Origin: Kaistia sp. 32K
Lineage (GTDB): Bacteria; Pseudomonadota; Alphaproteobacteria; Rhizobiales; Kaistiaceae
NCBI RefSeq assembly: GCF_016629525.1
Contig: NZ_AP024269.1
Span: forward strand, 3,410,001 to 3,474,000
Direction of reading: 5' to 3'
DNA length: 64,000 nucleotides
This document shows positions 1 to 64,000 of the stretch, one piece after another. A program made the position numbers and the translations under genes. Each line of letters starts with the position of its first letter. Position 1 is the stretch's first letter. A model generated the notes under the pieces. That model was not told the origin of the DNA. It did not search any database and saw nothing but the letters and a program-made list of their open reading frames with translations.

Positions 1-288
1 CTCGGTGACTTCATCGAGGACAAGATGGCGATCCTGCCGATCGACGCGGCGATCCAGTCGAACCTGCGCGAGACGACCACGCGCGTCTTGGCATCGCTGA
101 CGCCGCGTGAAGAACGCGTGCTGCGCATGCGCTTCGGCATCGGCATGAACACCGACCACACGCTGGAAGAAGTCGGCCAGCAGTTCTCGGTGACGCGCGA
201 GCGTATCCGCCAGATCGAGGCGAAGGCGCTGCGCAAGCTCAAGCACCCGAGCCGCTCGCGCAAGCTGCGCTCGTTCCTGGACAACTGA
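1..288 (+). CDS. rpoD: RNA polymerase primary sigma factor RpoD, C-terminal end (partial)
   Basis: The frame is open from the window edge, so only the last 95 residues of the housekeeping sigma factor are present. They cover region 4: [15 protein letters not shown] (4.1), then the helix-turn-helix [20 protein letters not shown] (4.2) that contacts the -35 element, and the family-typical tail [17 protein letters not shown]. Its role is promoter recognition by core RNA polymerase. A strong hairpin terminator follows about 30 bases after the stop, so this is the end of its transcription unit. Confidence 0.97.
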
Positions 289-316
289 TCGTCCGAGACC
301 GGCCATCGACACATCC

Positions 317-351
317 AAAGGGGCTGCTCGCGAGAGCGGCCCTTTTGTTTT
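317..351 (+). terminator. Rho-independent terminator of rpoD
   Basis: Positions 317–329 and 334–346 pair over 13 base pairs with two G-U wobbles around a GCGA tetraloop. The stem is followed by TTTTGTTTT. It lies 28 bases after the rpoD stop codon and just before the next start codon. Confidence 0.88.
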
Positions 352-362
352 AGGATGTCGTC

Positions 363-959
363 ATGAACGTGCGCGCGATCATCGAAAAGGCCGGCCTCCC
401 CCGCCGTGGCTTCACGGTGAAGGAGGTCGAGCGCATGAGCGAGGTCGGCTTGCTCCGCGCGGAAGAACGGGTCGAGCTGATCGGGGGAGAGCTCATTCCG
501 ATGAATCCCAAAGGCAGCCGGCATGAGACGTTGAAGCTCGAAATCATGCTTCGCTGGGGTCGCCAACATCCGGCCGATACCGTCTTCATTCCCGAGACGA
601 CGTTCCGCCTGTCCGATGACACGTTTCTCGAACCGGACTTCCTCGTCTTTCGACGTTCGGTAGCCATTCGCGATTTGCGGTCCGGCCTTGCCCTGCTGGC
701 CGTCGAGATTTCCGACAGCTCGCTCGGCTTCGATCTCGGCCCGAAGGCCCTCATCTACGCGCATTTCGGCATTCGCGAGCTCTGGGTGATCGACGCCACC
801 ACCAACACGATCCATGTCCATCGCGAGCCGGTGGACGGGCGCTACGCCTCGATAACGCCCTGGAGCGCCGACGATCTCGTCGTGCCGGCCTTCGCGCCGG
901 CGGAGTTCGCGTTGCGGCTCGCCGATCTCGACCTCGACCTCGACGACGGATCGGGCTAA
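363..959 (+). CDS. Uma2-family (DUF820) putative restriction-endonuclease-like protein
   Basis: 198 residues. The family signature is visible: VERVELIGGEL-type N-terminus (residues 36–45), EPDFLVF near residue 91, AVEISDSS near residue 114 and a following K–Y pair before the GIRELWVID strand. These residues form the PD-(D/E)XK nuclease-like core of the Uma2 family. The family is abundant in cyanobacteria and sporadic in proteobacteria, and its physiological role is not established, so nuclease activity is inference from fold. The C-terminus ends in a short Asp/Leu repeat (LADLDLDLDDGSG). A GGAT element a few bases before ATG supports the start. It stands alone, between a terminator and an unrelated gene. 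Confidence 0.85.
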   Translation: MNVRAIIEKAGLPRRGFTVKEVERMSEVGLLRAEERVELIGGELIPMNPKGSRHETLKLEIMLRWGRQHPADTVFIPETTFRLSDDTFLEPDFLVFRRSVAIRDLRSGLALLAVEISDSSLGFDLGPKALIYAHFGIRELWVIDATTNTIHVHREPVDGRYASITPWSADDLVVPAFAPAEFALRLADLDLDLDDGSG

Positions 960-994
960 GGCTCGGACACAGACACCAAGCAGAAGGTCATTCC

Positions 995-1285
995 ATGTCG
1001 TTCCTGAAGAAGCTGTTCGGCGGCGGTGGCAGCTCGGATGCCGCAGAGGCCAAGGGCGAGGCGACCGAATACAAGGGCTACAACATCCGCCCTGCCCCCT
1101 ATTCGGAAGGCGGCCAATACAAGACGGCCGGCTATATCGAGAAGACGATCGACGGCGTCGAGAAGTCCTACCGCTTCGTGCGCGTCGATTCGCATACGAG
1201 CCGCGACGCCGCCGCCGATTTCGCCATCATCAAGGGCAAGCAGATCATCGACGAGCAGGGCGACCGGGTTTTCGACGCCAGCTGA
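995..1285 (+). CDS. HlyU-domain protein
   Basis: 96 residues, matching the small HlyU family by its start MSFLKKLFGGG and the core Y-KGY-I-P-P--GGQY-TAG-I-K, followed by the segment with FVRVDSHTSRDAAADFAIIKGKQIIDE-type features. HlyU in Vibrio is annotated as an activator of haemolysin, but the alphaproteobacterial proteins lack an obvious DNA-binding domain and their role is unknown. A Shine-Dalgarno-like AGAAGG sits about 9 bases before ATG. It is followed by a perfect bidirectional terminator, so it is monocistronic. Confidence 0.83.
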   Translation: MSFLKKLFGGGGSSDAAEAKGEATEYKGYNIRPAPYSEGGQYKTAGYIEKTIDGVEKSYRFVRVDSHTSRDAAADFAIIKGKQIIDEQGDRVFDAS

Positions 1286-1335
1286 GGCGAGGCCGCGGGC
1301 TCCCCGGGGACGCCGCAAGAAGCGTGACTCCGTAA

Positions 1336-1371
1336 AAAAGCCGGCCGCGGTGACGCGGCCGGCTTTTGTCG
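1336..1371. terminator. Bidirectional terminator between HlyU and DUF6600 genes
   Basis: Perfect 14-bp inverted repeat: AAAAGCCGGCCGCG (1336–1349) and its complement (1354–1367), with a GTGA loop. A-tract on one side and T-tract on the other allow termination of the two convergent genes. Confidence 0.92.
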
Positions 1372-1388
1372 TTTGAGACGGAAGCCCC

Positions 1389-3830
1389 TTACTGGGCGCA
1401 GCTTCCATCCGGCTGCACAGCGCCCTCGGGGCAATCGCCGCCACGATGGCGTGGCTGCTCCTCGCGGTGCTGGCGCTGCTCCTGCTGCGGCTCGGGCTTG
1501 CCCTGCTCCTGCTGGGGCTCACGCTCGCGGCGCGGACGCTCCTGCTGTGGCGGCTCCTGCTGCTGACGCTGCTCCTGCTGCGGCTCAGGCTGGCGCTGCT
1601 CCTGCTGGGGCTCACGCTCGCGGCGCGGGCGTTCCTGCTGGGGCTGCTCCTGCTGCCGTTGCTCCTGCTGCTGCGGCGGCTGCTCCTCGCGCTGCCGTTC
1701 CTGGCGACGCTGGCGGGGAGCCTCCTCCTGCTGAGCCGGCGCGGCCGGCTCGACCTGTTCAGCCTGCGGGCGCTTGCGGCGCGGCGGCTCCGCGGGCTCC
1801 TGCGGCTGGGCATCCGGCCGCGACTCGGCGGCCGGCGGCGCTTCCTCGGCAGGCCGCTCCGGACGCTTCTTGCGCGGCGGCTCCGGCTGGGCCTCCGGCT
1901 CCGGCGCAGGCTTCGCCTCAGGAGCAGGCTTGGCTTCGGGTGCCGGCTTGGCTTCGGCCTTCGGCTCACGCGCAGGCTTGGACTCCGGCCTGGCCTCGGG
2001 AGCCGGCTGCTCGACGGCAGGCGCTTCCTCGGCCGGCTTGGCAGGACGATCCCTTCGCGGCTTCGTGGCCGGTTCCGGCTGCGGCTGCGGCTCGGCCGGA
2101 GTCGCTTCCGGCTTGGGCTCGGGCTTGGCCTCCGGCACAGGCTTCGGCTCAGGCTTGGCTTCCGGAGCGGGCTTTGCCTCCGGCGCAGGCTTGGCCTCGG
2201 GAGCGGGCTGCTCGGCGGCGGGCGCCTCCTCGGCCGGCTTGGCCGGACGATCCCTACGCGGCCGCTCGCCCTGCTGGCCGTCCGGCTGCTGGCGATCCGG
2301 ACGCTGGGCTTCCGGCTGGTCCGGCTTCTGGTCGGGACCGCGATCCGGGCGGCTCGGCCGCTCGGGCTGGGCCGGATCCACCGGCGGCGGATTGCCTCCG
2401 GCGGGCGCCGGCGGCTCGGCCGGCTGCGGATTGGCCTCGACCTTCTTCAGCACCTCGTCCGCCCTGGCGGCGCGCTCCTGGCGGATACGCTCCTGTTCGG
2501 CCTGGCGCTGCGCGTCGGCTTTCTTGGTCGCGGCGTCGATCTCGGCGGCGCGGGCGTCCGCCTGCTTGCGCTGCTCGTCGATCAGGCTGGCCTTCTCGGC
2601 CTTCAGCTTGTCGATCTCGGCCTGCATGCGATCGCGCTGCTGCGGCTGGTCGCGATCCCGATCGCGGCGCAGGTCGCGCCGCTCGCCCGGATCGAGCACG
2701 GAGAGCAGCGCCGCCGACACGACGCCGGCAATCGCCGCCTTCGGATCGGGCTCGACATACTGGTGGATCAGCGTGCGGTCGTCGCGCGGCACGTCCCGGT
2801 CGAACCGGTCCGGACGGCGGTCGAAGCGCTGGTCGTCGATGCGCGGGCGGAACACGCCGATCCGGCCGCCGCGATCATCGTCGAAGATGTCGCTCTGCTC
2901 GTCGACATAGACGATCTCGCGGCCGGGACGGTCGCGCCGGCGGACCGGTTCGTTGAAGAAGCGGCCATCCTGGTACTGCGGGCGGCGCACGTCGCGCGCC
3001 TCGCCGAGATAGCGGCCAACGTCGCGCACCGGCGCGGCGCGGCGGCCGATGTCGTCATCGTCGAAATAGCGCTCGTCGACGAACACCCAGCTCTCCGAGA
3101 CCGGCGGATCGTAGCGGCGCGGCTGGCCATACTGGTAGCCGGAACGGTCCGGCGCGATCGGCGCCCAGCCGACCTGGCCGCCACCGACGCGGAACGTGGC
3201 CCAGGCGGGCGACCAGGTGTCGCCGGGAATCCAGTACCAGCCATAGTCGGGGTCATAGTCCCAGCGGCCGTAATGATACGTCGCCCAGCCGAACGGCTCG
3301 CTCGATTCCCAGTACCAGCCGTAATCGTCGGTCCAGGTCCAGCGGCCTTCCTGGAACGGCCGCCAGCCGGCGCCACGGCGCTTCGGCACGAAGACATAGC
3401 CGTAATCGTCATTCTCGACCCAACGGCCATAGGGCTGCAGTTCGTCGAAGAAATAGCCGACATCGCCGGAGGGACGGCTCGCACGGGGCCGGCTGGAGAC
3501 GGGCTGCGGACGCGGCCGGGAGGTCTGCACCTGCTGCGCGGGGCGCGGGCGCGGCGTCGGCGGCACGACCTCGGCGGCGGCGACCTGCGTCGGCCGCGAG
3601 GGCTGCGCCGGCTGCGACGCGCTCGAACCATCGGTCTCGGCCGCCTGGTCGTAATCGTCCATGTCGGTGCTATTGGCCGGCGGCTCCTGCTCGCTTCCCT
3701 CGGAAACGGCGGGCGCCTTCGGCTTGAGCTCGAGCTTGTACGGAACCTCGACGACGCCGGTCACGACGGCGGCTCCCGCCACCACCACGCCGCCCGCCAG
3801 AGCCGCTCCGATCAGACCCAGAAATTTCAT
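1389..3830 (-). CDS. Large DUF6600-domain envelope protein with Pro/Glu/Gln/Arg-rich tail
   Basis: 813 residues from ATG at 3830, preceded by GGGAAGG; a GTG six bases upstream is possible but poorly spaced. Order of parts: an N-terminal hydrophobic segment (MKFLGLIGAALAGGVVVAGA), a Pro-rich linker, and an aromatic DUF6600-type domain near residues 120–270 with tandem Tyr/Trp motifs (YGRWVENDDYGYVFVP, DDYGWYWESSEPFGW, DYGWYWIPGDTWSPAW). A weak hydrophobic stretch and a coiled coil follow (residues about 390–460, from MQAEIDKLKAEKASLI). About 330 residues of EAPAAEQPAPEAKP-type and QERPRREREPQQEQ-type repeats complete the protein, ending DGSCAQ. It is probably periplasmic and envelope-anchored; the function is unknown. 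The repeats are present at DNA level, suggesting expansion by slippage or recombination. Confidence 0.85.
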   Translation of the reverse strand: MKFLGLIGAALAGGVVVAGAAVVTGVVEVPYKLELKPKAPAVSEGSEQEPPANSTDMDDYDQAAETDGSSASQPAQPSRPTQVAAAEVVPPTPRPRPAQQVQTSRPRPQPVSSRPRASRPSGDVGYFFDELQPYGRWVENDDYGYVFVPKRRGAGWRPFQEGRWTWTDDYGWYWESSEPFGWATYHYGRWDYDPDYGWYWIPGDTWSPAWATFRVGGGQVGWAPIAPDRSGYQYGQPRRYDPPVSESWVFVDERYFDDDDIGRRAAPVRDVGRYLGEARDVRRPQYQDGRFFNEPVRRRDRPGREIVYVDEQSDIFDDDRGGRIGVFRPRIDDQRFDRRPDRFDRDVPRDDRTLIHQYVEPDPKAAIAGVVSAALLSVLDPGERRDLRRDRDRDQPQQRDRMQAEIDKLKAEKASLIDEQRKQADARAAEIDAATKKADAQRQAEQERIRQERAARADEVLKKVEANPQPAEPPAPAGGNPPPVDPAQPERPSRPDRGPDQKPDQPEAQRPDRQQPDGQQGERPRRDRPAKPAEEAPAAEQPAPEAKPAPEAKPAPEAKPEPKPVPEAKPEPKPEATPAEPQPQPEPATKPRRDRPAKPAEEAPAVEQPAPEARPESKPAREPKAEAKPAPEAKPAPEAKPAPEPEAQPEPPRKKRPERPAEEAPPAAESRPDAQPQEPAEPPRRKRPQAEQVEPAAPAQQEEAPRQRRQERQREEQPPQQQEQRQQEQPQQERPRREREPQQEQRQPEPQQEQRQQQEPPQQERPRREREPQQEQGKPEPQQEQRQHREEQPRHRGGDCPEGAVQPDGSCAQ
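1455..1690 (-). repeat. 93-bp tandem repeat inside the DUF6600 gene
   Basis: Two adjacent near-copies are offset by exactly 93 bases (31 codons); for example CTGCTCCTGCTGGGGCTCAC occurs at 1503 and again at 1596. The period is a multiple of three, so the frame is kept. The coded unit includes QQERPRREREPQQEQ followed by PEPQQEQRQ. Confidence 0.8.
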
Positions 3831-4085
3831 CGTCACCTTCCCGTCGTTCCCGACCGAACCGAATCATGCCAGTCCCCGGCCATCGCGCCCGATATCAACC
3901 GGCGAAAGCGGCGCGGTCGAGGCTCAAAAAAGGCGGCCTACGCGACCGATTCGCCCCATGGCTCGCCTCATCCATCCCTCCCGGCGCCTGAACGCACGCT
4001 GAATGCCGGGACCACGACGGATTGGCGGCGCGGCGCCGAGATGTCATCCTGCCGCCGCAACGGGATATCGGGAGACGCGCGGCGG

Positions 4086-5033
4086 ATGTGGGCGAAATCA
4101 TCAGGGGCGGCCAACGGCCATCCAGCCATCCGGCGGCTCCGCCGCATCGCCATGGCGCTGCTGCTGCCGGGCGTCCTGCTGGCCGGCACGGCCTCCGCCC
4201 AGGTGTCGCAGCTCGCGCCCTACAAGGACGATCTCTTCGGCTACGGCACGGTGCTGGAAAGCCGCGATGGCGGCGCGTTCCGCGTCGTCGACTATGACGA
4301 AATGCGCGACATCAACGGCCGCGACGAGGTCCCCGAGCGCAAGGTGCAGGGGAAATACGTGTCGCTGAAGACCAAGCGGGTCGAGGACCACCTGACCTAC
4401 CGCGTCGGCGATCGTGCCCTCAAATATGTCGGCGCCGGCGCCACCAAGGGCCGGGCCAGCATGATCGTGATCTACCTGCACGGCCAGAACGGCACGCGCT
4501 TCCAGGGCGCCGACGACTGGACTTTTGGCGGCAATTTCAACCGCGTGAAGAACCTGACCGTCGCGGCCGGCGGCGCCTATCTCTCGCCGGACTTCTCCGA
4601 TTTCGAGGCGAACGGCACGGCCGAGATCAAGGCCTTGATGCAGGACTACGCCGCCCGCTCGCCCGGCGCGCCGATCTTCGTCGCATGCGGCTCCTATGGC
4701 GGCAAGCTGTGCTGGTCGCTCGCGCGCGACCCCGAAGCGGCGTCAATGATCTCGGGCCTGATCCTGCTCGGCTCGCTCAACGATCCCGGCTTCTTGAAGA
4801 CGGCGGCGATGAAGAAGGGCGGCCGACAGATCCCGATCTTCATCGGCCATGGCAGCCACGACCCGATCATCGACTGGAAGACGCAGCAGGCCTTCTTCGA
4901 CCAGGTCCGCAAGAAGTCACCCGGCTATCCGATAAAATTCGTGCTGTTCCAGAACGGCAACCACGGCACCCCGATCCGCATGACCGACTGGCGCGAGACG
5001 CTGAACTGGATGCTGGCGTCGGGCGGGAAGTGA
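4086..5033 (+). CDS. Secreted alpha/beta-hydrolase-fold protein
   Basis: About 315 residues. From ATG 4086 (GGAG 11 bases upstream) the N-terminus gives RRLRRIAMALLLPGVLLAG-TASAQ, a signal peptide with Ala-X-Ala cleavage after about residue 38; ATG 4152 would remove its positive region, and ATG 4041 is also possible. The mature part has the alpha/beta-hydrolase order: an IYLHGQNGTRF oxyanion strand, nucleophile elbow ACGSYGGK (Ser), Asp in GHGSHDPIIDW, and His in NGNHGTPIR. The product is therefore a likely periplasmic esterase or peptidase-like hydrolase; the substrate is unknown. It ends in a convergent arrangement, separated from the DUF1003 gene by a long inverted repeat. Confidence 0.75.
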   Translation: MWAKSSGAANGHPAIRRLRRIAMALLLPGVLLAGTASAQVSQLAPYKDDLFGYGTVLESRDGGAFRVVDYDEMRDINGRDEVPERKVQGKYVSLKTKRVEDHLTYRVGDRALKYVGAGATKGRASMIVIYLHGQNGTRFQGADDWTFGGNFNRVKNLTVAAGGAYLSPDFSDFEANGTAEIKALMQDYAARSPGAPIFVACGSYGGKLCWSLARDPEAASMISGLILLGSLNDPGFLKTAAMKKGGRQIPIFIGHGSHDPIIDWKTQQAFFDQVRKKSPGYPIKFVLFQNGNHGTPIRMTDWRETLNWMLASGGK

Positions 5034-5063
5034 GCGCCCGCCCTCTATCCGGGAACAGCGCCC

Positions 5064-5223
5064 TTCACCTCTCCCTGAGGGAGAGGTCGGAGCGAAGCTC
5101 CGGGTGAGGGTTTAGGGAACCATCCGATCGAGCATCGTGACCGTCGGGAACCTGACCTGTGAGGCCGTAAACCCTCACCCGCCGGCCTTCGGCCGTCGAC
5201 CTCTCCCTCAGGGAGAGGTGAAG
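5064..5223. repeat. Long inverted intergenic repeat (CTCTCCCT family), probable shared terminator
   Basis: The left arm (5064–5114) carries CTTCACCTCTCCCTGAGGGA and ends GGGTGAGGGTTTA. The right arm (5168–5223) is its inverse, starting TAAACCCTCACCC and ending GGGAGAGGTGAAG. Each arm also contains its own small palindrome (CTCTCCCTGAGGGAGAG). It fills the gap between two convergent genes and could form a very large hairpin. Related sequence recurs near 46900 and at 54411–54594. Confidence 0.8.
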
Positions 5224-5238
5224 AGATGAGCCGGCCCC

Positions 5239-5802
5239 CTACCCCTTCGAATCCCGGCGCTGTTCGTCGACCGGCACGGCCAGGGCGGTTTCGATGCGCT
5301 CCAGGATGGTCTTCAGCTCGCCGGTCCTGAGCTGCTCGAACTTGTCGTGCAGCGCCATGATCTCGATCTCGGCCTTGAGGTTCACCTCATAGTCGTGCTC
5401 CGCCGCCAGCCGGTCCTTCTCGGCCTGGCGGTTCTGCGACATCATGATGACGGGCGCCTGCAGGGCGGCGACCATCGACAGGATGAGATTGAGGAAGACA
5501 TAGGGATAGGGGTCGAAGCCGCCGCTGCCCCAGCGGGTCAGCACGAAAGTGTTCAGCCCGGTCCAGCCGAGGATCACCACGCTGAAGGTGATGATGAAGC
5601 CCCAGGAGCCGCCGATCGCGGCGACGCGGTCGGCCAGCCGGTCGCCGAAGGTGAGCTGCTGCTCGAATTCGCGGTTGATATCGCGCGCGACATGCGTGCG
5701 CGTCGCCACCTTTTCCAGAAGGCGCCGGTCGCTCGCCGACAGCACTTCCACGCCGTCGGCCAGCAGCTTTTCACAGAGATCGCGGATTGCCGCGTCCGAC
5801 AT
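5239..5802 (-). CDS. DUF1003-family membrane protein
   Basis: 187 residues. The signature is the pair of membrane helices GGSWGFIITFSVVILGWTGLN and YPYVFLNLILSMVAALQAPVIMMSQNRQ, the latter with the conserved QAPVIMMSQNRQ–DR motif of DUF1003. A charged N-terminal region and a C-terminal coiled-coil-like helix (KAEIEIMALHDKFEQL) flank them. It is an inner-membrane protein of unknown function. The start lies 6 bases after the stop of the upstream zinc peptidase gene, so the two form an operon. Confidence 0.88.
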   Translation of the reverse strand: MSDAAIRDLCEKLLADGVEVLSASDRRLLEKVATRTHVARDINREFEQQLTFGDRLADRVAAIGGSWGFIITFSVVILGWTGLNTFVLTRWGSGGFDPYPYVFLNLILSMVAALQAPVIMMSQNRQAEKDRLAAEHDYEVNLKAEIEIMALHDKFEQLRTGELKTILERIETALAVPVDEQRRDSKG

Positions 5803-5808
5803 GGCCCG

Positions 5809-6732
5809 TCAGATCTGGCCCTGAAACGTGTTGCACTGGCTGACGTCGCCGGTCTGGTAGCCGCGCTTGAACCAGGCGCTGCGCTGCGCCGAGGTGCCAT
5901 GCGTGAAGCTCTCCGGCACGACGACGCCCTGGCTGCGCTTCTGGATGGCGTCGTCGCCGATCTGCGTCGCCGCGTTCAGCGCCTCGTCGATGTCGCCGGC
6001 CTCCAACATGCCCTTCTGGTCGGTGCGGTTGGCCCAGACGCCGGCATAGCAATCCGCCTGCAGCTCGACCTTGACGGAAAGCGCGTTGGCGTCCGCCTTG
6101 CTCATGCTTTGCCGCATCTCGTTGAACTTCGGCAGGATGCCCTGCAGATCCTGCACGTGATGGCCGACCTCGTGCGCGATGACATAGGCCTGCGCCATGT
6201 CGCCCGGCGCACCGAAGCGGCGCTTCAGCTCGTCATAGAAGGCGAGGTCGATATAGACCTTCTTGTCGAGCGGGCAATAGAACGGTCCGGAGGCTGAACT
6301 CGCCGTGCCGCAGGCCGAGCGCGTCACGCCGGAGAAGAGCACCAGCGGCGTCGGCGGATAGGTCTCGCCGGCCGACTTGAAGATGTCGGTCCACACGTCC
6401 TCGGTGCTGCCCAGAACCTTGGCGACGAAGACCTTGCCCTCGTCATTGATGCCGGTGCCGGTTCCCGACGGCGAGGGCTGCTGGTAGCTGCTGTCCTGGG
6501 TGAACGAGCCGCCGCCGCCCGTGACCATGGCCAGCATCTGGATCGGATTGATGCCGAACACCAGCCAGCCGATGCCGACAATGGCGGCGATCACGACCAG
6601 CGAACTGCCCCGGAGCGGTATGCCGCGTCCGCCGCCCATGCCTGCCGGGCGGAAGCCGCCGTCCAGGCCGCCTGTATCGCCGCCACGCCGATCCTCGACG
6701 TTGCTGCTCTCGCGCTGACCACCAAGCCGCAT
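5809..6732 (-). CDS. Neutral zinc metallopeptidase (YpfJ family)
   Basis: 307 residues. A Gly/Arg-rich cytoplasmic start and one membrane helix (about residues 44–66) precede the peptidase domain. The zinc motif HEVGHH is at residues 187–192, with His187, Glu188 and His191 as the expected ligands and base; the following VQDLQGIL and a later CYAGVWA segment are typical of PF04228. The domain probably faces the periplasm; substrates are unknown. GGAG upstream of ATG supports the start. It is first in an operon with the DUF1003 gene and divergent from carB. Confidence 0.93.
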   Translation of the reverse strand: MRLGGQRESSNVEDRRGGDTGGLDGGFRPAGMGGGRGIPLRGSSLVVIAAIVGIGWLVFGINPIQMLAMVTGGGGSFTQDSSYQQPSPSGTGTGINDEGKVFVAKVLGSTEDVWTDIFKSAGETYPPTPLVLFSGVTRSACGTASSASGPFYCPLDKKVYIDLAFYDELKRRFGAPGDMAQAYVIAHEVGHHVQDLQGILPKFNEMRQSMSKADANALSVKVELQADCYAGVWANRTDQKGMLEAGDIDEALNAATQIGDDAIQKRSQGVVVPESFTHGTSAQRSAWFKRGYQTGDVSQCNTFQGQI

Positions 6733-6971
6733 CCGCCCTACTCCGTTGATGCCGAGGCCGAAGCCGTCCGCACAGGATTTATTTCATCGAAACTAGTCCT
6801 GCGCGCGTCGCACCGCCAGTGTCTCCAATGCGGGGAAGGCACAGACAGTTGCCCGCAGGGGTTCCCCCTCCCCGCCTTTTCCCCTATAAGGCCGCTCTAG
6901 CCTTACACGCCCCCTGCTTGATGGCCCGCGCGGATCACCGCGCCGGGTTTTTTGCTACGCGCGAGACGAAA

Positions 6972-10286
<3,315 letters not shown>

Positions 10287-10289
10287 TCC

Positions 10290-10316
10290 GATACGGACCG
10301 GTGCGTCGGTCCGTAT
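10290..10316 (+). terminator. Stem-loop after carB
   Basis: Perfect 11-bp inverted repeat GATACGGACCG (10290–10300) with its complement (10306–10316) and a GTGCGT loop. It starts 3 bases past the carB stop codon. There is no T-tract, so it may act in Rho-dependent termination or as a 3-prime stabiliser. The rest of the gap up to greA holds only runs of CCCC and no gene. Confidence 0.55.
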
Positions 10317-10555
10317 CCGTCCCCTCGCAGTCCCCTTGCCGTCCCCCCTTGCGCTCGCCGCGATCGTGGACGACACTCGGCGGCTGAATTTGCCGACTAG
10401 GCATGCAGGTGGGCGAGACGGCCGGATAACGGGGCCGATGCCCCCACCGGATTTCGAACTCAGGAAGCTGGCGCCCCAGGGCACCGGCGCCTGAATTATT
10501 GTGCCCCAGACGTTCGCGGGCTGGGGTCAAGAAGGAAGAAAAGGCCAGAAAGACC

Positions 10556-11029
10556 ATGGAAAAGGTTCCGATGACCGTTGCGGGTCATGCGGCTCTCGAA
10601 GTGGAGCTGAAGCGTCTGACCTCGGAAGAGCGCCCGCGCATCATCGCGGCGATCTCGGAAGCGCGCGCGCATGGCGACCTCTCGGAGAACGCCGAATACC
10701 ATTCGGCCAAGGAAGCCCAGAGCCACAATGAGGGCCGCATCGCGGAGCTCGAGGACAAGCTTTCGCGCGCCGAGATCATCGACGTCACCAAGCTGTCGGG
10801 CGAGACGATCAAGTTCGGCGCCACGGTCAAGCTGGTCGACGAGGATACCGAGGAAGAGAAGACCTACCAGATCGTCGGCGATCTCGAGGCCGACGTCCGT
10901 TCGGGCCGCATCTCGATCTCCTCGCCGATCGCCCGCGCCCTGATCGGCAAGGGCCCCGGCGACACCGTCGCGGTCACCGCGCCGGGCGGCGAGCGCTCCT
11001 ATGAAGTGCTCGAGGTCGCCTTCCGCTAA
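10556..11029 (+). CDS. greA: Transcription elongation factor GreA
   Basis: 157 residues starting [20 protein letters not shown], which is the usual alphaproteobacterial GreA start. The N-terminal coiled coil carries the acidic tip [14 protein letters not shown] that enters the RNA polymerase secondary channel and stimulates cleavage of backtracked RNA; the C-terminal FKBP-like domain follows ([18 protein letters not shown]). AAGGAAGAAAAGG upstream gives a Shine-Dalgarno. It is followed by its own terminator. Confidence 0.97.
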
Positions 11030-11068
11030 GGCGCGCCGTCACGCTCGGCCAACCGAGTCAGACCATTG

Positions 11069-11108
11069 GAGAGCACCGCCTTCCTCGAAGCCGGTGCTCT
11101 CTTTGTTT
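11069..11108 (+). terminator. Rho-independent terminator of greA
   Basis: A perfect 10-bp stem pairs GAGAGCACCG (11069–11078) with 11092–11101, with a 13-base loop, followed by TTTGTTT. It begins 39 bases after the greA stop. Confidence 0.88.
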
Positions 11109-11263
11109 GCGGAGCGCGTCCCTGCGCGACAGAATTCGCGGCCCGGCCTGGTGAAAAGCCTCGCGCGGGGCTGGGCGCATCGCGCGTCGCGTGCTTAGTG
11201 GCGCGTGCACCCTCGCAGATCGGGCTCAGGCGAGCCCGAGCGGCCTCCCCTTCCGGATATCAG

Positions 11264-12022
11264 ATGCCCGCGAATACCGACCGCCCCCGCCTCTCCGCCG
11301 TCATCATCACCAAGAACGAGGCGCGCGACCTCCCGACCTGCCTCGCCTCGCTCACCTTCTGCGACGAGATCGTCATCGTCGACAGCGGTTCGACGGACGG
11401 CACAATCGAGATTGCCGAGCGGATGGCGTCGCGGACCCTCGTGCGCACCGACTGGGAGGGTTTCGGCCGGCAGAAGCAGCGGGCGCTGGACGCGGCCACC
11501 GGCGACTGGGTTCTCTCGATCGACGCCGACGAGCTGATCCCGCCGGAGCTCGCGCTGGAGATCCGCGCGGCGATCGAGAGCGGAACCCATGCCGGCTACC
11601 GGCTCCACCGCCTGAACTACTTCCTCGACAAACCGCTCCGTCACGGCGGCTGGTACCCAGACTGCCATCTGCGCCTGGTTCGGCGGGACACGGCCCGCTT
11701 CAGCGAGAACGTCGTCCACGAGGTTCTCCTCGTCGACGGCACGATCGGCGAGTTGCGGACACCGATGCCGCATATGTCCTATCACGACTTCGACGAAGTC
11801 CTGGAAAAGTTGCGCCGCTACGCGCTTGCCGGCGCCGAGCAGCGCCGCAATAGCGGCCGTGGCGGCAGCCCCGGCAAGGCCATCGGCCACGCGATCGCGA
11901 CCTTCGTCAAAGCCTATATCGGCAAGCGGGGCTTCCTCGATGGCCGGCACGGCTTCGCCGCCGCCGCCGCCAGCGCGCAGGAGATCTTCTGGCGCTATCT
12001 GATCGCCGGCTGGCCGCGCTGA
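11264..12022 (+). CDS. Family 2 glycosyltransferase, LPS-core WaaE/KdtX type
   Basis: 252 residues. The GT-A fold signs are SAVIITKNEARDLPTCLAS at the start, IVIVDSGSTDGT and the metal-binding SIDADEL. The later segments WYPDCHLRLVRR and the HMSYHDFDEVLEKLRRYA motif resemble the KdtX/WaaE group that adds beta-1,4-glucose to the lipopolysaccharide inner core. The acceptor is inference. The start was chosen at ATG 11264; an open frame upstream is coding-unlike and overlaps the greA terminator. Tail to tail with the Lrp gene, 3 bases apart. Confidence 0.85.
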   Translation: MPANTDRPRLSAVIITKNEARDLPTCLASLTFCDEIVIVDSGSTDGTIEIAERMASRTLVRTDWEGFGRQKQRALDAATGDWVLSIDADELIPPELALEIRAAIESGTHAGYRLHRLNYFLDKPLRHGGWYPDCHLRLVRRDTARFSENVVHEVLLVDGTIGELRTPMPHMSYHDFDEVLEKLRRYALAGAEQRRNSGRGGSPGKAIGHAIATFVKAYIGKRGFLDGRHGFAAAAASAQEIFWRYLIAGWPR

Positions 12023-12025
12023 GCC

Positions 12026-12490
12026 CTACTCGATCGGAACCAGCGGCTCGTCCTTGATACGGCGGATGGTGAGGGTGGTGCGCACGCTGGCGACATTGGC
12101 CGCCGCCGTCAGCTCCTCGACGAAGGCCTGGAACGCCTTCAGGGTCGGGGCGACGCATTTCAGGATGAAGTCCGCCTCGCCCGACAGCATGTAGCACTCG
12201 CGCACGATCGACCAGTCGCGCACCCGGGCGCCGAAGGCGGTCAGGTCGGCCTCGGCCTGGCTCGAAAGCCCGATCATGGCGAAGGCGGTGACGTCGTAGC
12301 CGAGCGCGCCCTCGTCGACCAGGGCCCGGTAGCCCTCGATGATGCCGGCTTCCTCGAGCGCCCGCATGCGCCGCAGGCAGGGCGGCGCCGAAATGCCGGC
12401 CCGGCGGGCGAGCTCGACATTGGTGATGCGACCGTCGGCCTGCAATTCCTTCAGGATCTTCCAGTCGATCGCGTCTAGACGGGCTTTCAC
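12026..12490 (-). CDS. Lrp/AsnC-family transcriptional regulator
   Basis: 154 residues from GTG 12490 (KARLDAIDWKILKELQADGR). N-terminal winged helix with the recognition helix ITNVELARRAGISAPPCLRR, then the RAM effector domain with LSGEADFILKCVA. Upstream in-frame ATG codons would add a Cys-rich, family-atypical extension, so the GTG start is preferred. Divergent from trxB, and the Lrp–trxB–LysR order is conserved in Hyphomicrobiales. The effector is probably an amino acid. Confidence 0.92.
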   Translation of the reverse strand: MKARLDAIDWKILKELQADGRITNVELARRAGISAPPCLRRMRALEEAGIIEGYRALVDEGALGYDVTAFAMIGLSSQAEADLTAFGARVRDWSIVRECYMLSGEADFILKCVAPTLKAFQAFVEELTAAANVASVRTTLTIRRIKDEPLVPIE

Positions 12491-12741
12491 TCGGGCCTCA
12501 CGGTCAGGGGCTGAACTCAACTGGGAGCAGGCAGCGCACGATGGACACCGGGTCAGAGCCTGTAACTGGAAAGAAAGCCGGGGATGCTGGTCGGCAATCG
12601 GATATTGGAGTCTGGCCGAATTGCCATGATTCGGAAACAATTGTTCGCGAGAACGCACAGGATCGCATAGCTTCCATCCTTACATGCGCTTCACACATCC
12701 CTCCAGAGTCGCCACCCTTAAAAAGTGCGCGTCTCGACATT

Positions 12742-13725
12742 ATGTCTGGCCCCATCATGCAGCACGCCAAGCTCATCATTGTCGGATCCGGTCCTGCCGG
12801 CTACACCGCCGCCATCTATGCCGCGCGCGCCATGCTGGAACCGATGCTGATCGCCGGTGTCCAGCCGGGCGGCCAGCTCACCATCACCACGGATGTCGAG
12901 AACTATCCGGGCTTCGCCGACGTCATCCAGGGCCCCTGGCTTATGGAGCAGATGCGCGCCCAGGCCGAGCATGTCGGCACCAAGATGGTCTCCGACCACA
13001 TCGTCGAGGCCGACCTGTCGCAGCGCCCCTTCATCCTCAAGGGTGATTCCGGCGAGATCTACGCCGCCGACACGCTGGTGATCGCCACCGGCGCGCAGGC
13101 GAAATGGCTCGGCATCGACAGCGAGCAGAAATTCAAGGGCTTCGGCGTCTCCGCCTGCGCCACCTGCGACGGCTTCTTCTACCGCGACAAGGAAGTCTTC
13201 GTCGTCGGCGGCGGCAACACGGCCGTCGAGGAGGCGCTCTATCTGGCGCACATCGCCAAGAAGGTGACCGTCGTCCATCGCCGCGATCATTTCCGCGCCG
13301 AGCGCATCCTGCAGAACCGCCTGTTCGGCCTCGACAATGTCGAGGTGGTCTGGGACACGGTCGTCGACGAGGTGCTGGGCAAGACCGGCTTCCCGCCTTC
13401 GGTGACGGGCGTGCGGCTGCGCAATGTCGTGACCGGCGCGGTCAGCGAGCGCGAGACGCATGGTGTGTTCGTGGCGATCGGCCACGCGCCGGCGGTCGAG
13501 ATCGTCAAGGGCCAGCTCGACCTGAAGCCTTCCGGCTACATCTGGACGGCGCCCGATTCGACGGCGACCAGCGTTCCCGGCGTGTTCGCGGCGGGCGACG
13601 TCACCGACGAGACGTTCCGGCAGGCCGTCACGGCCGCCGGTCAGGGCTGCATGGCAGCGCTCGAAGCCGAGCGCTGGCTGGCGATCAATCCGGTTGTGAC
13701 CGAGGCCGCAGCCGCAGCCGAATAA
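12742..13725 (+). CDS. trxB: Thioredoxin-disulfide reductase
   Basis: NADPH-dependent flavoenzyme that reduces thioredoxin in the cytoplasm. 327 residues: FAD-binding GSGPAGYTAAIYAAR near the N-terminus, redox pair CATC (Cys139, Cys142) in SACATCDGFFYR, NADPH-binding GGGNTAVEEALYL, and C-terminal FAD site GVFAAGDVTDETFRQAVTAAG. ATG 12757 is an alternative start five codons in; neither has a clear Shine-Dalgarno. It reads divergently from the Lrp gene across a 250-bp control region and is followed by the LsrB-type regulator after 46 bases. Confidence 0.97.
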   Translation: MSGPIMQHAKLIIVGSGPAGYTAAIYAARAMLEPMLIAGVQPGGQLTITTDVENYPGFADVIQGPWLMEQMRAQAEHVGTKMVSDHIVEADLSQRPFILKGDSGEIYAADTLVIATGAQAKWLGIDSEQKFKGFGVSACATCDGFFYRDKEVFVVGGGNTAVEEALYLAHIAKKVTVVHRRDHFRAERILQNRLFGLDNVEVVWDTVVDEVLGKTGFPPSVTGVRLRNVVTGAVSERETHGVFVAIGHAPAVEIVKGQLDLKPSGYIWTAPDSTATSVPGVFAAGDVTDETFRQAVTAAGQGCMAALEAERWLAINPVVTEAAAAAE

Positions 13726-13771
13726 CGAGACTACAAAAAAAGGCTGGTGCTACGGAGGGGGCTGTCCAACC

Positions 13772-14662
13772 ATGGACTGGGACAAACTGAGGATTTTTCA
13801 TGCCGCCGCGCAGGCCGGCTCGTTCACCCACGCCGGCGAGGCGCTGGGCATGAGCCAGTCTGCCGTCAGCCGCCAGGTCGGCGCGCTGGAAAGCGATCTC
13901 GGCGTCCCGCTCTTCCATCGCCATGCCCGCGGACTGATTCTGTCCGAGCAGGGCGAGCTGCTGTACCGCACGTCGCAGGACGTGATGCAGAAGCTCGAGG
14001 GCGTGAAGATCCGGCTGACCGATTCGCGCGAGAAGCCGACCGGCACGCTGCGCATCACCACGACGGTGGCGCTCGGCTCGACCTGGCTGACCCAGCGCAT
14101 CAACGAATTCGTCGACCTGCATCCGGATTTGAACCTGCACCTGATTCTCGACGATCAGGAGCTGGACCTGACCATGCGCCAGGCCGACGTGGCGATCCGC
14201 CTGCGCCAGCCGGTGCAGCCGGACCTGATCCAGCGCCGCCTGTTCACCGCGCACTATCACGTCTACGCGGCGCCCTCCTATGTCGAGCGCTTCGGCAAGC
14301 CGGAGACGCTGGATGACCTCGATCACCACCGCATCGTCACCTTCGGCGTGCCCGTGCCGCCGAACATCCGCGACGTGAACTGGCTCGAGATCGCCGGCCG
14401 CTCGACCGACAATCCGCGCGAGCCGATCGTGCGCATCAACAACATCTACGCCATCAAGGCGGCGGTCGAGCGCGGGACAGGCATCGCCATCCTGCCCGAC
14501 TACATGCTGGAAGAAGGCTCGACGCTGGTGAAGCTGATGCCGGAAGCGCAGGTGCCGAGCTTCCCGACCTATTTCTGCTACCCTTCCGAGCTCAAGAATT
14601 CCGCCCGCGTGACCGCTTTCCGCGATTTCATGCTCGCCAAGGCGCAGAACTGGCAGTTCTGA
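13772..14662 (+). CDS. lsrB: LysR-family regulator, LsrB/VtlR type
   Basis: 296 residues. Winged helix at residues 1–60 (MDWDKLRIFHAAAQAGSFTH, then MSQSAVSRQVGALE) and a periplasmic-binding-like effector domain. Identity as LsrB/VtlR rests on position, directly after trxB and the Lrp gene as in Sinorhizobium, Agrobacterium and Brucella; those orthologues affect redox balance, envelope and host interaction, and VtlR activates the AbcR2 small RNA. GGAGG lies before ATG. The next feature downstream here is an AbcR-like RNA, which fits that regulatory link. Confidence 0.88.
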   Translation: MDWDKLRIFHAAAQAGSFTHAGEALGMSQSAVSRQVGALESDLGVPLFHRHARGLILSEQGELLYRTSQDVMQKLEGVKIRLTDSREKPTGTLRITTTVALGSTWLTQRINEFVDLHPDLNLHLILDDQELDLTMRQADVAIRLRQPVQPDLIQRRLFTAHYHVYAAPSYVERFGKPETLDDLDHHRIVTFGVPVPPNIRDVNWLEIAGRSTDNPREPIVRINNIYAIKAAVERGTGIAILPDYMLEEGSTLVKLMPEAQVPSFPTYFCYPSELKNSARVTAFRDFMLAKAQNWQF

Positions 14663-14765
14663 TCGCGCCGTGCCGCGATACAAGGCACAGGAATGTGACA
14701 TGATCGACCGCTGCATCCCGGCGGTTTCGGTACCATTCCAGAATCATGGCAAATCCAGAAAATTC

Positions 14766-14785
14766 ATTCCCGGATTTCCGGGAAT
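14766..14785. promoter_or_regulatory. Perfect palindrome between lsrB and the small RNA
   Basis: Arms ATTCCCGGA (14766–14774) and TCCGGGAAT (14777–14785) are separated by TT. The right arm is part of GGGAATGTGAC, and a second GGAATGTGAC lies at about 14691. There is no T-tract, so an operator or a weak terminator of lsrB are both possible. Confidence 0.45.
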
Positions 14786-14873
14786 GTGACGCCAAATTCA
14801 GAGCAATTCCGAGCCATGCGAAATCCTGATTGCGTCATATCAAATTTGCATAGCAGAAATGCACCCCTGCCGG

Positions 14874-14902
14874 TTGATTGGGCAGCCTGACCAATCCATA
14901 TA
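14874..14902 (+). promoter_or_regulatory. Sigma-70-type promoter of the AbcR-like RNA
   Basis: TTGATT at 14874–14879 and CATATA at 14897–14902 are separated by 17 bases, the optimal spacing. Transcription would begin near 14908, exactly at the first stem of the predicted RNA. Confidence 0.6.
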
Positions 14903-14907
14903 CGTAA

Positions 14908-15056
14908 TCAGTTGATGCGTTGGGCCTCTCGCTCCCTCCTCCCTGCGATGGGTTCGACCTCAGCTGTTCCCCTCTGGAAGGTGTTTGCTGCGCATTTCCC
15001 TGCCGCAGCAACAAAGACTTAGCCGGGCCTCGCAAGAGTGCCCGGCCTTTTCTTTT
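14908..15056 (+). ncRNA. Putative AbcR (alpha-r15)-type trans-acting small RNA
   Basis: About 149 nucleotides with three predicted hairpins. The first is closed by CAGTTGA (14909–14915) pairing with TCAGCTG (14960–14966) and exposes CTCCCTCCTCCC, an anti-Shine-Dalgarno-like stretch. The second is a perfect 8-bp stem TTGCTGCG/CGCAGCAA (14985–15011) with CATTTCCCTGC in the loop. The third is a terminator, GCCGGGC/GCCCGGC (15022–15046), followed by CTTTTCTTTT. A second pyrimidine run, TTCCCCTCT, links the first two. AbcR RNAs of rhizobia and Brucella silence ABC-transporter mRNAs through such motifs with Hfq, and lie near lsrB/vtlR. Family assignment is inferred from synteny and architecture, not alignment. 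Confidence 0.6.
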
Positions 15057-15113
15057 GTAAAGCATTTTACCAACGGCGACGCCGACGCGGCTCTGCTTAA
15101 AAAACAGGCGTGC

Positions 15114-16070
15114 CTACATGAAGAGCGGCTGGCTCTCCATCCCCTTGTACAGCCCGGCGACGAACTCTCCGTAGCCATTGTAGATCCGAGTCGGGATGCG
15201 CTCGCGGGTGCCGATGACGGTCTCGGACGCCTGGCTCCAGCGCGGATGCGGCACGTCCGGGTTCACATTCGCCCAGAAGCCGTATTCGGACGCCTGCAGC
15301 TGCTGCCAGAAATTCGCCGGCTGCTCCTCGACGAAGCTCACCTTGACGATCGACTTGATCGATTTGAAACCGTATTTCCACGGCGTGTGCAGGCGGATCG
15401 GCGCGCCCATCTGCTTCAAGAGCGGCTTGCCGTAGACGCCGGTCACCATGAAGGCGAGCTCGTTGTTGGCCTCGGCCATGGAGAGCCCCTCGACATAGGG
15501 CCAGGGGTAGAAGGGCTGGTTCTGGCCCGGCGCCATGGCCGGATCGAGGAACGTCTCCATGCGGATGTATTTCGCGCCCGAGAGCGGCTTCGCATAGGCG
15601 ACGAGATCGGCGAGCGGAAAGCCCGTCCACGGCACCGTCATCGACCAGGCCTCGACGCAGCGATGGCGATAGACCCGCTCCTCGAGCTTCATCGCCTTCA
15701 GGAGACCGTCGATGTCGACCGTCTTCTCCTTCTCGACCAGGCCGCCGAACTGGATCGTCCAGGGCCGCACCTTCAGTGCCTGGGCCGCGTCCGCGAGCTC
15801 CTTGTCGGTGCTGTATTCGTAGAAGTTGTTGTAGTGGGCGTTGATCTCTTCCGGCGTGATGTCGCGCTCGATCGTGTAGCGCGGATTGCGCTTGGCGGGA
15901 TAAAGCCCTGAACTCGGATCCTCGTCGGCGGCGCGCGCGAAACGCGGCAGGGCGGCGGCCGCCAGCCCGAGCCCGCTGGCGGCGAGAATCTCGCGGCGAT
16001 TGAGAAACACCGCCTCCGGGGTGGCGCTGCTTTCAGGTATCTCCCAGCCACGTTTGCGGCGAATGAGCAT
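15114..16070 (-). CDS. msrP: Protein-methionine-sulfoxide reductase catalytic subunit MsrP (YedY)
   Basis: Periplasmic molybdoenzyme that repairs oxidised methionines. 318 residues from ATG 16070 (GGAG six bases upstream). Twin-arginine signal with NRREILAASG (Arg25, Arg26) and a hydrophobic stretch ending LPRFARAA. The molybdenum-ligating cysteine is Cys138 in YRHRCVEAWSM; further SUOX-like motifs are KYIRMETFLDP and HTPWKYGFKSIKS. Its usual haem partner MsrQ is not adjacent; the electron donor must be encoded elsewhere. The gene converges on the AbcR-like RNA. Confidence 0.95.
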   Translation of the reverse strand: MLIRRKRGWEIPESSATPEAVFLNRREILAASGLGLAAAALPRFARAADEDPSSGLYPAKRNPRYTIERDITPEEINAHYNNFYEYSTDKELADAAQALKVRPWTIQFGGLVEKEKTVDIDGLLKAMKLEERVYRHRCVEAWSMTVPWTGFPLADLVAYAKPLSGAKYIRMETFLDPAMAPGQNQPFYPWPYVEGLSMAEANNELAFMVTGVYGKPLLKQMGAPIRLHTPWKYGFKSIKSIVKVSFVEEQPANFWQQLQASEYGFWANVNPDVPHPRWSQASETVIGTRERIPTRIYNGYGEFVAGLYKGMESQPLFM

Positions 16071-16166
16071 GGTCGTCTCCATTCCGGTATCGAGCCCTGT
16101 CGGCAAATACGTAGGACCGGAGCAAAAGGGTTCAAAATCAATTCGCCGCGTTCGATCGGCTGCCTT

Positions 16167-16230
16167 GGCTCCCGCTTGCCCTCCCCTTGCCTCCCCTTGC
16201 CTCCCCCTGGGCTCCCCTTCGGCTCCCCGC
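16167..16230. repeat. CTCCCC-type short tandem repeat upstream of aatA
   Basis: Roughly six degenerate units of about 10 bases (CTCCCCTTGC exact at 16181 and 16191, then CTCCCCCTGG, GCTCCCCTTC, GGCTCCCCGC). The tract lies in the 269-bp gap between msrP and aatA, which holds no other visible element. Similar CCCCTTGC runs occur near 10320–10350. Confidence 0.7.
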
Positions 16231-16291
16231 CCGCCCGATGCTCGCTCCGACGGCGCCATCGACCCTTGCCATCATGCGCCCCGCAGACTAG

Positions 16292-17542
<1,251 letters not shown>

Positions 17543-17625
17543 GACAAACATGACGGGCGGCCGCCTCGCGGCGGTCGCCTCCCTTGCGCGACTGAAGCCG
17601 AAACTCGTCCACCGGAGACAATCCC

Positions 17626-18036
17626 ATGCTGACGCTTGACCACGTCTCGATCACGGTGACGGACCTCGATCGCTCGACGCGCTTCTACGAGGAGCTGTTC
17701 GGGCTCAAGAGCGTGCCCCGCCCGGCCTTCACCATTCCCGGCACCTGGCTCGCCTGCGGATCGCTGCAGGTCCATCTCGTGCTCAATCCGGAAGGCACCT
17801 TCCGCACCCGTCCCGGCATCGACAATGGCGACGTCCATTTCGCCTTCCGGACGGACGATTTCGACGGCATCCTGGCGCACCTCACCGAGCGCGGCTTCGA
17901 CGAGCACGCCCCGGCCGACGCGGCCAACTACCTCTACGTGCTGCGCAGCGGGCGCGCGGGCTATCCGCAGCTTTATCTCCTCGATCCCGACCGCAACATC
18001 ATCGAGATCAACGGCGCGCCGCTTCGTCCGGCGTAA
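17626..18036 (+). CDS. VOC-superfamily (glyoxalase/bleomycin resistance fold) protein
   Basis: 136 residues, one VOC unit made of two beta-alpha-beta-beta-beta modules. Likely metal ligands are His6 (LDHVSITVTDLDRS), the His of DVHFAFRTDDF and the Glu of NIIEINGAP. The DPDRNIIEI ending is typical of glyoxalase/fosfomycin-resistance-like proteins. Substrate unknown. GGAGA precedes ATG. It lies between aatA and cls on the same strand and may be its own unit. Confidence 0.88.
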   Translation: MLTLDHVSITVTDLDRSTRFYEELFGLKSVPRPAFTIPGTWLACGSLQVHLVLNPEGTFRTRPGIDNGDVHFAFRTDDFDGILAHLTERGFDEHAPADAANYLYVLRSGRAGYPQLYLLDPDRNIIEINGAPLRPA

Positions 18037-18096
18037 GCGGCGCTTTGATCCTTGCCCGACATCGACTATTGACGCTTAAGGTCGAGGGGACGGGCA

Positions 18097-19539
18097 ATGA
18101 TGGCTAGCCAACTGGCACTACTGTTTTCGCTGCTGCACATCGTCCTGGCCGGGGCGGTGACGGTGCACGCCCTTTTGACCCGGCTGAACCCGCAATCGAC
18201 GATTGCGTGGATCGGCCTCGCCTGGCTGTCGCCCTATGTCGGGCCGCTGCTCTACCTGATGTTCGGCGTCAACCGCGTCCGCCGCAAGGCGATCAAGATG
18301 TCGGACGCCGGCGAGGACGTCGAGCCGCCGGAATCGCGATTCGTGCTGTCGCCCGCCGACGTCGCGCATGGCGACGACGAGCATCTGGAACCGCTGGCGA
18401 AATTCGGCCTCCGGATCACCGGGCGGCCGCTCTTGGCCGGCAACTCCATCACGCCGCTCGTCGATGGCGACGTCGCCTATCCCGAGATGGTGCGGGCGAT
18501 CGACGCGGCGCAGGCGAGCGTCGGCATCTCCGGCTACATCTTCCATGACGATAGCGGCGGCGCGCCGATCATCGACGCGCTGATCGCGGCGCATGGGCGC
18601 GGCGTGGAAGTGCGCGTGCTGCTCGACGGCATCGGCGGCGGCTACCTGAAGAACCTCGCCTATCAGCGCCTGCTGACGGCGGGCGTGCCGGTCGCGCGCT
18701 TCCTGCACGAGGTCGCGCCCTGGAAGATGTCGTTCATCAACCTCCGGAACCACAAGAAGGTCATGGTGACGGATGGCTGCCACGGCTTCACCGGTGGCAT
18801 GAACATCAGCGGCGGCAACCTCTTCCGCAAGATCAAGACCCCGATCGACCGCGCCGTCCAGGACGTGCATTTCCGCGTCGAGGGGCCGGTCGTCTCCCAT
18901 CTCATGGAAACCTTCGCCGAGGACTGGGACTTCACCACCGGCGAGCTGCTGAAGGGTCCGAACTGGTTCCCGGCGATCGGGGCCGCCGGCTCGATCCCGG
19001 CCCGCGGCATCGCCAGCGGGCCGGACGAGGACAATGAGAAGCTGATGTGGACGATGGCGGCGGCGATCGGACGCGCCGAGCGGCGGATCCGCATCGTCAC
19101 GCCCTATTTCCTGCCCGACGACCGCATCACCTCGCAGCTCGCCCTCGCCGCGCTGCGCGGCGTTTCGGTCGAACTGCTGATTCCCGGCCGCTCCGACCAG
19201 CGCTACATGGACTGGGCGATGAACGGCTCGCTCTCGCCGCTGATCCGCTCCGGCGTGCAGATACGTCGGGCGCAGCCCCCGTTCGATCACTCCAAGCTGA
19301 TGACGGTCGACGACGCCTGGGTGCTGTTCGGCAGCGCCAACTGGGACGCGCGTAGCCTGCGGCTGAACTTCGAGTTCAACGTCGAGGCCTATCAGGACAC
19401 CTTCGCCACCAAGATCAACGCGCTCATCGACGCCAAGACGGTCGATGCGCGGCTGGTGACCGTGGCGGAGCTGCGCAACCGCCCGCTGCCGGCGAGATTG
19501 CGCGACGCGGCGGTGCGGCTGCTGACGCCCTATCTCTGA
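18097..19539 (+). CDS. cls: Cardiolipin synthase (phospholipase D family)
   Basis: Condenses two phosphatidylglycerols into cardiolipin at the inner membrane. 480 residues: two N-terminal membrane helices with the PLDc_N motif (STIAWIGLAWLSPYVGPLLY), then two HKD catalytic motifs, the first starting at His219 (HKKVMVTDG, then FTGGMNIS) and the second at His398 (HSKLMTVDDAWVLFGSANWD). Length and layout match bacterial ClsA. The gene starts with tandem ATGs; the first is preceded by GAGGGGA. Confidence 0.93.
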   Translation: MMASQLALLFSLLHIVLAGAVTVHALLTRLNPQSTIAWIGLAWLSPYVGPLLYLMFGVNRVRRKAIKMSDAGEDVEPPESRFVLSPADVAHGDDEHLEPLAKFGLRITGRPLLAGNSITPLVDGDVAYPEMVRAIDAAQASVGISGYIFHDDSGGAPIIDALIAAHGRGVEVRVLLDGIGGGYLKNLAYQRLLTAGVPVARFLHEVAPWKMSFINLRNHKKVMVTDGCHGFTGGMNISGGNLFRKIKTPIDRAVQDVHFRVEGPVVSHLMETFAEDWDFTTGELLKGPNWFPAIGAAGSIPARGIASGPDEDNEKLMWTMAAAIGRAERRIRIVTPYFLPDDRITSQLALAALRGVSVELLIPGRSDQRYMDWAMNGSLSPLIRSGVQIRRAQPPFDHSKLMTVDDAWVLFGSANWDARSLRLNFEFNVEAYQDTFATKINALIDAKTVDARLVTVAELRNRPLPARLRDAAVRLLTPYL

Positions 19540-19544
19540 CCTCG

Positions 19545-19604
19545 AAGCGTTTTCAAGCGAAGTGGGTCCGGTTCGCGTCAGGAAAACGCGACCAAACAAA
19601 TAGC
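19545..19604. repeat. Intergenic repeat, GCGTTTTC family, copy 1
   Basis: GCGTTTTC (19547–19554) and GAAAACGC (19582–19589) bracket AAGCGAAGTGG and CCGGTTCGCG. This is the short palindromic unit widespread in Hyphomicrobiales intergenic DNA. It lies between the convergent cls and CorA genes. Copies 2 and 3 are at 63681 and (degenerate) 32724. Confidence 0.85.
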
Positions 19605-19614
19605 TACGGCGGCG

Positions 19615-20589
19615 TCAGAGCCAGCCGCGCCGCTTGAAATAGAGGAAGGGAACGAGCGCCGAGATCGCCATGATCGCGAGCGCCAGCGGATAGCCATAAC
19701 CCCAGCCGAGCTCCGGCATGTCCTTGAAGTTCATGCCGTAGATCGTGCCGATCAGCGTCGGCGGCATCAGGATGGTCGAGGCGACGGTGAGCACGCTCAC
19801 CACCTGGTTCTGCTGGTTGGCGACGAGGCCGAGCGTCGCGTCGAGCAGGAAGGTGATCTTGTTCAGCACGAAATTGACGTGGTCCTCGAGCGAGCGCACG
19901 TCGCGCAGCGCCAGCTTGAGGCGCGCGCCATTGCCGTTCTTCAGCGCCTGATCGGGCAGCATGGCGGCGGCGTACTGGGCAAGGCGCTCCAGCGAGGCCA
20001 GACTTTCGCGCGCCTTCGAGGCGAGATCGCCCTGCGTGCCGATCGCGCCGATGAGCACCGCCAGCCGCTTGGAGCGCAGGCGCTCGCTGGGCTTGCGCGT
20101 AAAAATCTCGCTGTTGATGCGGTCGACATGCTGGGCGATGTGCTCGAGCACGTCGGCGGTGCGGGCGATGAACGCTTCGAGCAGCCCGTTGAAAATGCCG
20201 ACCACCGTGCCGCAGCCGCTCTCCGGCTTGGGCGCCACGGCGAGGAACTGGCGGAAGGCCTTCATCTCCTCGTAGCGCAGCGTGACGATCTTCGACTTCG
20301 AGACGGCGAAGGTGAACGGCGTCAGCACCGGATGACCGACGTCGAGGCCGGCGAGCACGCTGGCCGTCATGAACACCACGCCGTTCTCGACATAGAAGCG
20401 GCTGGAGAACTCGATCTCCTGCGATTCTTCCCGCGTCGGCACCAGCGCGCCGAGGAAAGCCTCGGCGGCATGCTCTTCGTCCGCTGTCGGAACATAGAGA
20501 TCGATCCATCCCGCCGTCGCGGCGAAATCGGTCTCGGCGGGGGGAAGAACGGTGGGCCCGGTGGCGGTGACCGCGTAGGCTGTCAGCAT
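19615..20589 (-). CDS. CorA-family divalent metal ion transporter
   Basis: 324 residues from ATG 20589, with GGAG seven bases upstream; a longer frame exists but lacks a ribosome site. A cytoplasmic N-terminal domain and long helices (residues about 130–260) are followed by two C-terminal membrane helices separated by the selectivity motif YGMN in LIGTIYGMNFKDMPELGWGYG. The expected substrate is Mg2+ (or Co2+/Ni2+) imported as a pentamer. No neighbouring regulator. Confidence 0.92.
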   Translation of the reverse strand: MLTAYAVTATGPTVLPPAETDFAATAGWIDLYVPTADEEHAAEAFLGALVPTREESQEIEFSSRFYVENGVVFMTASVLAGLDVGHPVLTPFTFAVSKSKIVTLRYEEMKAFRQFLAVAPKPESGCGTVVGIFNGLLEAFIARTADVLEHIAQHVDRINSEIFTRKPSERLRSKRLAVLIGAIGTQGDLASKARESLASLERLAQYAAAMLPDQALKNGNGARLKLALRDVRSLEDHVNFVLNKITFLLDATLGLVANQQNQVVSVLTVASTILMPPTLIGTIYGMNFKDMPELGWGYGYPLALAIMAISALVPFLYFKRRGWL

Positions 20590-20840
20590 CAGCAACTCCA
20601 GGGCGTTAACCGAACGGCAAGACAAGTGACACGGGACACTTGCCCAACCGCATTTGGTTTGTCATGACGAGTGCAGTGCACTTCGGTGGATCGAATAGCC
20701 GGGAGAGTCGTTATCATGGCCAGTATCTGGTCGCCACCAGGGTTGGCCGCCATATATTCCGGTTGCCACTGAAGTAGCCCCCCGGACGGCGTCTGGCAGC
20801 GGTGACGCTGCTCGGCGTAACATGAAAGGAACAATTCATT

Positions 20841-21359
20841 ATGTCCAAGTTTGTTTCCATCAAGCGCGTTGCGGCAGCTGTGGCGATGACCCTCGCCGGT
20901 CTCGGCGTCGCCAAGGCCGCCGACCTGACCACGGCGCCGGTTTACGAAGACGGCCGCAACGGCGTCCGCATCGGCACGCTCACCTGCGACATCAATTCCG
21001 GCCTCGGCTACATCATCGGCTCGGCCAAGGAAGTCGCCTGCACCTTCGCTCCGTATGGCGGCGGCTCCGAGCAGTATATCGGCAACATCAAGAAGCTCGG
21101 CGTCGACCTCGGCTGGACCAAGCAGGGTCGCCTGGTCTGGGCCGTGTTCGCGCCGACGGCCGGCTATCACCGCGGCTCGCTCGGCGGCCTCTATCTCGGC
21201 GCGACGGCGGAAGCGACCGTTGTCGGCGGCGTCGGCGCCAACGTCCTGTTCGGCGGCACCCGCGGCTCGATCGCCCTGCAGCCGATCAGCGTGACCGGCC
21301 AGGTCGGCCTCAACGTCGCCGCCGGCGGCGCGGCCCTGCTGCTCGACCCGGTCAACTAA
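20841..21359 (+). CDS. Secreted DUF992-family protein
   Basis: 172 residues with a signal peptide (SIKRVAAAVAMTLAGLGVAKA, cleavage after AKA). The mature part has the DUF992 pattern RIGTLTCDINSGLGYIIGS, VACTFAP, YIGNIKKLGVDLGWT, a Gly/Ala-rich segment with GGLYLGATAEATVVGGVGAN, and ends in ALLLDPVN. The family is nearly confined to Hyphomicrobiales and is presumed periplasmic or outer-membrane associated; function unknown. A strong hairpin terminates the gene. Confidence 0.93.
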   Translation: MSKFVSIKRVAAAVAMTLAGLGVAKAADLTTAPVYEDGRNGVRIGTLTCDINSGLGYIIGSAKEVACTFAPYGGGSEQYIGNIKKLGVDLGWTKQGRLVWAVFAPTAGYHRGSLGGLYLGATAEATVVGGVGANVLFGGTRGSIALQPISVTGQVGLNVAAGGAALLLDPVN

Positions 21360-21424
21360 GACCAACACCGGTCCCGCCGCCCTAGCGGGCGGGATCGCTC
21401 GGATTTTCATCCCCCGGGATGACG

Positions 21425-21453
21425 AGGCCCGCGCCGACCGGCGCGGGCCTTTC
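21425..21453 (+). terminator. Terminator after the DUF992 gene
   Basis: Perfect 11-bp stem AGGCCCGCGCC (21425–21435) with 21440–21450, GACC loop, then TTCGCATTT. A shorter GC hairpin (21373–21393) precedes it. Confidence 0.75.
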
Positions 21454-21586
21454 GCATTTCCGCTTCCCCGCCTTGCCACATCCGCCTTTCCCTGAGACGA
21501 TCGACGGGCGGGCCGGATCTCTGGCTCCGGTTCACGCATCCAAGACATGAGAATGATCAAAGAACATTTCATGAACGGAGGAAGCG

Positions 21587-23650
21587 ATGACGAACCAGAA
21601 CGGAGGTGGTGTCGGCAGAAGTGCCGGCCCCAAGGCGATCGCCCTGGTCGGCCCCTTCGGCAGCGGCAAGACGACCCTGATGGAAGCGATGCTGGCGCGC
21701 ACCGGCGCGATCCATAAGCAGGGCATCGTCGGCGACGGCAGCGCGGTCGGCGACAGCGCCCCGGAAGCGCGCGCCCACGCCATGAGCGTCGAGCTCAACG
21801 TCGCCGAGACCAGCTTCATGGACGAGCGGATCACCCTGCTCGACTGCCCCGGCTCGGTCGAGTTCAGCCATGAGGCGGAAGCCGTTCTGGACGCCGTCGA
21901 CTGCGCCATCGTCGTCGCCGAGCCGGACGAGAAGAAGATGGGAGCGCTGCAGCTGATCCTGAAGCGGCTGGAGGCGCGCGGCATTCCGCGCATCCTGTTC
22001 CTGAACAAGATCGACAAGAGCGACAAGGGCGTGCGCGAGACGCTGGAGCTGCTCCAGCCGGCGAGCGCCGTGCCCCTGCTCCTCCGCCACATCCCGATCC
22101 GCCAGCACGACGTCGTCACCGGTTTCGTCGACCTCGCCCTGGAGCGCGCCTTCGTCTACCGCGAATATGCGCCGAGCGAGTTGATCGACATGACGGACGA
22201 GATCCGCGTTGCCGAGGCGCGAGAGCGATACGCACTCCTGGAAAAACTCGCCGACTATGACGACGCGCTGATGGAGGAGCTGCTCGAGGACGTCGAGCCG
22301 TCGCGCGAGCATGTGCTCGCCGATCTCGTCGCCGACATGCGGGCAGGCCTCGTCTGCCCGGTGCTGATCGGCTCGGCGCTGCACGCGCATGGCATCGGGC
22401 GCCTGCTGAAGGCGATCCGGCACGAAGTCCCGGATATCGCGGCGACGGCGGAACGGCTTGGCCTGCCGGAAGGCAACGAGACCGTCCTTCAGGTCATGAA
22501 GACGCTCCACACCGGCCATGCCGGCAAGCTCTCCGTGGCGCGGGTTCTGCGCGGCACGATTTCCGACGGCACCGAGCTGGTCGGCCCCGAGGGTTCCGTC
22601 GGCCGGGTATCGGGCTTGCTGCGCCTGCTCGGCCCGCAGGCCTCGAAGCGCGAGCCGGCCTCGGCTGGCGAAGTCGTCGGCCTCGGTAAGCTCGACGGCG
22701 CGGCAACGGGCATGACGCTGGCGACGGGCAAGCAGCCGCCGGTCCAGCTGGCGCCGCTCGCAACGCCGGAGCCCGTGATCGCCCTCGCCGTCCAGCCCGG
22801 AGAGCGCAAGGACGAGACCAAGCTCTCGGCCGCCCTCGGCCGGCTGGCGGAGGAAAACCCGTCGCTGGTCATCAGCCAGGACGCGGAAACCAGCGAGATC
22901 CGGATCGGCGGCCAGGGCGAGATGCACCTGCGCGTGGCGATCGAGCGTCTCGCGGCGCGATACGGGCTGAAGGTCGAGACCCGCCCGCCGACGATCCCCT
23001 ATCGCGAGACCATACGCGGCGAGGCGTCGGTGCGCGGCCGGCACAAGAAGCAGTCCGGCGGCCACGGCCAGTTCGGCGACTGCGTGCTGCAGATCCGGCC
23101 GCAGCGGCGCGGCGAAGGGTTCCTGTTCGAGGACGAGATCACCGGCGGCGTCGTGCCCCGCAACTACATCCCCGCGATCGAGGCCGGCGTGCAGGACGTC
23201 CTGCAGAAGGGACCGCTCGGCTTCCCGGTCGTCGATGTGGCGGTCAAGCTGACGGACGGCTCCTATCACGCGGTCGATTCCTCCGACCAGGCCTTCCGCA
23301 CGGCGGCGCAGATCGGCATGCGCGAGGCGCTGGAGGCCTGCACGCCGGTCCTGCTCGAACCGGTGCTGCATGTCTCCGTCTCGGTGCCGTCGGAAGCGAG
23401 TTCCCGCGTCAACATGATGGTCACTCAGCGCCGCGGCCAATTGCTTGGCTTCGACGCCAAGCCGGAATGGCCCGGCTGGGACGTCGTCGAGGCCGAGATC
23501 CCGGAATCCGAAATGCGTGGCCTGATCGTCGAGCTTCGGTCGGCGACGGCCGGCGTCGGCACCTATTCCAGCCGTTTCGACCATCTGGCGGAGCTCAGCG
23601 GCCGGCTGGCGGAACAGGTTTCGGTCAAGAAAGGCACCCGCGCGGCCTAA
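21587..23650 (+). CDS. Elongation factor G-like GTPase
   Basis: 687 residues with the domain order of EF-G. The GTPase motifs are P-loop GPFGSGKTT (about residues 22–30), DCPG and NKID; domain II, the domain IV segment (RHKKQSGGHGQFGDCVLQI) and the C-terminal domain follow. The P-loop differs from canonical EF-G (AHIDAGKTT), and ribosomal-protein operon neighbours are missing, so this is a paralogue rather than the main FusA. Role unknown; ribosome-associated GTPase activity is inferred. GGAGG lies before ATG. Confidence 0.87.
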   Translation: MTNQNGGGVGRSAGPKAIALVGPFGSGKTTLMEAMLARTGAIHKQGIVGDGSAVGDSAPEARAHAMSVELNVAETSFMDERITLLDCPGSVEFSHEAEAVLDAVDCAIVVAEPDEKKMGALQLILKRLEARGIPRILFLNKIDKSDKGVRETLELLQPASAVPLLLRHIPIRQHDVVTGFVDLALERAFVYREYAPSELIDMTDEIRVAEARERYALLEKLADYDDALMEELLEDVEPSREHVLADLVADMRAGLVCPVLIGSALHAHGIGRLLKAIRHEVPDIAATAERLGLPEGNETVLQVMKTLHTGHAGKLSVARVLRGTISDGTELVGPEGSVGRVSGLLRLLGPQASKREPASAGEVVGLGKLDGAATGMTLATGKQPPVQLAPLATPEPVIALAVQPGERKDETKLSAALGRLAEENPSLVISQDAETSEIRIGGQGEMHLRVAIERLAARYGLKVETRPPTIPYRETIRGEASVRGRHKKQSGGHGQFGDCVLQIRPQRRGEGFLFEDEITGGVVPRNYIPAIEAGVQDVLQKGPLGFPVVDVAVKLTDGSYHAVDSSDQAFRTAAQIGMREALEACTPVLLEPVLHVSVSVPSEASSRVNMMVTQRRGQLLGFDAKPEWPGWDVVEAEIPESEMRGLIVELRSATAGVGTYSSRFDHLAELSGRLAEQVSVKKGTRAA

Positions 23651-23800
23651 CCTCGGCCGCTTCGTTCGGGGGGCCTGTGGCTCCCCGAACCCGCCTCAAT
23701 ACCCGCACAGGCTGTATTCGTTAAATTTGATCGCTCTTCTTCGCTCTTCCTCAATGCTTTGCTGCGATAGCAAGCGAAGAAGCGACAATCAGGACAACCT

Positions 23801-25699
23801 GTGGTGCATCGACTTCCCCTTCCGCTGGTCTCGTTCGTGTCCGGCTGCGTGCTCTTCGCGGTGGCGGCCTGGACCGGCTTGTGGCTCATGCAGCTCGCGG
23901 AGAACGCCCCGGCCTTCTGGCCGGTCAACGGCCTGCTCGTTGTGCTGATCCTGTCGCTCGGCCTCCGCCAGGCCGGCTGGGTGCTCGCCGGCGCGGCCGT
24001 CGGCGGCGTGCTGCTGCAGACGGTGGTCGGCGCCGGAGCGATGGGCCTCGCCCTGACCGCCTCGGACCTCCTCGAAGTCGTCTTCGTCGTCTACGCCGCG
24101 CATCGGCTGCGGCTGCCGGGCTCCGGCCTCGAAAGCATCTTCAACGTCACCGTCCTCGTCGCCATCCTCTCCACCGGCGCGATCCTCAGCGCGCTCTCCG
24201 CCTCCGCCACGCTCGCCTGGTATCGGGACGTTCCGATCGGCGACACCTTCCCGGTCCTCTGGCGCCTCAACGCAGCCAGCGCCGCGATCATCCTGGCGCC
24301 GTTCTTCGCCTGGGTGAAACCGGGCCGCATGGATCAGTTCCGGCGGGCCTTGCGGCGAAGCGAATGGCCGCTCGTCCTGGAATTCCTCGCCATCGTCGCC
24401 GTGGCCGCCGGCGCCATCCTCGTGATGCGCGACACCGGCGTGTCGATGATCAGCTTCTTCACCGCGCCGCTGCTCTGGTGCGCGATCCGCTTCGGGCCGC
24501 CGGCCACCGCGTCTCTCGGCTCGGCGATCTCGCTCGCCATCATCCTGCTGATCGTCGCCGGCGAATGGCCGCGCGCCTACAACAACACGTCGATCGCCTG
24601 GCAGTTGCAGCGCACCGAGCTTGCGCTGAGCCTGAACGCCATTCCGCCCCTATTCGTCGCCGCCGCGCTCGCCGGCCTGCGGAAGGCGGCGCGCGACCTC
24701 AAGCGAAGCCAGGAGCGGCTGCGCTATGCGCTGGCGGGTTCCAGCGAGGGTGTCTGGGACTGGAACATCAACACCGACGAGACCTATTTCAGCGACGGCT
24801 GGTACGCGATCCTCGGCTATCAGCGGCACGAGCTCAAGGAAGTGGTCGACACCTGGGGGGCGCTGCGCCATCCCGACGATACGGCGGAGACGGCCCGTCG
24901 ACTGAACGACCATCTCGAGGGTCGATCCCCCCGCTACAGCGTCGAACAGCGCCTGCGCCACCGGGACGGGCACTGGGTCTGGGTGCTCGATCGCGGCGGC
25001 GTCGTCGAGCGTGACGCGGAAGGCAACCCGACGCGCGCCGTCGGCACGCTGCTCGACATCTCGCGCCGGCGCGCCCGCCAGGAGGAGCTCGACCGCCGCG
25101 CCCATCACGACGCCCTGACCGGCCTCGCCAACCGCGCCTCGCTGACCGAGAGCTTCCAGCGCTGGAACGAGGAGAAGCGCAGCTTCTGCTTCCTCCTCAT
25201 CGATCTCGACGACTTCAAGCCGATCAACGACCTCTACGGCCACCAGTTCGGCGACCATGCGCTGCTCGCCATCGCCGATCGCCTGCGCGCCTGCCTCGGC
25301 AAGCGCGACATCGCCGCCCGCATCGGCGGCGACGAGTTCGCGCTGCTGATCGAGTCACGGCTCGGCGAGGCGGAACAGACGGCGCAGCGGCTGATCGCCC
25401 GCATCTCCGAGCCAATCGGCTTCGCCGACGCCGTCGTCTCGACGGGCGCCAGCATCGGCATCGCCCAGGTCGCCGGCGGCAACCCCGATTTCGAAGGCGC
25501 CTATCGCCGGGCCGACATCGCCCTCTACGACGCCAAGGCATCCGGCGGATCGAGCTATCGCATCGCGGACCAGCAGCAGCGCGCCGACCATCCCCGAGGC
25601 GACCAGGCCGTCTCAGCCCTGCTTGCGGTCGCCGGTGTAGAGCCAGCCGACGACGCCTGCCAGGATCGCGAAAACGCCGCAGAGCACGGTAGCGGCTGA
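23801..25699 (+). CDS. MASE1-PAS-GGDEF diguanylate cyclase
   Basis: 632 residues from GTG 23801 (AGGA seven bases upstream; a second GTG follows). About eight N-terminal membrane helices form a MASE1-type sensor (residues 1–290). A PAS/PAC unit follows (EGVWDWNINTDETYFSDGWY, then RDGHWVWVLDRGGVV), then a GGDEF domain (DALTGLANRASL, intact RIGGDEF near residue 510). The position of the RxxD inhibitory site reads GKRD, so product feedback may be lost. It should make cyclic di-GMP in response to a membrane or PAS signal. The last 29 codons run antisense into the MFS gene (25613–25699). Confidence 0.9.
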   Translation: MVHRLPLPLVSFVSGCVLFAVAAWTGLWLMQLAENAPAFWPVNGLLVVLILSLGLRQAGWVLAGAAVGGVLLQTVVGAGAMGLALTASDLLEVVFVVYAAHRLRLPGSGLESIFNVTVLVAILSTGAILSALSASATLAWYRDVPIGDTFPVLWRLNAASAAIILAPFFAWVKPGRMDQFRRALRRSEWPLVLEFLAIVAVAAGAILVMRDTGVSMISFFTAPLLWCAIRFGPPATASLGSAISLAIILLIVAGEWPRAYNNTSIAWQLQRTELALSLNAIPPLFVAAALAGLRKAARDLKRSQERLRYALAGSSEGVWDWNINTDETYFSDGWYAILGYQRHELKEVVDTWGALRHPDDTAETARRLNDHLEGRSPRYSVEQRLRHRDGHWVWVLDRGGVVERDAEGNPTRAVGTLLDISRRRARQEELDRRAHHDALTGLANRASLTESFQRWNEEKRSFCFLLIDLDDFKPINDLYGHQFGDHALLAIADRLRACLGKRDIAARIGGDEFALLIESRLGEAEQTAQRLIARISEPIGFADAVVSTGASIGIAQVAGGNPDFEGAYRRADIALYDAKASGGSSYRIADQQQRADHPRGDQAVSALLAVAGVEPADDACQDRENAAEHGSG

Positions 25700-27106
25700 A
25701 AAGCCGGCGATCGTCGCGCGCGCCCAGAGCGCCGCCGCCTCGGCGGGATCGACGCCGGTGAGCCGCTCCAGATTGCCGCCGAAGCCGGCGGAGCGCACCA
25801 TGGCCGCCGTCTCCGTTCCGGCCGTGGCCAGCACACGCTCGAAACCGAAGCTGACGGCCGCGCCAAGGCTCGCAACGGCGAGGAGACCGGCGACGCGCGC
25901 CACGGCATTGTTGATGCCGGACGCGGCGCCCCTCCGCTCGTCCGGCGCCGCATTCATCACGGCCGTCGAGAGCGGCGCCACGGTGATGCCCATGCCGAGC
26001 CCCATCACCAGCATCGTCGGCACCACCGCGATCCAGAAGCCGCCCTGCGCGACGGCCGGCGCCAGCAGCAGGAAGCCGATGCCGGTCAGGATCGGCCCGA
26101 CGGTCAGGCAGGGCCGCACGCCGGCCTTGTCTGCCAGCCCGCCGCCGAAGCGTGACAGCACCGCCATCACGATGACGAAGGGCAGGAAGACGGATCCAGC
26201 CAGCGCCGCCTTGTAGTGGTGCGCCTGGATCAGCGCCGTCGGCAGGAAGAACAGCGCTCCGGCCAGCGCGAAATAGAGCAGCAGCGTCAGGACATTGACG
26301 CCGGCGAACATGCGGCTCCTGAAGAGGTCGAGCGGCATCATCGGCGACGGCGTCCGGGCCTCGTAGAACACGAAACCGGCCAGCACCAGCGCGCCCGCCA
26401 GCGTCAGCCCCGCCGCGACCTCGAACTGGAAGCCGGACTCGGTGCCGAGCCGCGTCAACCCGTAGGTCAGCAATCCGAGGCCAAGGACGGCGAGCAGGCC
26501 GCCCGTCCAGTCCATCCGCACGGCGGCGGTCGGGTTGTCGGCCGGCACCTTGGCACGGCAGAGAAGCCAGGCGGCGACGGCGATCGGGACATTCATCAGG
26601 AACAGCGCCCGCCAGGAGCCGAGATCCACCAGCGCGCCACCGAGGATCGGGCCGATCGCCGGGGCGATCGACGAGGCGGCGGCCCAGGTGCCGATCGCCC
26701 GCCCGCGCATGGCGGCGGGATAGTGCTGCGTGATGAGGGCGAGCGAACCCGGCACCATCATCGCCCCGCCGATCCCTTGGATGGCGCGCGCCAGGATCAG
26801 GCTCTCGGGCGACCAGGCCAACCCGCAGGCCGCCGAGGCGACGCCGAACAGGATGATCCCGAGCATGAAGACCCGGCGCAGCCCATAGGCATCGCCGGCG
26901 GCGCCGCCGAGCAGCGTGAAGGCCGCCAGCGTCAGCGTGTAGGCGTTCGCCGTCCATTGCGCCTCGGCGAAGCTGGCGTCGAGATTGGCGCGGATCGCCG
27001 GCAGGCCGACCGTGACGATCGATCCGTCCATGAACGCCATGCCGGAGGCGAGGATGGTGGCGAGAAGGACATAGCCCCGCCCATCCGCGACGGCGTTATC
27101 CGACAT
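25613..27106 (-). CDS. MFS transporter, DHA2 (14-TM drug exporter) family
   Basis: 497 residues from ATG 27106. Fourteen hydrophobic segments with the DHA2 motif set: MAFMDGSIVTVGLPAIRANL in helix 1, GAAGDAYGLRRVFMLG (motif A), ARAIQGIGGAMMVPGSLALI (motif B/C region) and GWRALF-like SWRALFLMNVPI. It probably expels drugs or other small molecules by proton antiport. ATG 27169 would add 21 residues and lacks a ribosome site. The 3-prime end overlaps the diguanylate cyclase gene by 87 bases. Confidence 0.9.
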   Translation of the reverse strand: MSDNAVADGRGYVLLATILASGMAFMDGSIVTVGLPAIRANLDASFAEAQWTANAYTLTLAAFTLLGGAAGDAYGLRRVFMLGIILFGVASAACGLAWSPESLILARAIQGIGGAMMVPGSLALITQHYPAAMRGRAIGTWAAASSIAPAIGPILGGALVDLGSWRALFLMNVPIAVAAWLLCRAKVPADNPTAAVRMDWTGGLLAVLGLGLLTYGLTRLGTESGFQFEVAAGLTLAGALVLAGFVFYEARTPSPMMPLDLFRSRMFAGVNVLTLLLYFALAGALFFLPTALIQAHHYKAALAGSVFLPFVIVMAVLSRFGGGLADKAGVRPCLTVGPILTGIGFLLLAPAVAQGGFWIAVVPTMLVMGLGMGITVAPLSTAVMNAAPDERRGAASGINNAVARVAGLLAVASLGAAVSFGFERVLATAGTETAAMVRSAGFGGNLERLTGVDPAEAAALWARATIAGFSAATVLCGVFAILAGVVGWLYTGDRKQG

Positions 27107-27476
27107 CGTCCTGCCCGCCTCGCCCAAGCCTGCCTCCCTGGCAAATGGTTTTCCCACTCTATCCGACATTCGCGCCGACGGCTCGGGGGCCGTGTCGAGT
27201 GCCGACGAATTGATCCGCGGGGCGCCCGGCAGAGCCGTCCGCGCGCTTGAGACGGAGCCGTCGCGCCCTAGGCTTCCATCAAGCGGGACCGGAGCCGAAC
27301 TCGGTGGAGCCAGATCCAATCCAGACAACGACAGACAAGCCAGCAGACGGCGGCCCGCGCCGCCGGCGCCATCGGCCCGAACGCCCCGGGGCAAACCGCC
27401 CTTCCACGCCGATCCATCTCGGGACCACGTCGACGACGTTGCCCGGCAGAGGTCGGCCCGCGAACGGAGACGCGAC
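27107..27476. other. Divergent intergenic region, no feature seen
   Basis: 370 bases between the divergent MFS and VWA genes. It must contain both promoters, but no clear -35/-10 pair or inverted repeat of note was found. Confidence 0.5.
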
Positions 27477-28283
27477 ATGCCGCACGCTCGAACCCTTCTG
27501 GCCGCAGCCGTCTTTTCAGCCCTGGCTCCAGGGCTCGCCCGGGCCAAGGACCTGCCCGTCGATCTGGAGCTGGTCCTCGCCGTCGACGTGTCGCGGTCGA
27601 TGGACGCGGAAGAGCAGGAACTGCAGCGGCAGGGATACATCGCCGCGCTGCGCCATCCCGACGTGATCGCCGCCATCCAGTCCGGTCCGCTCGGCCGGAT
27701 CGCCATCACCTATTACGAATGGTCCGGCGCCAATTCGCAGCGGATCATCGTTCCCTGGAGCATGATCGAGGACGGCGAAGGCGCCGACGCGGTCGCGGAG
27801 CGGATCAGCCCCGGCGAAGTCTATGGCCGCTACGGCACGTCGATTTCCAGCAGCCTCCTGTTCGGCGCCGCCCTGTTCGAGCACAACGGATTTGCGGGCG
27901 CCCGTCGCACGATCGACATCTCCGGCGACGGCCCCAACAATATGGGCCCGCCGGTCACCCCGATCCGCGACGCCGTCGTGGCGCGCGGCATCACCATCAA
28001 CGGCCTCGCGATCACGCTGCGCGAACCGCGCCAGAACGGCTCCGCCGCCTTCGATATCGACAATCTTGATCTCTACTACCGCGATTGCGTGGTCGGCGGC
28101 GTCGGCGCCTTCATGGTGGCCGTCACGTCCGTCGGGCAGTTCGAGGAGGCGATCCGGCGCAAGCTGGTCACCGAAATCGCCGACAAGGGCCCGGTCATCC
28201 TGCCCGTCGCCGACCAGCGGGAGGTGCCGCAGGCTGACTGCCTGGTGGGTGAATCGATCGGCAGTCCGAAGCTCTCGCGCTGA
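27477..28283 (+). CDS. Secreted DUF1194 / von Willebrand factor A-type protein
   Basis: 268 residues from ATG 27477 (GGAG eight bases upstream). Signal peptide TLLAAAVFSALAPGLARA, then a VWA-like fold with the MIDAS start LAVDVSRSM (Asp-x-Ser-x-Ser), the central GTSISSSLLFGAALFEHN and IDISGDGPNN. The pattern matches DUF1194. The protein is probably periplasmic and metal-binding; its partner is unknown. About 110 bases separate it from the mltB-like gene downstream on the same strand; a CCGGCCC/GGGCCGG stem follows its stop. Confidence 0.88.
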   Translation: MPHARTLLAAAVFSALAPGLARAKDLPVDLELVLAVDVSRSMDAEEQELQRQGYIAALRHPDVIAAIQSGPLGRIAITYYEWSGANSQRIIVPWSMIEDGEGADAVAERISPGEVYGRYGTSISSSLLFGAALFEHNGFAGARRTIDISGDGPNNMGPPVTPIRDAVVARGITINGLAITLREPRQNGSAAFDIDNLDLYYRDCVVGGVGAFMVAVTSVGQFEEAIRRKLVTEIADKGPVILPVADQREVPQADCLVGESIGSPKLSR

Positions 28284-28391
28284 CGGGAACCGGCCCTGCC
28301 GGGCCGGCTGTGGCAGCGAAACGGTTGCGCGAAGCGCCTGCCTTCGCCAAGGTGCGGTCTGTTTCCAACCCTTGGCGAGGCGATCGAACCC

Positions 28392-29627
28392 GTGCGCATC
28401 CTGCTCAGTCTTCTTCTGCTTCTCGTCGCGGCGCTGCCGGCAACCGCCCAGACGGCAGCCCAGGCCAAGGTCGAGAAGCAGTTCCAGAGCTGGCTGGCGA
28501 CGACGGTCCGCGCCGATGCGGCAGCGCGCGGCGTCTCGGCCCGCACGCTCGACAGCGCGCTCTCGGGACTGACGCTCGACTGGTCGCTGCCCGATCTCGC
28601 GCCGCCCGGCTTCCCGAAGAAGCGCGAGGAGCCGCAGCGTCAGGCCGAATTCTCCGGCCCGGCCCGCTATTTCAGCGAGGCGAAGGTGGCGGCGCTGGCG
28701 AATGGCGGACAGTCGCTGCTCGCCAAGTGGTCGAAGACGCTCGCCAAGATCGAGAAGACCTATGGCGTCCCCGCCTCGATCGTCGTGGCGGTCTGGGGGC
28801 GTGAATCCGGCTTCGGCACCGCCAAGCTGCCCTACCCCGCCATCCGGGCGCTGGCGACCGAAGCCTTCATGGGCGCGCGCAAGGCGAACTTCTATCCGGA
28901 ATTCCTCGCCGCGCTGCAGATCCTCGAAGGCGACCACATCCCGCTTGCGGACATGCGCAGTTCCTGGGCCGGCGCCCTCGGCCAGCCGCAGTTCCTGCCC
29001 TCGAAATATCTGACGCTGGCGGTCGATTTCGACGGCGACGGCAAGCGCGATATCTGGAACTCCGTTCCCGACAGCCTCGCCTCGATCGCCAACTATCTGC
29101 GCCAGAACGGCTGGCAGCCGGGCGTCGGCTGGGGCGTCGAGGTCGTCGTGCCGGCGAATGTCTCCTGCAGCCTCGAGGGACCCGAACAGGGCAAGCCGCT
29201 CGCGGTCTGGGAGAAGATGGGCATTCGCCCGGTCGGAGGCGGCAAGCTCGCCGGGCGCACGCCCGAGCGCATCGGCCACCTGCTGATGCCGGCCGGACGG
29301 CATGGCCCCGCCTTCATCGTCTCCTCCAATTTCTACGTGCTGAAGAGCTACAACGAGTCCGATCTCTATGCCCTTTTCATCGGCCACCTGGCCGACCGGC
29401 TGCGCGGCGCGGGCCCGCTCAGCGCCGCCTGGGGGGACGTCGGCGGCTTCCAGCGCTCGGATGTGCGGGCCATGCAGGAGCGGCTGGTGAAGCGCGGCGC
29501 CGATGTCGGCAAGGTCGACGGGCTCGTCGGCTTCAAGACCCGGATCTCGATCGGCGCTTGGGAGGAAGCGAACGGCCGGCAGGCCACCTGCTTCCCCGAT
29601 GCCGGGCTCCTGCAGGCGATCCGCTGA
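28392..29627 (+). CDS. Lytic murein transglycosylase, MltB type with peptidoglycan-binding domain
   Basis: 411 residues from GTG 28392. Signal peptide ILLSLLLLLVAALPATAQ, then the MltB/SLT_2 catalytic domain: catalytic Glu in VWGRESGFGTAKL, GALGQPQFLPSKY, and DFDGDGKRDIWNSVPDSLASIANYL. A C-terminal PG_binding_1 domain follows (DVRAMQERLVKRGADVGKVDG). It cleaves glycan strands with 1,6-anhydro ring formation in the periplasm. No lipobox cysteine, so it is soluble. A shorter paralogue is encoded at 30576, with a DUF188 gene between. Confidence 0.93.
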   Translation: MRILLSLLLLLVAALPATAQTAAQAKVEKQFQSWLATTVRADAAARGVSARTLDSALSGLTLDWSLPDLAPPGFPKKREEPQRQAEFSGPARYFSEAKVAALANGGQSLLAKWSKTLAKIEKTYGVPASIVVAVWGRESGFGTAKLPYPAIRALATEAFMGARKANFYPEFLAALQILEGDHIPLADMRSSWAGALGQPQFLPSKYLTLAVDFDGDGKRDIWNSVPDSLASIANYLRQNGWQPGVGWGVEVVVPANVSCSLEGPEQGKPLAVWEKMGIRPVGGGKLAGRTPERIGHLLMPAGRHGPAFIVSSNFYVLKSYNESDLYALFIGHLADRLRGAGPLSAAWGDVGGFQRSDVRAMQERLVKRGADVGKVDGLVGFKTRISIGAWEEANGRQATCFPDAGLLQAIR

Positions 29628-29758
29628 GCGAGCGACAACCCCGACGCGACTGATGCAGAAACAGCGCGCCGCTGCGGAAGCTGACGTCGGGGACTACCGA
29701 ATCGGGCCGAACAGGACTAGGTTAAGGGCGTCATCAACAATCGAAAGGAGGTGGTCTA

Positions 29759-29836
29759 GTGTCTCATTGTCTTTCACCGCGTATGTCGGCTGCAATGGTC
29801 CGGATCTCTGCCTTCGTAGGGGTTTGCGCCGCGTGA
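29759..29836 (+). CDS. 25-residue micro-ORF with near-perfect Shine-Dalgarno (putative leader peptide)
   Basis: GTG at 29759 is preceded at 4 bases by AAAGGAGGTGGTCT, almost the full complement of the 16S rRNA 3-prime end and the strongest ribosome site in the window. The product begins [19 protein letters not shown] and ends VGVCAA. It is followed by CTTTCCTCC, which can pair with the ribosome site, then by a terminator that ends just before the DUF188 start. This layout suggests either a translated leader controlling the next gene or an independent small gene. No known leader family was recognised with confidence. Confidence 0.55.
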
Positions 29837-29880
29837 CCGGCTTTCCTCCGGCTACGTGCCGGGTCGCGGTCTGACAATGG

Positions 29881-29913
29881 AAGGGTCGCCTCAAGGGCGG
29901 CCCTTCTTCCTTT
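29881..29913 (+). terminator. Terminator/attenuator upstream of the DUF188 gene
   Basis: AAGGGTCGCC (29881–29890) pairs with GGCGGCCCTT (29896–29905) with one G-U pair and a short TCAAG loop, followed by CTTCCTTTCT. It ends 12 bases before the ATG at 29925, so it either closes the micro-ORF unit or attenuates the gene. Confidence 0.78.
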
Positions 29914-29924
29914 CTGAGTATCGA

Positions 29925-30407
29925 ATGTCCAACTCCCCTGCCCCCCGCCCGATCGAGATCTATGTCGATGCCGACGCCTGCCCGGTGAAGGCCGAGATCT
30001 ACAAGGTCGCCGAGCGGCACCGCCTCAAGGTCCATGTCGTCGCCAACACGCCGATCGGCATTCCGCGCGAAAGCTGGATCGAGCGCGTCATCGTGCCGAG
30101 CGGTCTGAACGTCGCCGACGACTGGATCGCCGAGCGGGTCGGCCGCGGCGACATCGTGATCACGGCCGACATTCCGCTGGCCGACCGCTGCATCAAGGCA
30201 GGCGCCGACGTCATCGGCTCGAACGGCAAGCCCTTCACGGAAGCCTCGATCGGCAATGTGCTGGCGACGCGCAATCTGATGGAAGATCTGCGCTCGGCCG
30301 GCGCGATCACCGGCGGCCCGCGCCCGTTCTCGCCCAGGGACCGCTCCGCCTTCCTGTCGGCGCTCGATCTCGCCATCGTCCGCCTGAAACGTGCCGGTTT
30401 CGGCTGA
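29925..30407 (+). CDS. YaiI/YqxD (DUF188) family protein
   Basis: 160 residues. Family signature at the start ([20 protein letters not shown]), then [34 protein letters not shown] and the [14 protein letters not shown] ending. The fold resembles PIN-type nucleases and the conserved aspartates could bind metal, but activity is unproven. ATG 29925 has only a weak GAG upstream. It lies between two mltB-type genes and immediately after a hairpin terminator. Confidence 0.92.
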
Positions 30408-30575
30408 AAGCAGCGGCAATTTCCGTGAATTTGGACAGGTGGCGGCGCGAATGAGACGATGGTCGCATCGAATCAGTTCTTCAACCGCTAGGTAACCATC
30501 GCCGGCTTAGGATATCGGTGCGCGTGCCCCCTTTTTGCGCCGTCCCCGGCCGTTCCGACAAGACAAAGGCTCACT

Positions 30576-31403
30576 ATGAAGATCTCGAAACTCCGCCTGC
30601 CGGCTCTCGCTCTCTCCGTCGCGCTCGTGGCTGGTCTGGGCCAGGCCGAGGCCGCCACCTGCGGCAAGGACCCGGCGCAGTTCGGCGCCTGGTTGCAGGA
30701 CTTCAAGGCCGAGGCCATCTCGGCCGGCATCTCGCGCTCCACTGTCGAGCAGTCGTTTGCCGGCGTCACCTACGACCCGCGCGTCATCAAGCTCGACCGC
30801 AACCAGAAGCATTTCAGCCAGCCCTTCGAAGTCTATTCGAAGCGCGTCGTTTCGCCCGGCCGCGTCGCCAAGGGCAAGAAGCTGATGCAGCAGTACAAGG
30901 GCCCGCTCGACCGGATCGAGCAGCAGTTCGGCGTTCCCGCGCCGATCCTGATCGCGATCTGGGGCATGGAGACCGATTTCGGCGCCGGCAGCGGCAACAT
31001 GTCGACCATCCGCTCGCTCGCGACCCTCGCCTTCGACTGCCGCCGCACCGACTTCTTCCAGGACCAGCTGATGGCGGCGCTGAAGATCGTCCAGCGAGGC
31101 GACCTCTCGCCCGCGCAGATGAAGGGCGGCTGGGCCGGCGAAATCGGCCAGACCCAGTTCCTGCCGACGTCCTATGTCCGCTTCGCCGTCGACTTCGACC
31201 GCAACGGCCACGCGGATCTGCGCAACAGCCCGATCGACGTCCTCGCCTCGACCGCCAATTACCTCAAGGGTTACGGCTGGCAGCGCGGCGGCTCGTGGGA
31301 GGAAGGCTCGCACAATTTCGGCGTGCTGCGCGAGTGGAACAAGGCCGGCGTCTACGCCAAGAGCGCCGCGCTCTTCGCCGACAAGCTGGTCGGCAAGCGC
31401 TAA
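30576..31403 (+). CDS. Lytic murein transglycosylase, short MltB type
   Basis: 275 residues: signal peptide (LRLPALALSVALVAGLGQAEA), then the catalytic domain with Glu in IWGMETDFGAGSG, GEIGQTQFLPTSY and DFDRNGHADLRNSPIDVLASTANYLKGYGW. It lacks the peptidoglycan-binding domain of the paralogue at 28392. A function in periplasmic peptidoglycan turnover is expected. The two genes look like an ancient duplication, as motifs are shared but flanking sequence is not. Confidence 0.93.
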   Translation: MKISKLRLPALALSVALVAGLGQAEAATCGKDPAQFGAWLQDFKAEAISAGISRSTVEQSFAGVTYDPRVIKLDRNQKHFSQPFEVYSKRVVSPGRVAKGKKLMQQYKGPLDRIEQQFGVPAPILIAIWGMETDFGAGSGNMSTIRSLATLAFDCRRTDFFQDQLMAALKIVQRGDLSPAQMKGGWAGEIGQTQFLPTSYVRFAVDFDRNGHADLRNSPIDVLASTANYLKGYGWQRGGSWEEGSHNFGVLREWNKAGVYAKSAALFADKLVGKR

Positions 31404-31440
31404 TCAGCGCGAGACCCTTCGACATCAGGGGACTTGCGAT

Positions 31441-31470
31441 CGCCGCGGTTTCGAACGACAAACCGCGGCG
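31441..31470 (+). promoter_or_regulatory. Perfect inverted repeat abutting the flavoprotein start codon
   Basis: CGCCGCGGTTT (31441–31451) and its exact complement (31460–31470) flank an 8-base loop; the right arm touches the ATG at 31471. No T-tract follows. In mRNA the stem would cover the whole translation-initiation region, where no Shine-Dalgarno is evident. Confidence 0.6.
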
Positions 31471-32724
31471 ATGTCTGACACAAACTCCCCCCAAGATCCC
31501 GTCCAGAACCGTTCCGTCGCCATCATCGGCGCCGGCCCCGCGGGCCTGATCGCCGCCGAGACGCTCGCCGCCGCCGGTGTCACGGTCACGGTGCATGACC
31601 GCATGCCGTCGGTCGGCCGCAAATTGCTGATGGCCGGCCGTGGCGGCCTCAACCTCACCCATAGCGAGCCGATCGAGAGCTTCCTGCGCCGCTACGGCGC
31701 GGCGTCGCCCCGCCTCGCCGTCGCGATCGAGGCGTTCCCGCCATCGGCACTCCGGGCATGGGCGGAAGGGCTCGGCGAACCCACCTTCGTCGGCTCCAGC
31801 GGCCGCGTGTTTCCGACCTCCCTCAAGGCCTCGCCGCTGCTGCGCGCCTGGCTGCGCCGGCTCGGCGAGCAGGGCGTACGGTTTTCGCTGCGCGACGACT
31901 GGAAGGGTTTTGGTGATCCCGGCGAGCTGCGGTTCGCGAGATCCGACGGCGAAACGACGGTCCAGGCCGACGCCACGCTGCTGGCGCTCGGCGGCGCCAG
32001 CTGGCCCCGCCTCGGCTCGAACGGCGCCTGGTCCGACATCCTCTGGGAAAAGGGCGTCGACGTCACGCCGCTGCGTCCGGCCAATGGCGGCTTCCGGATC
32101 GGCTGGTCGGAGCTCTTCCGCTCCCGCTTCGCCGGCACGCCGCTGAAGACGATCGCCGTCCACTTCCAGGACATCACCCTGCGCGGCGAAGCGATGGTGA
32201 CGGGCTACGGCCTCGAGGGCGGCCTCATCTATGCGCTTTCGGCAAGGCTTCGCGAGGCGATCGCCGCCGAAGGATCGGCCACGATCACACTCGACCTCGC
32301 GCCCGGCCGCGGCGCTGCCGAGCTCGCAGCGCGGATCGCCGGCCAGAAGCAAGGCCAGTCGATGTCGAACCTCCTGCGGAAGGCCGCCCATCTTACGCCG
32401 GTCGCGATCAACCTGCTGCGCGAAGGTGGCGACGGCGCCCTGCCCCGCGATCCCGAGGCGCTGGCGGCGCGGATCAAGGCGCTGCCGCTGCGCCTGACCG
32501 GCACCGAAGGCCTCGAGCGCGCCATCTCGACCGCCGGCGGCGTCGCCTGGGACGGCATCGACGACGATTTCATGCTGAAGGCGCTGCCCGGCGTCTTCGT
32601 CGCCGGCGAGATGATCGACTGGGAAGCGCCAACCGGCGGCTACCTGCTGCAAGCCTGCTTCGCCACCGGCATCGCCGCGGCACGGGGCATTCTGGCCCGC
32701 CTCGACAGGACGGCGCCGCGCTGA
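31471..32724 (+). CDS. NAD(P)/FAD-dependent oxidoreductase, HI0933/PP_4765-type flavoprotein
   Basis: 417 residues. Rossmann FAD site VAIIGAGPAGLIAAETLAAAG, the family-specific GRKLLMAGRGGLNLTHSEP, GGASWPRLGSNG, and the C-terminal GVFVAGEMIDWEAPTGGYLL. This is the group of HI0933-like flavoproteins whose natural substrate is unknown. The start codon directly follows an inverted repeat, and the 3-prime end runs into a degenerate copy of the GCGTTTTC repeat. Confidence 0.9.
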   Translation: MSDTNSPQDPVQNRSVAIIGAGPAGLIAAETLAAAGVTVTVHDRMPSVGRKLLMAGRGGLNLTHSEPIESFLRRYGAASPRLAVAIEAFPPSALRAWAEGLGEPTFVGSSGRVFPTSLKASPLLRAWLRRLGEQGVRFSLRDDWKGFGDPGELRFARSDGETTVQADATLLALGGASWPRLGSNGAWSDILWEKGVDVTPLRPANGGFRIGWSELFRSRFAGTPLKTIAVHFQDITLRGEAMVTGYGLEGGLIYALSARLREAIAAEGSATITLDLAPGRGAAELAARIAGQKQGQSMSNLLRKAAHLTPVAINLLREGGDGALPRDPEALAARIKALPLRLTGTEGLERAISTAGGVAWDGIDDDFMLKALPGVFVAGEMIDWEAPTGGYLLQACFATGIAAARGILARLDRTAPR

Positions 32725-32776
32725 GCGATTTCGAGCGAAGGGAATGCCGGTTCAGGAAGAAGCGACCCAACTAGTC
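32724..32776. repeat. Intergenic repeat, GCGTTTTC family, degenerate copy 3
   Basis: GCGATTTCGAGCGAAGGGAA, then GCCGGTTC and GAAGCGACCCAAC, matches the order of copies 1 and 2 with several changes and a lost palindrome. It starts at the stop codon of the flavoprotein gene and sits in a convergent gap. Confidence 0.6.
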
Positions 32777-32790
32777 GCCGGAGCCCGCGC

Positions 32791-33150
32791 TCACTCGCGC
32801 ATCAGGCCGCGCAACTCCGCGACGCCGGCGGCGATGACGGCGTTCGCCTCGCTCTCCATGGCGCGGTAGCGATCGAGCACAAGTCGCCCCGTATCGGTCA
32901 GCCGGGCGCTACCGCCGCCGCCCGTGCCGCCCTTCTCGGTCTCGACGAGGGCGGCCTGAAACGCCGTGTTCATCTCGCGCACAAGGGTCCAGACCCGCTT
33001 CGGGCTCATGGAGAGCCGCGATCCCGCCGCCGCCAGCGAGCCAGTATCCCGGATCGCCTGCAGAAGATCCGCCTTGCCGGGGCCGAGCGCGAAACCCGCC
33101 TTCAAGACAAGACGGAAACGAAGGCCCTCGGTCTGGTTGGGAAGTTTCAT
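32791..33150 (-). CDS. ModE-type winged-helix regulator (DNA-binding domain only)
   Basis: 119 residues. LysR-like winged helix of the ModE N-terminal family: FALGPGKADLLQAIRDTGSL, then AAAGSRLSMSPKRVWTLVREMN and the Gly-rich wing KGGTGGGGSARLTDTG. There is no TOBE molybdate-binding domain, as in several alphaproteobacterial single-domain versions. A role in molybdenum-dependent control is inferred from the family; the mod operon lies about 8 kb away with a Mo-box-like palindrome. Monocistronic. Confidence 0.85.
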   Translation of the reverse strand: MKLPNQTEGLRFRLVLKAGFALGPGKADLLQAIRDTGSLAAAGSRLSMSPKRVWTLVREMNTAFQAALVETEKGGTGGGGSARLTDTGRLVLDRYRAMESEANAVIAAGVAELRGLMRE

Positions 33151-33253
33151 ACGGTTTTCGAATTTTGACGGGATGGGTGCGCATTGTTGCGCATGCCGAG
33201 CCCATCGGTCGAGAGGGCCGGGCGCCGCAAGACGGCGCCCGGCTGGTAGAAAA

Positions 33254-34249
33254 TCAATCCGACTGGCGGAAGCTTCGGATCCGGTCGAAGGCGACGGCGA
33301 TGACGATGAAGCTGCCGACGAACGCGCCCTGCCAGAAGGTCGAGATCCCGAGCAGGATCAGGCTGTTGCGGATCACCTCGATCAGCGCCGCGCCGACCAC
33401 GGCGCCGAACGCCGTGCCGGTGCCGCCGGCCAGATTGGCGCCGCCGATGACGGTCGCCGCGATCACGGTCAGCTCCATGCCGGTGCCGAGATTGGTCGTC
33501 ACGCTGCCGAGCCAGCCGGTCATCAGCACGCCGGCGATACCCGCCGTCAACGCCGAGATGACATAGACACCGACCTTGATGCGCCGGACCGGCACGCCGG
33601 TCAGGATCGCAGCCTGCTCGTTGCCGCCGATGGCGAAGATGTGCCGGCCCCAGCCGGTCCAGCGGAAGACGAAGCCGGCGATCAGCGCCATCACGGCGAG
33701 CACGATCAGCGGATTGGCGATGCCGAAGGTGGTGCCGCCGCCCAGCTGCAGCAGCAGCGCCTGATCGGGGCCGAACTGGTAGACCATCTTGTTGTTGGAC
33801 AGCACCAGCGCCATGCTTCGGGCGACCGACAGCATGCCGAGCGTCACCACGAAGGGTGGCATGCCGACATAGGCGATCAGCACGCCGTTGACGACGCCGA
33901 CGATGATCGCCGCGACCAGCGCCGCGGCGATGCCCACGCCAAGCGGATAGCCGGCGCTCATCACCAGGCCGGTGACGATCGCCGACAGGCAGAGCGTCGA
34001 ACCGACCGAAAGATCGATGCCGCCGGAGATGATGACCACGGTCATGCCGATGGCGACGATGCCGACGAAGGCGAAGTTTCGCGTCACGTTGAAGAGATTG
34101 TTCCTCGTCGCGAACGTGTCGGTCAGAACGGTCAGCGCGATGCAGGCGAGAACGGCCGCGACGAAGACCCAGAATGTCTGACGGGAAAGCAGCCAGCTCA
34201 GCGTGCTGTGCGTCTGGCGGTTGATGGTGTCGTCGAGCGAAACAGCCAT
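33254..34249 (-). CDS. Sugar ABC transporter permease (RbsC/FrcC family)
   Basis: 331 residues with eight to ten membrane helices. Family motifs: IVAIGMTVVIISGGIDLSVGS, the coupling-helix region AIGGNEQAAILTGVPVRRIK, and GGANLAGGTGTAFGAVVGA near the end. It forms the membrane channel for a pentose or hexose importer together with the ATPase directly upstream (34 bases away) and the divergent binding protein. The substrate is not decided by sequence; ribose- or fructose-type is likely. Confidence 0.92.
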   Translation of the reverse strand: MAVSLDDTINRQTHSTLSWLLSRQTFWVFVAAVLACIALTVLTDTFATRNNLFNVTRNFAFVGIVAIGMTVVIISGGIDLSVGSTLCLSAIVTGLVMSAGYPLGVGIAAALVAAIIVGVVNGVLIAYVGMPPFVVTLGMLSVARSMALVLSNNKMVYQFGPDQALLLQLGGGTTFGIANPLIVLAVMALIAGFVFRWTGWGRHIFAIGGNEQAAILTGVPVRRIKVGVYVISALTAGIAGVLMTGWLGSVTTNLGTGMELTVIAATVIGGANLAGGTGTAFGAVVGAALIEVIRNSLILLGISTFWQGAFVGSFIVIAVAFDRIRSFRQSD

Positions 34250-34283
34250 GATGTAACGTCCTTTCTCTTCGTTTCGCTCGATG

Positions 34284-35024
34284 TCAGGCGCGCTCGAGCG
34301 CGCCGGTGATCAAGGCCGTCACTTCTTCCGGCGAACTGCGGGCGATGTCCTTGTCGGCCACCTTGGTGCCGCGACGCAGAACGACGATCTTGTCGCAGAC
34401 CGAGAAGACGTCCGGCATGCGGTGGCTGATCAGGATCACGGCGATGCCCTGGTCGCGCAGCCGGCGGATGAGGTTGAGCACCTCGGCCACCTGGCGCACG
34501 CTGATCGCAGCCGTCGGCTCGTCCATCAGCACGATCTTCGAATCGGACAGGCGCGTCCGCGCGATCGCCACGGCCTGGCGCTGGCCGCCGGACATCTGCT
34601 TGACGAGATCGCGCGGCCGCGTCTCTGACTTCAGCTCCTTGAAGAGCTCGCCGGCGCGCTTGTACATCGTCGCATAGTCGAGAATGCGCAGCGGCCAGAC
34701 CCCGCGCCGGAGCTCGCGGCCCAGGAACACGTTGGCGGCGGCGGTCAGATTGTTGCAGAGCGCGAGGTCCTGGTAGACGACCTCGATGCCGCTCTCGCGC
34801 GCCTCGACCGGCTTGTGGAAATGTACCTCGCGGTCCTGCACCCGGATCGTGCCGTGCGAGGGCGGAAAGTTGCCGGCGATGATCTTCACCAGCGTCGACT
34901 TGCCGGCGCCATTGTCGCCCATCAGGCCGACCACCGCACCCGGCTCGATCGTGAGCGAGACGTCGTTCAGGGCCTGAATCGCCCCGAAATGCTTAGAAAT
35001 ACCTTTGAGTTCCAGGACGGTCAT
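34284..35024 (-). CDS. Sugar ABC transporter ATP-binding protein, single-domain
   Basis: 246 residues from ATG 35024 (GGAGG about nine bases upstream). Walker A GDNGAGKST, Q-loop VVYQDLALC, signature MSGGQRQAVAIAR, Walker B IVLMDEPTAAI and the switch His in ILISHRMPD. Most CUT2 importers use a fused double ATPase; this one has a single nucleotide-binding domain and probably acts as a homodimer, like FrcA of Sinorhizobium. Operonic with the permease gene. Confidence 0.92.
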   Translation of the reverse strand: MTVLELKGISKHFGAIQALNDVSLTIEPGAVVGLMGDNGAGKSTLVKIIAGNFPPSHGTIRVQDREVHFHKPVEARESGIEVVYQDLALCNNLTAAANVFLGRELRRGVWPLRILDYATMYKRAGELFKELKSETRPRDLVKQMSGGQRQAVAIARTRLSDSKIVLMDEPTAAISVRQVAEVLNLIRRLRDQGIAVILISHRMPDVFSVCDKIVVLRRGTKVADKDIARSSPEEVTALITGALERA

Positions 35025-35496
35025 CCCGGCGCTCCTCCCTGCCACGCGGACCGTTGATCGGCCCGTCGTCCCCCTTGTCCCGGAATGGCGACGCCGCCCC
35101 GGCTCCTGATTTTACCCATATTGGCGCGTTGCACCGGCGTCAACCGGAGCGCCGGACAAATAGACTAGGCATCCCGTAGAGGTAGCAAAATACCTATGCC
35201 CGCGTCAGGTCATACGCACATCAACGATCAGACCAGCGTTAAATAACGCAATGGATATCATATTCTTATGAAGCCGAATTGCGACGCACAATATTTCCAT
35301 TGCGTTGCGTCATTGGCGAATGAATGGATTAATCGCATTGACTTTGTTCGATTTCGGAATTTAGTTGGTTGTGCCCCTGTCGAAAGGCAGCCTCAGGCTT
35401 GCCGCGCGTTCACCGGGAACACCCGGGAACGTGCGAAGAGCGGCCGAAGGCGGCGCGACCGGCGGCAAGCCGCTTTGAATGTCTCGGGAGGAGACC
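35025..35496. promoter_or_regulatory. Divergent control region of the sugar ABC transporter
   Basis: 472 bases, AT-rich from 35200 to 35370 against a GC-rich background. It contains the inverted repeat GCGTTA-AA-TAACGC at 35236–35249, GACGCA and TGCGTC arms about 20 bases apart (35284–35311), and ATTGCG at 35278 and 35299. TTGACT at 35338 could be the -35 element for the binding-protein gene, with a poor -10. No gene is seen in it. A LacI- or ROK-type operator is plausible; the regulator is not adjacent. Confidence 0.5.
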
Positions 35497-36486
35497 ATGA
35501 AGAAAGCTTTGGCAATACTTTCGTTTGCCACCACCGCGCTGGCGCTGACGATCGGCGCGGCGAAGGCCGAGGACAAGACGCTGGCGATCGTCGTGAAGGG
35601 CCTCGACAACCCCTTCTTCGAAGAGATCAACAAGGGCTGCCAGAAGTGGAACGCCGAGAACAAGGGCAAGGGATATACTTGCCTCTATACTGGCCCGGCC
35701 TCCAGCAACGATGAAGCCGGCGAAGTCCAGATCGTCGACGATCTGCTGACCAAGGGCGTCGCCGCCATCGCCATCTCGCCGTCCAACGCCCCGGCCATGG
35801 CCAACCTTCTGAAGCAGCGCGCCCCGACGATCCCGGTGATGACGGTCGACGCCGACCTGAACGCCGAGGATTCCGCCCTTCGCAAGGCCTATCTCGGTAC
35901 CGACAACTACCTGATGGGCGTCAAGATGGGCGAAGAGCTGCAGAAGCTGAAGAAGGGCGGCACCGTCTGCCTTCAGCTCGGCAACGTCGCCGCGGCCAAC
36001 ATCGCCGCCCGCGCCGCCGGCGTGCGCGACACGCTCTCCGGCGCCAAGGGCACCGACAAGCTGACGGGCCAGAACGGCTGGACGGAACCGGCGGGCTGCC
36101 CGCTGTTCACCAACGACCAGTCGGACCTCGCCAACCAGCAGATGAGCGATACCTTCACCGCCAATCCGAAGCTCGACGCCTTCGTGCTCGTGGGCGGCTG
36201 GGCCCAGTTCGCCCCGCAGGCCTATGCGCAGGTCACCGACGGCGTCATGGATCGCCTGAAGAGCAAGGACCTCGTGATCATCGCCGGCGACACGCTGCCG
36301 CCGCAGATCGACGCCCTCAAGGCCGGCCGCAGCCATGCGCAGATCGGCCAGCGTCCGTTCGAGATGGGCTACAAGGCTCCCGACGCCATGATCAAGCTGA
36401 TCAACGGCGAGAAGGTTGACGAGATCCTGTTCACGGGCCTCGACACCTGCCTGCCTGACAACGCCGACAACTGCCTGGCCAAGTAA
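35497..36486 (+). CDS. Sugar ABC transporter periplasmic binding protein
   Basis: 329 residues from ATG 35497 (GGGAGGA six bases upstream). Signal peptide ALAILSFATTALALTIGAAKA; the mature protein is a type I periplasmic-binding fold (LAIVVKGLDNPFFEEINKG, VAAIAISPSNAPAM, TIPVMTVDADLN, VLVGGWAQF, GQRPFEMGYKA). Several cysteines are present (KGCQKW, YTCLY, TVCLQ, AGCPL, and two near the C-terminus), more than usual, perhaps as disulfides. Divergent from its permease/ATPase genes. Confidence 0.92.
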   Translation: MKKALAILSFATTALALTIGAAKAEDKTLAIVVKGLDNPFFEEINKGCQKWNAENKGKGYTCLYTGPASSNDEAGEVQIVDDLLTKGVAAIAISPSNAPAMANLLKQRAPTIPVMTVDADLNAEDSALRKAYLGTDNYLMGVKMGEELQKLKKGGTVCLQLGNVAAANIAARAAGVRDTLSGAKGTDKLTGQNGWTEPAGCPLFTNDQSDLANQQMSDTFTANPKLDAFVLVGGWAQFAPQAYAQVTDGVMDRLKSKDLVIIAGDTLPPQIDALKAGRSHAQIGQRPFEMGYKAPDAMIKLINGEKVDEILFTGLDTCLPDNADNCLAK

Positions 36487-36543
36487 CGGGTCAAGGTAAC
36501 GGATCCGGCAAATCAGGTTGCCGATCTGATCCTGGAAAACGGC

Positions 36544-36565
36544 AAGGGGCGCTTCGGCGCCCCTT
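36544..36565 (+). terminator. Hairpin after the sugar-binding protein gene
   Basis: Perfect 9-bp stem AAGGGGCGC/GCGCCCCTT with a UUCG tetraloop. The T-tract is short (CGCGTTT). Confidence 0.75.
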
Positions 36566-36658
36566 CGCGTTTCCGCCACGCACGCCGAAACGTGCATTGC
36601 CGCCCCGACGGCTTTATACCGGACCGGGGACTCATTTCGAGACGAGGATATCCAAACG

Positions 36659-36916
36659 ATGCGCCGCACGATCCTGGCTCTTTCGCTGCTTCTGGCCGCC
36701 ACGCCGGCTTTCGCCTGCACGGAAGACGAGCTGCAGCAGAAATCCATATCGCTGGCCGAGCTGGTCAAGGCGATCACCACCAAGGATCCGGCCAAGGCAG
36801 ACGCCTGGCGCGGCAAGCAGATCGACGTCGATCGCGTTGCCGAGCGGACGACAAACATCGACGAGATCTGCGCCGCCTATGACAAGGCAATCGCCGAGGC
36901 AAAGGCCGACAAGTAA
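36659..36916 (+). CDS. Small secreted protein of unknown function
   Basis: 85 residues with a clear signal peptide (RRTILALSLLLAATPAFA, cleavage before CTEDE). The mature part is a 67-residue, mostly helical, charged protein (SISLAELVKAITTKDPAKAD) with Cys near the new N-terminus and a second Cys in NIDEICAAYDKA. No family recognised. GAGG lies about 12 bases before ATG. It has its own unit between a terminator and the GYD gene. Confidence 0.75.
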   Translation: MRRTILALSLLLAATPAFACTEDELQQKSISLAELVKAITTKDPAKADAWRGKQIDVDRVAERTTNIDEICAAYDKAIAEAKADK

Positions 36917-37074
36917 GGCGCAGGGTCCGTACGGGCCCGTGCGAACTTCCCTTACGTCACCTTCAGGTTCATTGTGACTCGCCGCCCCGCCGATCCGCCG
37001 GATCCGGCCGGGCGGTCTGGTGCGCGCCAAAGGCGCGAGCTGCGCTGACGCGCGCGCCCCGAAGGGAGCTCGCC

Positions 37075-37398
37075 ATGGCCTATTACCTGCTGCAGGTCTC
37101 CTATTCCTCGAACGCCGTGAAGGCGATGGTCGCCAATCCGCAGAACCGCGAGGACGCGGCCCGAAAGGCGGTCGAATCGCTCGGCGGCTCGCTGAAGGCG
37201 TTCTATTTCGCGCTCGGCGAATTCGACGTCGCGCTGATCGCGGAGTTCCCGGACAACAAGTCGGCGGCGGCGCTGTCGCTGGCGATCGGCTCCTCCGGCA
37301 GCCTCTCCAAGATCCGGACCACGGTGTTGATGACGACGGCCGAAGGCATGGAATCGATGCGCTCGGCCAAGGCGGCGAAATATTCTCCGCCAGCCTGA
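37075..37398 (+). CDS. GYD-domain protein
   Basis: 107 residues: YYLLQVSYSSNAVKAMVANP at the start, and FYFALGEFDVALIAEFPD in the middle, the segment corresponding to the G-x-YD motif. The fold is a dimeric ferredoxin-like alpha/beta barrel; function unknown. GGGAG lies before ATG. Codon use is like its neighbours. Confidence 0.85.
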   Translation: MAYYLLQVSYSSNAVKAMVANPQNREDAARKAVESLGGSLKAFYFALGEFDVALIAEFPDNKSAAALSLAIGSSGSLSKIRTTVLMTTAEGMESMRSAKAAKYSPPA

Positions 37399-37632
37399 GC
37401 ATTCAGCATCGGGAAAGCGGCCGCTCGGCAGGGATGCGGCCCGCCCCCTCCCAGAACAGAACGCCTCCGCCTCGGGGGCCGTCTGGAAACAGGAAGCGGC
37501 CAAGCCTCGGCAGCGCTCGTTATGCGCGGTGAATAAGGAAGGGCTCGCCCCAAGTGCGCCCACGGCCGATCCACTGCGCCTGGTGACCGCGGACAGTTCA
37601 GCGACCGCCTGACAGGATCAGGCCGGACCGAA

Positions 37633-37794
37633 TCAGCGCAACCGCAGCAGCGCCGGATAGGCCACCGGCGGCCCACCCGCGAGCGAGAACGCGGTCACGG
37701 TGGAACCGGAAAAACTGACGGCGCCGGCCTTGTTGGCCAGCAGAAAACCGGCGACGACGACGAGCGTCACAGCTAGTCCAAACTGGAGATTCAT
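37633..37794 (-). CDS. 53-residue putative membrane-anchored small protein
   Basis: ATG 37794 or, five codons upstream, ATG 37809, with GGGGG nearby. Reads MNLQFGLAVTLVVVAGFLLA, one probable membrane segment, followed by a short polar tail ending YPALLRLR. The upstream sequence GATACCCCCG is directly repeated (37796 and 37812). No homologue recognised. The rest of the gap between the GYD gene and arfB (37399–37632) shows nothing. Confidence 0.45.
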   Translation of the reverse strand: MNLQFGLAVTLVVVAGFLLANKAGAVSFSGSTVTAFSLAGGPPVAYPALLRLR

Positions 37795-37915
37795 CGATAC
37801 CCCCGTCATTGGATACCCCCGATTTGCAAAGTGATTCTAGCATAACTGTTGCCGGATTGCGACATGCTCCCGAAATCCGCGCGGCCGTGCTATTCCGGGC
37901 GCGGGGAAAACGAGC

Positions 37916-38335
37916 ATGATCCGCATCAACGACGACATCGCCCTCGACGAAAGCGAAATCGAGGAGAGCTTCATCCGCGCCTCCGGGCCGGGCGGGCAAA
38001 ACGTGAACAAGGTGTCGAGCGCGGTGCAGCTGCGCTTCGATGCCAGGCGGTCGCGCGCGCTGCCCGACGCGGTCGCCGTGCGGCTGATGCGGCTCGCCGG
38101 CTCGAAACTGACGCAGGACGGCGTGATCGTGATCACGGCGCAGCGCTTTCGCGATCAGGCTCGCAACCGCGCCGATGCGCTGGAGCGTCTGGTCGCGCTG
38201 ATCCAAGAGGCGGTGCCGCCGCCAACGCCGCGTCGCGCCACCCGTCCGACGCTCGCCTCGAAGAAGCGGCGACTAGAGGGCAAGACCCGACGCTCCGGCG
38301 TCAAGGCCATGCGCGGCAACGTCAAGATCGATTAG
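37916..38335 (+). CDS. arfB: Alternative ribosome-rescue factor ArfB (peptidyl-tRNA hydrolase)
   Basis: 139 residues. GPGGQNVNK with the catalytic GGQ at residues 26–28 releases nascent chains from ribosomes stalled without a stop codon. The basic C-terminal tail (KKRRLEGKTRRSGVKAMRG) is the helix that inserts into the empty mRNA channel. Length and both elements match ArfB/YaeJ rather than full release factors. Confidence 0.94.
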   Translation: MIRINDDIALDESEIEESFIRASGPGGQNVNKVSSAVQLRFDARRSRALPDAVAVRLMRLAGSKLTQDGVIVITAQRFRDQARNRADALERLVALIQEAVPPPTPRRATRPTLASKKRRLEGKTRRSGVKAMRGNVKID

Positions 38336-38416
38336 CTCTCGCCAAATCAGTCCAAGCCGTGCAACATTTTGTCGCGGCTGAATCGGTGGGGGCCGATATC
38401 ACGGGGAGCAGACATC

Positions 38417-38671
38417 ATGGGCATTATCTGGACGATCATCATCGGCTTCGTCGCCGGTGTCGTTGCGAAGTTCATTACCCCGGGCAGCAATGAGCCGAGC
38501 GGCTTCATTCTGACCGTCATCCTCGGCATCGCGGGTGCGTTCCTGGCGACCTGGATCGGGCAGGCCATCGGCTGGTACGGCCCCAACGACCAGGCAGGCT
38601 TCATCGGCGCCATCGTCGGCGCGGTGGTCGTCCTGCTGATCTGGGGCGCAATCGTCCGCAAGCGCGCCTGA
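38417..38671 (+). CDS. GlsB/YeaQ/YmgE-family stress membrane protein
   Basis: 84 residues, three hydrophobic helices: MGIIWTIIIGFVAGVVAKF, GFILTVILGIAGAFLATWIG and FIGAIVGAVVVLLIWGAIV, with the Gly-rich spacing typical of transglycosylase-associated (GlsB) proteins. Often induced by general stress; exact role unknown. GGGGAG lies about 11 bases before ATG. The gene is tail to tail with the DUF2892-like gene. Confidence 0.92.
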   Translation: MGIIWTIIIGFVAGVVAKFITPGSNEPSGFILTVILGIAGAFLATWIGQAIGWYGPNDQAGFIGAIVGAVVVLLIWGAIVRKRA

Positions 38672-38708
38672 CCGGCGCGCTTCCTCTCCAGACGTCAGGA
38701 CGGTGGCC

Positions 38709-38948
38709 TCAGCGGCCACGGCCCTCATAGTGGCAATGATCGCGGACGGCCTCCGTGATCGGACAGTGCCCGGTCGCGCCTCGATAGGCCAGATAGGACC
38801 CGGTCCCCAACGCCAACAGGGACAGGAGCCGGTTGGGCCTTGGCTTCAGCGCGGCCGCGGCCAATATCAGTCCGGCGACCACGGAAACCACACGACCCTC
38901 GGTCGAGATTTCCGGAACAACGACGGGTGGTTTGGCCCGAAACATCAT
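38709..38948 (-). CDS. Small YgaP/DUF2892-like membrane protein
   Basis: 79 residues from ATG 38948 with GGGAG six bases upstream (tandem ATG follows). A hydrophobic segment VVSVVAGLILAAAALKPR is followed by LLSLLALGTGSYLAYRGATGHCPIT, the latter close to the DUF2892 pattern ending in GxCP. Function unknown. Confidence 0.78.
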   Translation of the reverse strand: MMFRAKPPVVVPEISTEGRVVSVVAGLILAAAALKPRPNRLLSLLALGTGSYLAYRGATGHCPITEAVRDHCHYEGRGR

Positions 38949-39031
38949 CGATTTCTCCCATTGCTGACGACAGTGAACGCGCAAGCGTCGTCCGCGTTCC
39001 AATCGGAACGAGCAGACAGGAGCCACACACC

Positions 39032-39823
39032 ATGATCGGCATCGGCATCGGGGGATGGACGTTCGAGCCGTGGCGGGACAATTTCTACCCCGCCGGGCTG
39101 CCGCAGAAGCGCGAACTCGAATATGCGGCGTCGAAACTGACTTCGATCGAGGTCAACGGCACCTATTACGGCTCGCAGAAGCCGGAGAGCTTCCGCAAAT
39201 GGGCCGACGAGACGCCGGACAATTTCGTCTTCGCGCTGAAGGGTCCGCGCTTCGCCACCAACCGCCGCGTCCTGGCGGAAGCCGGCGAATCGATCGACCG
39301 CTTCTTCGCCAGCGGCGTGACCGAGCTCGGCGCGAAGCTCGGTCCGATCAACTGGCAGTTCATGGCGACCAAGAAATTCGACGCCGAGGACTTTGAGGGC
39401 TTCCTCAAGCTTCTGCCCGAAAGCGTCGACGGCAAGACGATCCGCCACGCCGTCGAGGTCCGGCATCCGAGCTTCCAGACGCCAGATTTCATCGCACTGG
39501 CCCGCCGGCACGGCGTCGCTGTGGTTGTGGCGGATTCCGACGACTTTCCCCAGATTGCCGACCCGACGGCCGGATTCGTCTATGCCCGCCTGCAAAATGC
39601 GTCCGAGGCAGAAAAAAACGGCTATCCCGACTCCGCTCTGGAGGATTGGCGCGGACGTGTCGAGACATGGGCGGCTGGCGATATGCCTGCCGATCTTCCC
39701 CTCCTCGCCGAGGCGCCGAAGGAACGCGGCAAGCGCGACGTTTTCCTCTACATGATCAACGGCTTCAAGCCCAAGGCGCCGTTCGCCGCCATGTCGCTGA
39801 TCTCGCGACTCAACGCCGGCTGA
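39032..39823 (+). CDS. DUF72-family protein
   Basis: 263 residues in a TIM-barrel-like family. Motifs: GIGGWTFEPWRDNFYPAGLP at the start, LTSIEVNGTYYGSQKPESF, FVFALKGPRFATN, RHAVEVRHPSF and the late FVYARLQNASEAEKNGY. The enzymatic role of DUF72 is not established. AGGAG lies 10 bases before ATG. It is divergent from the small DUF2892-like gene. Confidence 0.93.
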   Translation: MIGIGIGGWTFEPWRDNFYPAGLPQKRELEYAASKLTSIEVNGTYYGSQKPESFRKWADETPDNFVFALKGPRFATNRRVLAEAGESIDRFFASGVTELGAKLGPINWQFMATKKFDAEDFEGFLKLLPESVDGKTIRHAVEVRHPSFQTPDFIALARRHGVAVVVADSDDFPQIADPTAGFVYARLQNASEAEKNGYPDSALEDWRGRVETWAAGDMPADLPLLAEAPKERGKRDVFLYMINGFKPKAPFAAMSLISRLNAG

Positions 39824-39995
39824 GTCGGACGCTGAGTCACGTTCGATAGCCGGCGCAGGAACCGATTGCACTCGGTTGCGTTGAGTTTGTGAACAATCGC
39901 ACGCCCAAATCTCGCCTTTTTCCGCTGTTGGATAAACAGCCAACGAAACTTGTTTCCCGTTTTAGGTGCAAACCGCGTCAGCGAGCGCGAAAACC

Positions 39996-40406
39996 ATGAG
40001 ATCAAGCGTGCAGGTTCAATTGCGTATCGCGGCCGTTACGGCTGCTCTTGTGGCCGCCGGTGCGGCCCTCTCCTTCGGGAGCCTGCCGGCGGAAGCCGGC
40101 ACTCAGTGCGGCCGAGCTTCCTGGTACGCGCTCGGCGGAAAGACCGCCAACGGTGAGCGCAACAATCCCAACGCCATGACGGCAGCGCACCGCAACCTGC
40201 CCTTCGGCACCCGCGTCCGGGTCGAGAACCTCAAGAACGGCAAATACGTCGTCGTCCGCATCAACGACCGCGGCCCCTTCACCGGCGGCCGGGTGATCGA
40301 CGTTTCCCGCGCTGCCGCGCAGCAGCTCGGCATGGTCAAGACCGGCACCGCCAAGGTGCGGCTGGTCGTCGATGGCGCCGCCGTGAAGAGCGCCTGCCCG
40401 GCCTGA
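39996..40406 (+). CDS. Septal ring lytic transglycosylase RlpA-like (double-psi beta-barrel) protein
   Basis: 136 residues from ATG 39996. Signal peptide ending [11 protein letters not shown], then the RlpA barrel: [42 protein letters not shown] and [16 protein letters not shown]. The catalytic Asp of RlpA-type enzymes lies in the NDRGP strand. There is no lipobox or SPOR domain, so it is a short soluble form. Periplasmic cell-wall cleavage is the likely role. Confidence 0.9.
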
Positions 40407-40480
40407 TTCCCGCAGCCTTCCCTTCGCGTCCCCTCGCCGTCGGCGGGAAGCGACGCCTCCCTCTCCCTGAAAATCCGGAT

Positions 40481-41548
40481 CTATGTCCCGTCGAGCGCCA
40501 CGGCCTTTACCAGAGCCGTGACGGCGAGGCCGGCCTTGAGATCGAGATCGCGCACCGCGTCGCGCGTCACGCGCGCGAGCATCGGCTCGCCGCCGACATC
40601 GAGCCGGACGCCGACATCGGGCGACGGCTCGCTGCCGATTTCGACGATGCGCGCGGCCAGCCGGTTGCGGACCGAGAGGCGTCCCGGCTCGCCGACGGCC
40701 AGCGTCACGTCGCGGGCGCGAATGCGGATGCGCAGCCGCGTGCCGATCGCGGCATCGACATGGGGAACCACCAGCGGCCCGGCCGGATGGTCGAGCCGCG
40801 TGACGCCGTCGGCCGGGTCCTGCGCAACGACGACCGCTTCGAGCACGGCGCCGGCCTCCCAGTCGCCCACCGCGCCCAGATGCGCGAACACCTCGCCGAC
40901 TGGCCCCAGCGCCGCGACGCGTCCGCCATCGATCAGCGCGACCGTATCGGCGAGCCTGGCGACCTCCTCGACGGAATGGCTGACATAGACGATCGGCAGG
41001 CGCTTGGCGTCGCGGAGCCGCTCGATATAGGGCAGGATCTCGGCCTTGCGCTCGCGATCGAGCGCGGCGAGCGGCTCGTCCATCAGCAGGCAATCCGGGC
41101 TCGCCAGAAGCGCTCGGCCGATGGCGACGCGCTGCTTCTCGCCGCCCGAGAGATCGCGCGGCATGCGCGCCAGCAAGCCGCCGATGCCGAGCAGCTCGAC
41201 GACCTCGTCGAGCCCGCCCCAGCGCCGCGCGCGCGGGGTCAGCCAGCGGCCGTAGAGCAGGTTGGAGCGGACGGAGAGATGCGGGAAGAGCCGCCCCTCC
41301 TGAAAGACATAGCCGATGCGCCGCTTGCCCGGCGGCACGAAGACGGAGCGCTCCGTATCGACGAGCGTGCGGCCATCGAGAATGATGCTGCCGCGATCCG
41401 GCCGGGCGAGGCCGGCGATCTGGTTGACGAGCGAGGTCTTGCCGGAGCCGGAGCGGCCGAACAGCGCCGTGACGCCCGGCCCCGTCTGCAGCTCGATGTC
41501 CAGCGTGAACTGCCCCAGCTGCTTGCGGACGGAAACGGAGAGCGTCAT
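40481..41548 (-). CDS. modC: Molybdate ABC transporter ATP-binding protein
   Basis: 355 residues. Walker A GRSGSGKT, Q-loop YVFQEGRLFPHL, signature LSGGEKQRVAIGRALL, Walker B CLLMDEPLAALD and His switch VYVSHSVEEV, then a C-terminal TOBE/Mop domain for molybdate sensing (ARDVTLAVGEPG, then NRLAARIVEI). Energises molybdate uptake. Its ATG overlaps the modB stop by 4 bases (translational coupling), and it is the last gene of the mod operon. Confidence 0.96.
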   Translation of the reverse strand: MTLSVSVRKQLGQFTLDIELQTGPGVTALFGRSGSGKTSLVNQIAGLARPDRGSIILDGRTLVDTERSVFVPPGKRRIGYVFQEGRLFPHLSVRSNLLYGRWLTPRARRWGGLDEVVELLGIGGLLARMPRDLSGGEKQRVAIGRALLASPDCLLMDEPLAALDRERKAEILPYIERLRDAKRLPIVYVSHSVEEVARLADTVALIDGGRVAALGPVGEVFAHLGAVGDWEAGAVLEAVVVAQDPADGVTRLDHPAGPLVVPHVDAAIGTRLRIRIRARDVTLAVGEPGRLSVRNRLAARIVEIGSEPSPDVGVRLDVGGEPMLARVTRDAVRDLDLKAGLAVTALVKAVALDGT

Positions 41549-42240
41549 CCGACGGTCCCCCGCGCCACGCGCCGCGCCAGGAACTCCGAGAGCACGAGGG
41601 CGGCCAGCGAGATGGCGATCGAGATCACCGTCAGCCGCAGCGCCGCGGCGTCGCCGTCCGGCGTCTGGATCAGCGCGTAGATCGCCGAGGGCACGGTCTG
41701 GGTCTCGCCCGGAATGTTGGAGACGAAGGTGATGGTGGCGCCGAACTCACCGAGCGCCCGGGCGAAGGAGAGCACCAGCCCGGCCAGGATACCGGGCAAC
41801 GCCAGCGGCAAGGTCACGGTCAGGAAGACGACCATCCGCCCGGCGCCCAGCGTCGAGGCGGCCTGTTCGAGCTTGCGATCGATGCTTTCGATCGAAAGGC
41901 GGATGGCGCGCACCATCAGCGGAAAGCCCATGACGCCGCAGGCGAGCGCCGCGCCGGTCCAGCGGAAGGCGAAGACGAGGCCGAAGGTCTGCTCGAAGAA
42001 AGCGCCGAGCGGCCCCCGGCGGCCAAAGGCGAGCAGCAGCAGATAGCCGGTCACCACGGGCGGCATCACCAGCGGCAGATGCACGAGGCCATCGAGCAGG
42101 GTGCGGCCATAGAAGCGCCCGCGCGCCAAAATGAAGGCGATGGCGATGCCGAACGGCAGGCTGACCAGCATCGCCACCGACGAGACCTTCAGGCTCAAGC
42201 CGATGGCGGTCAGTTCCTCGGGCGACAGAAAGCTGCTCAT
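41545..42240 (-). CDS. modB: Molybdate ABC transporter permease
   Basis: 231 residues with five to six membrane helices. Family motifs: SLPFGIAIAFILARGRF, PLVMPPVVTGYLLL and the coupling motif EQAASTLGAGRMVVFLTVTLPLALPG. FVSNIPGETQTVPSAIY is a ModB signature. Dimeric channel for molybdate, coupled to modC by a 4-base overlap. Confidence 0.96.
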   Translation of the reverse strand: MSSFLSPEELTAIGLSLKVSSVAMLVSLPFGIAIAFILARGRFYGRTLLDGLVHLPLVMPPVVTGYLLLLAFGRRGPLGAFFEQTFGLVFAFRWTGAALACGVMGFPLMVRAIRLSIESIDRKLEQAASTLGAGRMVVFLTVTLPLALPGILAGLVLSFARALGEFGATITFVSNIPGETQTVPSAIYALIQTPDGDAAALRLTVISIAISLAALVLSEFLARRVARGTVG

Positions 42241-42301
42241 CGGTCGGCGGAGCCGAGGGTCGGCAGGCTGGCCGCCCGGGCCAAGGCGCAGAGGAAATGG
42301 A

Positions 42302-42802
42302 TCATTTCACCTCGATGCGGACGACGTCGCGAACGCTGCGGCCGCCATGGGCGTCGCCGGGCACCAGAAGCCGCAGCCGGGATGGCGACAGGGGCGGTTC
42401 GCCGCCCGCATAGGCGAGCAGCACCGCCTTGCCGGCATAATGCGGGTCCAGCTCGCCGATCGACAGCGAAACGGCGTAGCCGTCGCGGCCGGTAACGAGC
42501 AGCGTATGGCGGAGCGCCGTGTTCTTGCCGGGCTCGTTCACCAGCCCCGCCTTCTCGATCAGCGACCAGAGCAGCGCGCCGGTATAGTGGCCGATCTCGC
42601 GGTCCTTGCCGGTTTCGAAATCGACGTCGATGGCGGTCGCGGGCACGGAGCGCAGCGTCGCCTCCGACAGGACGAGGCTCTGACGGACGGCGCCGTCGAG
42701 CACGGCCACCTCCTCCGCATGCAGCGGGGATCCCGCGCCGGCCAGGACGGCCAGCGCGAGAAGAGCGCCGCGCAGCAGCTTCAGGAAGCCGGGCTCAGCC
42801 AA
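42302..42802 (-). CDS. Secreted pterin-binding-like protein of the mod operon
   Basis: 166 residues from TTG 42802, 3 bases after the mop stop. Signal peptide LLRGALLALAVLAGAGSPLHA. The mature segment (HYTGALLWSLIEKAGLV, RHTLLVTGRDGYAVSLSIGE, then PSRLRLLVPGDAHGGRSVRD) resembles a truncated oxidoreductase molybdopterin-binding (SUOX) domain, without the Moco cysteine. Similar small proteins occur in other mod operons. It may bind a pterin or anion; no activity shown. Confidence 0.75.
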   Translation of the reverse strand: MAEPGFLKLLRGALLALAVLAGAGSPLHAEEVAVLDGAVRQSLVLSEATLRSVPATAIDVDFETGKDREIGHYTGALLWSLIEKAGLVNEPGKNTALRHTLLVTGRDGYAVSLSIGELDPHYAGKAVLLAYAGGEPPLSPSRLRLLVPGDAHGGRSVRDVVRIEVK

Positions 42803-42805
42803 GGA

Positions 42806-43012
42806 CTACTTGCCGATCATGACATCGGAGGCCTTGATCACCGCCGTCGCCTTGTCGCCCACCTTGAGCGCGAGGTCGTCGACCGCCTCGTTGGTGATCG
42901 ACGAGGTGATGATGTGGCCATGGCCGATGTCGATCTTCACCCGGGCCGTCGTCTGGCCCTTCTCGACGGCCGTGATCGTGCCTTCGAGCTGGTTGCGCGC
43001 ACTGAGCTTCAT
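42806..43012 (-). CDS. mop: Molybdopterin/molybdate-binding TOBE protein (Mop type)
   Basis: 68 residues, a single Mop/TOBE domain: MKLSARNQLEGTITAVEKGQ, SITNEAVDDLALKVGD and the terminal AVIKASDVMIGK. Molbindins form hexamers that store molybdate. The start is 11 bases after modA; the product resembles one half of ModG. Its presence fits intracellular molybdate buffering beside the importer. Confidence 0.93.
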   Translation of the reverse strand: MKLSARNQLEGTITAVEKGQTTARVKIDIGHGHIITSSITNEAVDDLALKVGDKATAVIKASDVMIGK

Positions 43013-43023
43013 TCTGGCTATCC

Positions 43024-43827
43024 CTATTTTGCGAGAATGGTGAACCCCTGCCCCTCGAAGCTCGGGCGAGCCTCCGGCGAGATCAGCCATTCGAGAAACG
43101 CCTTCGCGTCGGCATTGTTCGACGCGGCGATGCGGGCGACAGGGTAGACGATCGGGGGATGGCTGTCCTCCGGGAAGGTCCCGACGACCTTGACGCCGGC
43201 CTCGGCATGGGCGTCGGTGCCGTAGACGATGCCGAGCGGGGCCTCGCCCTTGGCGACGAAGGCGAGCGCGCCACGGACATTGTCCGCCTGCGCGACATGC
43301 GGCTGGACCGCGTCCCAGACGCCGAGCGCCGTCAGCGCCGCCTTGCCGTATTTGCCGGCCGGCACGGAATCGATGCTGGCCATGGCGAGCTTGCCGTCAG
43401 AGCCGAGGGCGGCGGCGATCGGAAAATCCTTGGCGATGGTCAGGTCGACGGTCGCGTCCTTCGGCGCCACCAGCACCAGCGTGTTGCCGAGCAGGGTGAC
43501 GCGCGACGAGGCGTCGATCAGGTCCTTCTTGGCGAGATAGTCCATCCAGTCGAGATCGGCGGAGAAGAAGATGTCGGCCGGCGCGCCGGATTCGATCTGC
43601 TTGGCGAGCTGCGACGAGCCGGCATAGCTGATGGCGAGCTCCTTGCCGGTCTTCTCCTTGTAGGCGGCCGCGGCGCCGTCGAGCGCATTCTTCAGGCTGG
43701 CGGCCGCGAAGACGGTGACGTCGGCGGCCTGTGCCGTCGACGCGGCCAGCGGTCCGACGAACGGGGTGGCCAGAACAGCCAGGGCGCCGAGCAGGACAAG
43801 TCCGCGCCGGAAACGGTTGATCGACAT
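43024..43827 (-). CDS. modA: Molybdate ABC transporter periplasmic binding protein
   Basis: 267 residues from ATG 43827 (GGAG seven bases upstream). Signal peptide RRGLVLLGALAVLATPFVGP ending TAQA. Ligand-binding motifs VTVFAAASLKNALDGAAAAY, ISYAGSSQLAKQIESGAPAD (the Ser ligands of molybdate) and TDAHAEAGVKVVGTFPEDSH, where the conserved Asp/Tyr region of ModA lies. First gene of the operon, with a palindromic Mo-box candidate 20 bases upstream. Confidence 0.96.
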   Translation of the reverse strand: MSINRFRRGLVLLGALAVLATPFVGPLAASTAQAADVTVFAAASLKNALDGAAAAYKEKTGKELAISYAGSSQLAKQIESGAPADIFFSADLDWMDYLAKKDLIDASSRVTLLGNTLVLVAPKDATVDLTIAKDFPIAAALGSDGKLAMASIDSVPAGKYGKAALTALGVWDAVQPHVAQADNVRGALAFVAKGEAPLGIVYGTDAHAEAGVKVVGTFPEDSHPPIVYPVARIAASNNADAKAFLEWLISPEARPSFEGQGFTILAK

Positions 43828-43847
43828 AGTGCTCTCCTCAATGGGCT

Positions 43848-43871
43848 CGACATTTCTGCATGGAAATGTCG
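43848..43871. promoter_or_regulatory. Candidate Mo-box (ModE operator) upstream of modA
   Basis: Perfect inverted repeat with arms CGACATTTC (43848–43856) and GAAATGTCG (43863–43871), spacer TGCATG. Rhodobacter-type Mo-boxes have the form CG-N-TATATA, 6 bases, TATATA-N-CG; the 6-bp spacer and CG ends match. It lies in the modA leader and 111 bases upstream of the divergent GST gene. Confidence 0.65.
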
Positions 43872-43982
43872 GTCGATCAACGCCCGGACCCATCGATTTC
43901 GCTGAGCCTTCGAGCACGAATTGGAATTGGACGAAGCGGCATCGCGGCGACTAGCCTTGGCGAGCGGCAACAGGGAATCATC

Positions 43983-44612
43983 ATGACGGCTCTCTACACG
44001 CTCTATTCGATGCAGTTCTCGGGCAATTGCTACAAGGCGCGCCTCGCCATGCATGAACTCGACCTTCCATTCCGGATCGTCGACTTCGTGAAGGGTGACG
44101 GCCAGACGACGAGCCCGGAATTCCTGGCGATCAATCCGAATGCCCAGGTGCCGCTGCTGGTCCTGCCGGACGGAAGGCCGCTCGCCGAATCGAACGCCAT
44201 CCTCCTGCACCTCGCCGAGGGAAGCGCGCTCATCCCCACGGACCGCTACGACCGGGCGCTCTGCTATCAGTGGCTGTTCTTCGAGCAATACAGCCACGAG
44301 CCCGTCATCGCCGTCGCGCGCAACTGGCTCACCTACATCCCGGGCGGCCGCGAGACGATGGCGCACCGGATCGACGAATGGCAGCGGAAGGGCAACCATG
44401 TCCTGTCGGTGATGGAGGACTGGCTCGGGAAGCACGCCTTCTTCGCCGGCGAGACCTTCTCGATCGCCGATATCGCGCTCTATGCCTATACGCATGTCGC
44501 CGAGGAAGCGGACTATGATCTCGGCCGATATCCGGCGATCCGGGACTGGCTGGCGCGGGTCGCGGCGCGGCCGCGGCACGTTCCGCTCGACTGGCGACCT
44601 GACGTAACGTGA
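43983..44612 (+). CDS. Glutathione S-transferase family protein
   Basis: 209 residues. Thioredoxin-like N-terminal domain with SMQFSGNCYKARLAM at the active site, NPNAQVPLLVLPDGRPLAESNAI (cis-Pro and the Glu-Ser that bind the gamma-glutamyl group) and an all-helical C-terminal domain (FSIADIALYAYTHVAEEADY). Typical cytosolic GST; substrate unknown. Divergent from modA over a 155-base region that contains the Mo-box candidate. Confidence 0.93.
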   Translation: MTALYTLYSMQFSGNCYKARLAMHELDLPFRIVDFVKGDGQTTSPEFLAINPNAQVPLLVLPDGRPLAESNAILLHLAEGSALIPTDRYDRALCYQWLFFEQYSHEPVIAVARNWLTYIPGGRETMAHRIDEWQRKGNHVLSVMEDWLGKHAFFAGETFSIADIALYAYTHVAEEADYDLGRYPAIRDWLARVAARPRHVPLDWRPDVT

Positions 44613-44806
44613 CCCCGGTCACAGACAGGATCGCCGGGGAGGCCTAACAAGCCGGGATTCATGAAGGATTAACCGTAAGGCAAACTTCTCAATTTCGACA
44701 TGATATCTGTCGTGCAGAGCCACAATCCATCCGGACCATCGCCGCAGTCGAGGGTCTTTATGGTGGCGTGGGACGGGGAAGACCGCAGATAGATCGACGG
44801 GATACG

Positions 44807-45052
44807 ATGATGAGCACGCAGAAGAGCACCAGGCCGGCACGGCCCCGCCGCGAAACCGCGACGCGCGGCGCCTTCTATATCTGGATGGCTGCCTACGCCG
44901 CCGCGCTCGTCGCCATCGTGTCCGTGCACGAATTCAGCGGCCGTCCCGCCGAAACGCCGGCCCCGGAGCAGCAGGCGACGCATGGGGCGACCCATGGCGA
45001 CATGTTGCTCGGCCCGCTCGTGCCCGTCGTCCAGGCCGACGTGGACGGCTGA
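44807..45052 (+). CDS. Small single-TM protein of unknown function
   Basis: 81 residues from tandem ATGs at 44807. A basic cytoplasmic start (KSTRPARPRRETATRG) precedes one helix (AFYIWMAAYAAALVAIVSV) and a polar tail with THGATHGD. No family recognised. It may form a unit with the 47-residue frame at 45055. The upstream 190 bases hold no visible element. Confidence 0.5.
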   Translation: MMSTQKSTRPARPRRETATRGAFYIWMAAYAAALVAIVSVHEFSGRPAETPAPEQQATHGATHGDMLLGPLVPVVQADVDG

Positions 45053-45054
45053 TC

Positions 45055-45198
45055 ATGCGCAACCGCCCTGCCCTCCCGTCGCAGCGCGTGCATGTCCGGC
45101 GGCCGCAGGCCGCCGGCGAACGACGCCGCCATCACGACGACAGCTTCGAGATCGAGCAGTTCTGGCTGGCGGCCCCGCTCAAAACTTGTGAAAAATGA
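45055..45198 (+). CDS. 47-residue frame directly downstream, doubtful
   Basis: ATG 45055 starts 2 bases after the preceding stop. Basic peptide (MRNRPALPSQRVHVRRPQAA) with a C-terminal SFEIEQFWLAAPLKTCEK. Its 3-prime 20 bases overlap the DUF486 gene on the other strand. It has no family match and may be non-coding; operon-like spacing is the only support. Confidence 0.28.
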   Translation: MRNRPALPSQRVHVRRPQAAGERRRHHDDSFEIEQFWLAAPLKTCEK

Positions 45199-45532
45199 AG
45201 GCCGCGCCGCCGGCGATCATCGCGAAGCCGACCAGGTGGTTCCAGCCGAGCGGCTCCTTCAGATAGAGCCATGAGAACAGCGCGAAGACGACGAGGGTGA
45301 TCACCTCCTGCATCGTCTTCAGCTGCGCCGCCGAATAGACGCCGTGGCCGATCCGGTTCGCAGGCACCGCCAGGCAATACTCGAACAGCGCGATGAACCA
45401 GCTGATCAGGATCACCTTGACCAGCAAGGTATTCGGATATTTCAGGTGCCAGTACCACGCCGACGTCATGAAGACGTTGGAGATGACGAGCAGAATGACC
45501 GGCGCAATCGCTGGCGAGAGCAGGTTCGGCAT
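45179..45532 (-). CDS. DMT-like DUF486 membrane protein
   Basis: 117 residues from ATG 45532. Four hydrophobic helices, with DUF486 motifs: NVFMTSAWYWHLKY, WFIALFEYCLAVPANRIG, YSAAQLKTMQEVITLVVF and HLVGFAMIAGGAAFIF. The family belongs to the drug/metabolite transporter superfamily but is half-size; transport activity has not been shown. Confidence 0.92.
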   Translation of the reverse strand: MPNLLSPAIAPVILLVISNVFMTSAWYWHLKYPNTLLVKVILISWFIALFEYCLAVPANRIGHGVYSAAQLKTMQEVITLVVFALFSWLYLKEPLGWNHLVGFAMIAGGAAFIFHKF

Positions 45533-45691
45533 GGGGGGACCTTGGCTGGGGATGGCGGCGCGCACTCTGCCCGCGCCATCGCTGCCGTCAAGAAGCGATT
45601 TGTCGCCGGAAAGGATCAGACCCGGCGAGAAGCCGGCTTCACTTTCCGCTGGGTTCCGCTAGGGTCCCGGCAACACAAGGGGACCGGGACC

Positions 45692-45994
45692 ATGTCGCTG
45701 ACGACCGAAGAGAAGATGCTGATCGAGATGCGCGTGGCCAATGAGAGCCCGAGCACGGCGACCGCCTATCTGCTCTGGATCTTCCTCTGGTTCGTCTCGG
45801 CGCACCGCTTCTATCTCGGCCGCCCCGGCAGCGCGATCCTGCAGATCCTCTGCTATTTCATCGTCATCGGCTTCATCTGGGTGCTGATCGACGCCTTCCT
45901 CATTCCCGGCATGATCCGCGACAAGCAGGACGAGATCCGCCGCCGGCTGGAGCGCGCCGCGCTCACCGGCACCATCTCGTCGAGGTCTCCCTAG
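45692..45994 (+). CDS. TM2-domain protein
   Basis: 100 residues: STATAYLLWIFLWFVSAHRF and YLGRPGSAILQILCYFIVIG make the paired helices of a TM2 domain with the central HRFYLG motif, followed by a basic tail (KQDEIRRRLERAAL). Function unknown. Ribosome site AAGGGGA upstream. Confidence 0.88.
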   Translation: MSLTTEEKMLIEMRVANESPSTATAYLLWIFLWFVSAHRFYLGRPGSAILQILCYFIVIGFIWVLIDAFLIPGMIRDKQDEIRRRLERAALTGTISSRSP

Positions 45995-46061
45995 CGGCTG
46001 GACAATCCGGGGCGGCGCGCCTTAGCCTCGCGCTTCCGCCACCAAGACCGGACGCTCCGCC

Positions 46062-46889
46062 ATGACCCATCCCGCGCTCGCCGAAAACCATGTCGCCGTC
46101 ATCACGGGCGGCGCCTCCGGCATCGGCCTCGCCGCCGCGAGGAAGTTCCAGGCGCTGGGGCTGAAGGTCGCCATCGCCGATTATCGCCAGGACGCGCTCG
46201 ACGCGGCGGCGGCCTCGCTCGGCCCCGATGTGCTGGCTGTCCGCGCCAACGTCGCCAGCCGCGAGGATGTCGAGAAGCTGAAGGACGCCGTCTACGAGCG
46301 CTTCGGCAAGGTCAACGTGCTGATGAACAATGCCGGCACCGACGGCGCCGGCCCCGTTCTCGGCTCGCTCGACAACTGGCAGCGCGTCATCGGCACCAAC
46401 CTCTTCGGCGTCGTCAACGGTATGCAGGTCTTCGTGCCGGAAATGCTTGATGGCACCGAGCCCGGCCTCGTCATCAATACCGGCTCCAAGCAGGGCATCA
46501 CCACGCCGCCGGGCGACGCCGGCTACAACGTCTCCAAGGCCGGCGTGAAGGTCGCGACCGAGGCGCTGGCGCATGAGCTGCGCAACATCGAGGGCGCGAA
46601 GATCACCGCGCATCTGCTGATCCCCGGCTTCGTCTGGACGCACCTGACGAAGGGTGAGCGCACCGAGAAGCCGGCCGGCGCCTGGACGCCGGAAGAAACG
46701 GTCGATTTCATGCTCGCCTCGCTCGATCGCGGCGATTTCTACATCCTCTGCCCCGACAACGACGTCGACCGCGCCACCGACGAGAAGCGCATCCTCTGGG
46801 CCGCCGGCGACATCGTCGAGAACCGCCCGCCACTGTCGCGCTGGCACAAGGACTTTGGCGAGAAGTTCAAGGCTTATTTGAAGGGGTGA
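46062..46889 (+). CDS. SDR-family NAD(P)-dependent oxidoreductase
   Basis: 275 residues. Cofactor motif VITGGASGIGLA, the NNAG motif in VLMNNAGTDG, Ser in NTGSKQGITTPPGDAGYNVSK with the catalytic Tyr-x-x-x-Lys (YNVSK), and the PGFVWT loop. Classical short-chain dehydrogenase with a slightly extended C-terminus. Substrate unknown. It stands alone. Confidence 0.92.
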   Translation: MTHPALAENHVAVITGGASGIGLAAARKFQALGLKVAIADYRQDALDAAAASLGPDVLAVRANVASREDVEKLKDAVYERFGKVNVLMNNAGTDGAGPVLGSLDNWQRVIGTNLFGVVNGMQVFVPEMLDGTEPGLVINTGSKQGITTPPGDAGYNVSKAGVKVATEALAHELRNIEGAKITAHLLIPGFVWTHLTKGERTEKPAGAWTPEETVDFMLASLDRGDFYILCPDNDVDRATDEKRILWAAGDIVENRPPLSRWHKDFGEKFKAYLKG

Positions 46890-46966
46890 AGCTGGGCCAT
46901 TCCCTCACCTCTCCCGAGGGGGGAGATTTTCGTACAACGCCGGCAGTCATGCAGTCCCCGATCCCC

Positions 46967-47090
46967 ATCATCCTGAGGAGGCTTGCGGTAGCAAGCCGTC
47001 TCGAAGGACGCACGGGCTTGGGGCAACAGTTGAACCGCTCTGCGTGCTTCGAGACGGCCCTTCGAGCCTCCTCAGCATGTTGATGATGGT
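46967..47090. repeat. Intergenic inverted repeat, CATCCTGAGGAG family, copy 1
   Basis: The left half starts ATCATCCTGAGGAGGCTTGC and continues CCGTCTCGAAGGACGCA. The right half (47043–47090) is an inverted near-copy (GCGTGCTTCGAGACGGCCCTT, then CTCCTCAGCATG). It fills most of the 315-bp gap between the SDR gene and gguB, next to a remnant of the CTCTCCCT repeat at 46899–46925. A second copy lies at 54662–54783. Confidence 0.82.
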
Positions 47091-47141
47091 GTTGGTCTCC
47101 TGAGGGAGAATGGAGGCCGCCAGCGTCCCTCTCTCACCCAA

Positions 47142-47176
47142 CAAAAAAGCCCCCCGCTCGGCCGAGCGGGGGGCTT
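47142..47176 (-). terminator. Terminator of the chvE-gguAB operon
   Basis: Palindrome around 47147–47176 (AAGCCCCCCGCTCGG and complement). Read on the minus strand it ends in GGGGGGCTTTTTTG, a classical Rho-independent terminator 29 bases after the gguB stop. It could also serve the SDR side. Confidence 0.88.
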
Positions 47177-47204
47177 CTTCATTTCTGCCGCGGCTGGGGA
47201 GCCG

Positions 47205-48491
47205 TCAGCTCTTGTTCTTGTTGTAGACGTCGAAGACCACGGCGCCGAGCAGGACGAGACCCTTCACGACCTGCTGCCAGTCGACGTTGACGCCCATGAT
47301 CGACATGCCGTTGTTCATCACGCCCATGATGAAGCCGCCGACGACGGTGCTGATCACCTGGCCGACGCCGCCCATGGCCGACGCGCCACCGATGAACACC
47401 GCCGCGATGACGTCGAGCTCGCTGCCGAGACCGGCGGCCGGCACGGCCTGGCCGAGGCGGGCCGCGATGATCAGGCCGCCGAGCGCCGACAGCACGCCCA
47501 TGTTGATGAAGACGAGGAGCGTCAGCCGCTCGGTCTTGATGCCGGAGAGCTGCGCCGCCTTGATGTTGCCGCCCATCGCATAGACGCGACGGCCGATGGT
47601 CGTGTGCCGCGTGATGAAGAAGAAGATGGCGACGAGGATGCCCATCACGACGAGCACGATCGGGAAGCCGCGATAGACCGCGAACTGGTAGACGAAGAAC
47701 AGGGCGAGCGCCGAGATGACGACCGTCTTGACGACGAAGAGCACGAAGGGCTCGGCCTCGTAGCCATGCTTCTCGCGCGTCCGGCGGGAGCGGAGACCCG
47801 AGATCGCATAAGCCAGGACCGCGATGATGCCGAGCACGACCGTGGTCATGTTGAGCGTGATGCCGCTGCCGAAAACCGTCTTGCCGGCCGCGTTGACCGT
47901 CGGCGGGACGAGTACCCAGGTGCCGAGCACTTCCGGAATGAAGCCCGAGCTCAGCGCCTTGAAGGAATCGGGAAGCGGACCGACCGAGGAGCCGCCGCCG
48001 AGCAGGCCCTGGCAGAGGCCGCGGAACACCAGCATGCCGCCGAGCGTGACGATGAAGCTCGGGATCCGGTGATAGGCGATCCAGTAGCCCTGCGCCGCGC
48101 CGATGGCGCCGCCGACGATCAGGCAGACGATCGCGACGACCAGCGGATTGCCGAGGAACCCGCCGAGCGGCCAGATCACCATCATCATCGCCGCGAGCGC
48201 GCCGACGAAGCCCGCGACCGAGCCGACGGAAAGGTCGATATGGCCGGAGACGATGACCAGCAGCATGCCGAGCGCCATCACGATGATGAAGCTGTTCTGC
48301 TGCACGAGATTGCTGAGGTTGACCGGCTTGAACAGGGTGCCCGTCGTCAGCTGGAAGAACACCATGATGGCGATCAGCGCCAGGAGGAGTCCGTATTCCC
48401 GGAGATTGGACGTGAACGACGAGACGGGAACGCGTGGCGCGCTCGGCACGTCCTGGGCAACGCCCGACTGTGTGGGAACGGTGTCAGTCAT
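47205..48491 (-). CDS. gguB: Multiple-monosaccharide ABC transporter permease
   Basis: 428 residues, 10 to 12 membrane helices. [40 protein letters not shown], the coupling region [16 protein letters not shown] and [19 protein letters not shown]. The length and the long central insertion match XylH/GguB (MmsB) rather than RbsC. It imports glucose, galactose, xylose or arabinose with GguA and ChvE. The start overlaps the gguA stop by 4 bases. Confidence 0.94.
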
Positions 48492-50023
48492 GATGCAATT
48501 CTTCCTTCTCCGCGCACGATGGCGCGCATGATCTTCTCCTGGCTGGCCTCGCTTGCCGCCATCTCGCCGACGATTGCGCCTTCGTTCATGACGTAGATGC
48601 GGTCGGTGATGCCGAGGAGCTCAGGCATTTCGGAAGAGATCACGATGATCGCCTTGCCCTCGGCCGCCAGCCGGGCAATGATCGTGTAGATCTCGTATTT
48701 GGCGCCGACGTCGATGCCGCGCGTCGGCTCGTCGAGGATCAGCACTTCCGGGTTGGCGAAGAGCCATTTGCTCAGCACCACCTTCTGCTGGTTGCCGCCC
48801 GAGAGATTTCCGGTCTTCTGATAGACGCTGGGCGAGCGGATATTCGTCTTGCTGCGATACTCGTTGGCGACATCAAGTTCCTTCAGGTCGTTGATGACGC
48901 CATAGCCCGACACGCCCTTCAGATTGGCGATCGTGATGTTGTTCTTGATGTCCTCGATCAGGTTGAGGCCGTAGACCTTGCGGTCTTCCGTGACATAGGC
49001 CAGGCCGCGCTTGACCGCCTTGTCGACCGTCGAGAGATCGATCGGCTTGCCGTGCAGCTCGACCTCGCCGGTGATCTTGCGGCCGTAGCTGCGCCCGAAC
49101 AGGCTCATGGCGAATTCGGTGCGCCCGGCGCCCATCAGGCCGGCAATGCCGACGACCTCGCCCTTGCGGACATTCAGGTCGATGTTCTTGATGACCTGAC
49201 GTTCCGCATGCAGCGGATGATAGACCGACCAGTTCTTCACCTCGAACAGGACCTCGCCGATCTTCGGGTCGCGCGGCGGATAGCGGTCCTCGAGCGAGCG
49301 ACCCACCATCGAGGTGATGATCCGGTCCTCGCTGATCTGGCTGCGATCGAGCGTCTCGATCGTGCGCCCGTCGCGAATGACCGTGACGTGGTCGGCGACG
49401 CGGTTGATCTCGTTCAGCTTGTGCGAAATGATGATCGAGGTGATGCCCTCACGCTTGAACTCGAGCAGCAGATCGAGGAGCGCCTGGCTGTCCTTCTCCG
49501 AAAGAGAAGCCGTCGGCTCGTCGAGGATCAGCAGCTCGACTTCCTTGCTCAGCGCCTTGGCGATCTCCACCAATTGCTGCTTACCGGTGCCGATATTGGT
49601 GATCAGCGTATTCGGATCTTCGCTGAGACCCACCTTCTTCAGCAGGGCGCGGGTCCGCTCTTCATTCGCGGTCCAGTCGATCACGCCGAACTTCGCGTTT
49701 TCGTTGCCGAGAAAGATGTTTTCGGTGATCGACAGCATCGGGACCAGGGCCAGTTCCTGGTGGATGATGACGATGCCCTTCTCCTCGCTGTCATGAATGC
49801 CGCGGAAGTGGCATTCGTTACCGCGATAGATGATCTGGCCTTCGTAATCGCCGTTCGGATAAACGCCAGAAAGGACTTTCATCAGAGTCGACTTGCCGGC
49901 GCCATTCTCGCCGCAGATGGCGTGAATTTCGCCTTCCTCGACTTTGAGATTGACGTTCGACAGCGCCTTGACCCCAGGAAAGGTCTTGGTGATGTCGCGC
50001 ATCTCGAGAATATAGGAAGTCAT
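48488..50023 (-). CDS. gguA: Multiple-monosaccharide ABC transporter ATP-binding protein
   Basis: 511 residues with two fused nucleotide-binding domains. First: Walker [11 protein letters not shown]-loop IIHQELALV, signature-region [16 protein letters not shown], Walker [12 protein letters not shown]. Second: degenerate Walker [25 protein letters not shown] and [12 protein letters not shown]. This is the usual CUT2 ATPase with one fully active and one degenerate site. ATG 50023 has GGAG nine bases upstream. Between chvE and gguB. Confidence 0.95.
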
Positions 50024-50081
50024 GCAGAGCCGCTCCGGAAAGGGCATATGGGCCGGGAGACACTAGCCCCAGGCCGGCCTT

Positions 50082-50111
50082 ACAAGAAAGGGCCCCGCCG
50101 AAGCGAGGCCC
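50082..50111 (-). terminator. Internal terminator between chvE and gguA
   Basis: On the minus strand GGGCCTCGC pairs with GCGGGGCCC (one G-U) around a TTCG tetraloop, then TTTCTTGT. It begins about 18 bases after the chvE stop and would reduce read-through so that binding protein exceeds transporter. Confidence 0.82.
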
Positions 50112-50128
50112 TCTCCTCTATGTCGTGA

Positions 50129-51199
50129 TTACTTGAGTTCGTCGGCCTTGATGTAGCCGGACTCGACGACGAGCGCCTCGTAGTTCCCCTTGTCCACCGC
50201 GTGCGGCTTCAGCAGGATCGACGGGACGACCTTGACGTCGTTGTTGTAGGTCTTGGTGTCGAGGTTCTCCGGCTTGCCGCCCGAGAGGACCGTGTCGAGC
50301 AGGTCGACGGTCGTCTTGGCGAGCTCGCGGGTGTCCTTGAACACCGTCGAGTACTGCTCGCCGCCGATGATCGCCTTGACCGAAGCGGTCTCGGCGTCCT
50401 GGCCGGTCACGATCGGCCAGGGCTGATCGCCGGTGCCGTAGCCGACGCCGCGCAGCGACGCGATGATGCCGCGGGCCAGGCCGTCATTCGGGGCGAGAAC
50501 GCCGTCGACGCGCGAGCCGTCCGCGTAGTTGGCCGACAGGAGGTTGTCCATGCGGGCCTGGGCGGTAGCGGCGAGCCAGGTCATCGTGCCGACCTTGTCC
50601 ATGCCGGTCTGGCCCGACTTGATCTTGATCGTGCCGTCATCGATCAGCGGCTGCAGGACCGACAGGGCGCCGTCATAGAAGAAGTAGGCGTTGTTGTCGT
50701 CCGGCGAACCGCCGAACAGCTCGACGTTCCACGGCTTGGTGTCCGGGAAGCGCGCCTTCAGGCCCTCGATCAGCGAATTCGCCTGGATCACGCCGACGCC
50801 GTAATTGTCGAAGGTCGTGTAGTAGTCGACATTCGGGGTCTTCTTGATCAGACGGTCATAGGCGATGACGACGACACCGGCGTCAGCAGCCTTCTGCAGC
50901 GCGTCGGTCAGCGTCGTGCCGTCGATCGAGGCGACGATCAGGGCCTTCGGGCCCTTGGTGATCACGTTCTCGAGCTGGCTGAGCTGGTTCGGGATGTTGT
51001 CCTGCGCATACTGCAGGTCGACCGTGTAGCCCTTGGCCTCGAGCTGCGACTTGACGTCGGCGCCGTCATTGATCCAGCGCTGGATCGTCTTCGTCGGCAT
51101 CAGGACGCCGACAAGGCCCTTGTCTTCCGCGTGCGCTGCCGGCGCGAGGGCCAGCATGCTGACGGTAACCGCCGCAAGCGCGGACTTGAACAACTTCAT
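50129..51199 (-). CDS. chvE: Periplasmic multiple-sugar-binding protein ChvE
   Basis: 356 residues with signal peptide [25 protein letters not shown] ([10 protein letters not shown] onward). Type I binding fold: [59 protein letters not shown], then the [14 protein letters not shown] and [14 protein letters not shown] segments. The pattern and the gguAB context match ChvE, which in Agrobacterium also feeds the VirA sensor. The virulence link is not expected here. First gene of the operon. Confidence 0.94.
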
Positions 51200-51411
51200 T
51201 CGTCTTCTCCCAATTAGTACGACGTCTGTTCACGCGTGTCGCCCAAGCCGCCGATCCAGGCGGCTTCGCCTCCACGAGCCTACGATCACAATGCCATGCA
51301 ACCCTGCGGTTGCCATCGTCCACCAATCCCGCCCTACCGAGCCGAACGACACTCAGCACCACTTCGTATGATTTAATTCGGGCCTCAGTCAAATACGATT
51401 TTGCATTGCGC
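51200..51411 (-). promoter_or_regulatory. Upstream region of chvE
   Basis: On the minus strand TTGACT (51390–51395) is followed 17 bases on by ATACGA, a weak promoter candidate for chvE with a long leader of about 170 bases. No convincing operator was found. The region between it and 51200 carries no gene. Confidence 0.4.
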
Positions 51412-51555
51412 TCATCCTCTTGAGATCAGCGACGAAATTAGCGGCAATTTCGAAGCATCTCCGGTGGGCTGATGAATTTGTAGGCAGCGCATGGCCGTTT
51501 CAGCGGCGCGCGCACCAACAATCCGCGACGGCACCCGAAGCGACACGCCGCCTTC
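51412..51555 (-). pseudogene. Possible C-terminal remnant of a LacI-type regulator
   Basis: The minus-strand frame ending at 51412 codes SLRVPSRIVGARAAETAMRC and then LPLISSLISRG. This resembles the last 45 residues of LacI-family repressors (VRVP–IG–AA–L and LP–L–RG). The codons upstream do not continue the family: the frame opens only at 51642 and is unlike LacI. A regulator gene beside chvE may thus have been lost. Weak evidence, based on residue pattern only. Confidence 0.3.
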
Positions 51556-51739
51556 ACCGAGCCGGCCTCGAAAGGCCCTAGGCGGGGCGCCCGCCCCGCT
51601 TGAGTCACCCCTGAAATCACAATCCGATGCCGAGCATGACACGGCGAAGTGATACTCAGTTTATGCTTGCACACAGCATGTGGTTCTACACTGACGCGCC
51701 GCCGAAGAATGGCGGCTATCGCCGATGTGGGAGGAAAAG

Positions 51740-52048
51740 ATGCGCGCATGGTCCATGGTCATGGCGGTTGCCGGCTTGGCAACGGTCGCCGCCAGCCCCG
51801 CTTTCGCCGCCGACGCCATGATGATGAAAAAGGGCGAGACCGTCATGATGATGCCGGACGGCCACATGGGCCGGATGGCGCACACCGACAAGATGATGAC
51901 GGACGCCATGATGAAGGATGCCAAGCCGATGGACAGCTGCGTCATGATGATGATGGGCTCCGACGGCAAGATGTACATGGCGAACGACATGAAGATGACG
52001 GACGGCAAGATGGCGTGCGAGACCGCCATGAAGATGAAGAAGAAATAG
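51740..52048 (+). CDS. Methionine-rich periplasmic protein, putative metal binder
   Basis: 102 residues from ATG 51740 (GGGAGGA six bases upstream; ATG 51725 would add five). Signal peptide MVMAVAGLATVAASPAFAA. In the mature part about 24 of 79 residues are Met, in clusters such as AMMMKKGETVMMMPDGHMG, CVMMMMGSDGKMYM and KMACETAMKMKKK. Two Cys, two His and many Lys/Asp complete it. Met-rich clusters bind Cu(I) or Ag(I) in proteins such as CopA/PcoE types; the role here is inference. It precedes a phytochelatin-synthase-like gene by 129 bases. Confidence 0.75.
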   Translation: MRAWSMVMAVAGLATVAASPAFAADAMMMKKGETVMMMPDGHMGRMAHTDKMMTDAMMKDAKPMDSCVMMMMGSDGKMYMANDMKMTDGKMACETAMKMKKK

Positions 52049-52177
52049 CCGCCGGGAAGGGCCATCCATGGATCGACGCCGCTCGGCGCCGCCTTTCCAG
52101 TCTCATAGCCGGGAGCGATGCCGGGCCACGGCCGCCTCGGCGTTTCTGCCGGCCAACGTCCCGCCAGGAGCGCCGCG

Positions 52178-52900
52178 ATGATCGTCTCCCCCTTCCGGAT
52201 CGTGTTTTTCGTGCTGGTCGCAATCTCGGGCGCTAGCGCCGAGACGCTGCCGCTGCCCAGCAATTTGATCGGCGCCGCGACGGAGGAAGGCGAGGCGCTG
52301 CTGGTCGGCGCCGAGGCGCGCGAGGCCTATTTCTCGCTCGCCGACCAGTTCGTCACCCAGAAGAACCAGGCCTATTGCGGCGTCGCCTCGATGGTCATGG
52401 TGCTGAACGCTGCCGGCGTCCCCGCCCCGGCCGCCCCGGGATACGAGCCCTACCACGTCTTCACGCAGGACAATCTGCTCGACGAGCGCACGGACGCGAT
52501 CGTGGCGCGCGAGACGATCCTCAAGCAGGGCATGACGCTCGACGAACTCGGCGGCGTTCTGACGACGCAGCCGGTCGACGTGACGGTCCAGCATGCCGGC
52601 GATACCAGCCTCGACGCCTTCCGCGAGACGGCGCGCGACTATCTCGCGAAATCAGGCCATTTCGTCGTCGTCAATTATCTGCGCAAGTCGATCCGGCAGG
52701 AGGTCGGCGGCCACATCTCGCCGCTCGCGGCCTATGACGCCGACACGGACCGCTTCCTGATTCTCGACGTCGCCCGCTACAAATATCCGCCCGTCTGGGT
52801 CACTAGCGCCGATCTCTTCGCCGCGATGAACACGCCCGACGACGCCAATGGCGGCCGCACGCGCGGCTTCGTGCTCGTCGCACCCAAAGACAAGGACTAG
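52178..52900 (+). CDS. Phytochelatin-synthase-family protein, secreted
   Basis: 240 residues from ATG 52178 (AGGAG eight bases upstream). Signal peptide IVFFVLVAISGASA. Papain-like triad: Cys67 in NQAYCGVASMVMVLNA, His179 in GGHISPLAAYD and Asp197 in FLILDVARYKYPPVWV. Bacterial members lack the plant C-terminal half and mostly cleave glutathione to gamma-Glu-Cys rather than polymerise it. A signal peptide places it in the periplasm. With the Met-rich gene upstream it may form a metal-stress unit. Confidence 0.87.
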   Translation: MIVSPFRIVFFVLVAISGASAETLPLPSNLIGAATEEGEALLVGAEAREAYFSLADQFVTQKNQAYCGVASMVMVLNAAGVPAPAAPGYEPYHVFTQDNLLDERTDAIVARETILKQGMTLDELGGVLTTQPVDVTVQHAGDTSLDAFRETARDYLAKSGHFVVVNYLRKSIRQEVGGHISPLAAYDADTDRFLILDVARYKYPPVWVTSADLFAAMNTPDDANGGRTRGFVLVAPKDKD

Positions 52901-52907
52901 ACGCGGG

Positions 52908-53474
52908 TCAGTCCTGCCCCGGATCGGGCCGCTCGCAGGCGCGCTGGACCGCGGCGAGCATCCGCTGCCGGATCAGGCCGCTGACCGGGCGGATCAGATA
53001 CCAGTAGGGCGCGAAGCGGCGCAGCGCCGCGCGATCGGGGCAATGGACCCGCGTCTCGGTGGCGAGAAGCGTGCCGGCCTCGGTCCTTTTGGCGGCGAAG
53101 CCCACGACCAACTTGGCCACGCCGGGCTCGTTGAAGGCGCGAAACGCCGCGCCGTCGGGGATCGCCACCAGCCCGAAATCCCGCCGCCAGAACCGGCCAA
53201 CCAGGCCATACACCATCTCGCTCGCGCGACGCTCGTCGAGCCGGGTGAAGTTTGCCAATCCGAACGGCGCGGCGAGCGTAGCCGGACGACCCGAAAGCCG
53301 GGCCGACAGCCGCATCGGCAATTCGCGCAGGCCGATCATCGCGGCGAAGAAGCGGTCATTGTCCGGTCGATAGGCCGCGACGGCCGCCATGACGCGCTCC
53401 GGCGCGGCCGCGATCGGGCGAGAATGGCGTTCGCTGAATTGATAGGCGGGAAGATAGTCGTCGATGAGCGCCAT
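52908..53474 (-). CDS. SRPBCC/DUF2867-like protein
   Basis: 188 residues from ATG 53474 (AGGA seven bases upstream). YQFSERHSRPIAAAPERVMA at the start is a typical SRPBCC-like opening; a Trp/Arg-rich middle (VGRFWRRDFGLVAIPDG) and ATETRVHCPDRAALRRFAPYW near the end agree with DUF2867. Ligand unknown. It converges on the phytochelatin-synthase-like gene with only 7 bases between stops. Confidence 0.72.
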   Translation of the reverse strand: MALIDDYLPAYQFSERHSRPIAAAPERVMAAVAAYRPDNDRFFAAMIGLRELPMRLSARLSGRPATLAAPFGLANFTRLDERRASEMVYGLVGRFWRRDFGLVAIPDGAAFRAFNEPGVAKLVVGFAAKRTEAGTLLATETRVHCPDRAALRRFAPYWYLIRPVSGLIRQRMLAAVQRACERPDPGQD

Positions 53475-53636
53475 GCCGGCTTCCTGATTCACCGGCATTG
53501 TCACGCTCGGGGCGAAACAGGCCAGCCAGCCTATTGTCGCGGCCGGGACCGGGACGGAATGCGTCGTCATGCGCCGTGCATACGCGCCGGCTAAGATGAT
53601 TCGTCTGATTCTCAACCTCTCCAATCAGGGCCGAAA

Positions 53637-54353
53637 TTGCGTTTCATCGAGACTTTCCAGTTCTGGCCCTTCCTCGACACCGTCGTCAGCCTGACCGCCG
53701 CCTTCATCTTCGGAACGCTGGTCGGCGCCGAGCGCCAGTATCGCCAGCGCACGGCGGGCCTTCGGACCAACGTACTGGTCGCCGTCGGCGCCGCCGCCTT
53801 CGTCGACCTCGCCATGGCGATCACCGGCCCTGTCGAGGCGACGCGCGTCATCTCCTATGTCGTGTCGGGCGTCGGCTTCCTCGGCGCCGGCGCGATCATG
53901 CGCGAGGGCATGAACGTCCGTGGCCTCAACACGGCGGCGACGCTCTGGTGCGCGGCGGCGATCGGCGCCTGCGCGGGCGCCGACATGATCGCGCATGCGG
54001 CGCTGGTGACCGTGTTCGTCATCGCCGGCAACACGCTGCTCAGGCCGCTCGTCAACGCCATCAACCGCATCCCGCTCGACGAAGAAGCGTCCGAGGCGAC
54101 CTATGAGGTGACGGTGACGGTGCGCGACACCGATCTGCCGCGACTGCGAACCGTCGTGGCCGACATGCTGGAAAAGGCGCACTACCCGGCCGGCGACATC
54201 GAGGTAGTCGAGCGCGGCGAGAACCTCGCCGAGATCGTCGTGACGCTGGTCAGCACATCGGTGAAGGCAAGCGAAATGGACGCCGTCGCCCGCCGCATCG
54301 AACGCCTCGCCGGCGTCACCCACGCCTCCTGGGCGCTGAGCACCAAGGATTGA
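53637..54353 (+). CDS. MgtC/SapB-family membrane protein
   Basis: 238 residues from TTG 53637 (AGGG upstream; no in-frame ATG nearby). Four to five helices: FGTLVGAERQYRQRTAGLRTN, VGVGFLGAGAIMREG-type SGVGFLGAGAIMREGMNVRG, LNTAATLWCAAAIGACAGAD. A soluble C-terminal domain with an ACT-like pattern follows (ATYEVTVTVRDTDLPRLRTV). MgtC modulates ATP synthase in pathogens; a role in Mg2+ homeostasis is inference. Confidence 0.92.
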   Translation: MRFIETFQFWPFLDTVVSLTAAFIFGTLVGAERQYRQRTAGLRTNVLVAVGAAAFVDLAMAITGPVEATRVISYVVSGVGFLGAGAIMREGMNVRGLNTAATLWCAAAIGACAGADMIAHAALVTVFVIAGNTLLRPLVNAINRIPLDEEASEATYEVTVTVRDTDLPRLRTVVADMLEKAHYPAGDIEVVERGENLAEIVVTLVSTSVKASEMDAVARRIERLAGVTHASWALSTKD

Positions 54354-54410
54354 GGCTGACGGACCGTCGAAGAGCGTAGCCCGCGCCCACTTTCGGACTG
54401 GCCTCCGTCT

Positions 54411-54594
54411 GAACCCTCCCCTCGAGGGAGGGTGAAAACCGCGAAGCGGTTTTGGGGAGGGGCCTCTTTGCGCAGCCGCGAGGCATGGGCGTCTGAGAGA
54501 AGACATGGCCATCCGAGAGATCGGAGCAGTCTCTCCAAAGCGCCCCGCCCCGAAAACACGAAGGCGTTTTCGACCCTCCCTCAAGGGGAGGGTT
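54411..54594. repeat. Intergenic inverted repeat, CCCTCCCCTC type
   Basis: AACCCTCCCCTCGAGGGAGG (54412–54431) is inverted at about 54573–54594 (ACCCTCCCTCAAGGGGAGGG). Between them lies a perfect hairpin AAAACCGC-GAA-GCGGTTTT (54435–54453). It sits in the 490-bp gap between the MgtC and uvrB genes and is related in layout to the element at 5064–5223. Confidence 0.72.
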
Positions 54595-54661
54595 CAAGAA
54601 AAGGGAAGCCTGTCCTGCCTCCGCCTCTCCAGTGGAGACCTCTGCAAAACACCACACTCAT

Positions 54662-54783
54662 CATGCTGAGGAGGCCCGCAGGGCCGTCTCGAAGCACGCA
54701 GAGCGGCCGCGCAATCGACAAGCTGCGCCGCGACCGTGCGTCCTTCGAGGCCCGAGCTATGCTCGGGCACCTCAGGATGATGG
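54662..54783. repeat. Intergenic inverted repeat, CATCCTGAGGAG family, copy 2
   Basis: CATGCTGAGGAGGCCCGCAG with CCGTCTCGAAGCACGCA on the left, inverted on the right as GCGTCCTTCGAGGCCCGAG then CACCTCAGGATGATGG. It matches copy 1 at 46967–47090 in order and spacing. No gene is seen in the remainder of 54354–54844. Confidence 0.8.
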
Positions 54784-54844
54784 ATATCGGGCGCGGCATG
54801 ACGGCCGGATAGGGGTTCCTCTGAGGGCGAGGAAGCCGACGGCT

Positions 54845-57682
54845 CTACCGCCGCTTCGGACCCTTGCGGCCGGCTGTGCTGCCGGCGCGGCCGCCGACCG
54901 AGCGGCCGCCGGGGCGATGGTTTGTCGTCATCGGATCGGGCCGACGCGGCCGCTCGTGTTCGTCGGTCGCAACCGAGGTCAGGTTGGAGCTGACCCCCAT
55001 CTCGTCCAGATCGGGCTTTCGCGCCCGCGTCGCGGGAACCTCGGTGCGCTTCACCGTCATCTCGTCGAGATCGTTCTTGCGCGCCCGGGTTGCCGGCTCC
55101 GGCGGCAGGTTGGCGGCGTTGCCGTATTTGCGCTCGCCGCGATAGCCGCCGGTGCGGTCGTCGATCGCCGACTGGCGCGCCAGCGGATCGTCGGCGATGG
55201 CGAGCTCGGTCTCCTTGAGCCGCTTGATCTCGTCGCGCAGCCGCGCCGCCGTCTCGAATTCGAGGTTCATGGCGGCGTCGCGCATCTTCTTCTCGAGCGC
55301 GTCGAGATGCGCCTTCAGATTGTTGCCGACGAGCGCCGTATCGGCGAGGCCGGCATCGACCGTGACGTGGTCCTGCTCGTAGACGGACGACAGGATGTCG
55401 CCGATCTGCTTCTTGACCGATTCCGGCGTGATGCCGTGCTCGGCATTGTAGGCCATCTGCTTCTCGCGACGGCGGTTGGTCTCCGCCATCGCCCGCTCCA
55501 TCGAGCCGGTAATGCGGTCAGCATAGAGCACGACCTTGCCGTCGACGTTACGCGCCGCGCGGCCGATGGTCTGGATCAGCGACGTCTCGGAGCGCAGGAA
55601 GCCTTCCTTGTCGGCGTCGAGGATGGCGACCAGCCCGCATTCCGGGATGTCGAGGCCCTCGCGCAGCAGGTTGATGCCGATCAGCACGTCGAAGGCGCCG
55701 AGGCGGAGGTCGCGGATGATCTCGATGCGCTCCAGCGTCTCGACGTCGGAATGCATGTAGCGGACGCGGACGCCGTTCTCGTGCAGATATTCGGTCAGGT
55801 CCTCGGCCATGCGCTTGGTCAGCGTCGTGACCAGCGTGCGATAGCCCTTCGCCGCCGTCTCGCGCACTTCGCCGAGCAGGTCGTCGACCTGGCTGGTCGC
55901 CGAGCGGATCTCGACGGGCGGATCGATCAGGCCGGTCGGCCGGATGACCTGCTCGGTGAAGACGCCGCCGGTCGCTTCCATCTCCCAGGTACCTGGAGTC
56001 GCCGAGACGTGCACCGTCTGCGGCCGCATGGCGTCCCATTCCTCGAAGCGGAGCGGCCGGTTGTCCATGCAGGACGGCAGGCGGAAGCCGTATTCGGCCA
56101 GCGTCGCCTTGCGCCGGAAGTCGCCGCGATACATGCCGCCGATCTGCGGGATGGTGACGTGGCTCTCGTCGGTGAAAACCAGCGCATTGTCCGGAAGATA
56201 TTCGAACAGGGTCGGCGGCGGCTCGCCCGGCAGGCGGCCGGTCAGGTAGCGCGAATAGTTCTCGATGCCGGCGCAGGAGCCGGTCGCCTCCATCATCTCG
56301 ATGTCGAAGCGGCAGCGCTGCTCCAGCCTTTGCGCCTCGAGCAGGCGGCCGGAGGCCTCCAGCTCGGCCAGACGCAGCCGGAGCTCATGCTTGATCGAGG
56401 CAATCGCCTGGTTCAGCGTCGGCTTCGGCGTCACATAGTGCGAATTGGCGTAGACCTTGACGAATTTGAGCTCGGCCGTCTTCTGGCCGGTCAAGGGATC
56501 GAACTCGGTGATGCTCTCGACCTCGTCGCCGAACAGCGACAGGCGCCAGGCGCGATCTTCCAGGTGGGCCGGAAAGATCTCGACGGTGTCGCCGCGCACC
56601 CGGAAGGTGCCGCGCACGAAATTCAGGTCCTGGCGCTTGTATTGAAGCGCCACCAGATCGGCGAGCAGCTGCCGCTGGTCGAGCTTCTCGCCGAGCTCGA
56701 TGCCGAAGGTCATCGCCGTATAGGTCTCGACCGAGCCGATACCGTAAATGCAGGAGACCGAGGCGACGATGATGACGTCGTCGCGTTCCAGGAGCGAGCG
56801 CGTCGCCGAATGGCGCATGCGGTCGATCTGCTCGTTCACCGAGGATTCCTTCTCGATGAAGGTATCGGTGCGCGGCACATAGGCCTCAGGCTGGTAGTAA
56901 TCGTAGTAGGAGACGAAATACTCGACGGCGTTGTCCGGGAAGAACGCCTTGAACTCGCCGTAGAGCTGGGCGGCGAGCGTCTTGTTCGGCGCCAGGATCA
57001 GCGCCGGCCGCTGCGTGTTCTCGATCACCTTGGCCATGGTGAAGGTCTTGCCGGAGCCGGTGACGCCCAAGAGAACCTGGTCGCGCTCCTGTTCGGCGAC
57101 GCCCTCGACCAGTTCCCGGATGGCGTTCGGCTGGTCGCCGCGCGGCTCGAAGGGCGAGACGATCTGGAACGGCCTGCCGCCTTCCGACTTTTCCGGCCGC
57201 GGCGGCCGGTGCGGCACCCAGGTCTTGTCCTGGATTTCCGGCCGGCCCGTCTCGATCAGCGCCGACAGCGCTGCGACGGTCGCCGTCACCGACGACGCCG
57301 ACATCGATTCCGCCTCTTCGAGGCTGATCTCGAGGCCGGAGACGGGATTGAGACCGCTCGCCGCGCGCTCGCGCGCCGTCGCCGCGATGCCGATCGACGT
57401 GCCGCGCGAGGATTTGTGCGTGTCGCCGGCGCCCTTTTCCGCCTTCTTGTCGGCCTTCTTGGCGCCCTTCGCCTTGCGGCCCTCGTCGACCGGCAGGTCG
57501 ACGAGCTGCATGCGCTCGGGGCGCGCGCGGGGCGCGCGCTTCGGCTTGGGGGCGATCGGCTCGGCGTCCGCCGCGCGCGCGATCTCCTCCATCCAGTCGG
57601 CGATATTGCCCGACAGGGGAGTGCCTTCGAGCGGAGCCTGCGGCGCTTCGCCGAAGCCGGAAGTTTTGGGACGCTTGGCCAT
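54845..57682 (-). CDS. uvrB: Excinuclease ABC subunit B
   Basis: Damage-verifying helicase of nucleotide excision repair. 945 residues from ATG 57682. A Lys/Ala-rich N-terminal extension of about 160 residues precedes the core, as in other Hyphomicrobiales. Core motifs: Walker [14 protein letters not shown], the beta-hairpin [37 protein letters not shown], and [12 protein letters not shown] with [16 protein letters not shown] domain ([20 protein letters not shown]) is followed by a tail with the near-repeat PATRARK-DLDEM twice. It is divergent from the AraC gene. Confidence 0.97.
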
Positions 57683-57789
57683 GGGTACGAAAGTAGAACA
57701 GCCGCTGCGGAATTTGAAGAGGTCGGCATGCAAAGTTTGCGGCGAGATCTCCGTTCAAAATGTCCGGCGCGAGCTGATAGGATGGAGCC

Positions 57790-58545
57790 ATGCGCCCGCA
57801 CGCCCTCCTCAACCTCGATATCCGCAGCTATGGCGGCGTCAGCGCGCCGCACCGGCACGATTTCGCGCAGCTGGTCCTGCCGCTGAGGGGCACGCTGGCG
57901 ATCGACATCGCAGGCCGCGAACAGCAGCTCGACGCCTTCCGCGCCGCCTTCGTCGAGACGGGCCTGCCGCATTCGCAGGAGGGCGACCGCGCCAACCGAT
58001 CGCTGATCGTCGATCTCGACCTGACGCAGCTCGCGCCCGAGGTCGCCGATCGGCTGGTCGCCCGCCCGTTCCTGCCGCTGGCGCCCATGGCGAACCGGCT
58101 GATCGACTATATGAGCCTCGTCGCCGGCGGCGACGGCGCGCAGGACGACCAGCTGGAACACTGGCTGCCGCTGCTGCTCGACGCCCTGGTGCAGACGCCG
58201 GCGCGGCCGCAATCCCGGCTGGCGGCATTGCTCGGCCAGATCGAGGCGGCGCCGGGTCAACCCTGGACGACCGAGCGGATGGCGGAGAGGATCGCCATGA
58301 GCGTCAGCCGGCTGCACGCGCTGTTCCGCAGCGAGCTCGACACGACGCCGGCGGCCTGGCTGTCGGAACTGCGGCTCCGGCGGGCGCGCGAATGGCTGGC
58401 GAATTCGGACGCCTCCATCGCCGAGCTGGCGTTCCGCGCCGGCTATTCCGACCAGAACGCGCTGACCCGCGCCATGCGCCGCACGACGGGCCTGACGCCC
58501 GCCGCCTATCGTCGCCAGAGCCGGGCAACGGACCGGCCCGAATGA
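57790..58545 (+). CDS. AraC-family transcriptional regulator
   Basis: 251 residues. N-terminal cupin-like domain (PHRHDFAQLVLPLRGTLAID), C-terminal double helix-turn-helix: MAERIAMSVSRLHALFRSEL and AELAFRAGYSDQNALTRAMR with RTTGLTPAAYRRQ. Likely activator or repressor responding to a small ligand. The next gene, 74 bases downstream on the same strand, is an EamA exporter, a common regulated target. Confidence 0.93.
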   Translation: MRPHALLNLDIRSYGGVSAPHRHDFAQLVLPLRGTLAIDIAGREQQLDAFRAAFVETGLPHSQEGDRANRSLIVDLDLTQLAPEVADRLVARPFLPLAPMANRLIDYMSLVAGGDGAQDDQLEHWLPLLLDALVQTPARPQSRLAALLGQIEAAPGQPWTTERMAERIAMSVSRLHALFRSELDTTPAAWLSELRLRRAREWLANSDASIAELAFRAGYSDQNALTRAMRRTTGLTPAAYRRQSRATDRPE

Positions 58546-58619
58546 ACGGCGAACGTTCCTGGAGAGCTTTGGCCTAGAATGCGATAGCCTCGGCCGAGAA
58601 ACGCCCATCCCGACCTGTC

Positions 58620-59615
58620 ATGACCGGGCCTTTCCCGGAGACGATCGTGACCAGCAACGGCAGGATATGGGTTGGAGTTGGCTGCGGCATCGCCGCCGGC
58701 GCGCTATGGGGCCTCGTCTTCCTGGCGCCCGAGCTGGTGCGCGAGTTCACGCCGCTGCAGCTCGCCACCGCACGCTATCTCGCCTATGGCCTGTTCGCGA
58801 TCGTGCTGATCGCGCCGCGCTGGCGCCGGGTGGTTCGCCAGTTGACCCCGCGCGACTGGTGGGCGCTGGTCTGGCTCAGCCTGCTCGGCAACATCTTCTA
58901 CTATGTGCTGCTCGCCAGCGCCGTGCAGCTCGGCGGCATCGCCATGACCTCGCTGATCATCGGCTTCCTGCCGGTTGCCGTGACGCTGATCGGCAGCCGC
59001 GACCATGGCGCGACGCCGCTGTCGCGGCTGGCGCCGTCGCTGCTGCTCGGCACGGCGGGCATTCTCTGCATCGGCTGGCAATCGCTCCATTCGATCGACG
59101 CGGGCCTGCAGCCGGGCGGCCTGATCGGCCTTGCCTGCGCCATCGCCGCGCTGGCGTCGTGGACGAGCTTTGCCATCGGCAACGCCCGCTGGCTGGTCCG
59201 CGTTCGCCACCTGTCGTCGCATGACTGGAATCTTCTGACCGGCGTCGTGACGGGCGGGCTGGCGCTGCTGCTACTGCCGCCGGCGATCCTGATCGGCGCG
59301 CATAGCCACGATGCCAACGAATGGCTGCGCTTCGCCGCCGTCGCGGCCGGCGTCGCGCTGTTCGCCTCGATCATCGGCAATGCGTTCTGGAACTGGATGA
59401 GCCGCCTGATGCCGCTCACTCTGGTCGGCCAGATGATCCTGTTCGAGACGCTATTCGCCCTGCTCTATGGCTTCCTTTGGGAACGCCGCCTGCCGACGAC
59501 GCTGGAAGGCGTCGCCATCGTCCTGGTGGTGGCGAGCGTCTTCGCCTGCGTCACGGCGCACCGGGTGCGGGACGGCAAGGGCGAGGCGGTCAGCCAGCCC
59601 GGGGCAGCGCCATGA
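58620..59615 (+). CDS. EamA-family (DMT) exporter
   Basis: 331 residues, ten predicted helices in two EamA halves: CGIAAGALWGLVFLAPELVR, LGNIFYYVLLASAVQLGGIA, and the second half from GGLIGLACAIAALASWTSFA to FETLFALLYGFLWERRLP. Probably exports amino acids or metabolites. It seems paired with the AraC regulator upstream. The 3-prime end overlaps the convergent Ldh gene by 26 bases. Confidence 0.9.
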   Translation: MTGPFPETIVTSNGRIWVGVGCGIAAGALWGLVFLAPELVREFTPLQLATARYLAYGLFAIVLIAPRWRRVVRQLTPRDWWALVWLSLLGNIFYYVLLASAVQLGGIAMTSLIIGFLPVAVTLIGSRDHGATPLSRLAPSLLLGTAGILCIGWQSLHSIDAGLQPGGLIGLACAIAALASWTSFAIGNARWLVRVRHLSSHDWNLLTGVVTGGLALLLLPPAILIGAHSHDANEWLRFAAVAAGVALFASIIGNAFWNWMSRLMPLTLVGQMILFETLFALLYGFLWERRLPTTLEGVAIVLVVASVFACVTAHRVRDGKGEAVSQPGAAP

Positions 59616-60621
59616 TCTGTTCATACAAATGGCGCGGAACGTGGACGCCGTTGGCCAGGCTGCGCGCCCGCGCCGCGTAGCGGCGCGTCGAGGGAAGCCG
59701 CGCGCCCTGGTCCGCGATGGCCGAGAACAGCCGCTCGCTGCTCGCCTGGTTGTCGCGCGAACCGCCGCCGAGGATCGCCGGGTCGAAGGCGATCAGGATC
59801 TCTCCATGGCAGGGGGCGGCCTTGAGGCCGTCGTCGAAATCCATCGATTCCAGGCTGGTCATGTCGGCGATCAGCGGCCCGGCCAATAGCTCGATCATGG
59901 TCGAGAGCGCCGAGCCCTTGTGCCCGCCGAAGGTCAGCATCGCGCCTTCGAGCGCCGCCGCCGCGCTCGTCGTCGGGTTGCCGTCCGCGTCGAACGCCCA
60001 GCCCTCCTTCAGCGGCTTGCCGGCCATTTTGTGCAGCGAGATGTCGCCACGCGCGATCGCGCTGGTGGCGAAATCGAACACATAGGGCTCCTGCCCCTCG
60101 CGCGGCCAGCCGAAGGCGATCGGATTGGTGCCGAGCGCGCCCTTGGTGCCGCCGGCCGGCGCGACCCAGCTGTGGCTCGGCGTCATGGCGATTGCCACCA
60201 GCCCCTGCGCGGTCAGCCTCTCGATCTCGGGCCAGAGCGCGGTGATGTGGAAGCAGTTGTTGATGGCGAGCACCGAGATGCCGATCGCCCTCGCCTTCTC
60301 GACGAAGCGCGGCATCGCCGCTTCGAGCGCCGGCAGCGAGAAGCCGAACTGCGCATCGACCCGGGTCACCGCCGCCGTCGTGTCGGTGACATCTGGCACG
60401 GCGTCGCGGTTGAAGCGCGGATGATGGATCGTCTGGACGCAGCCGGGTAGCCGGAACAGGCCATGCGAATGGCACTCGTCGCGCTGGCCTTCGGTCAACA
60501 CGCGGGCGAGCGGGGCCGCCTGCGCCTCCGTCAGACCGGCCGCGACCAGGACCGATTTCGAGAGCGCGAATACCTCGTCGAGGCTGAGCACGACATCGTC
60601 GCCGGAATGCGCCTTGTCCAA
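59590..60621 (-). CDS. Ldh-family (malate/L-lactate-type) NAD(P)-dependent dehydrogenase
   Basis: 343 residues from TTG 60621 (GGGAGG five bases upstream); an upstream ATG would add a basic, non-family extension. Motifs: ECHSHGLFRLPGCVQTI, VLAINNCFHITALWPEIE with the active-site His, TKGALGTNPIAFGWPREG and FGGHKGSALSTMIELLAG. The subgroup contains piperideine/pyrroline-2-carboxylate reductases and ureidoglycolate or sulfolactate enzymes. The substrate cannot be decided. Confidence 0.88.
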   Translation of the reverse strand: MDKAHSGDDVVLSLDEVFALSKSVLVAAGLTEAQAAPLARVLTEGQRDECHSHGLFRLPGCVQTIHHPRFNRDAVPDVTDTTAAVTRVDAQFGFSLPALEAAMPRFVEKARAIGISVLAINNCFHITALWPEIERLTAQGLVAIAMTPSHSWVAPAGGTKGALGTNPIAFGWPREGQEPYVFDFATSAIARGDISLHKMAGKPLKEGWAFDADGNPTTSAAAALEGAMLTFGGHKGSALSTMIELLAGPLIADMTSLESMDFDDGLKAAPCHGEILIAFDPAILGGGSRDNQASSERLFSAIADQGARLPSTRRYAARARSLANGVHVPRHLYEQIMALPRAG

Positions 60622-60835
60622 TCCGTCCTCCCGTCGCCGCTCCACCACCCGACCGTGTCTAGCAGCGCCCCGGTAGCCGGACAACGCCAGCGCCAGCGCG
60701 CAGCGTGGCGACGGAAAAAAGATCGACGCCCTGTCGATTCCGCGTTTGCCCGCTCGACGTGTTGTCAGAGCACGGGGATTACCGCCTCGTCATCCGCCGG
60801 ATCGCCGGCGCCATCGACCAAGCAGGAGCGGACCG

Positions 60836-61252
60836 ATGCGGTTCATGATCCTCGTCAAGGCCAACCGGGACACGGAAGCGGGCGTCATGCCGGAGGAAAA
60901 GCGGATCGCCGAAATGGCCGCCTATCACGAGGATCTGGCCAAGGCAGGGGCGCTTCTCGACGCCTCCGGCCTGCAGCCGACCGCGAAGGGCGCGCGGATC
61001 CGCTTTTCCGGCGGCCAGCGCCTCGTCATCGACGGTCCCTTCGCCGAGGCGAAGGAGTTGATCGCCGGCTACACGATCATCGAGGTCAAATCGCGCGACG
61101 AGGCGATCGCCTGGGCAAAGCGGATGCCGAACCCCGCCGGCGAAGGCAAGGAAGCCGAGATCGAGCTGCGGCAATTGTTTGAATTCGACGATTTCGCGCC
61201 GAGCCCGTCGATCGATCGGCTGCGCCAGATCGAAACCGGCTCCAAGGGCTGA
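60836..61252 (+). CDS. YciI-family (DGPF) protein 1
   Basis: 138 residues. MRFMILVKANRDTEAGVMP at the start and the DGPFAEAKELIAGYTIIEV block with the eponymous DGPF motif mark the YciI/PCD-like family. AGGAG is nine bases before ATG. First of four same-strand genes ending in an ECF42-type sigma factor; the family is the known neighbour of such sigma factors. No enzymatic role is established. Confidence 0.92.
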   Translation: MRFMILVKANRDTEAGVMPEEKRIAEMAAYHEDLAKAGALLDASGLQPTAKGARIRFSGGQRLVIDGPFAEAKELIAGYTIIEVKSRDEAIAWAKRMPNPAGEGKEAEIELRQLFEFDDFAPSPSIDRLRQIETGSKG

Positions 61253-61290
61253 ACGAACTCTCCACCCTTTCTCACGCACAGGATACGACC

Positions 61291-61710
61291 ATGCGCTTCA
61301 TGCTGCTGATGATCCCCAAGGGCTACGAGACGGCGACGCCGGGCACGCTGCCCGAAGCGGACGCCGTCGCGGAGATGATGAAATTCAACGAGGCCCTGCA
61401 GAAGGCCGGCATATTGCTCGCCTGCGACGGCCTGCATCCGCCCTCCATGGGCGCCCGCGTCAGCTTTCCCGGCGGCAAGCCCGTCGTGCAGGACGGCCCC
61501 TTCGCCGAGGCGAAGGAAGTGCTCGGCGGCTACTGGATGATCCGCGTCGGCTCCCGCGAGGAAGCGATCGAATGGGCGAAGAAATGCCCGGGCGGCGAGA
61601 ACGAGGTGATCGAAATCCGCCAGGTGCAGGAGATGGAGGACTTCCCCGAGGACGTCCAGAAGGCCGCCGCCGGTTTCGAGGCGATGCAGACCGGAGCGAA
61701 CAGCGCCTGA
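61291..61710 (+). CDS. YciI-family (DGPF) protein 2
   Basis: 139 residues: MRFMLLMIPKGYETATPG and DGPFAEAKEVLGGYWMIRV. A paralogue of the gene 38 bases upstream, with the same length and layout. The pair may form a heterodimer. Followed by the SRPBCC gene in the same unit. Confidence 0.93.
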   Translation: MRFMLLMIPKGYETATPGTLPEADAVAEMMKFNEALQKAGILLACDGLHPPSMGARVSFPGGKPVVQDGPFAEAKEVLGGYWMIRVGSREEAIEWAKKCPGGENEVIEIRQVQEMEDFPEDVQKAAAGFEAMQTGANSA

Positions 61711-61765
61711 CGGCGCGACGCACTGTCCCAACTTCCGCGCTGTCCCAACCTTCCAGGAGAGCCTC

Positions 61766-62305
61766 ATGCTGAAATTCATCGCTATCGCACTCGCGCTGCT
61801 GATCGTCGTCATCGGAGTGGTCGTCGCCTATGCGGCGACCCGCCCGGACCGCCTCCACATCCAGCGCGAGGCGCGCATTCACGCGCCGCCGGAACGGATC
61901 TTCCCGCTGCTGAACGACTTCCACAGCTGGGCGCTCTGGTCGCCCTATGAGAAGCTTGACCCGGCCATGCAGCGGACCTTCGCGGGTCCCGCGAGCGGCG
62001 AAGGATCCGTCTACGAATGGAGCGGCAGCGGCAAGGTCGGCGCCGGACGGATGGAAATCGCCAAGACCTCGCCGCCGTCGCAGCTCCGCATCGATCTCGA
62101 TTTCATCAAGCCGATGCGGTCCAGCAGCATCGCCGAGTTCACGCTCGTCCCGGATGGCGACGCCACGCGGGTGCGCTGGTCGATGGACGGCCCGGCGCCG
62201 CTGGTCACCCGGGTGATGGGCCTCTTCGTCGACATGGACAAGCTGATCGGCAGCGACTTCGAGAGCGGTCTCGCCAATCTGAAGGCCGCGACCGAAGGCG
62301 GCTGA
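61766..62305 (+). CDS. SRPBCC-family protein with N-terminal anchor
   Basis: 179 residues. One N-terminal helix (IAIALALLIVVIGVVVAYAA) then a START-like ligand-binding domain: REARIHAPPERIFPLLNDFH and WALWSPYEKLDPAM, EWSGSGKVGAGRMEI. Similar polyketide-cyclase-like proteins accompany YciI/ECF42 loci. The domain should face the periplasm. CCAGGAGAG upstream of ATG. Confidence 0.9.
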   Translation: MLKFIAIALALLIVVIGVVVAYAATRPDRLHIQREARIHAPPERIFPLLNDFHSWALWSPYEKLDPAMQRTFAGPASGEGSVYEWSGSGKVGAGRMEIAKTSPPSQLRIDLDFIKPMRSSSIAEFTLVPDGDATRVRWSMDGPAPLVTRVMGLFVDMDKLIGSDFESGLANLKAATEGG

Positions 62306-62376
62306 GGGTGACGGCATACCACAACGTCATGCAACCGACTTGCGCCGGCGGACGGGACGTGGCCTGATCCGCAACC

Positions 62377-63678
62377 GTGAGCAATGCGGAGACACATCAG
62401 GCGATCAACGCAGTCTGGCGGATCGAGCAGGCCAAGCTCGTCGCCGGCCTCGCGCGCATGCTGCGCGACATCTCGCTCGCCGAGGAGCTGGCGCAGGACG
62501 CGCTGGTCGCCGCCCTCGAACGCTGGCCGGAACAGGGCATCCCCGACAATCCCGGCGCCTGGCTGATGGCGACCGCCAAGCGCCGGGCGATCGACCGGCT
62601 GCGCCATCGCAAGATGCAGGATCGCAAGCATGTCGAGATCGGCTACGGGCTCGATCTCGACCAGGAGGATGTCGTCGCCGCCCTGGAGGCGCGGCTGGAC
62701 GACGATATCGGCGACGATCTCCTCAAGCTCATCTTCACCGCCTGCCATCCGATCCTGTCGCGCGAGGCGCGCGTCGCGCTGACGCTGCGCCTGATCGGCG
62801 GCCTCTCCACCCCGGAGATCGCCCGCGCCTTCTTCGTGCCGGAACCGACCATCGCCCAGCGCATCGTCCGCGCGAAGCGGTCGCTCGCCGATGCCGACGT
62901 CGCCTATGAAGTGCCGCGCGGCGCGGAACTGTCGGAACGCCTCGCCTCGGTCTGCGAGGTGATCTACCTGATCTTCAACGAGGGCTACGCGGCGACCGTC
63001 GGCGAGGACTGGATCCGCCCGCAACTGGCGCAGGAGGCGCTGCGCCTCGGCCGCATCCTCGCCGGTCTCGCGCCCGAGGAGCCGGAAGTGCACGGGCTTG
63101 TCGCGCTGATGGAGATCCAGTCGTCGCGCTTCGCCGCGAGGGTCGGCCCCAATGGCGAGCCGGTGCTGCTGCTCGACCAGAACCGCGCCCGCTGGGACCA
63201 TTTGCTGATCCGGCGCGGTCTCGCGGCGCTGGCGCGCGCCGAGGCGCTGGGGCCGCGCGGCCCCTATACGCTGCAGGCCGCCATCGCCGCCTGCCACGCC
63301 CGCGCCGCGGTGGCGGAGCAGACCGACTGGTTGCGGATTGCCGATCTCTATGCCGAGCTCGCCGCCCTCACCCCCTCGCCCGTCGTCGAGCTCAACCGCG
63401 CCGTCGCCGTCGCCATGGCCTATGGCCCGGCGGCGGGCCTCGCCATCGCCGACGCGCTGACGAACGAGCCGGCGCTCGCCACCTCGCATCTCCTGCCGGG
63501 CGTCCGGGCCGATTTTCTGATGAAGCTCGGCCGCCTCGACGAGGCGGCGGGCGAGTTTGAACGCGCGGCCTCGCTCACGAGGAACCAGCGCGAACGCGAG
63601 CTCCTTCTCGCGCGGGCGGCCGAGTGCGCCGCGGAGATGCCGTCCGCCTCGCTTGCATCGGCAAGCCGCACGCCTTAG
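62377..63678 (+). CDS. ECF42-type RNA polymerase sigma factor with long C-terminal extension
   Basis: 433 residues from GTG 62377. Sigma region 2 (LRDISLAEELAQDALVAALE), region 4 (RLIGGLSTPEIARAFFVPEP, then TIAQRIVRAKRSL), followed by about 240 residues of DUF6596/TPR-like helices (YLIFNEGYAATVGEDW, VHGLVALMEIQSSR, SPVVELNRAVAVAMAYGP). No anti-sigma gene is adjacent; ECF42 factors are thought to be controlled through this extension. The linked DGPF genes are the typical targets. Confidence 0.93.
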   Translation: MSNAETHQAINAVWRIEQAKLVAGLARMLRDISLAEELAQDALVAALERWPEQGIPDNPGAWLMATAKRRAIDRLRHRKMQDRKHVEIGYGLDLDQEDVVAALEARLDDDIGDDLLKLIFTACHPILSREARVALTLRLIGGLSTPEIARAFFVPEPTIAQRIVRAKRSLADADVAYEVPRGAELSERLASVCEVIYLIFNEGYAATVGEDWIRPQLAQEALRLGRILAGLAPEEPEVHGLVALMEIQSSRFAARVGPNGEPVLLLDQNRARWDHLLIRRGLAALARAEALGPRGPYTLQAAIAACHARAAVAEQTDWLRIADLYAELAALTPSPVVELNRAVAVAMAYGPAAGLAIADALTNEPALATSHLLPGVRADFLMKLGRLDEAAGEFERAASLTRNQRERELLLARAAECAAEMPSASLASASRTP

Positions 63679-63680
63679 GG

Positions 63681-63737
63681 AGCGTTTTCAAGCGAAGTGG
63701 ATACCGGTTCGCGATAAGAAAACGCGACGAAACAAGG
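63681..63737. repeat. Intergenic repeat, GCGTTTTC family, copy 2
   Basis: GCGTTTTCAAGCGAAGTGGA at 63682, then CCGGTTCGCG and GAAAACGCGACGAAACAA. Same order as copy 1 at 19545, with GCGTTTTC and GAAAACGC as outer inverted arms. Confidence 0.87.
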
Positions 63738-63740
63738 CGC

Positions 63741-63781
63741 TAGAGCATTTCGTCGTATCCACGAGACGATGAAATGCTCTA
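63741..63781. repeat. Long inverted repeat next to repeat copy 2
   Basis: TAGAGCATTTCGTCG (63741–63755) and CGATGAAATGCTCTA (63767–63781) pair over 15 bases with one G-T wobble around an 11-base loop. It may be a terminator for the sigma gene or a second repeat module. Confidence 0.75.
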
Positions 63782-63829
63782 GGAGCGGGTCCGGTCCGCT
63801 CGCGGACGATGCGGAACTAGGAGGATCGG

Positions 63830-64000
63830 ATGGCCGAAACGGACGCGCTCGCGGGCCGCATCGACGCGCTCGAGATCCGCCTCGCCTATCAGGACGAGAC
63901 GATCGAGGATCTGAACAAGGCCGTCACCGATCAGTGGAAGCAGATCGACCTGCTCACCCGCAAGATCGCGCAGCTGACAGACCAGCTGCGCGAGACGACC
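63830..64000 (+). CDS. slyX: SlyX-family protein (partial, cut by window end)
   Basis: 57 codons visible from ATG 63830, with GGAGG seven bases upstream. A continuous coiled coil (GRIDALEIRLAYQDETIEDL and VTDQWKQIDLLTRKIAQLTD) fits SlyX, a short coiled-coil protein of unknown function with typical length of about 70 residues, so most of it is present. Confidence 0.88.
   Translation, partial: MAETDALAGRIDALEIRLAYQDETIEDLNKAVTDQWKQIDLLTRKIAQLTDQLRETT

Follow-up and report, generated by a model that had tools for sequence, protein, structure and literature searches.

A probable single-copy AbcR-type small RNA gene downstream of lsrB in the genome of Kaistia sp. 32K

The genome of Kaistia sp. 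32K is a single contig of 5.35 Mb, of which bases 3410001-3474000 were analysed as one stretch of 64,000 nucleotides (the window, within which positions are counted here). On sequence comparison, the genome is that of a Kaistia, order Hyphomicrobiales: the LsrB protein of the window shares 99% identity with the one from Kaistia adipata DSM 17808 and 93-96% with those of three other named Kaistia, and the small RNA (sRNA) locus is 98% identical to its counterpart in another Kaistia genome. The sRNA gene sits between lsrB (13772-14662, plus strand) and msrP (15114-16070, minus strand) and is separated from the 3' end of lsrB, on the same strand, by 245 bases; a preliminary description of this DNA had placed an sRNA in this gap between lsrB and msrP, and both flanking genes are confirmed and convergent. 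Upstream of lsrB is trxB (about 12748-13725), the order being the trxB-vtlR-abcR order described in Agrobacterium (PMC7486931). The features of the locus, together with two predicted targets elsewhere in the window, are given below with reference to an alignment (A1) of 14 sequences, 13 of the genus and one of another genus, and to a homology model (R2) for which 14 lsrB-linked RNAs of other families and no Kaistia sequence were used.

13772..14662, plus strand: lsrB/vtlR orthologue encoding a LysR-type regulator (Pfam HTH_1 and LysR_substrate), probable activator of the sRNA
14847..14863, plus strand: dyad TGCAT-N7-ATGCA containing the LsrB/VtlR box, read from the sequence, the box being conserved in the genus
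14873..14901, plus strand: core promoter GTTGAT-N17-CCATAT in the alphaproteobacterial frame, read from the sequence
14908..15056, plus strand: AbcR-type small RNA of 149 nt, its ends predicted from the Rfam match, fold, alignment and R2 match
14909..14966, plus strand: SL1, 5' hairpin whose upper stem varies by paired changes (fold and alignment)
14936..14943, plus strand: seed aSD1, CUCCUCCC, in the SL1 loop; present in 14/14 sequences of A1, unpaired probability 1.00
14967..14974, plus strand: seed aSD2, UUCCCCUC, in the SL1-SL2 linker; exact in 7/14 sequences of A1, with UUCCCUCU in 7/14
14985..15011, plus strand: SL2, with loop UUUCCC, exceeding the Rfam ar15 consensus length (fold and alignment)
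15022..15056, plus strand: SL3, intrinsic terminator with a U-rich tail (fold and alignment)
15114..16070, minus strand: msrP (NF003767, 417.8 bits, cut-off 207), convergent to lsrB and the sRNA
34284..35024, minus strand: predicted target close to the 35497 gene, ABC ATP-binding protein as assigned by eye; leader GGCAGGGAGGAGCGCCGGGAUG, with a start set by the authors; -21.7 kcal/mol with seed 1
35497..36486, plus strand: predicted target, sugar-type binding protein (Peripla_BP_4), leader CUCGGGAGGAGACCAUG, start chosen by the authors; -17.7 kcal/mol with seed 1

Among the NCBIfam matches listed (25 of 56 families), no model scored above its own cut-off for the LysR-type regulator. The window LsrB is 62-63% identical to the LsrB proteins whose genes immediately precede tandem ar15 RNAs at four loci of the order, which are termed rhizobial-type here because of these tandem pairs. 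It has just one cysteine (269), as against three or four (140, 232, 240, 269) in each of the rhizobial-type proteins; a redox switch needing two cysteines could not operate in the same way in the window LsrB. A perfect inverted repeat, CATTCCCGG-AAAT-CCGGGAATG, was noted at 14765-14786 between lsrB and the sRNA promoter, with a run of T after it on the minus strand only.

The preliminary description proposed an optimal promoter for the sRNA, consisting of TTGATT (14874-14879), 17 bases and CATATA (14897-14902). These elements and their spacing are present, but "optimal" is an overstatement, as an E. coli-type promoter scan of 14600-15150 found no promoter; the core of PabcR1 of S. meliloti is CTTGAC-N17-CTATAT (PMC8844928). 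Overlooked at first was an LsrB/VtlR box, GCATAGCAGAAAT, at 14848-14860 (-60 to -48 relative to 14908), with one mismatch, A for T, to GCAT-N3-TG-N3-T. In S. meliloti this motif is located at -61 to -49 of PabcR1, LsrB binds the promoter, and truncation short of the motif lowers its activity over 22-fold (PMC8844928); VtlR of A. tumefaciens binds the abcR1 promoter directly (PMC7486931). Among Kaistia promoters, GCATAGC is present in 14/14 and the exact box in 11/14, and the flank diverges.

Conservation of the box was also followed with a second homology model, R1, built from 11 Kaistia sequences and three more of the family. R1 matched downstream of lsrB, on the lsrB strand, at E <= 0.001 in 27 of 80 lsrB loci of named organisms (one more match, on the opposite strand at the edge of L026, was left uncounted), and in 21 of 74 without six loci of the genus, which are not independent matches because they are the same contigs as R1 training rows under other identifiers. 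A box within one mismatch, starting at -64 to -57, was found in 21 of the 27 promoters of R1 matches (0.33 expected, given the background of these loci) and in 15 of the 21 without the genus. At each of the four rhizobial-type loci an exact box stands at -59 of the first copy; at three of them the second copy has a box with one mismatch. The pattern GCATAGCNGNNNTGCA has only 2 exact places in the 5.35 Mb genome, the other one being inside a coding frame; when one mismatch is allowed, it matches 59 places versus 22 for the reversed pattern, so that near-matches alone are uninformative. The LsrB/VtlR linkage characteristic of AbcR1 is present at the window locus, with the one mismatch in its box, and activation of the sRNA by LsrB is considered likely from these promoter sequences. 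A 3' untranslated end of the lsrB mRNA or a read-through terminator, with no promoter of its own, would also lie on the same strand 245 bases past lsrB, and a scan shows no same-strand terminator between the two (the same scan missed SL3). This reading is very unlikely, since the conserved box, -35 and -10 elements precede the RNA at nearly fixed spacing while the sequence before the box diverges, the RNA is kept in named relatives though its distance to lsrB varies, and start sites have been mapped for both AbcR1 and AbcR2 in rhizobia (PMC7143759).

The RNA that would be transcribed from this promoter is predicted to fold into three hairpins and a weak small one over seed 2, at -65.2 kcal/mol (z -4.15; none of 200 shuffles as stable). 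The three stem-loops of the preliminary description were found in their places, with a fold beyond chance, and the terminator proposed there corresponds to SL3, a hairpin at 15022-15046 followed by CTTTTCTTTT. A simple terminator scanner did not detect SL3, probably because of a one-base bulge in the hairpin. SL2 exceeds the Rfam ar15 consensus, with 39 nt set against 17 positions of the model where the Rfam alignment is hidden. The two pyrimidine-rich anti-Shine-Dalgarno (aSD) stretches had both been called exposed; seed 1 is wholly unpaired, but seed 2 is exposed only in part in the predicted fold (UUCC unpaired 0.17-0.44, CCUC 0.83-1.00). The RNA has both structural traits of AbcR RNAs, three hairpins of which the last is an intrinsic terminator, and two aSD seeds, one in the SL1 loop (at 14936) and one in the SL1-SL2 linker (at 14967). 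AbcR1 and AbcR2 of S. meliloti silence mRNAs through the same aSD1 and aSD2 sequences (PMC8844928), and both of these 8-nt seeds are exact in the window RNA.

With gathering thresholds, no Rfam family matched anywhere in the window. In a permissive scan of the locus, ar15 (RF02345) was the top family, colinear over its full length (model 1-112), with 23 bits and E 0.017 in 551 bases; the covariance model check that had been suggested earlier therefore yielded a full-length ar15 match but a score under the 40-bit gathering score, and standard annotation overlooks the RNA because of this score. The gathering score is treated here as an annotation cut-off and not as a defining trait of AbcR. Genome-wide, a terminator at 375378 outscores the window RNA with the ar15 model (24.8 versus 23 bits); at E <= 10, weak matches, none above the cut-off, occur in 12 of 14 control genomes; and 12 named lsrB loci gave just 3 matches at E <= 1, the K. 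adipata copy being absent from them. The 23-bit match alone is only suggestive. The cut-off was reached in 0/28 genomes of the family and 0/20 other loci of the order that were tested, so the Rfam ar15 family is too narrow for the branch to which the window RNA belongs.

The homology models connect the window RNA to RNAs that Rfam does recognize. Among 297 genomes of the order, R1 matched 105 at E <= 0.01 (48 of 122 genera), of which, counted from the listing, 63 have matches of 45 bits or more and 90 have a single match; the weakest of these matches may be terminators that score by chance. In 20 of the 23 best R1 matches outside the genus (L134-L156, which include two R1 training loci), lsrB is upstream within 1.5 kb on the same strand. 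The four rhizobial-type loci came from the R1 matches, and their tandem ar15 copies, directly downstream of LsrB, are all above the Rfam cut-off (8/8, 77-127 bits); R1 recovers 8/8 of these copies with E 4e-7 to 3.5e-5, and R2 recovers 8/8 with 33-49 bits. When the Kaistia genome was searched with R2, positions 14908-15056 ranked first, with identical ends, at 86.7 bits and E 1.8e-23, a wide gap from the next match at 30.6 bits. The 14 training loci of R2 were picked among R1 matches, so that the model is free of the genus yet dependent on that choice, and E-values from both models are rough and too generous, because the second-best R2 match in the genome, a stretch of repeat and terminator, receives E 4.2e-6. 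The R1 and R2 results indicate common descent with the ar15 RNAs, and homology of the window RNA to ar15/AbcR RNAs is judged nearly certain on comparative grounds. An alignment of rhizobial and other sequences (A4) was discarded as its terminators were misaligned.

Convergence of a different anti-Shine-Dalgarno family (SorX-like, anti-hemB-like or NfeR1) on CU-rich loops would explain the Rfam matches to anti-hemB (18.5 bits, gathering score 49.5) and SorX (16.9 bits, gathering score 46.6), both below cut-off, and the match of SorX to two related loci, again below cut-off. It is less probable still than an lsrB 3' end, since ar15 tops the locus among the models compared (SorX and anti-hemB) with an end-to-end match, and lsrB-linked intermediates connect the window RNA to copies that Rfam calls ar15. 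Two other observations were made in the course of these searches. In Sneathiella (L066 and L076), three weaker R1 matches each (E <= 1) lie consecutively downstream of lsrB, and the one match inspected per locus has two CCUCCC stretches; an independent expansion is possible. In the record NZ_JAIUIE010000003.1 (L005), titled Mesorhizobium sp. BR1-1-16, both lsrB (94%) and the RNA are of the Kaistia type, and the name of the record looks wrong.

By DNA comparison, the locus was matched in 14/14 Kaistia genomes searched (its own included) and in 16/28 genomes of the family. Mean column identity in A1 is 88%, with long invariant blocks falling in seed 2 with its adjoining bases, in SL2 and in the terminator, and the upper stem of SL1 differs among relatives through paired substitutions. 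Pairing holds in 91.7% of the cells of alignment A2, and 9 pairs vary on both sides, in 20 cells, none of these values being equalled in 500 shuffles; slid controls reached at most 6 pairs and 12 cells changed on both sides. The 30 further pair types are unremarkable (32/500 shuffles get there), just 75.2% of cells pair in the upper SL1 helix, and the shuffle and slid controls flatter the structure, which was taken from one of the aligned sequences, all of them relatives. A small protein is the least credible reading of the stretch: frames of 13 to 46 codons begin inside it, as does a 200-codon frame running far beyond, but SL1, seed 2 and SL2 carry single-base indels among relatives, and the conserved blocks track hairpins and loops, with paired changes.

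Multiple copies per genome, as seen for rhizobial AbcR RNAs, were not found in Kaistia sp. 32K, where R1 at E <= 0.01 detects a single copy; such copies are stated for Rhizobiaceae and Brucellaceae only, and the family of Kaistia is outside that statement (PMC3712013). Both seeds are absent from the weaker ar15 and R2 matches inspected in the genome, which are terminators or a repeat; one ar15 match (14.0 bits) and two R2 matches (17.4 and 15.7 bits) were left uninspected. Rejected as second R2 matches (<= 30.6 bits) were three inspected stretches and window positions 1330-1473, all seedless terminators or a repeat. The second-best R2 match in the genome (G000:C1:4586667-4586814) consists of a repeat, whose inverted arms are of the CCCTCTCC type, and a terminator, with the seeds absent. 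Second ar15-like matches in the family were likewise rejected at 12 of 13 loci inspected, where they are terminator hairpins with no exact 8-nt seed (one has UCCUCCC and one UUCCCUC); the thirteenth, L101, is a real homologue from another genus. Five of the ar15-like loci adjoin tRNA-Gly genes (10 of the 13 scanned).

The genome was examined for leaders that might pair with the seeds. Binding-protein genes of four Pfam families gave 156 matches among those listed, of which 131 were taken and 95 kept, 5 being dropped for want of a start and 31 for want of a signal-peptide-like N-terminus. The controls, 392 other genes, came from the window and 30 sampled stretches, with 2 binding-protein genes removed; they still include other transporter genes, among them modA and the ATP-binding gene (34284..35024). 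Starts in both sets alike were chosen by a rule favouring good Shine-Dalgarno sites. The complement of seed 1, GGGAGGA, was found in 31/95 binding-protein leaders versus 7/392 controls (p 4.7e-18), and in 4/140 controls with a hydrophobic N-terminus. This enrichment is only partly specific to the sRNA, because binding proteins have stronger Shine-Dalgarno sites anyway: GGAGG is present in 50/95 of their leaders versus 40/392 controls, and the median 16S pairing is -9.5 versus -6.4. Among GGAGG-bearing leaders, a preceding G occurs in 33/50 for binding proteins versus 14/40 controls (p 0.0055), whereas with a smaller first control set the same test was not significant (26/39 versus 5/13, p 0.10). 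Since the extra 5' G is commoner, binding-protein leaders suit seed 1 beyond plain Shine-Dalgarno strength, though not overwhelmingly. Duplex energy as sole evidence was rejected, because seed 1 after reversal or shuffling is almost unchanged as a CU-rich string and continues to separate binding-protein leaders from others (p 0.0003 and 0.009), and motif counts and the conditional test were therefore used. Seed 2 motifs show no enrichment (GGGGAA, 3/95 versus 9/392; AGGGGA, 5/95 versus 8/392), and its median pairing with binding-protein leaders is stronger.

Three binding-protein genes of the window had been put forward as targets, and they fared unequally when pairing was calculated as duplex energy alone. 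The sugar-type gene at 35497 is strongly predicted, although 9/392 control leaders match or beat its -17.7 kcal/mol. Prediction is moderate for modA (43066-43704) and through seed 2 only (-13.4 kcal/mol; -10.5 with seed 1), and weak for the chvE-type gene (L167, 50276-51112; taken for chvE since, besides the 35497 gene, the window has no further Peripla_BP_4 match), at -10.6 kcal/mol, near the control median of -9.3. The ATP-binding gene near 35497 has the strongest seed 1 pairing of the window leaders in the control set. From the leader motifs, the sRNA probably represses binding-protein mRNAs.

AbcR1 and AbcR2 of S. meliloti, A. tumefaciens and B. abortus have been experimentally characterised (PMC3712013, PMC7143759). 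The window RNA is like AbcR1 of S. meliloti (alpha-r15, RF02345) in its position after lsrB, its three hairpins and its terminator (PMC8844928, PMC3712013), and in having identical aSD1 and aSD2 and an LsrB box about 60 bases upstream (PMC8844928); it differs in its length (149 versus 121 nt), its longer SL2 with the UUUCCC loop, its single copy instead of a tandem pair and its 23 bits in Rfam (cut-off 40). It shares family and seeds with the RpoH1-driven AbcR2 of S. meliloti, but its promoter is on the AbcR1 plan with an LsrB box, and no second copy was found in the genome. The AbcR1/AbcR2-VtlR system of Agrobacterium has, besides the gene order noted above, the VtlR box GCAT-N3-TG-N3-T (PMC7486931), but in Agrobacterium and Brucella there are two copies, and the bacteria studied are host-associated.

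Homology and synteny, together with the two seeds and the box for the activator, support the AbcR identity that the preliminary reading of an AbcR-like sRNA had supposed. Counting against it are the Rfam score below cut-off, the single copy, the box mismatch, and seed 2, some of whose bases pair in the fold and of which half of the aligned sequences have a shorter form. On balance, the locus is very probably a single-copy gene for an AbcR-type trans-acting sRNA with the AbcR1 promoter plan, in identity and in general way of working. LsrB would bind the dyad at -60 and activate the housekeeping promoter; the resulting 149-nt RNA would start at 14908, end at 15056 and probably be stabilised by Hfq, for which the genome has one match. 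The loop seed CUCCUCCC, and secondarily UUCCCCUC, would pair with GGGAGGA-type ribosome-binding sites of ABC-transporter mRNAs and block translation, above all that of periplasmic binding proteins.

The lsrB leader is itself G-rich, with CGGAGGGGGC at 13753-13762, and its predicted pairing with seed 2 is -17.1 kcal/mol. Seed 2 of the window RNA reaches -14 kcal/mol with 9/16 lsrB leaders (that of the window and 15 picked from the 80 loci) and with 36/392 control leaders (window lsrB among them), which is only a hint because the 16 leaders are related and from other genomes. Repression of lsrB by seed 2, as negative feedback in a single-copy LsrB-AbcR module ancestral to the AbcR duplication and the LsrB/RpoH split in rhizobia, is a speculative and rather doubtful extension of the AbcR reading.

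A literature search on Kaistia with sRNA or AbcR found no mention of the genus among the papers listed, and the wider distribution of AbcR may already be in print; the RNA type is known, its Kaistia member, apparently a distant relative of the rhizobial AbcR RNAs, appears to be new, and no priority is claimed. The LsrB-AbcR module would extend past the rhizobia and brucellae in which it has been studied, into branches where the Rfam threshold misses it. Single-copy systems may now be compared with the duplicated ones of host-associated bacteria, and the new model may be used for annotation.
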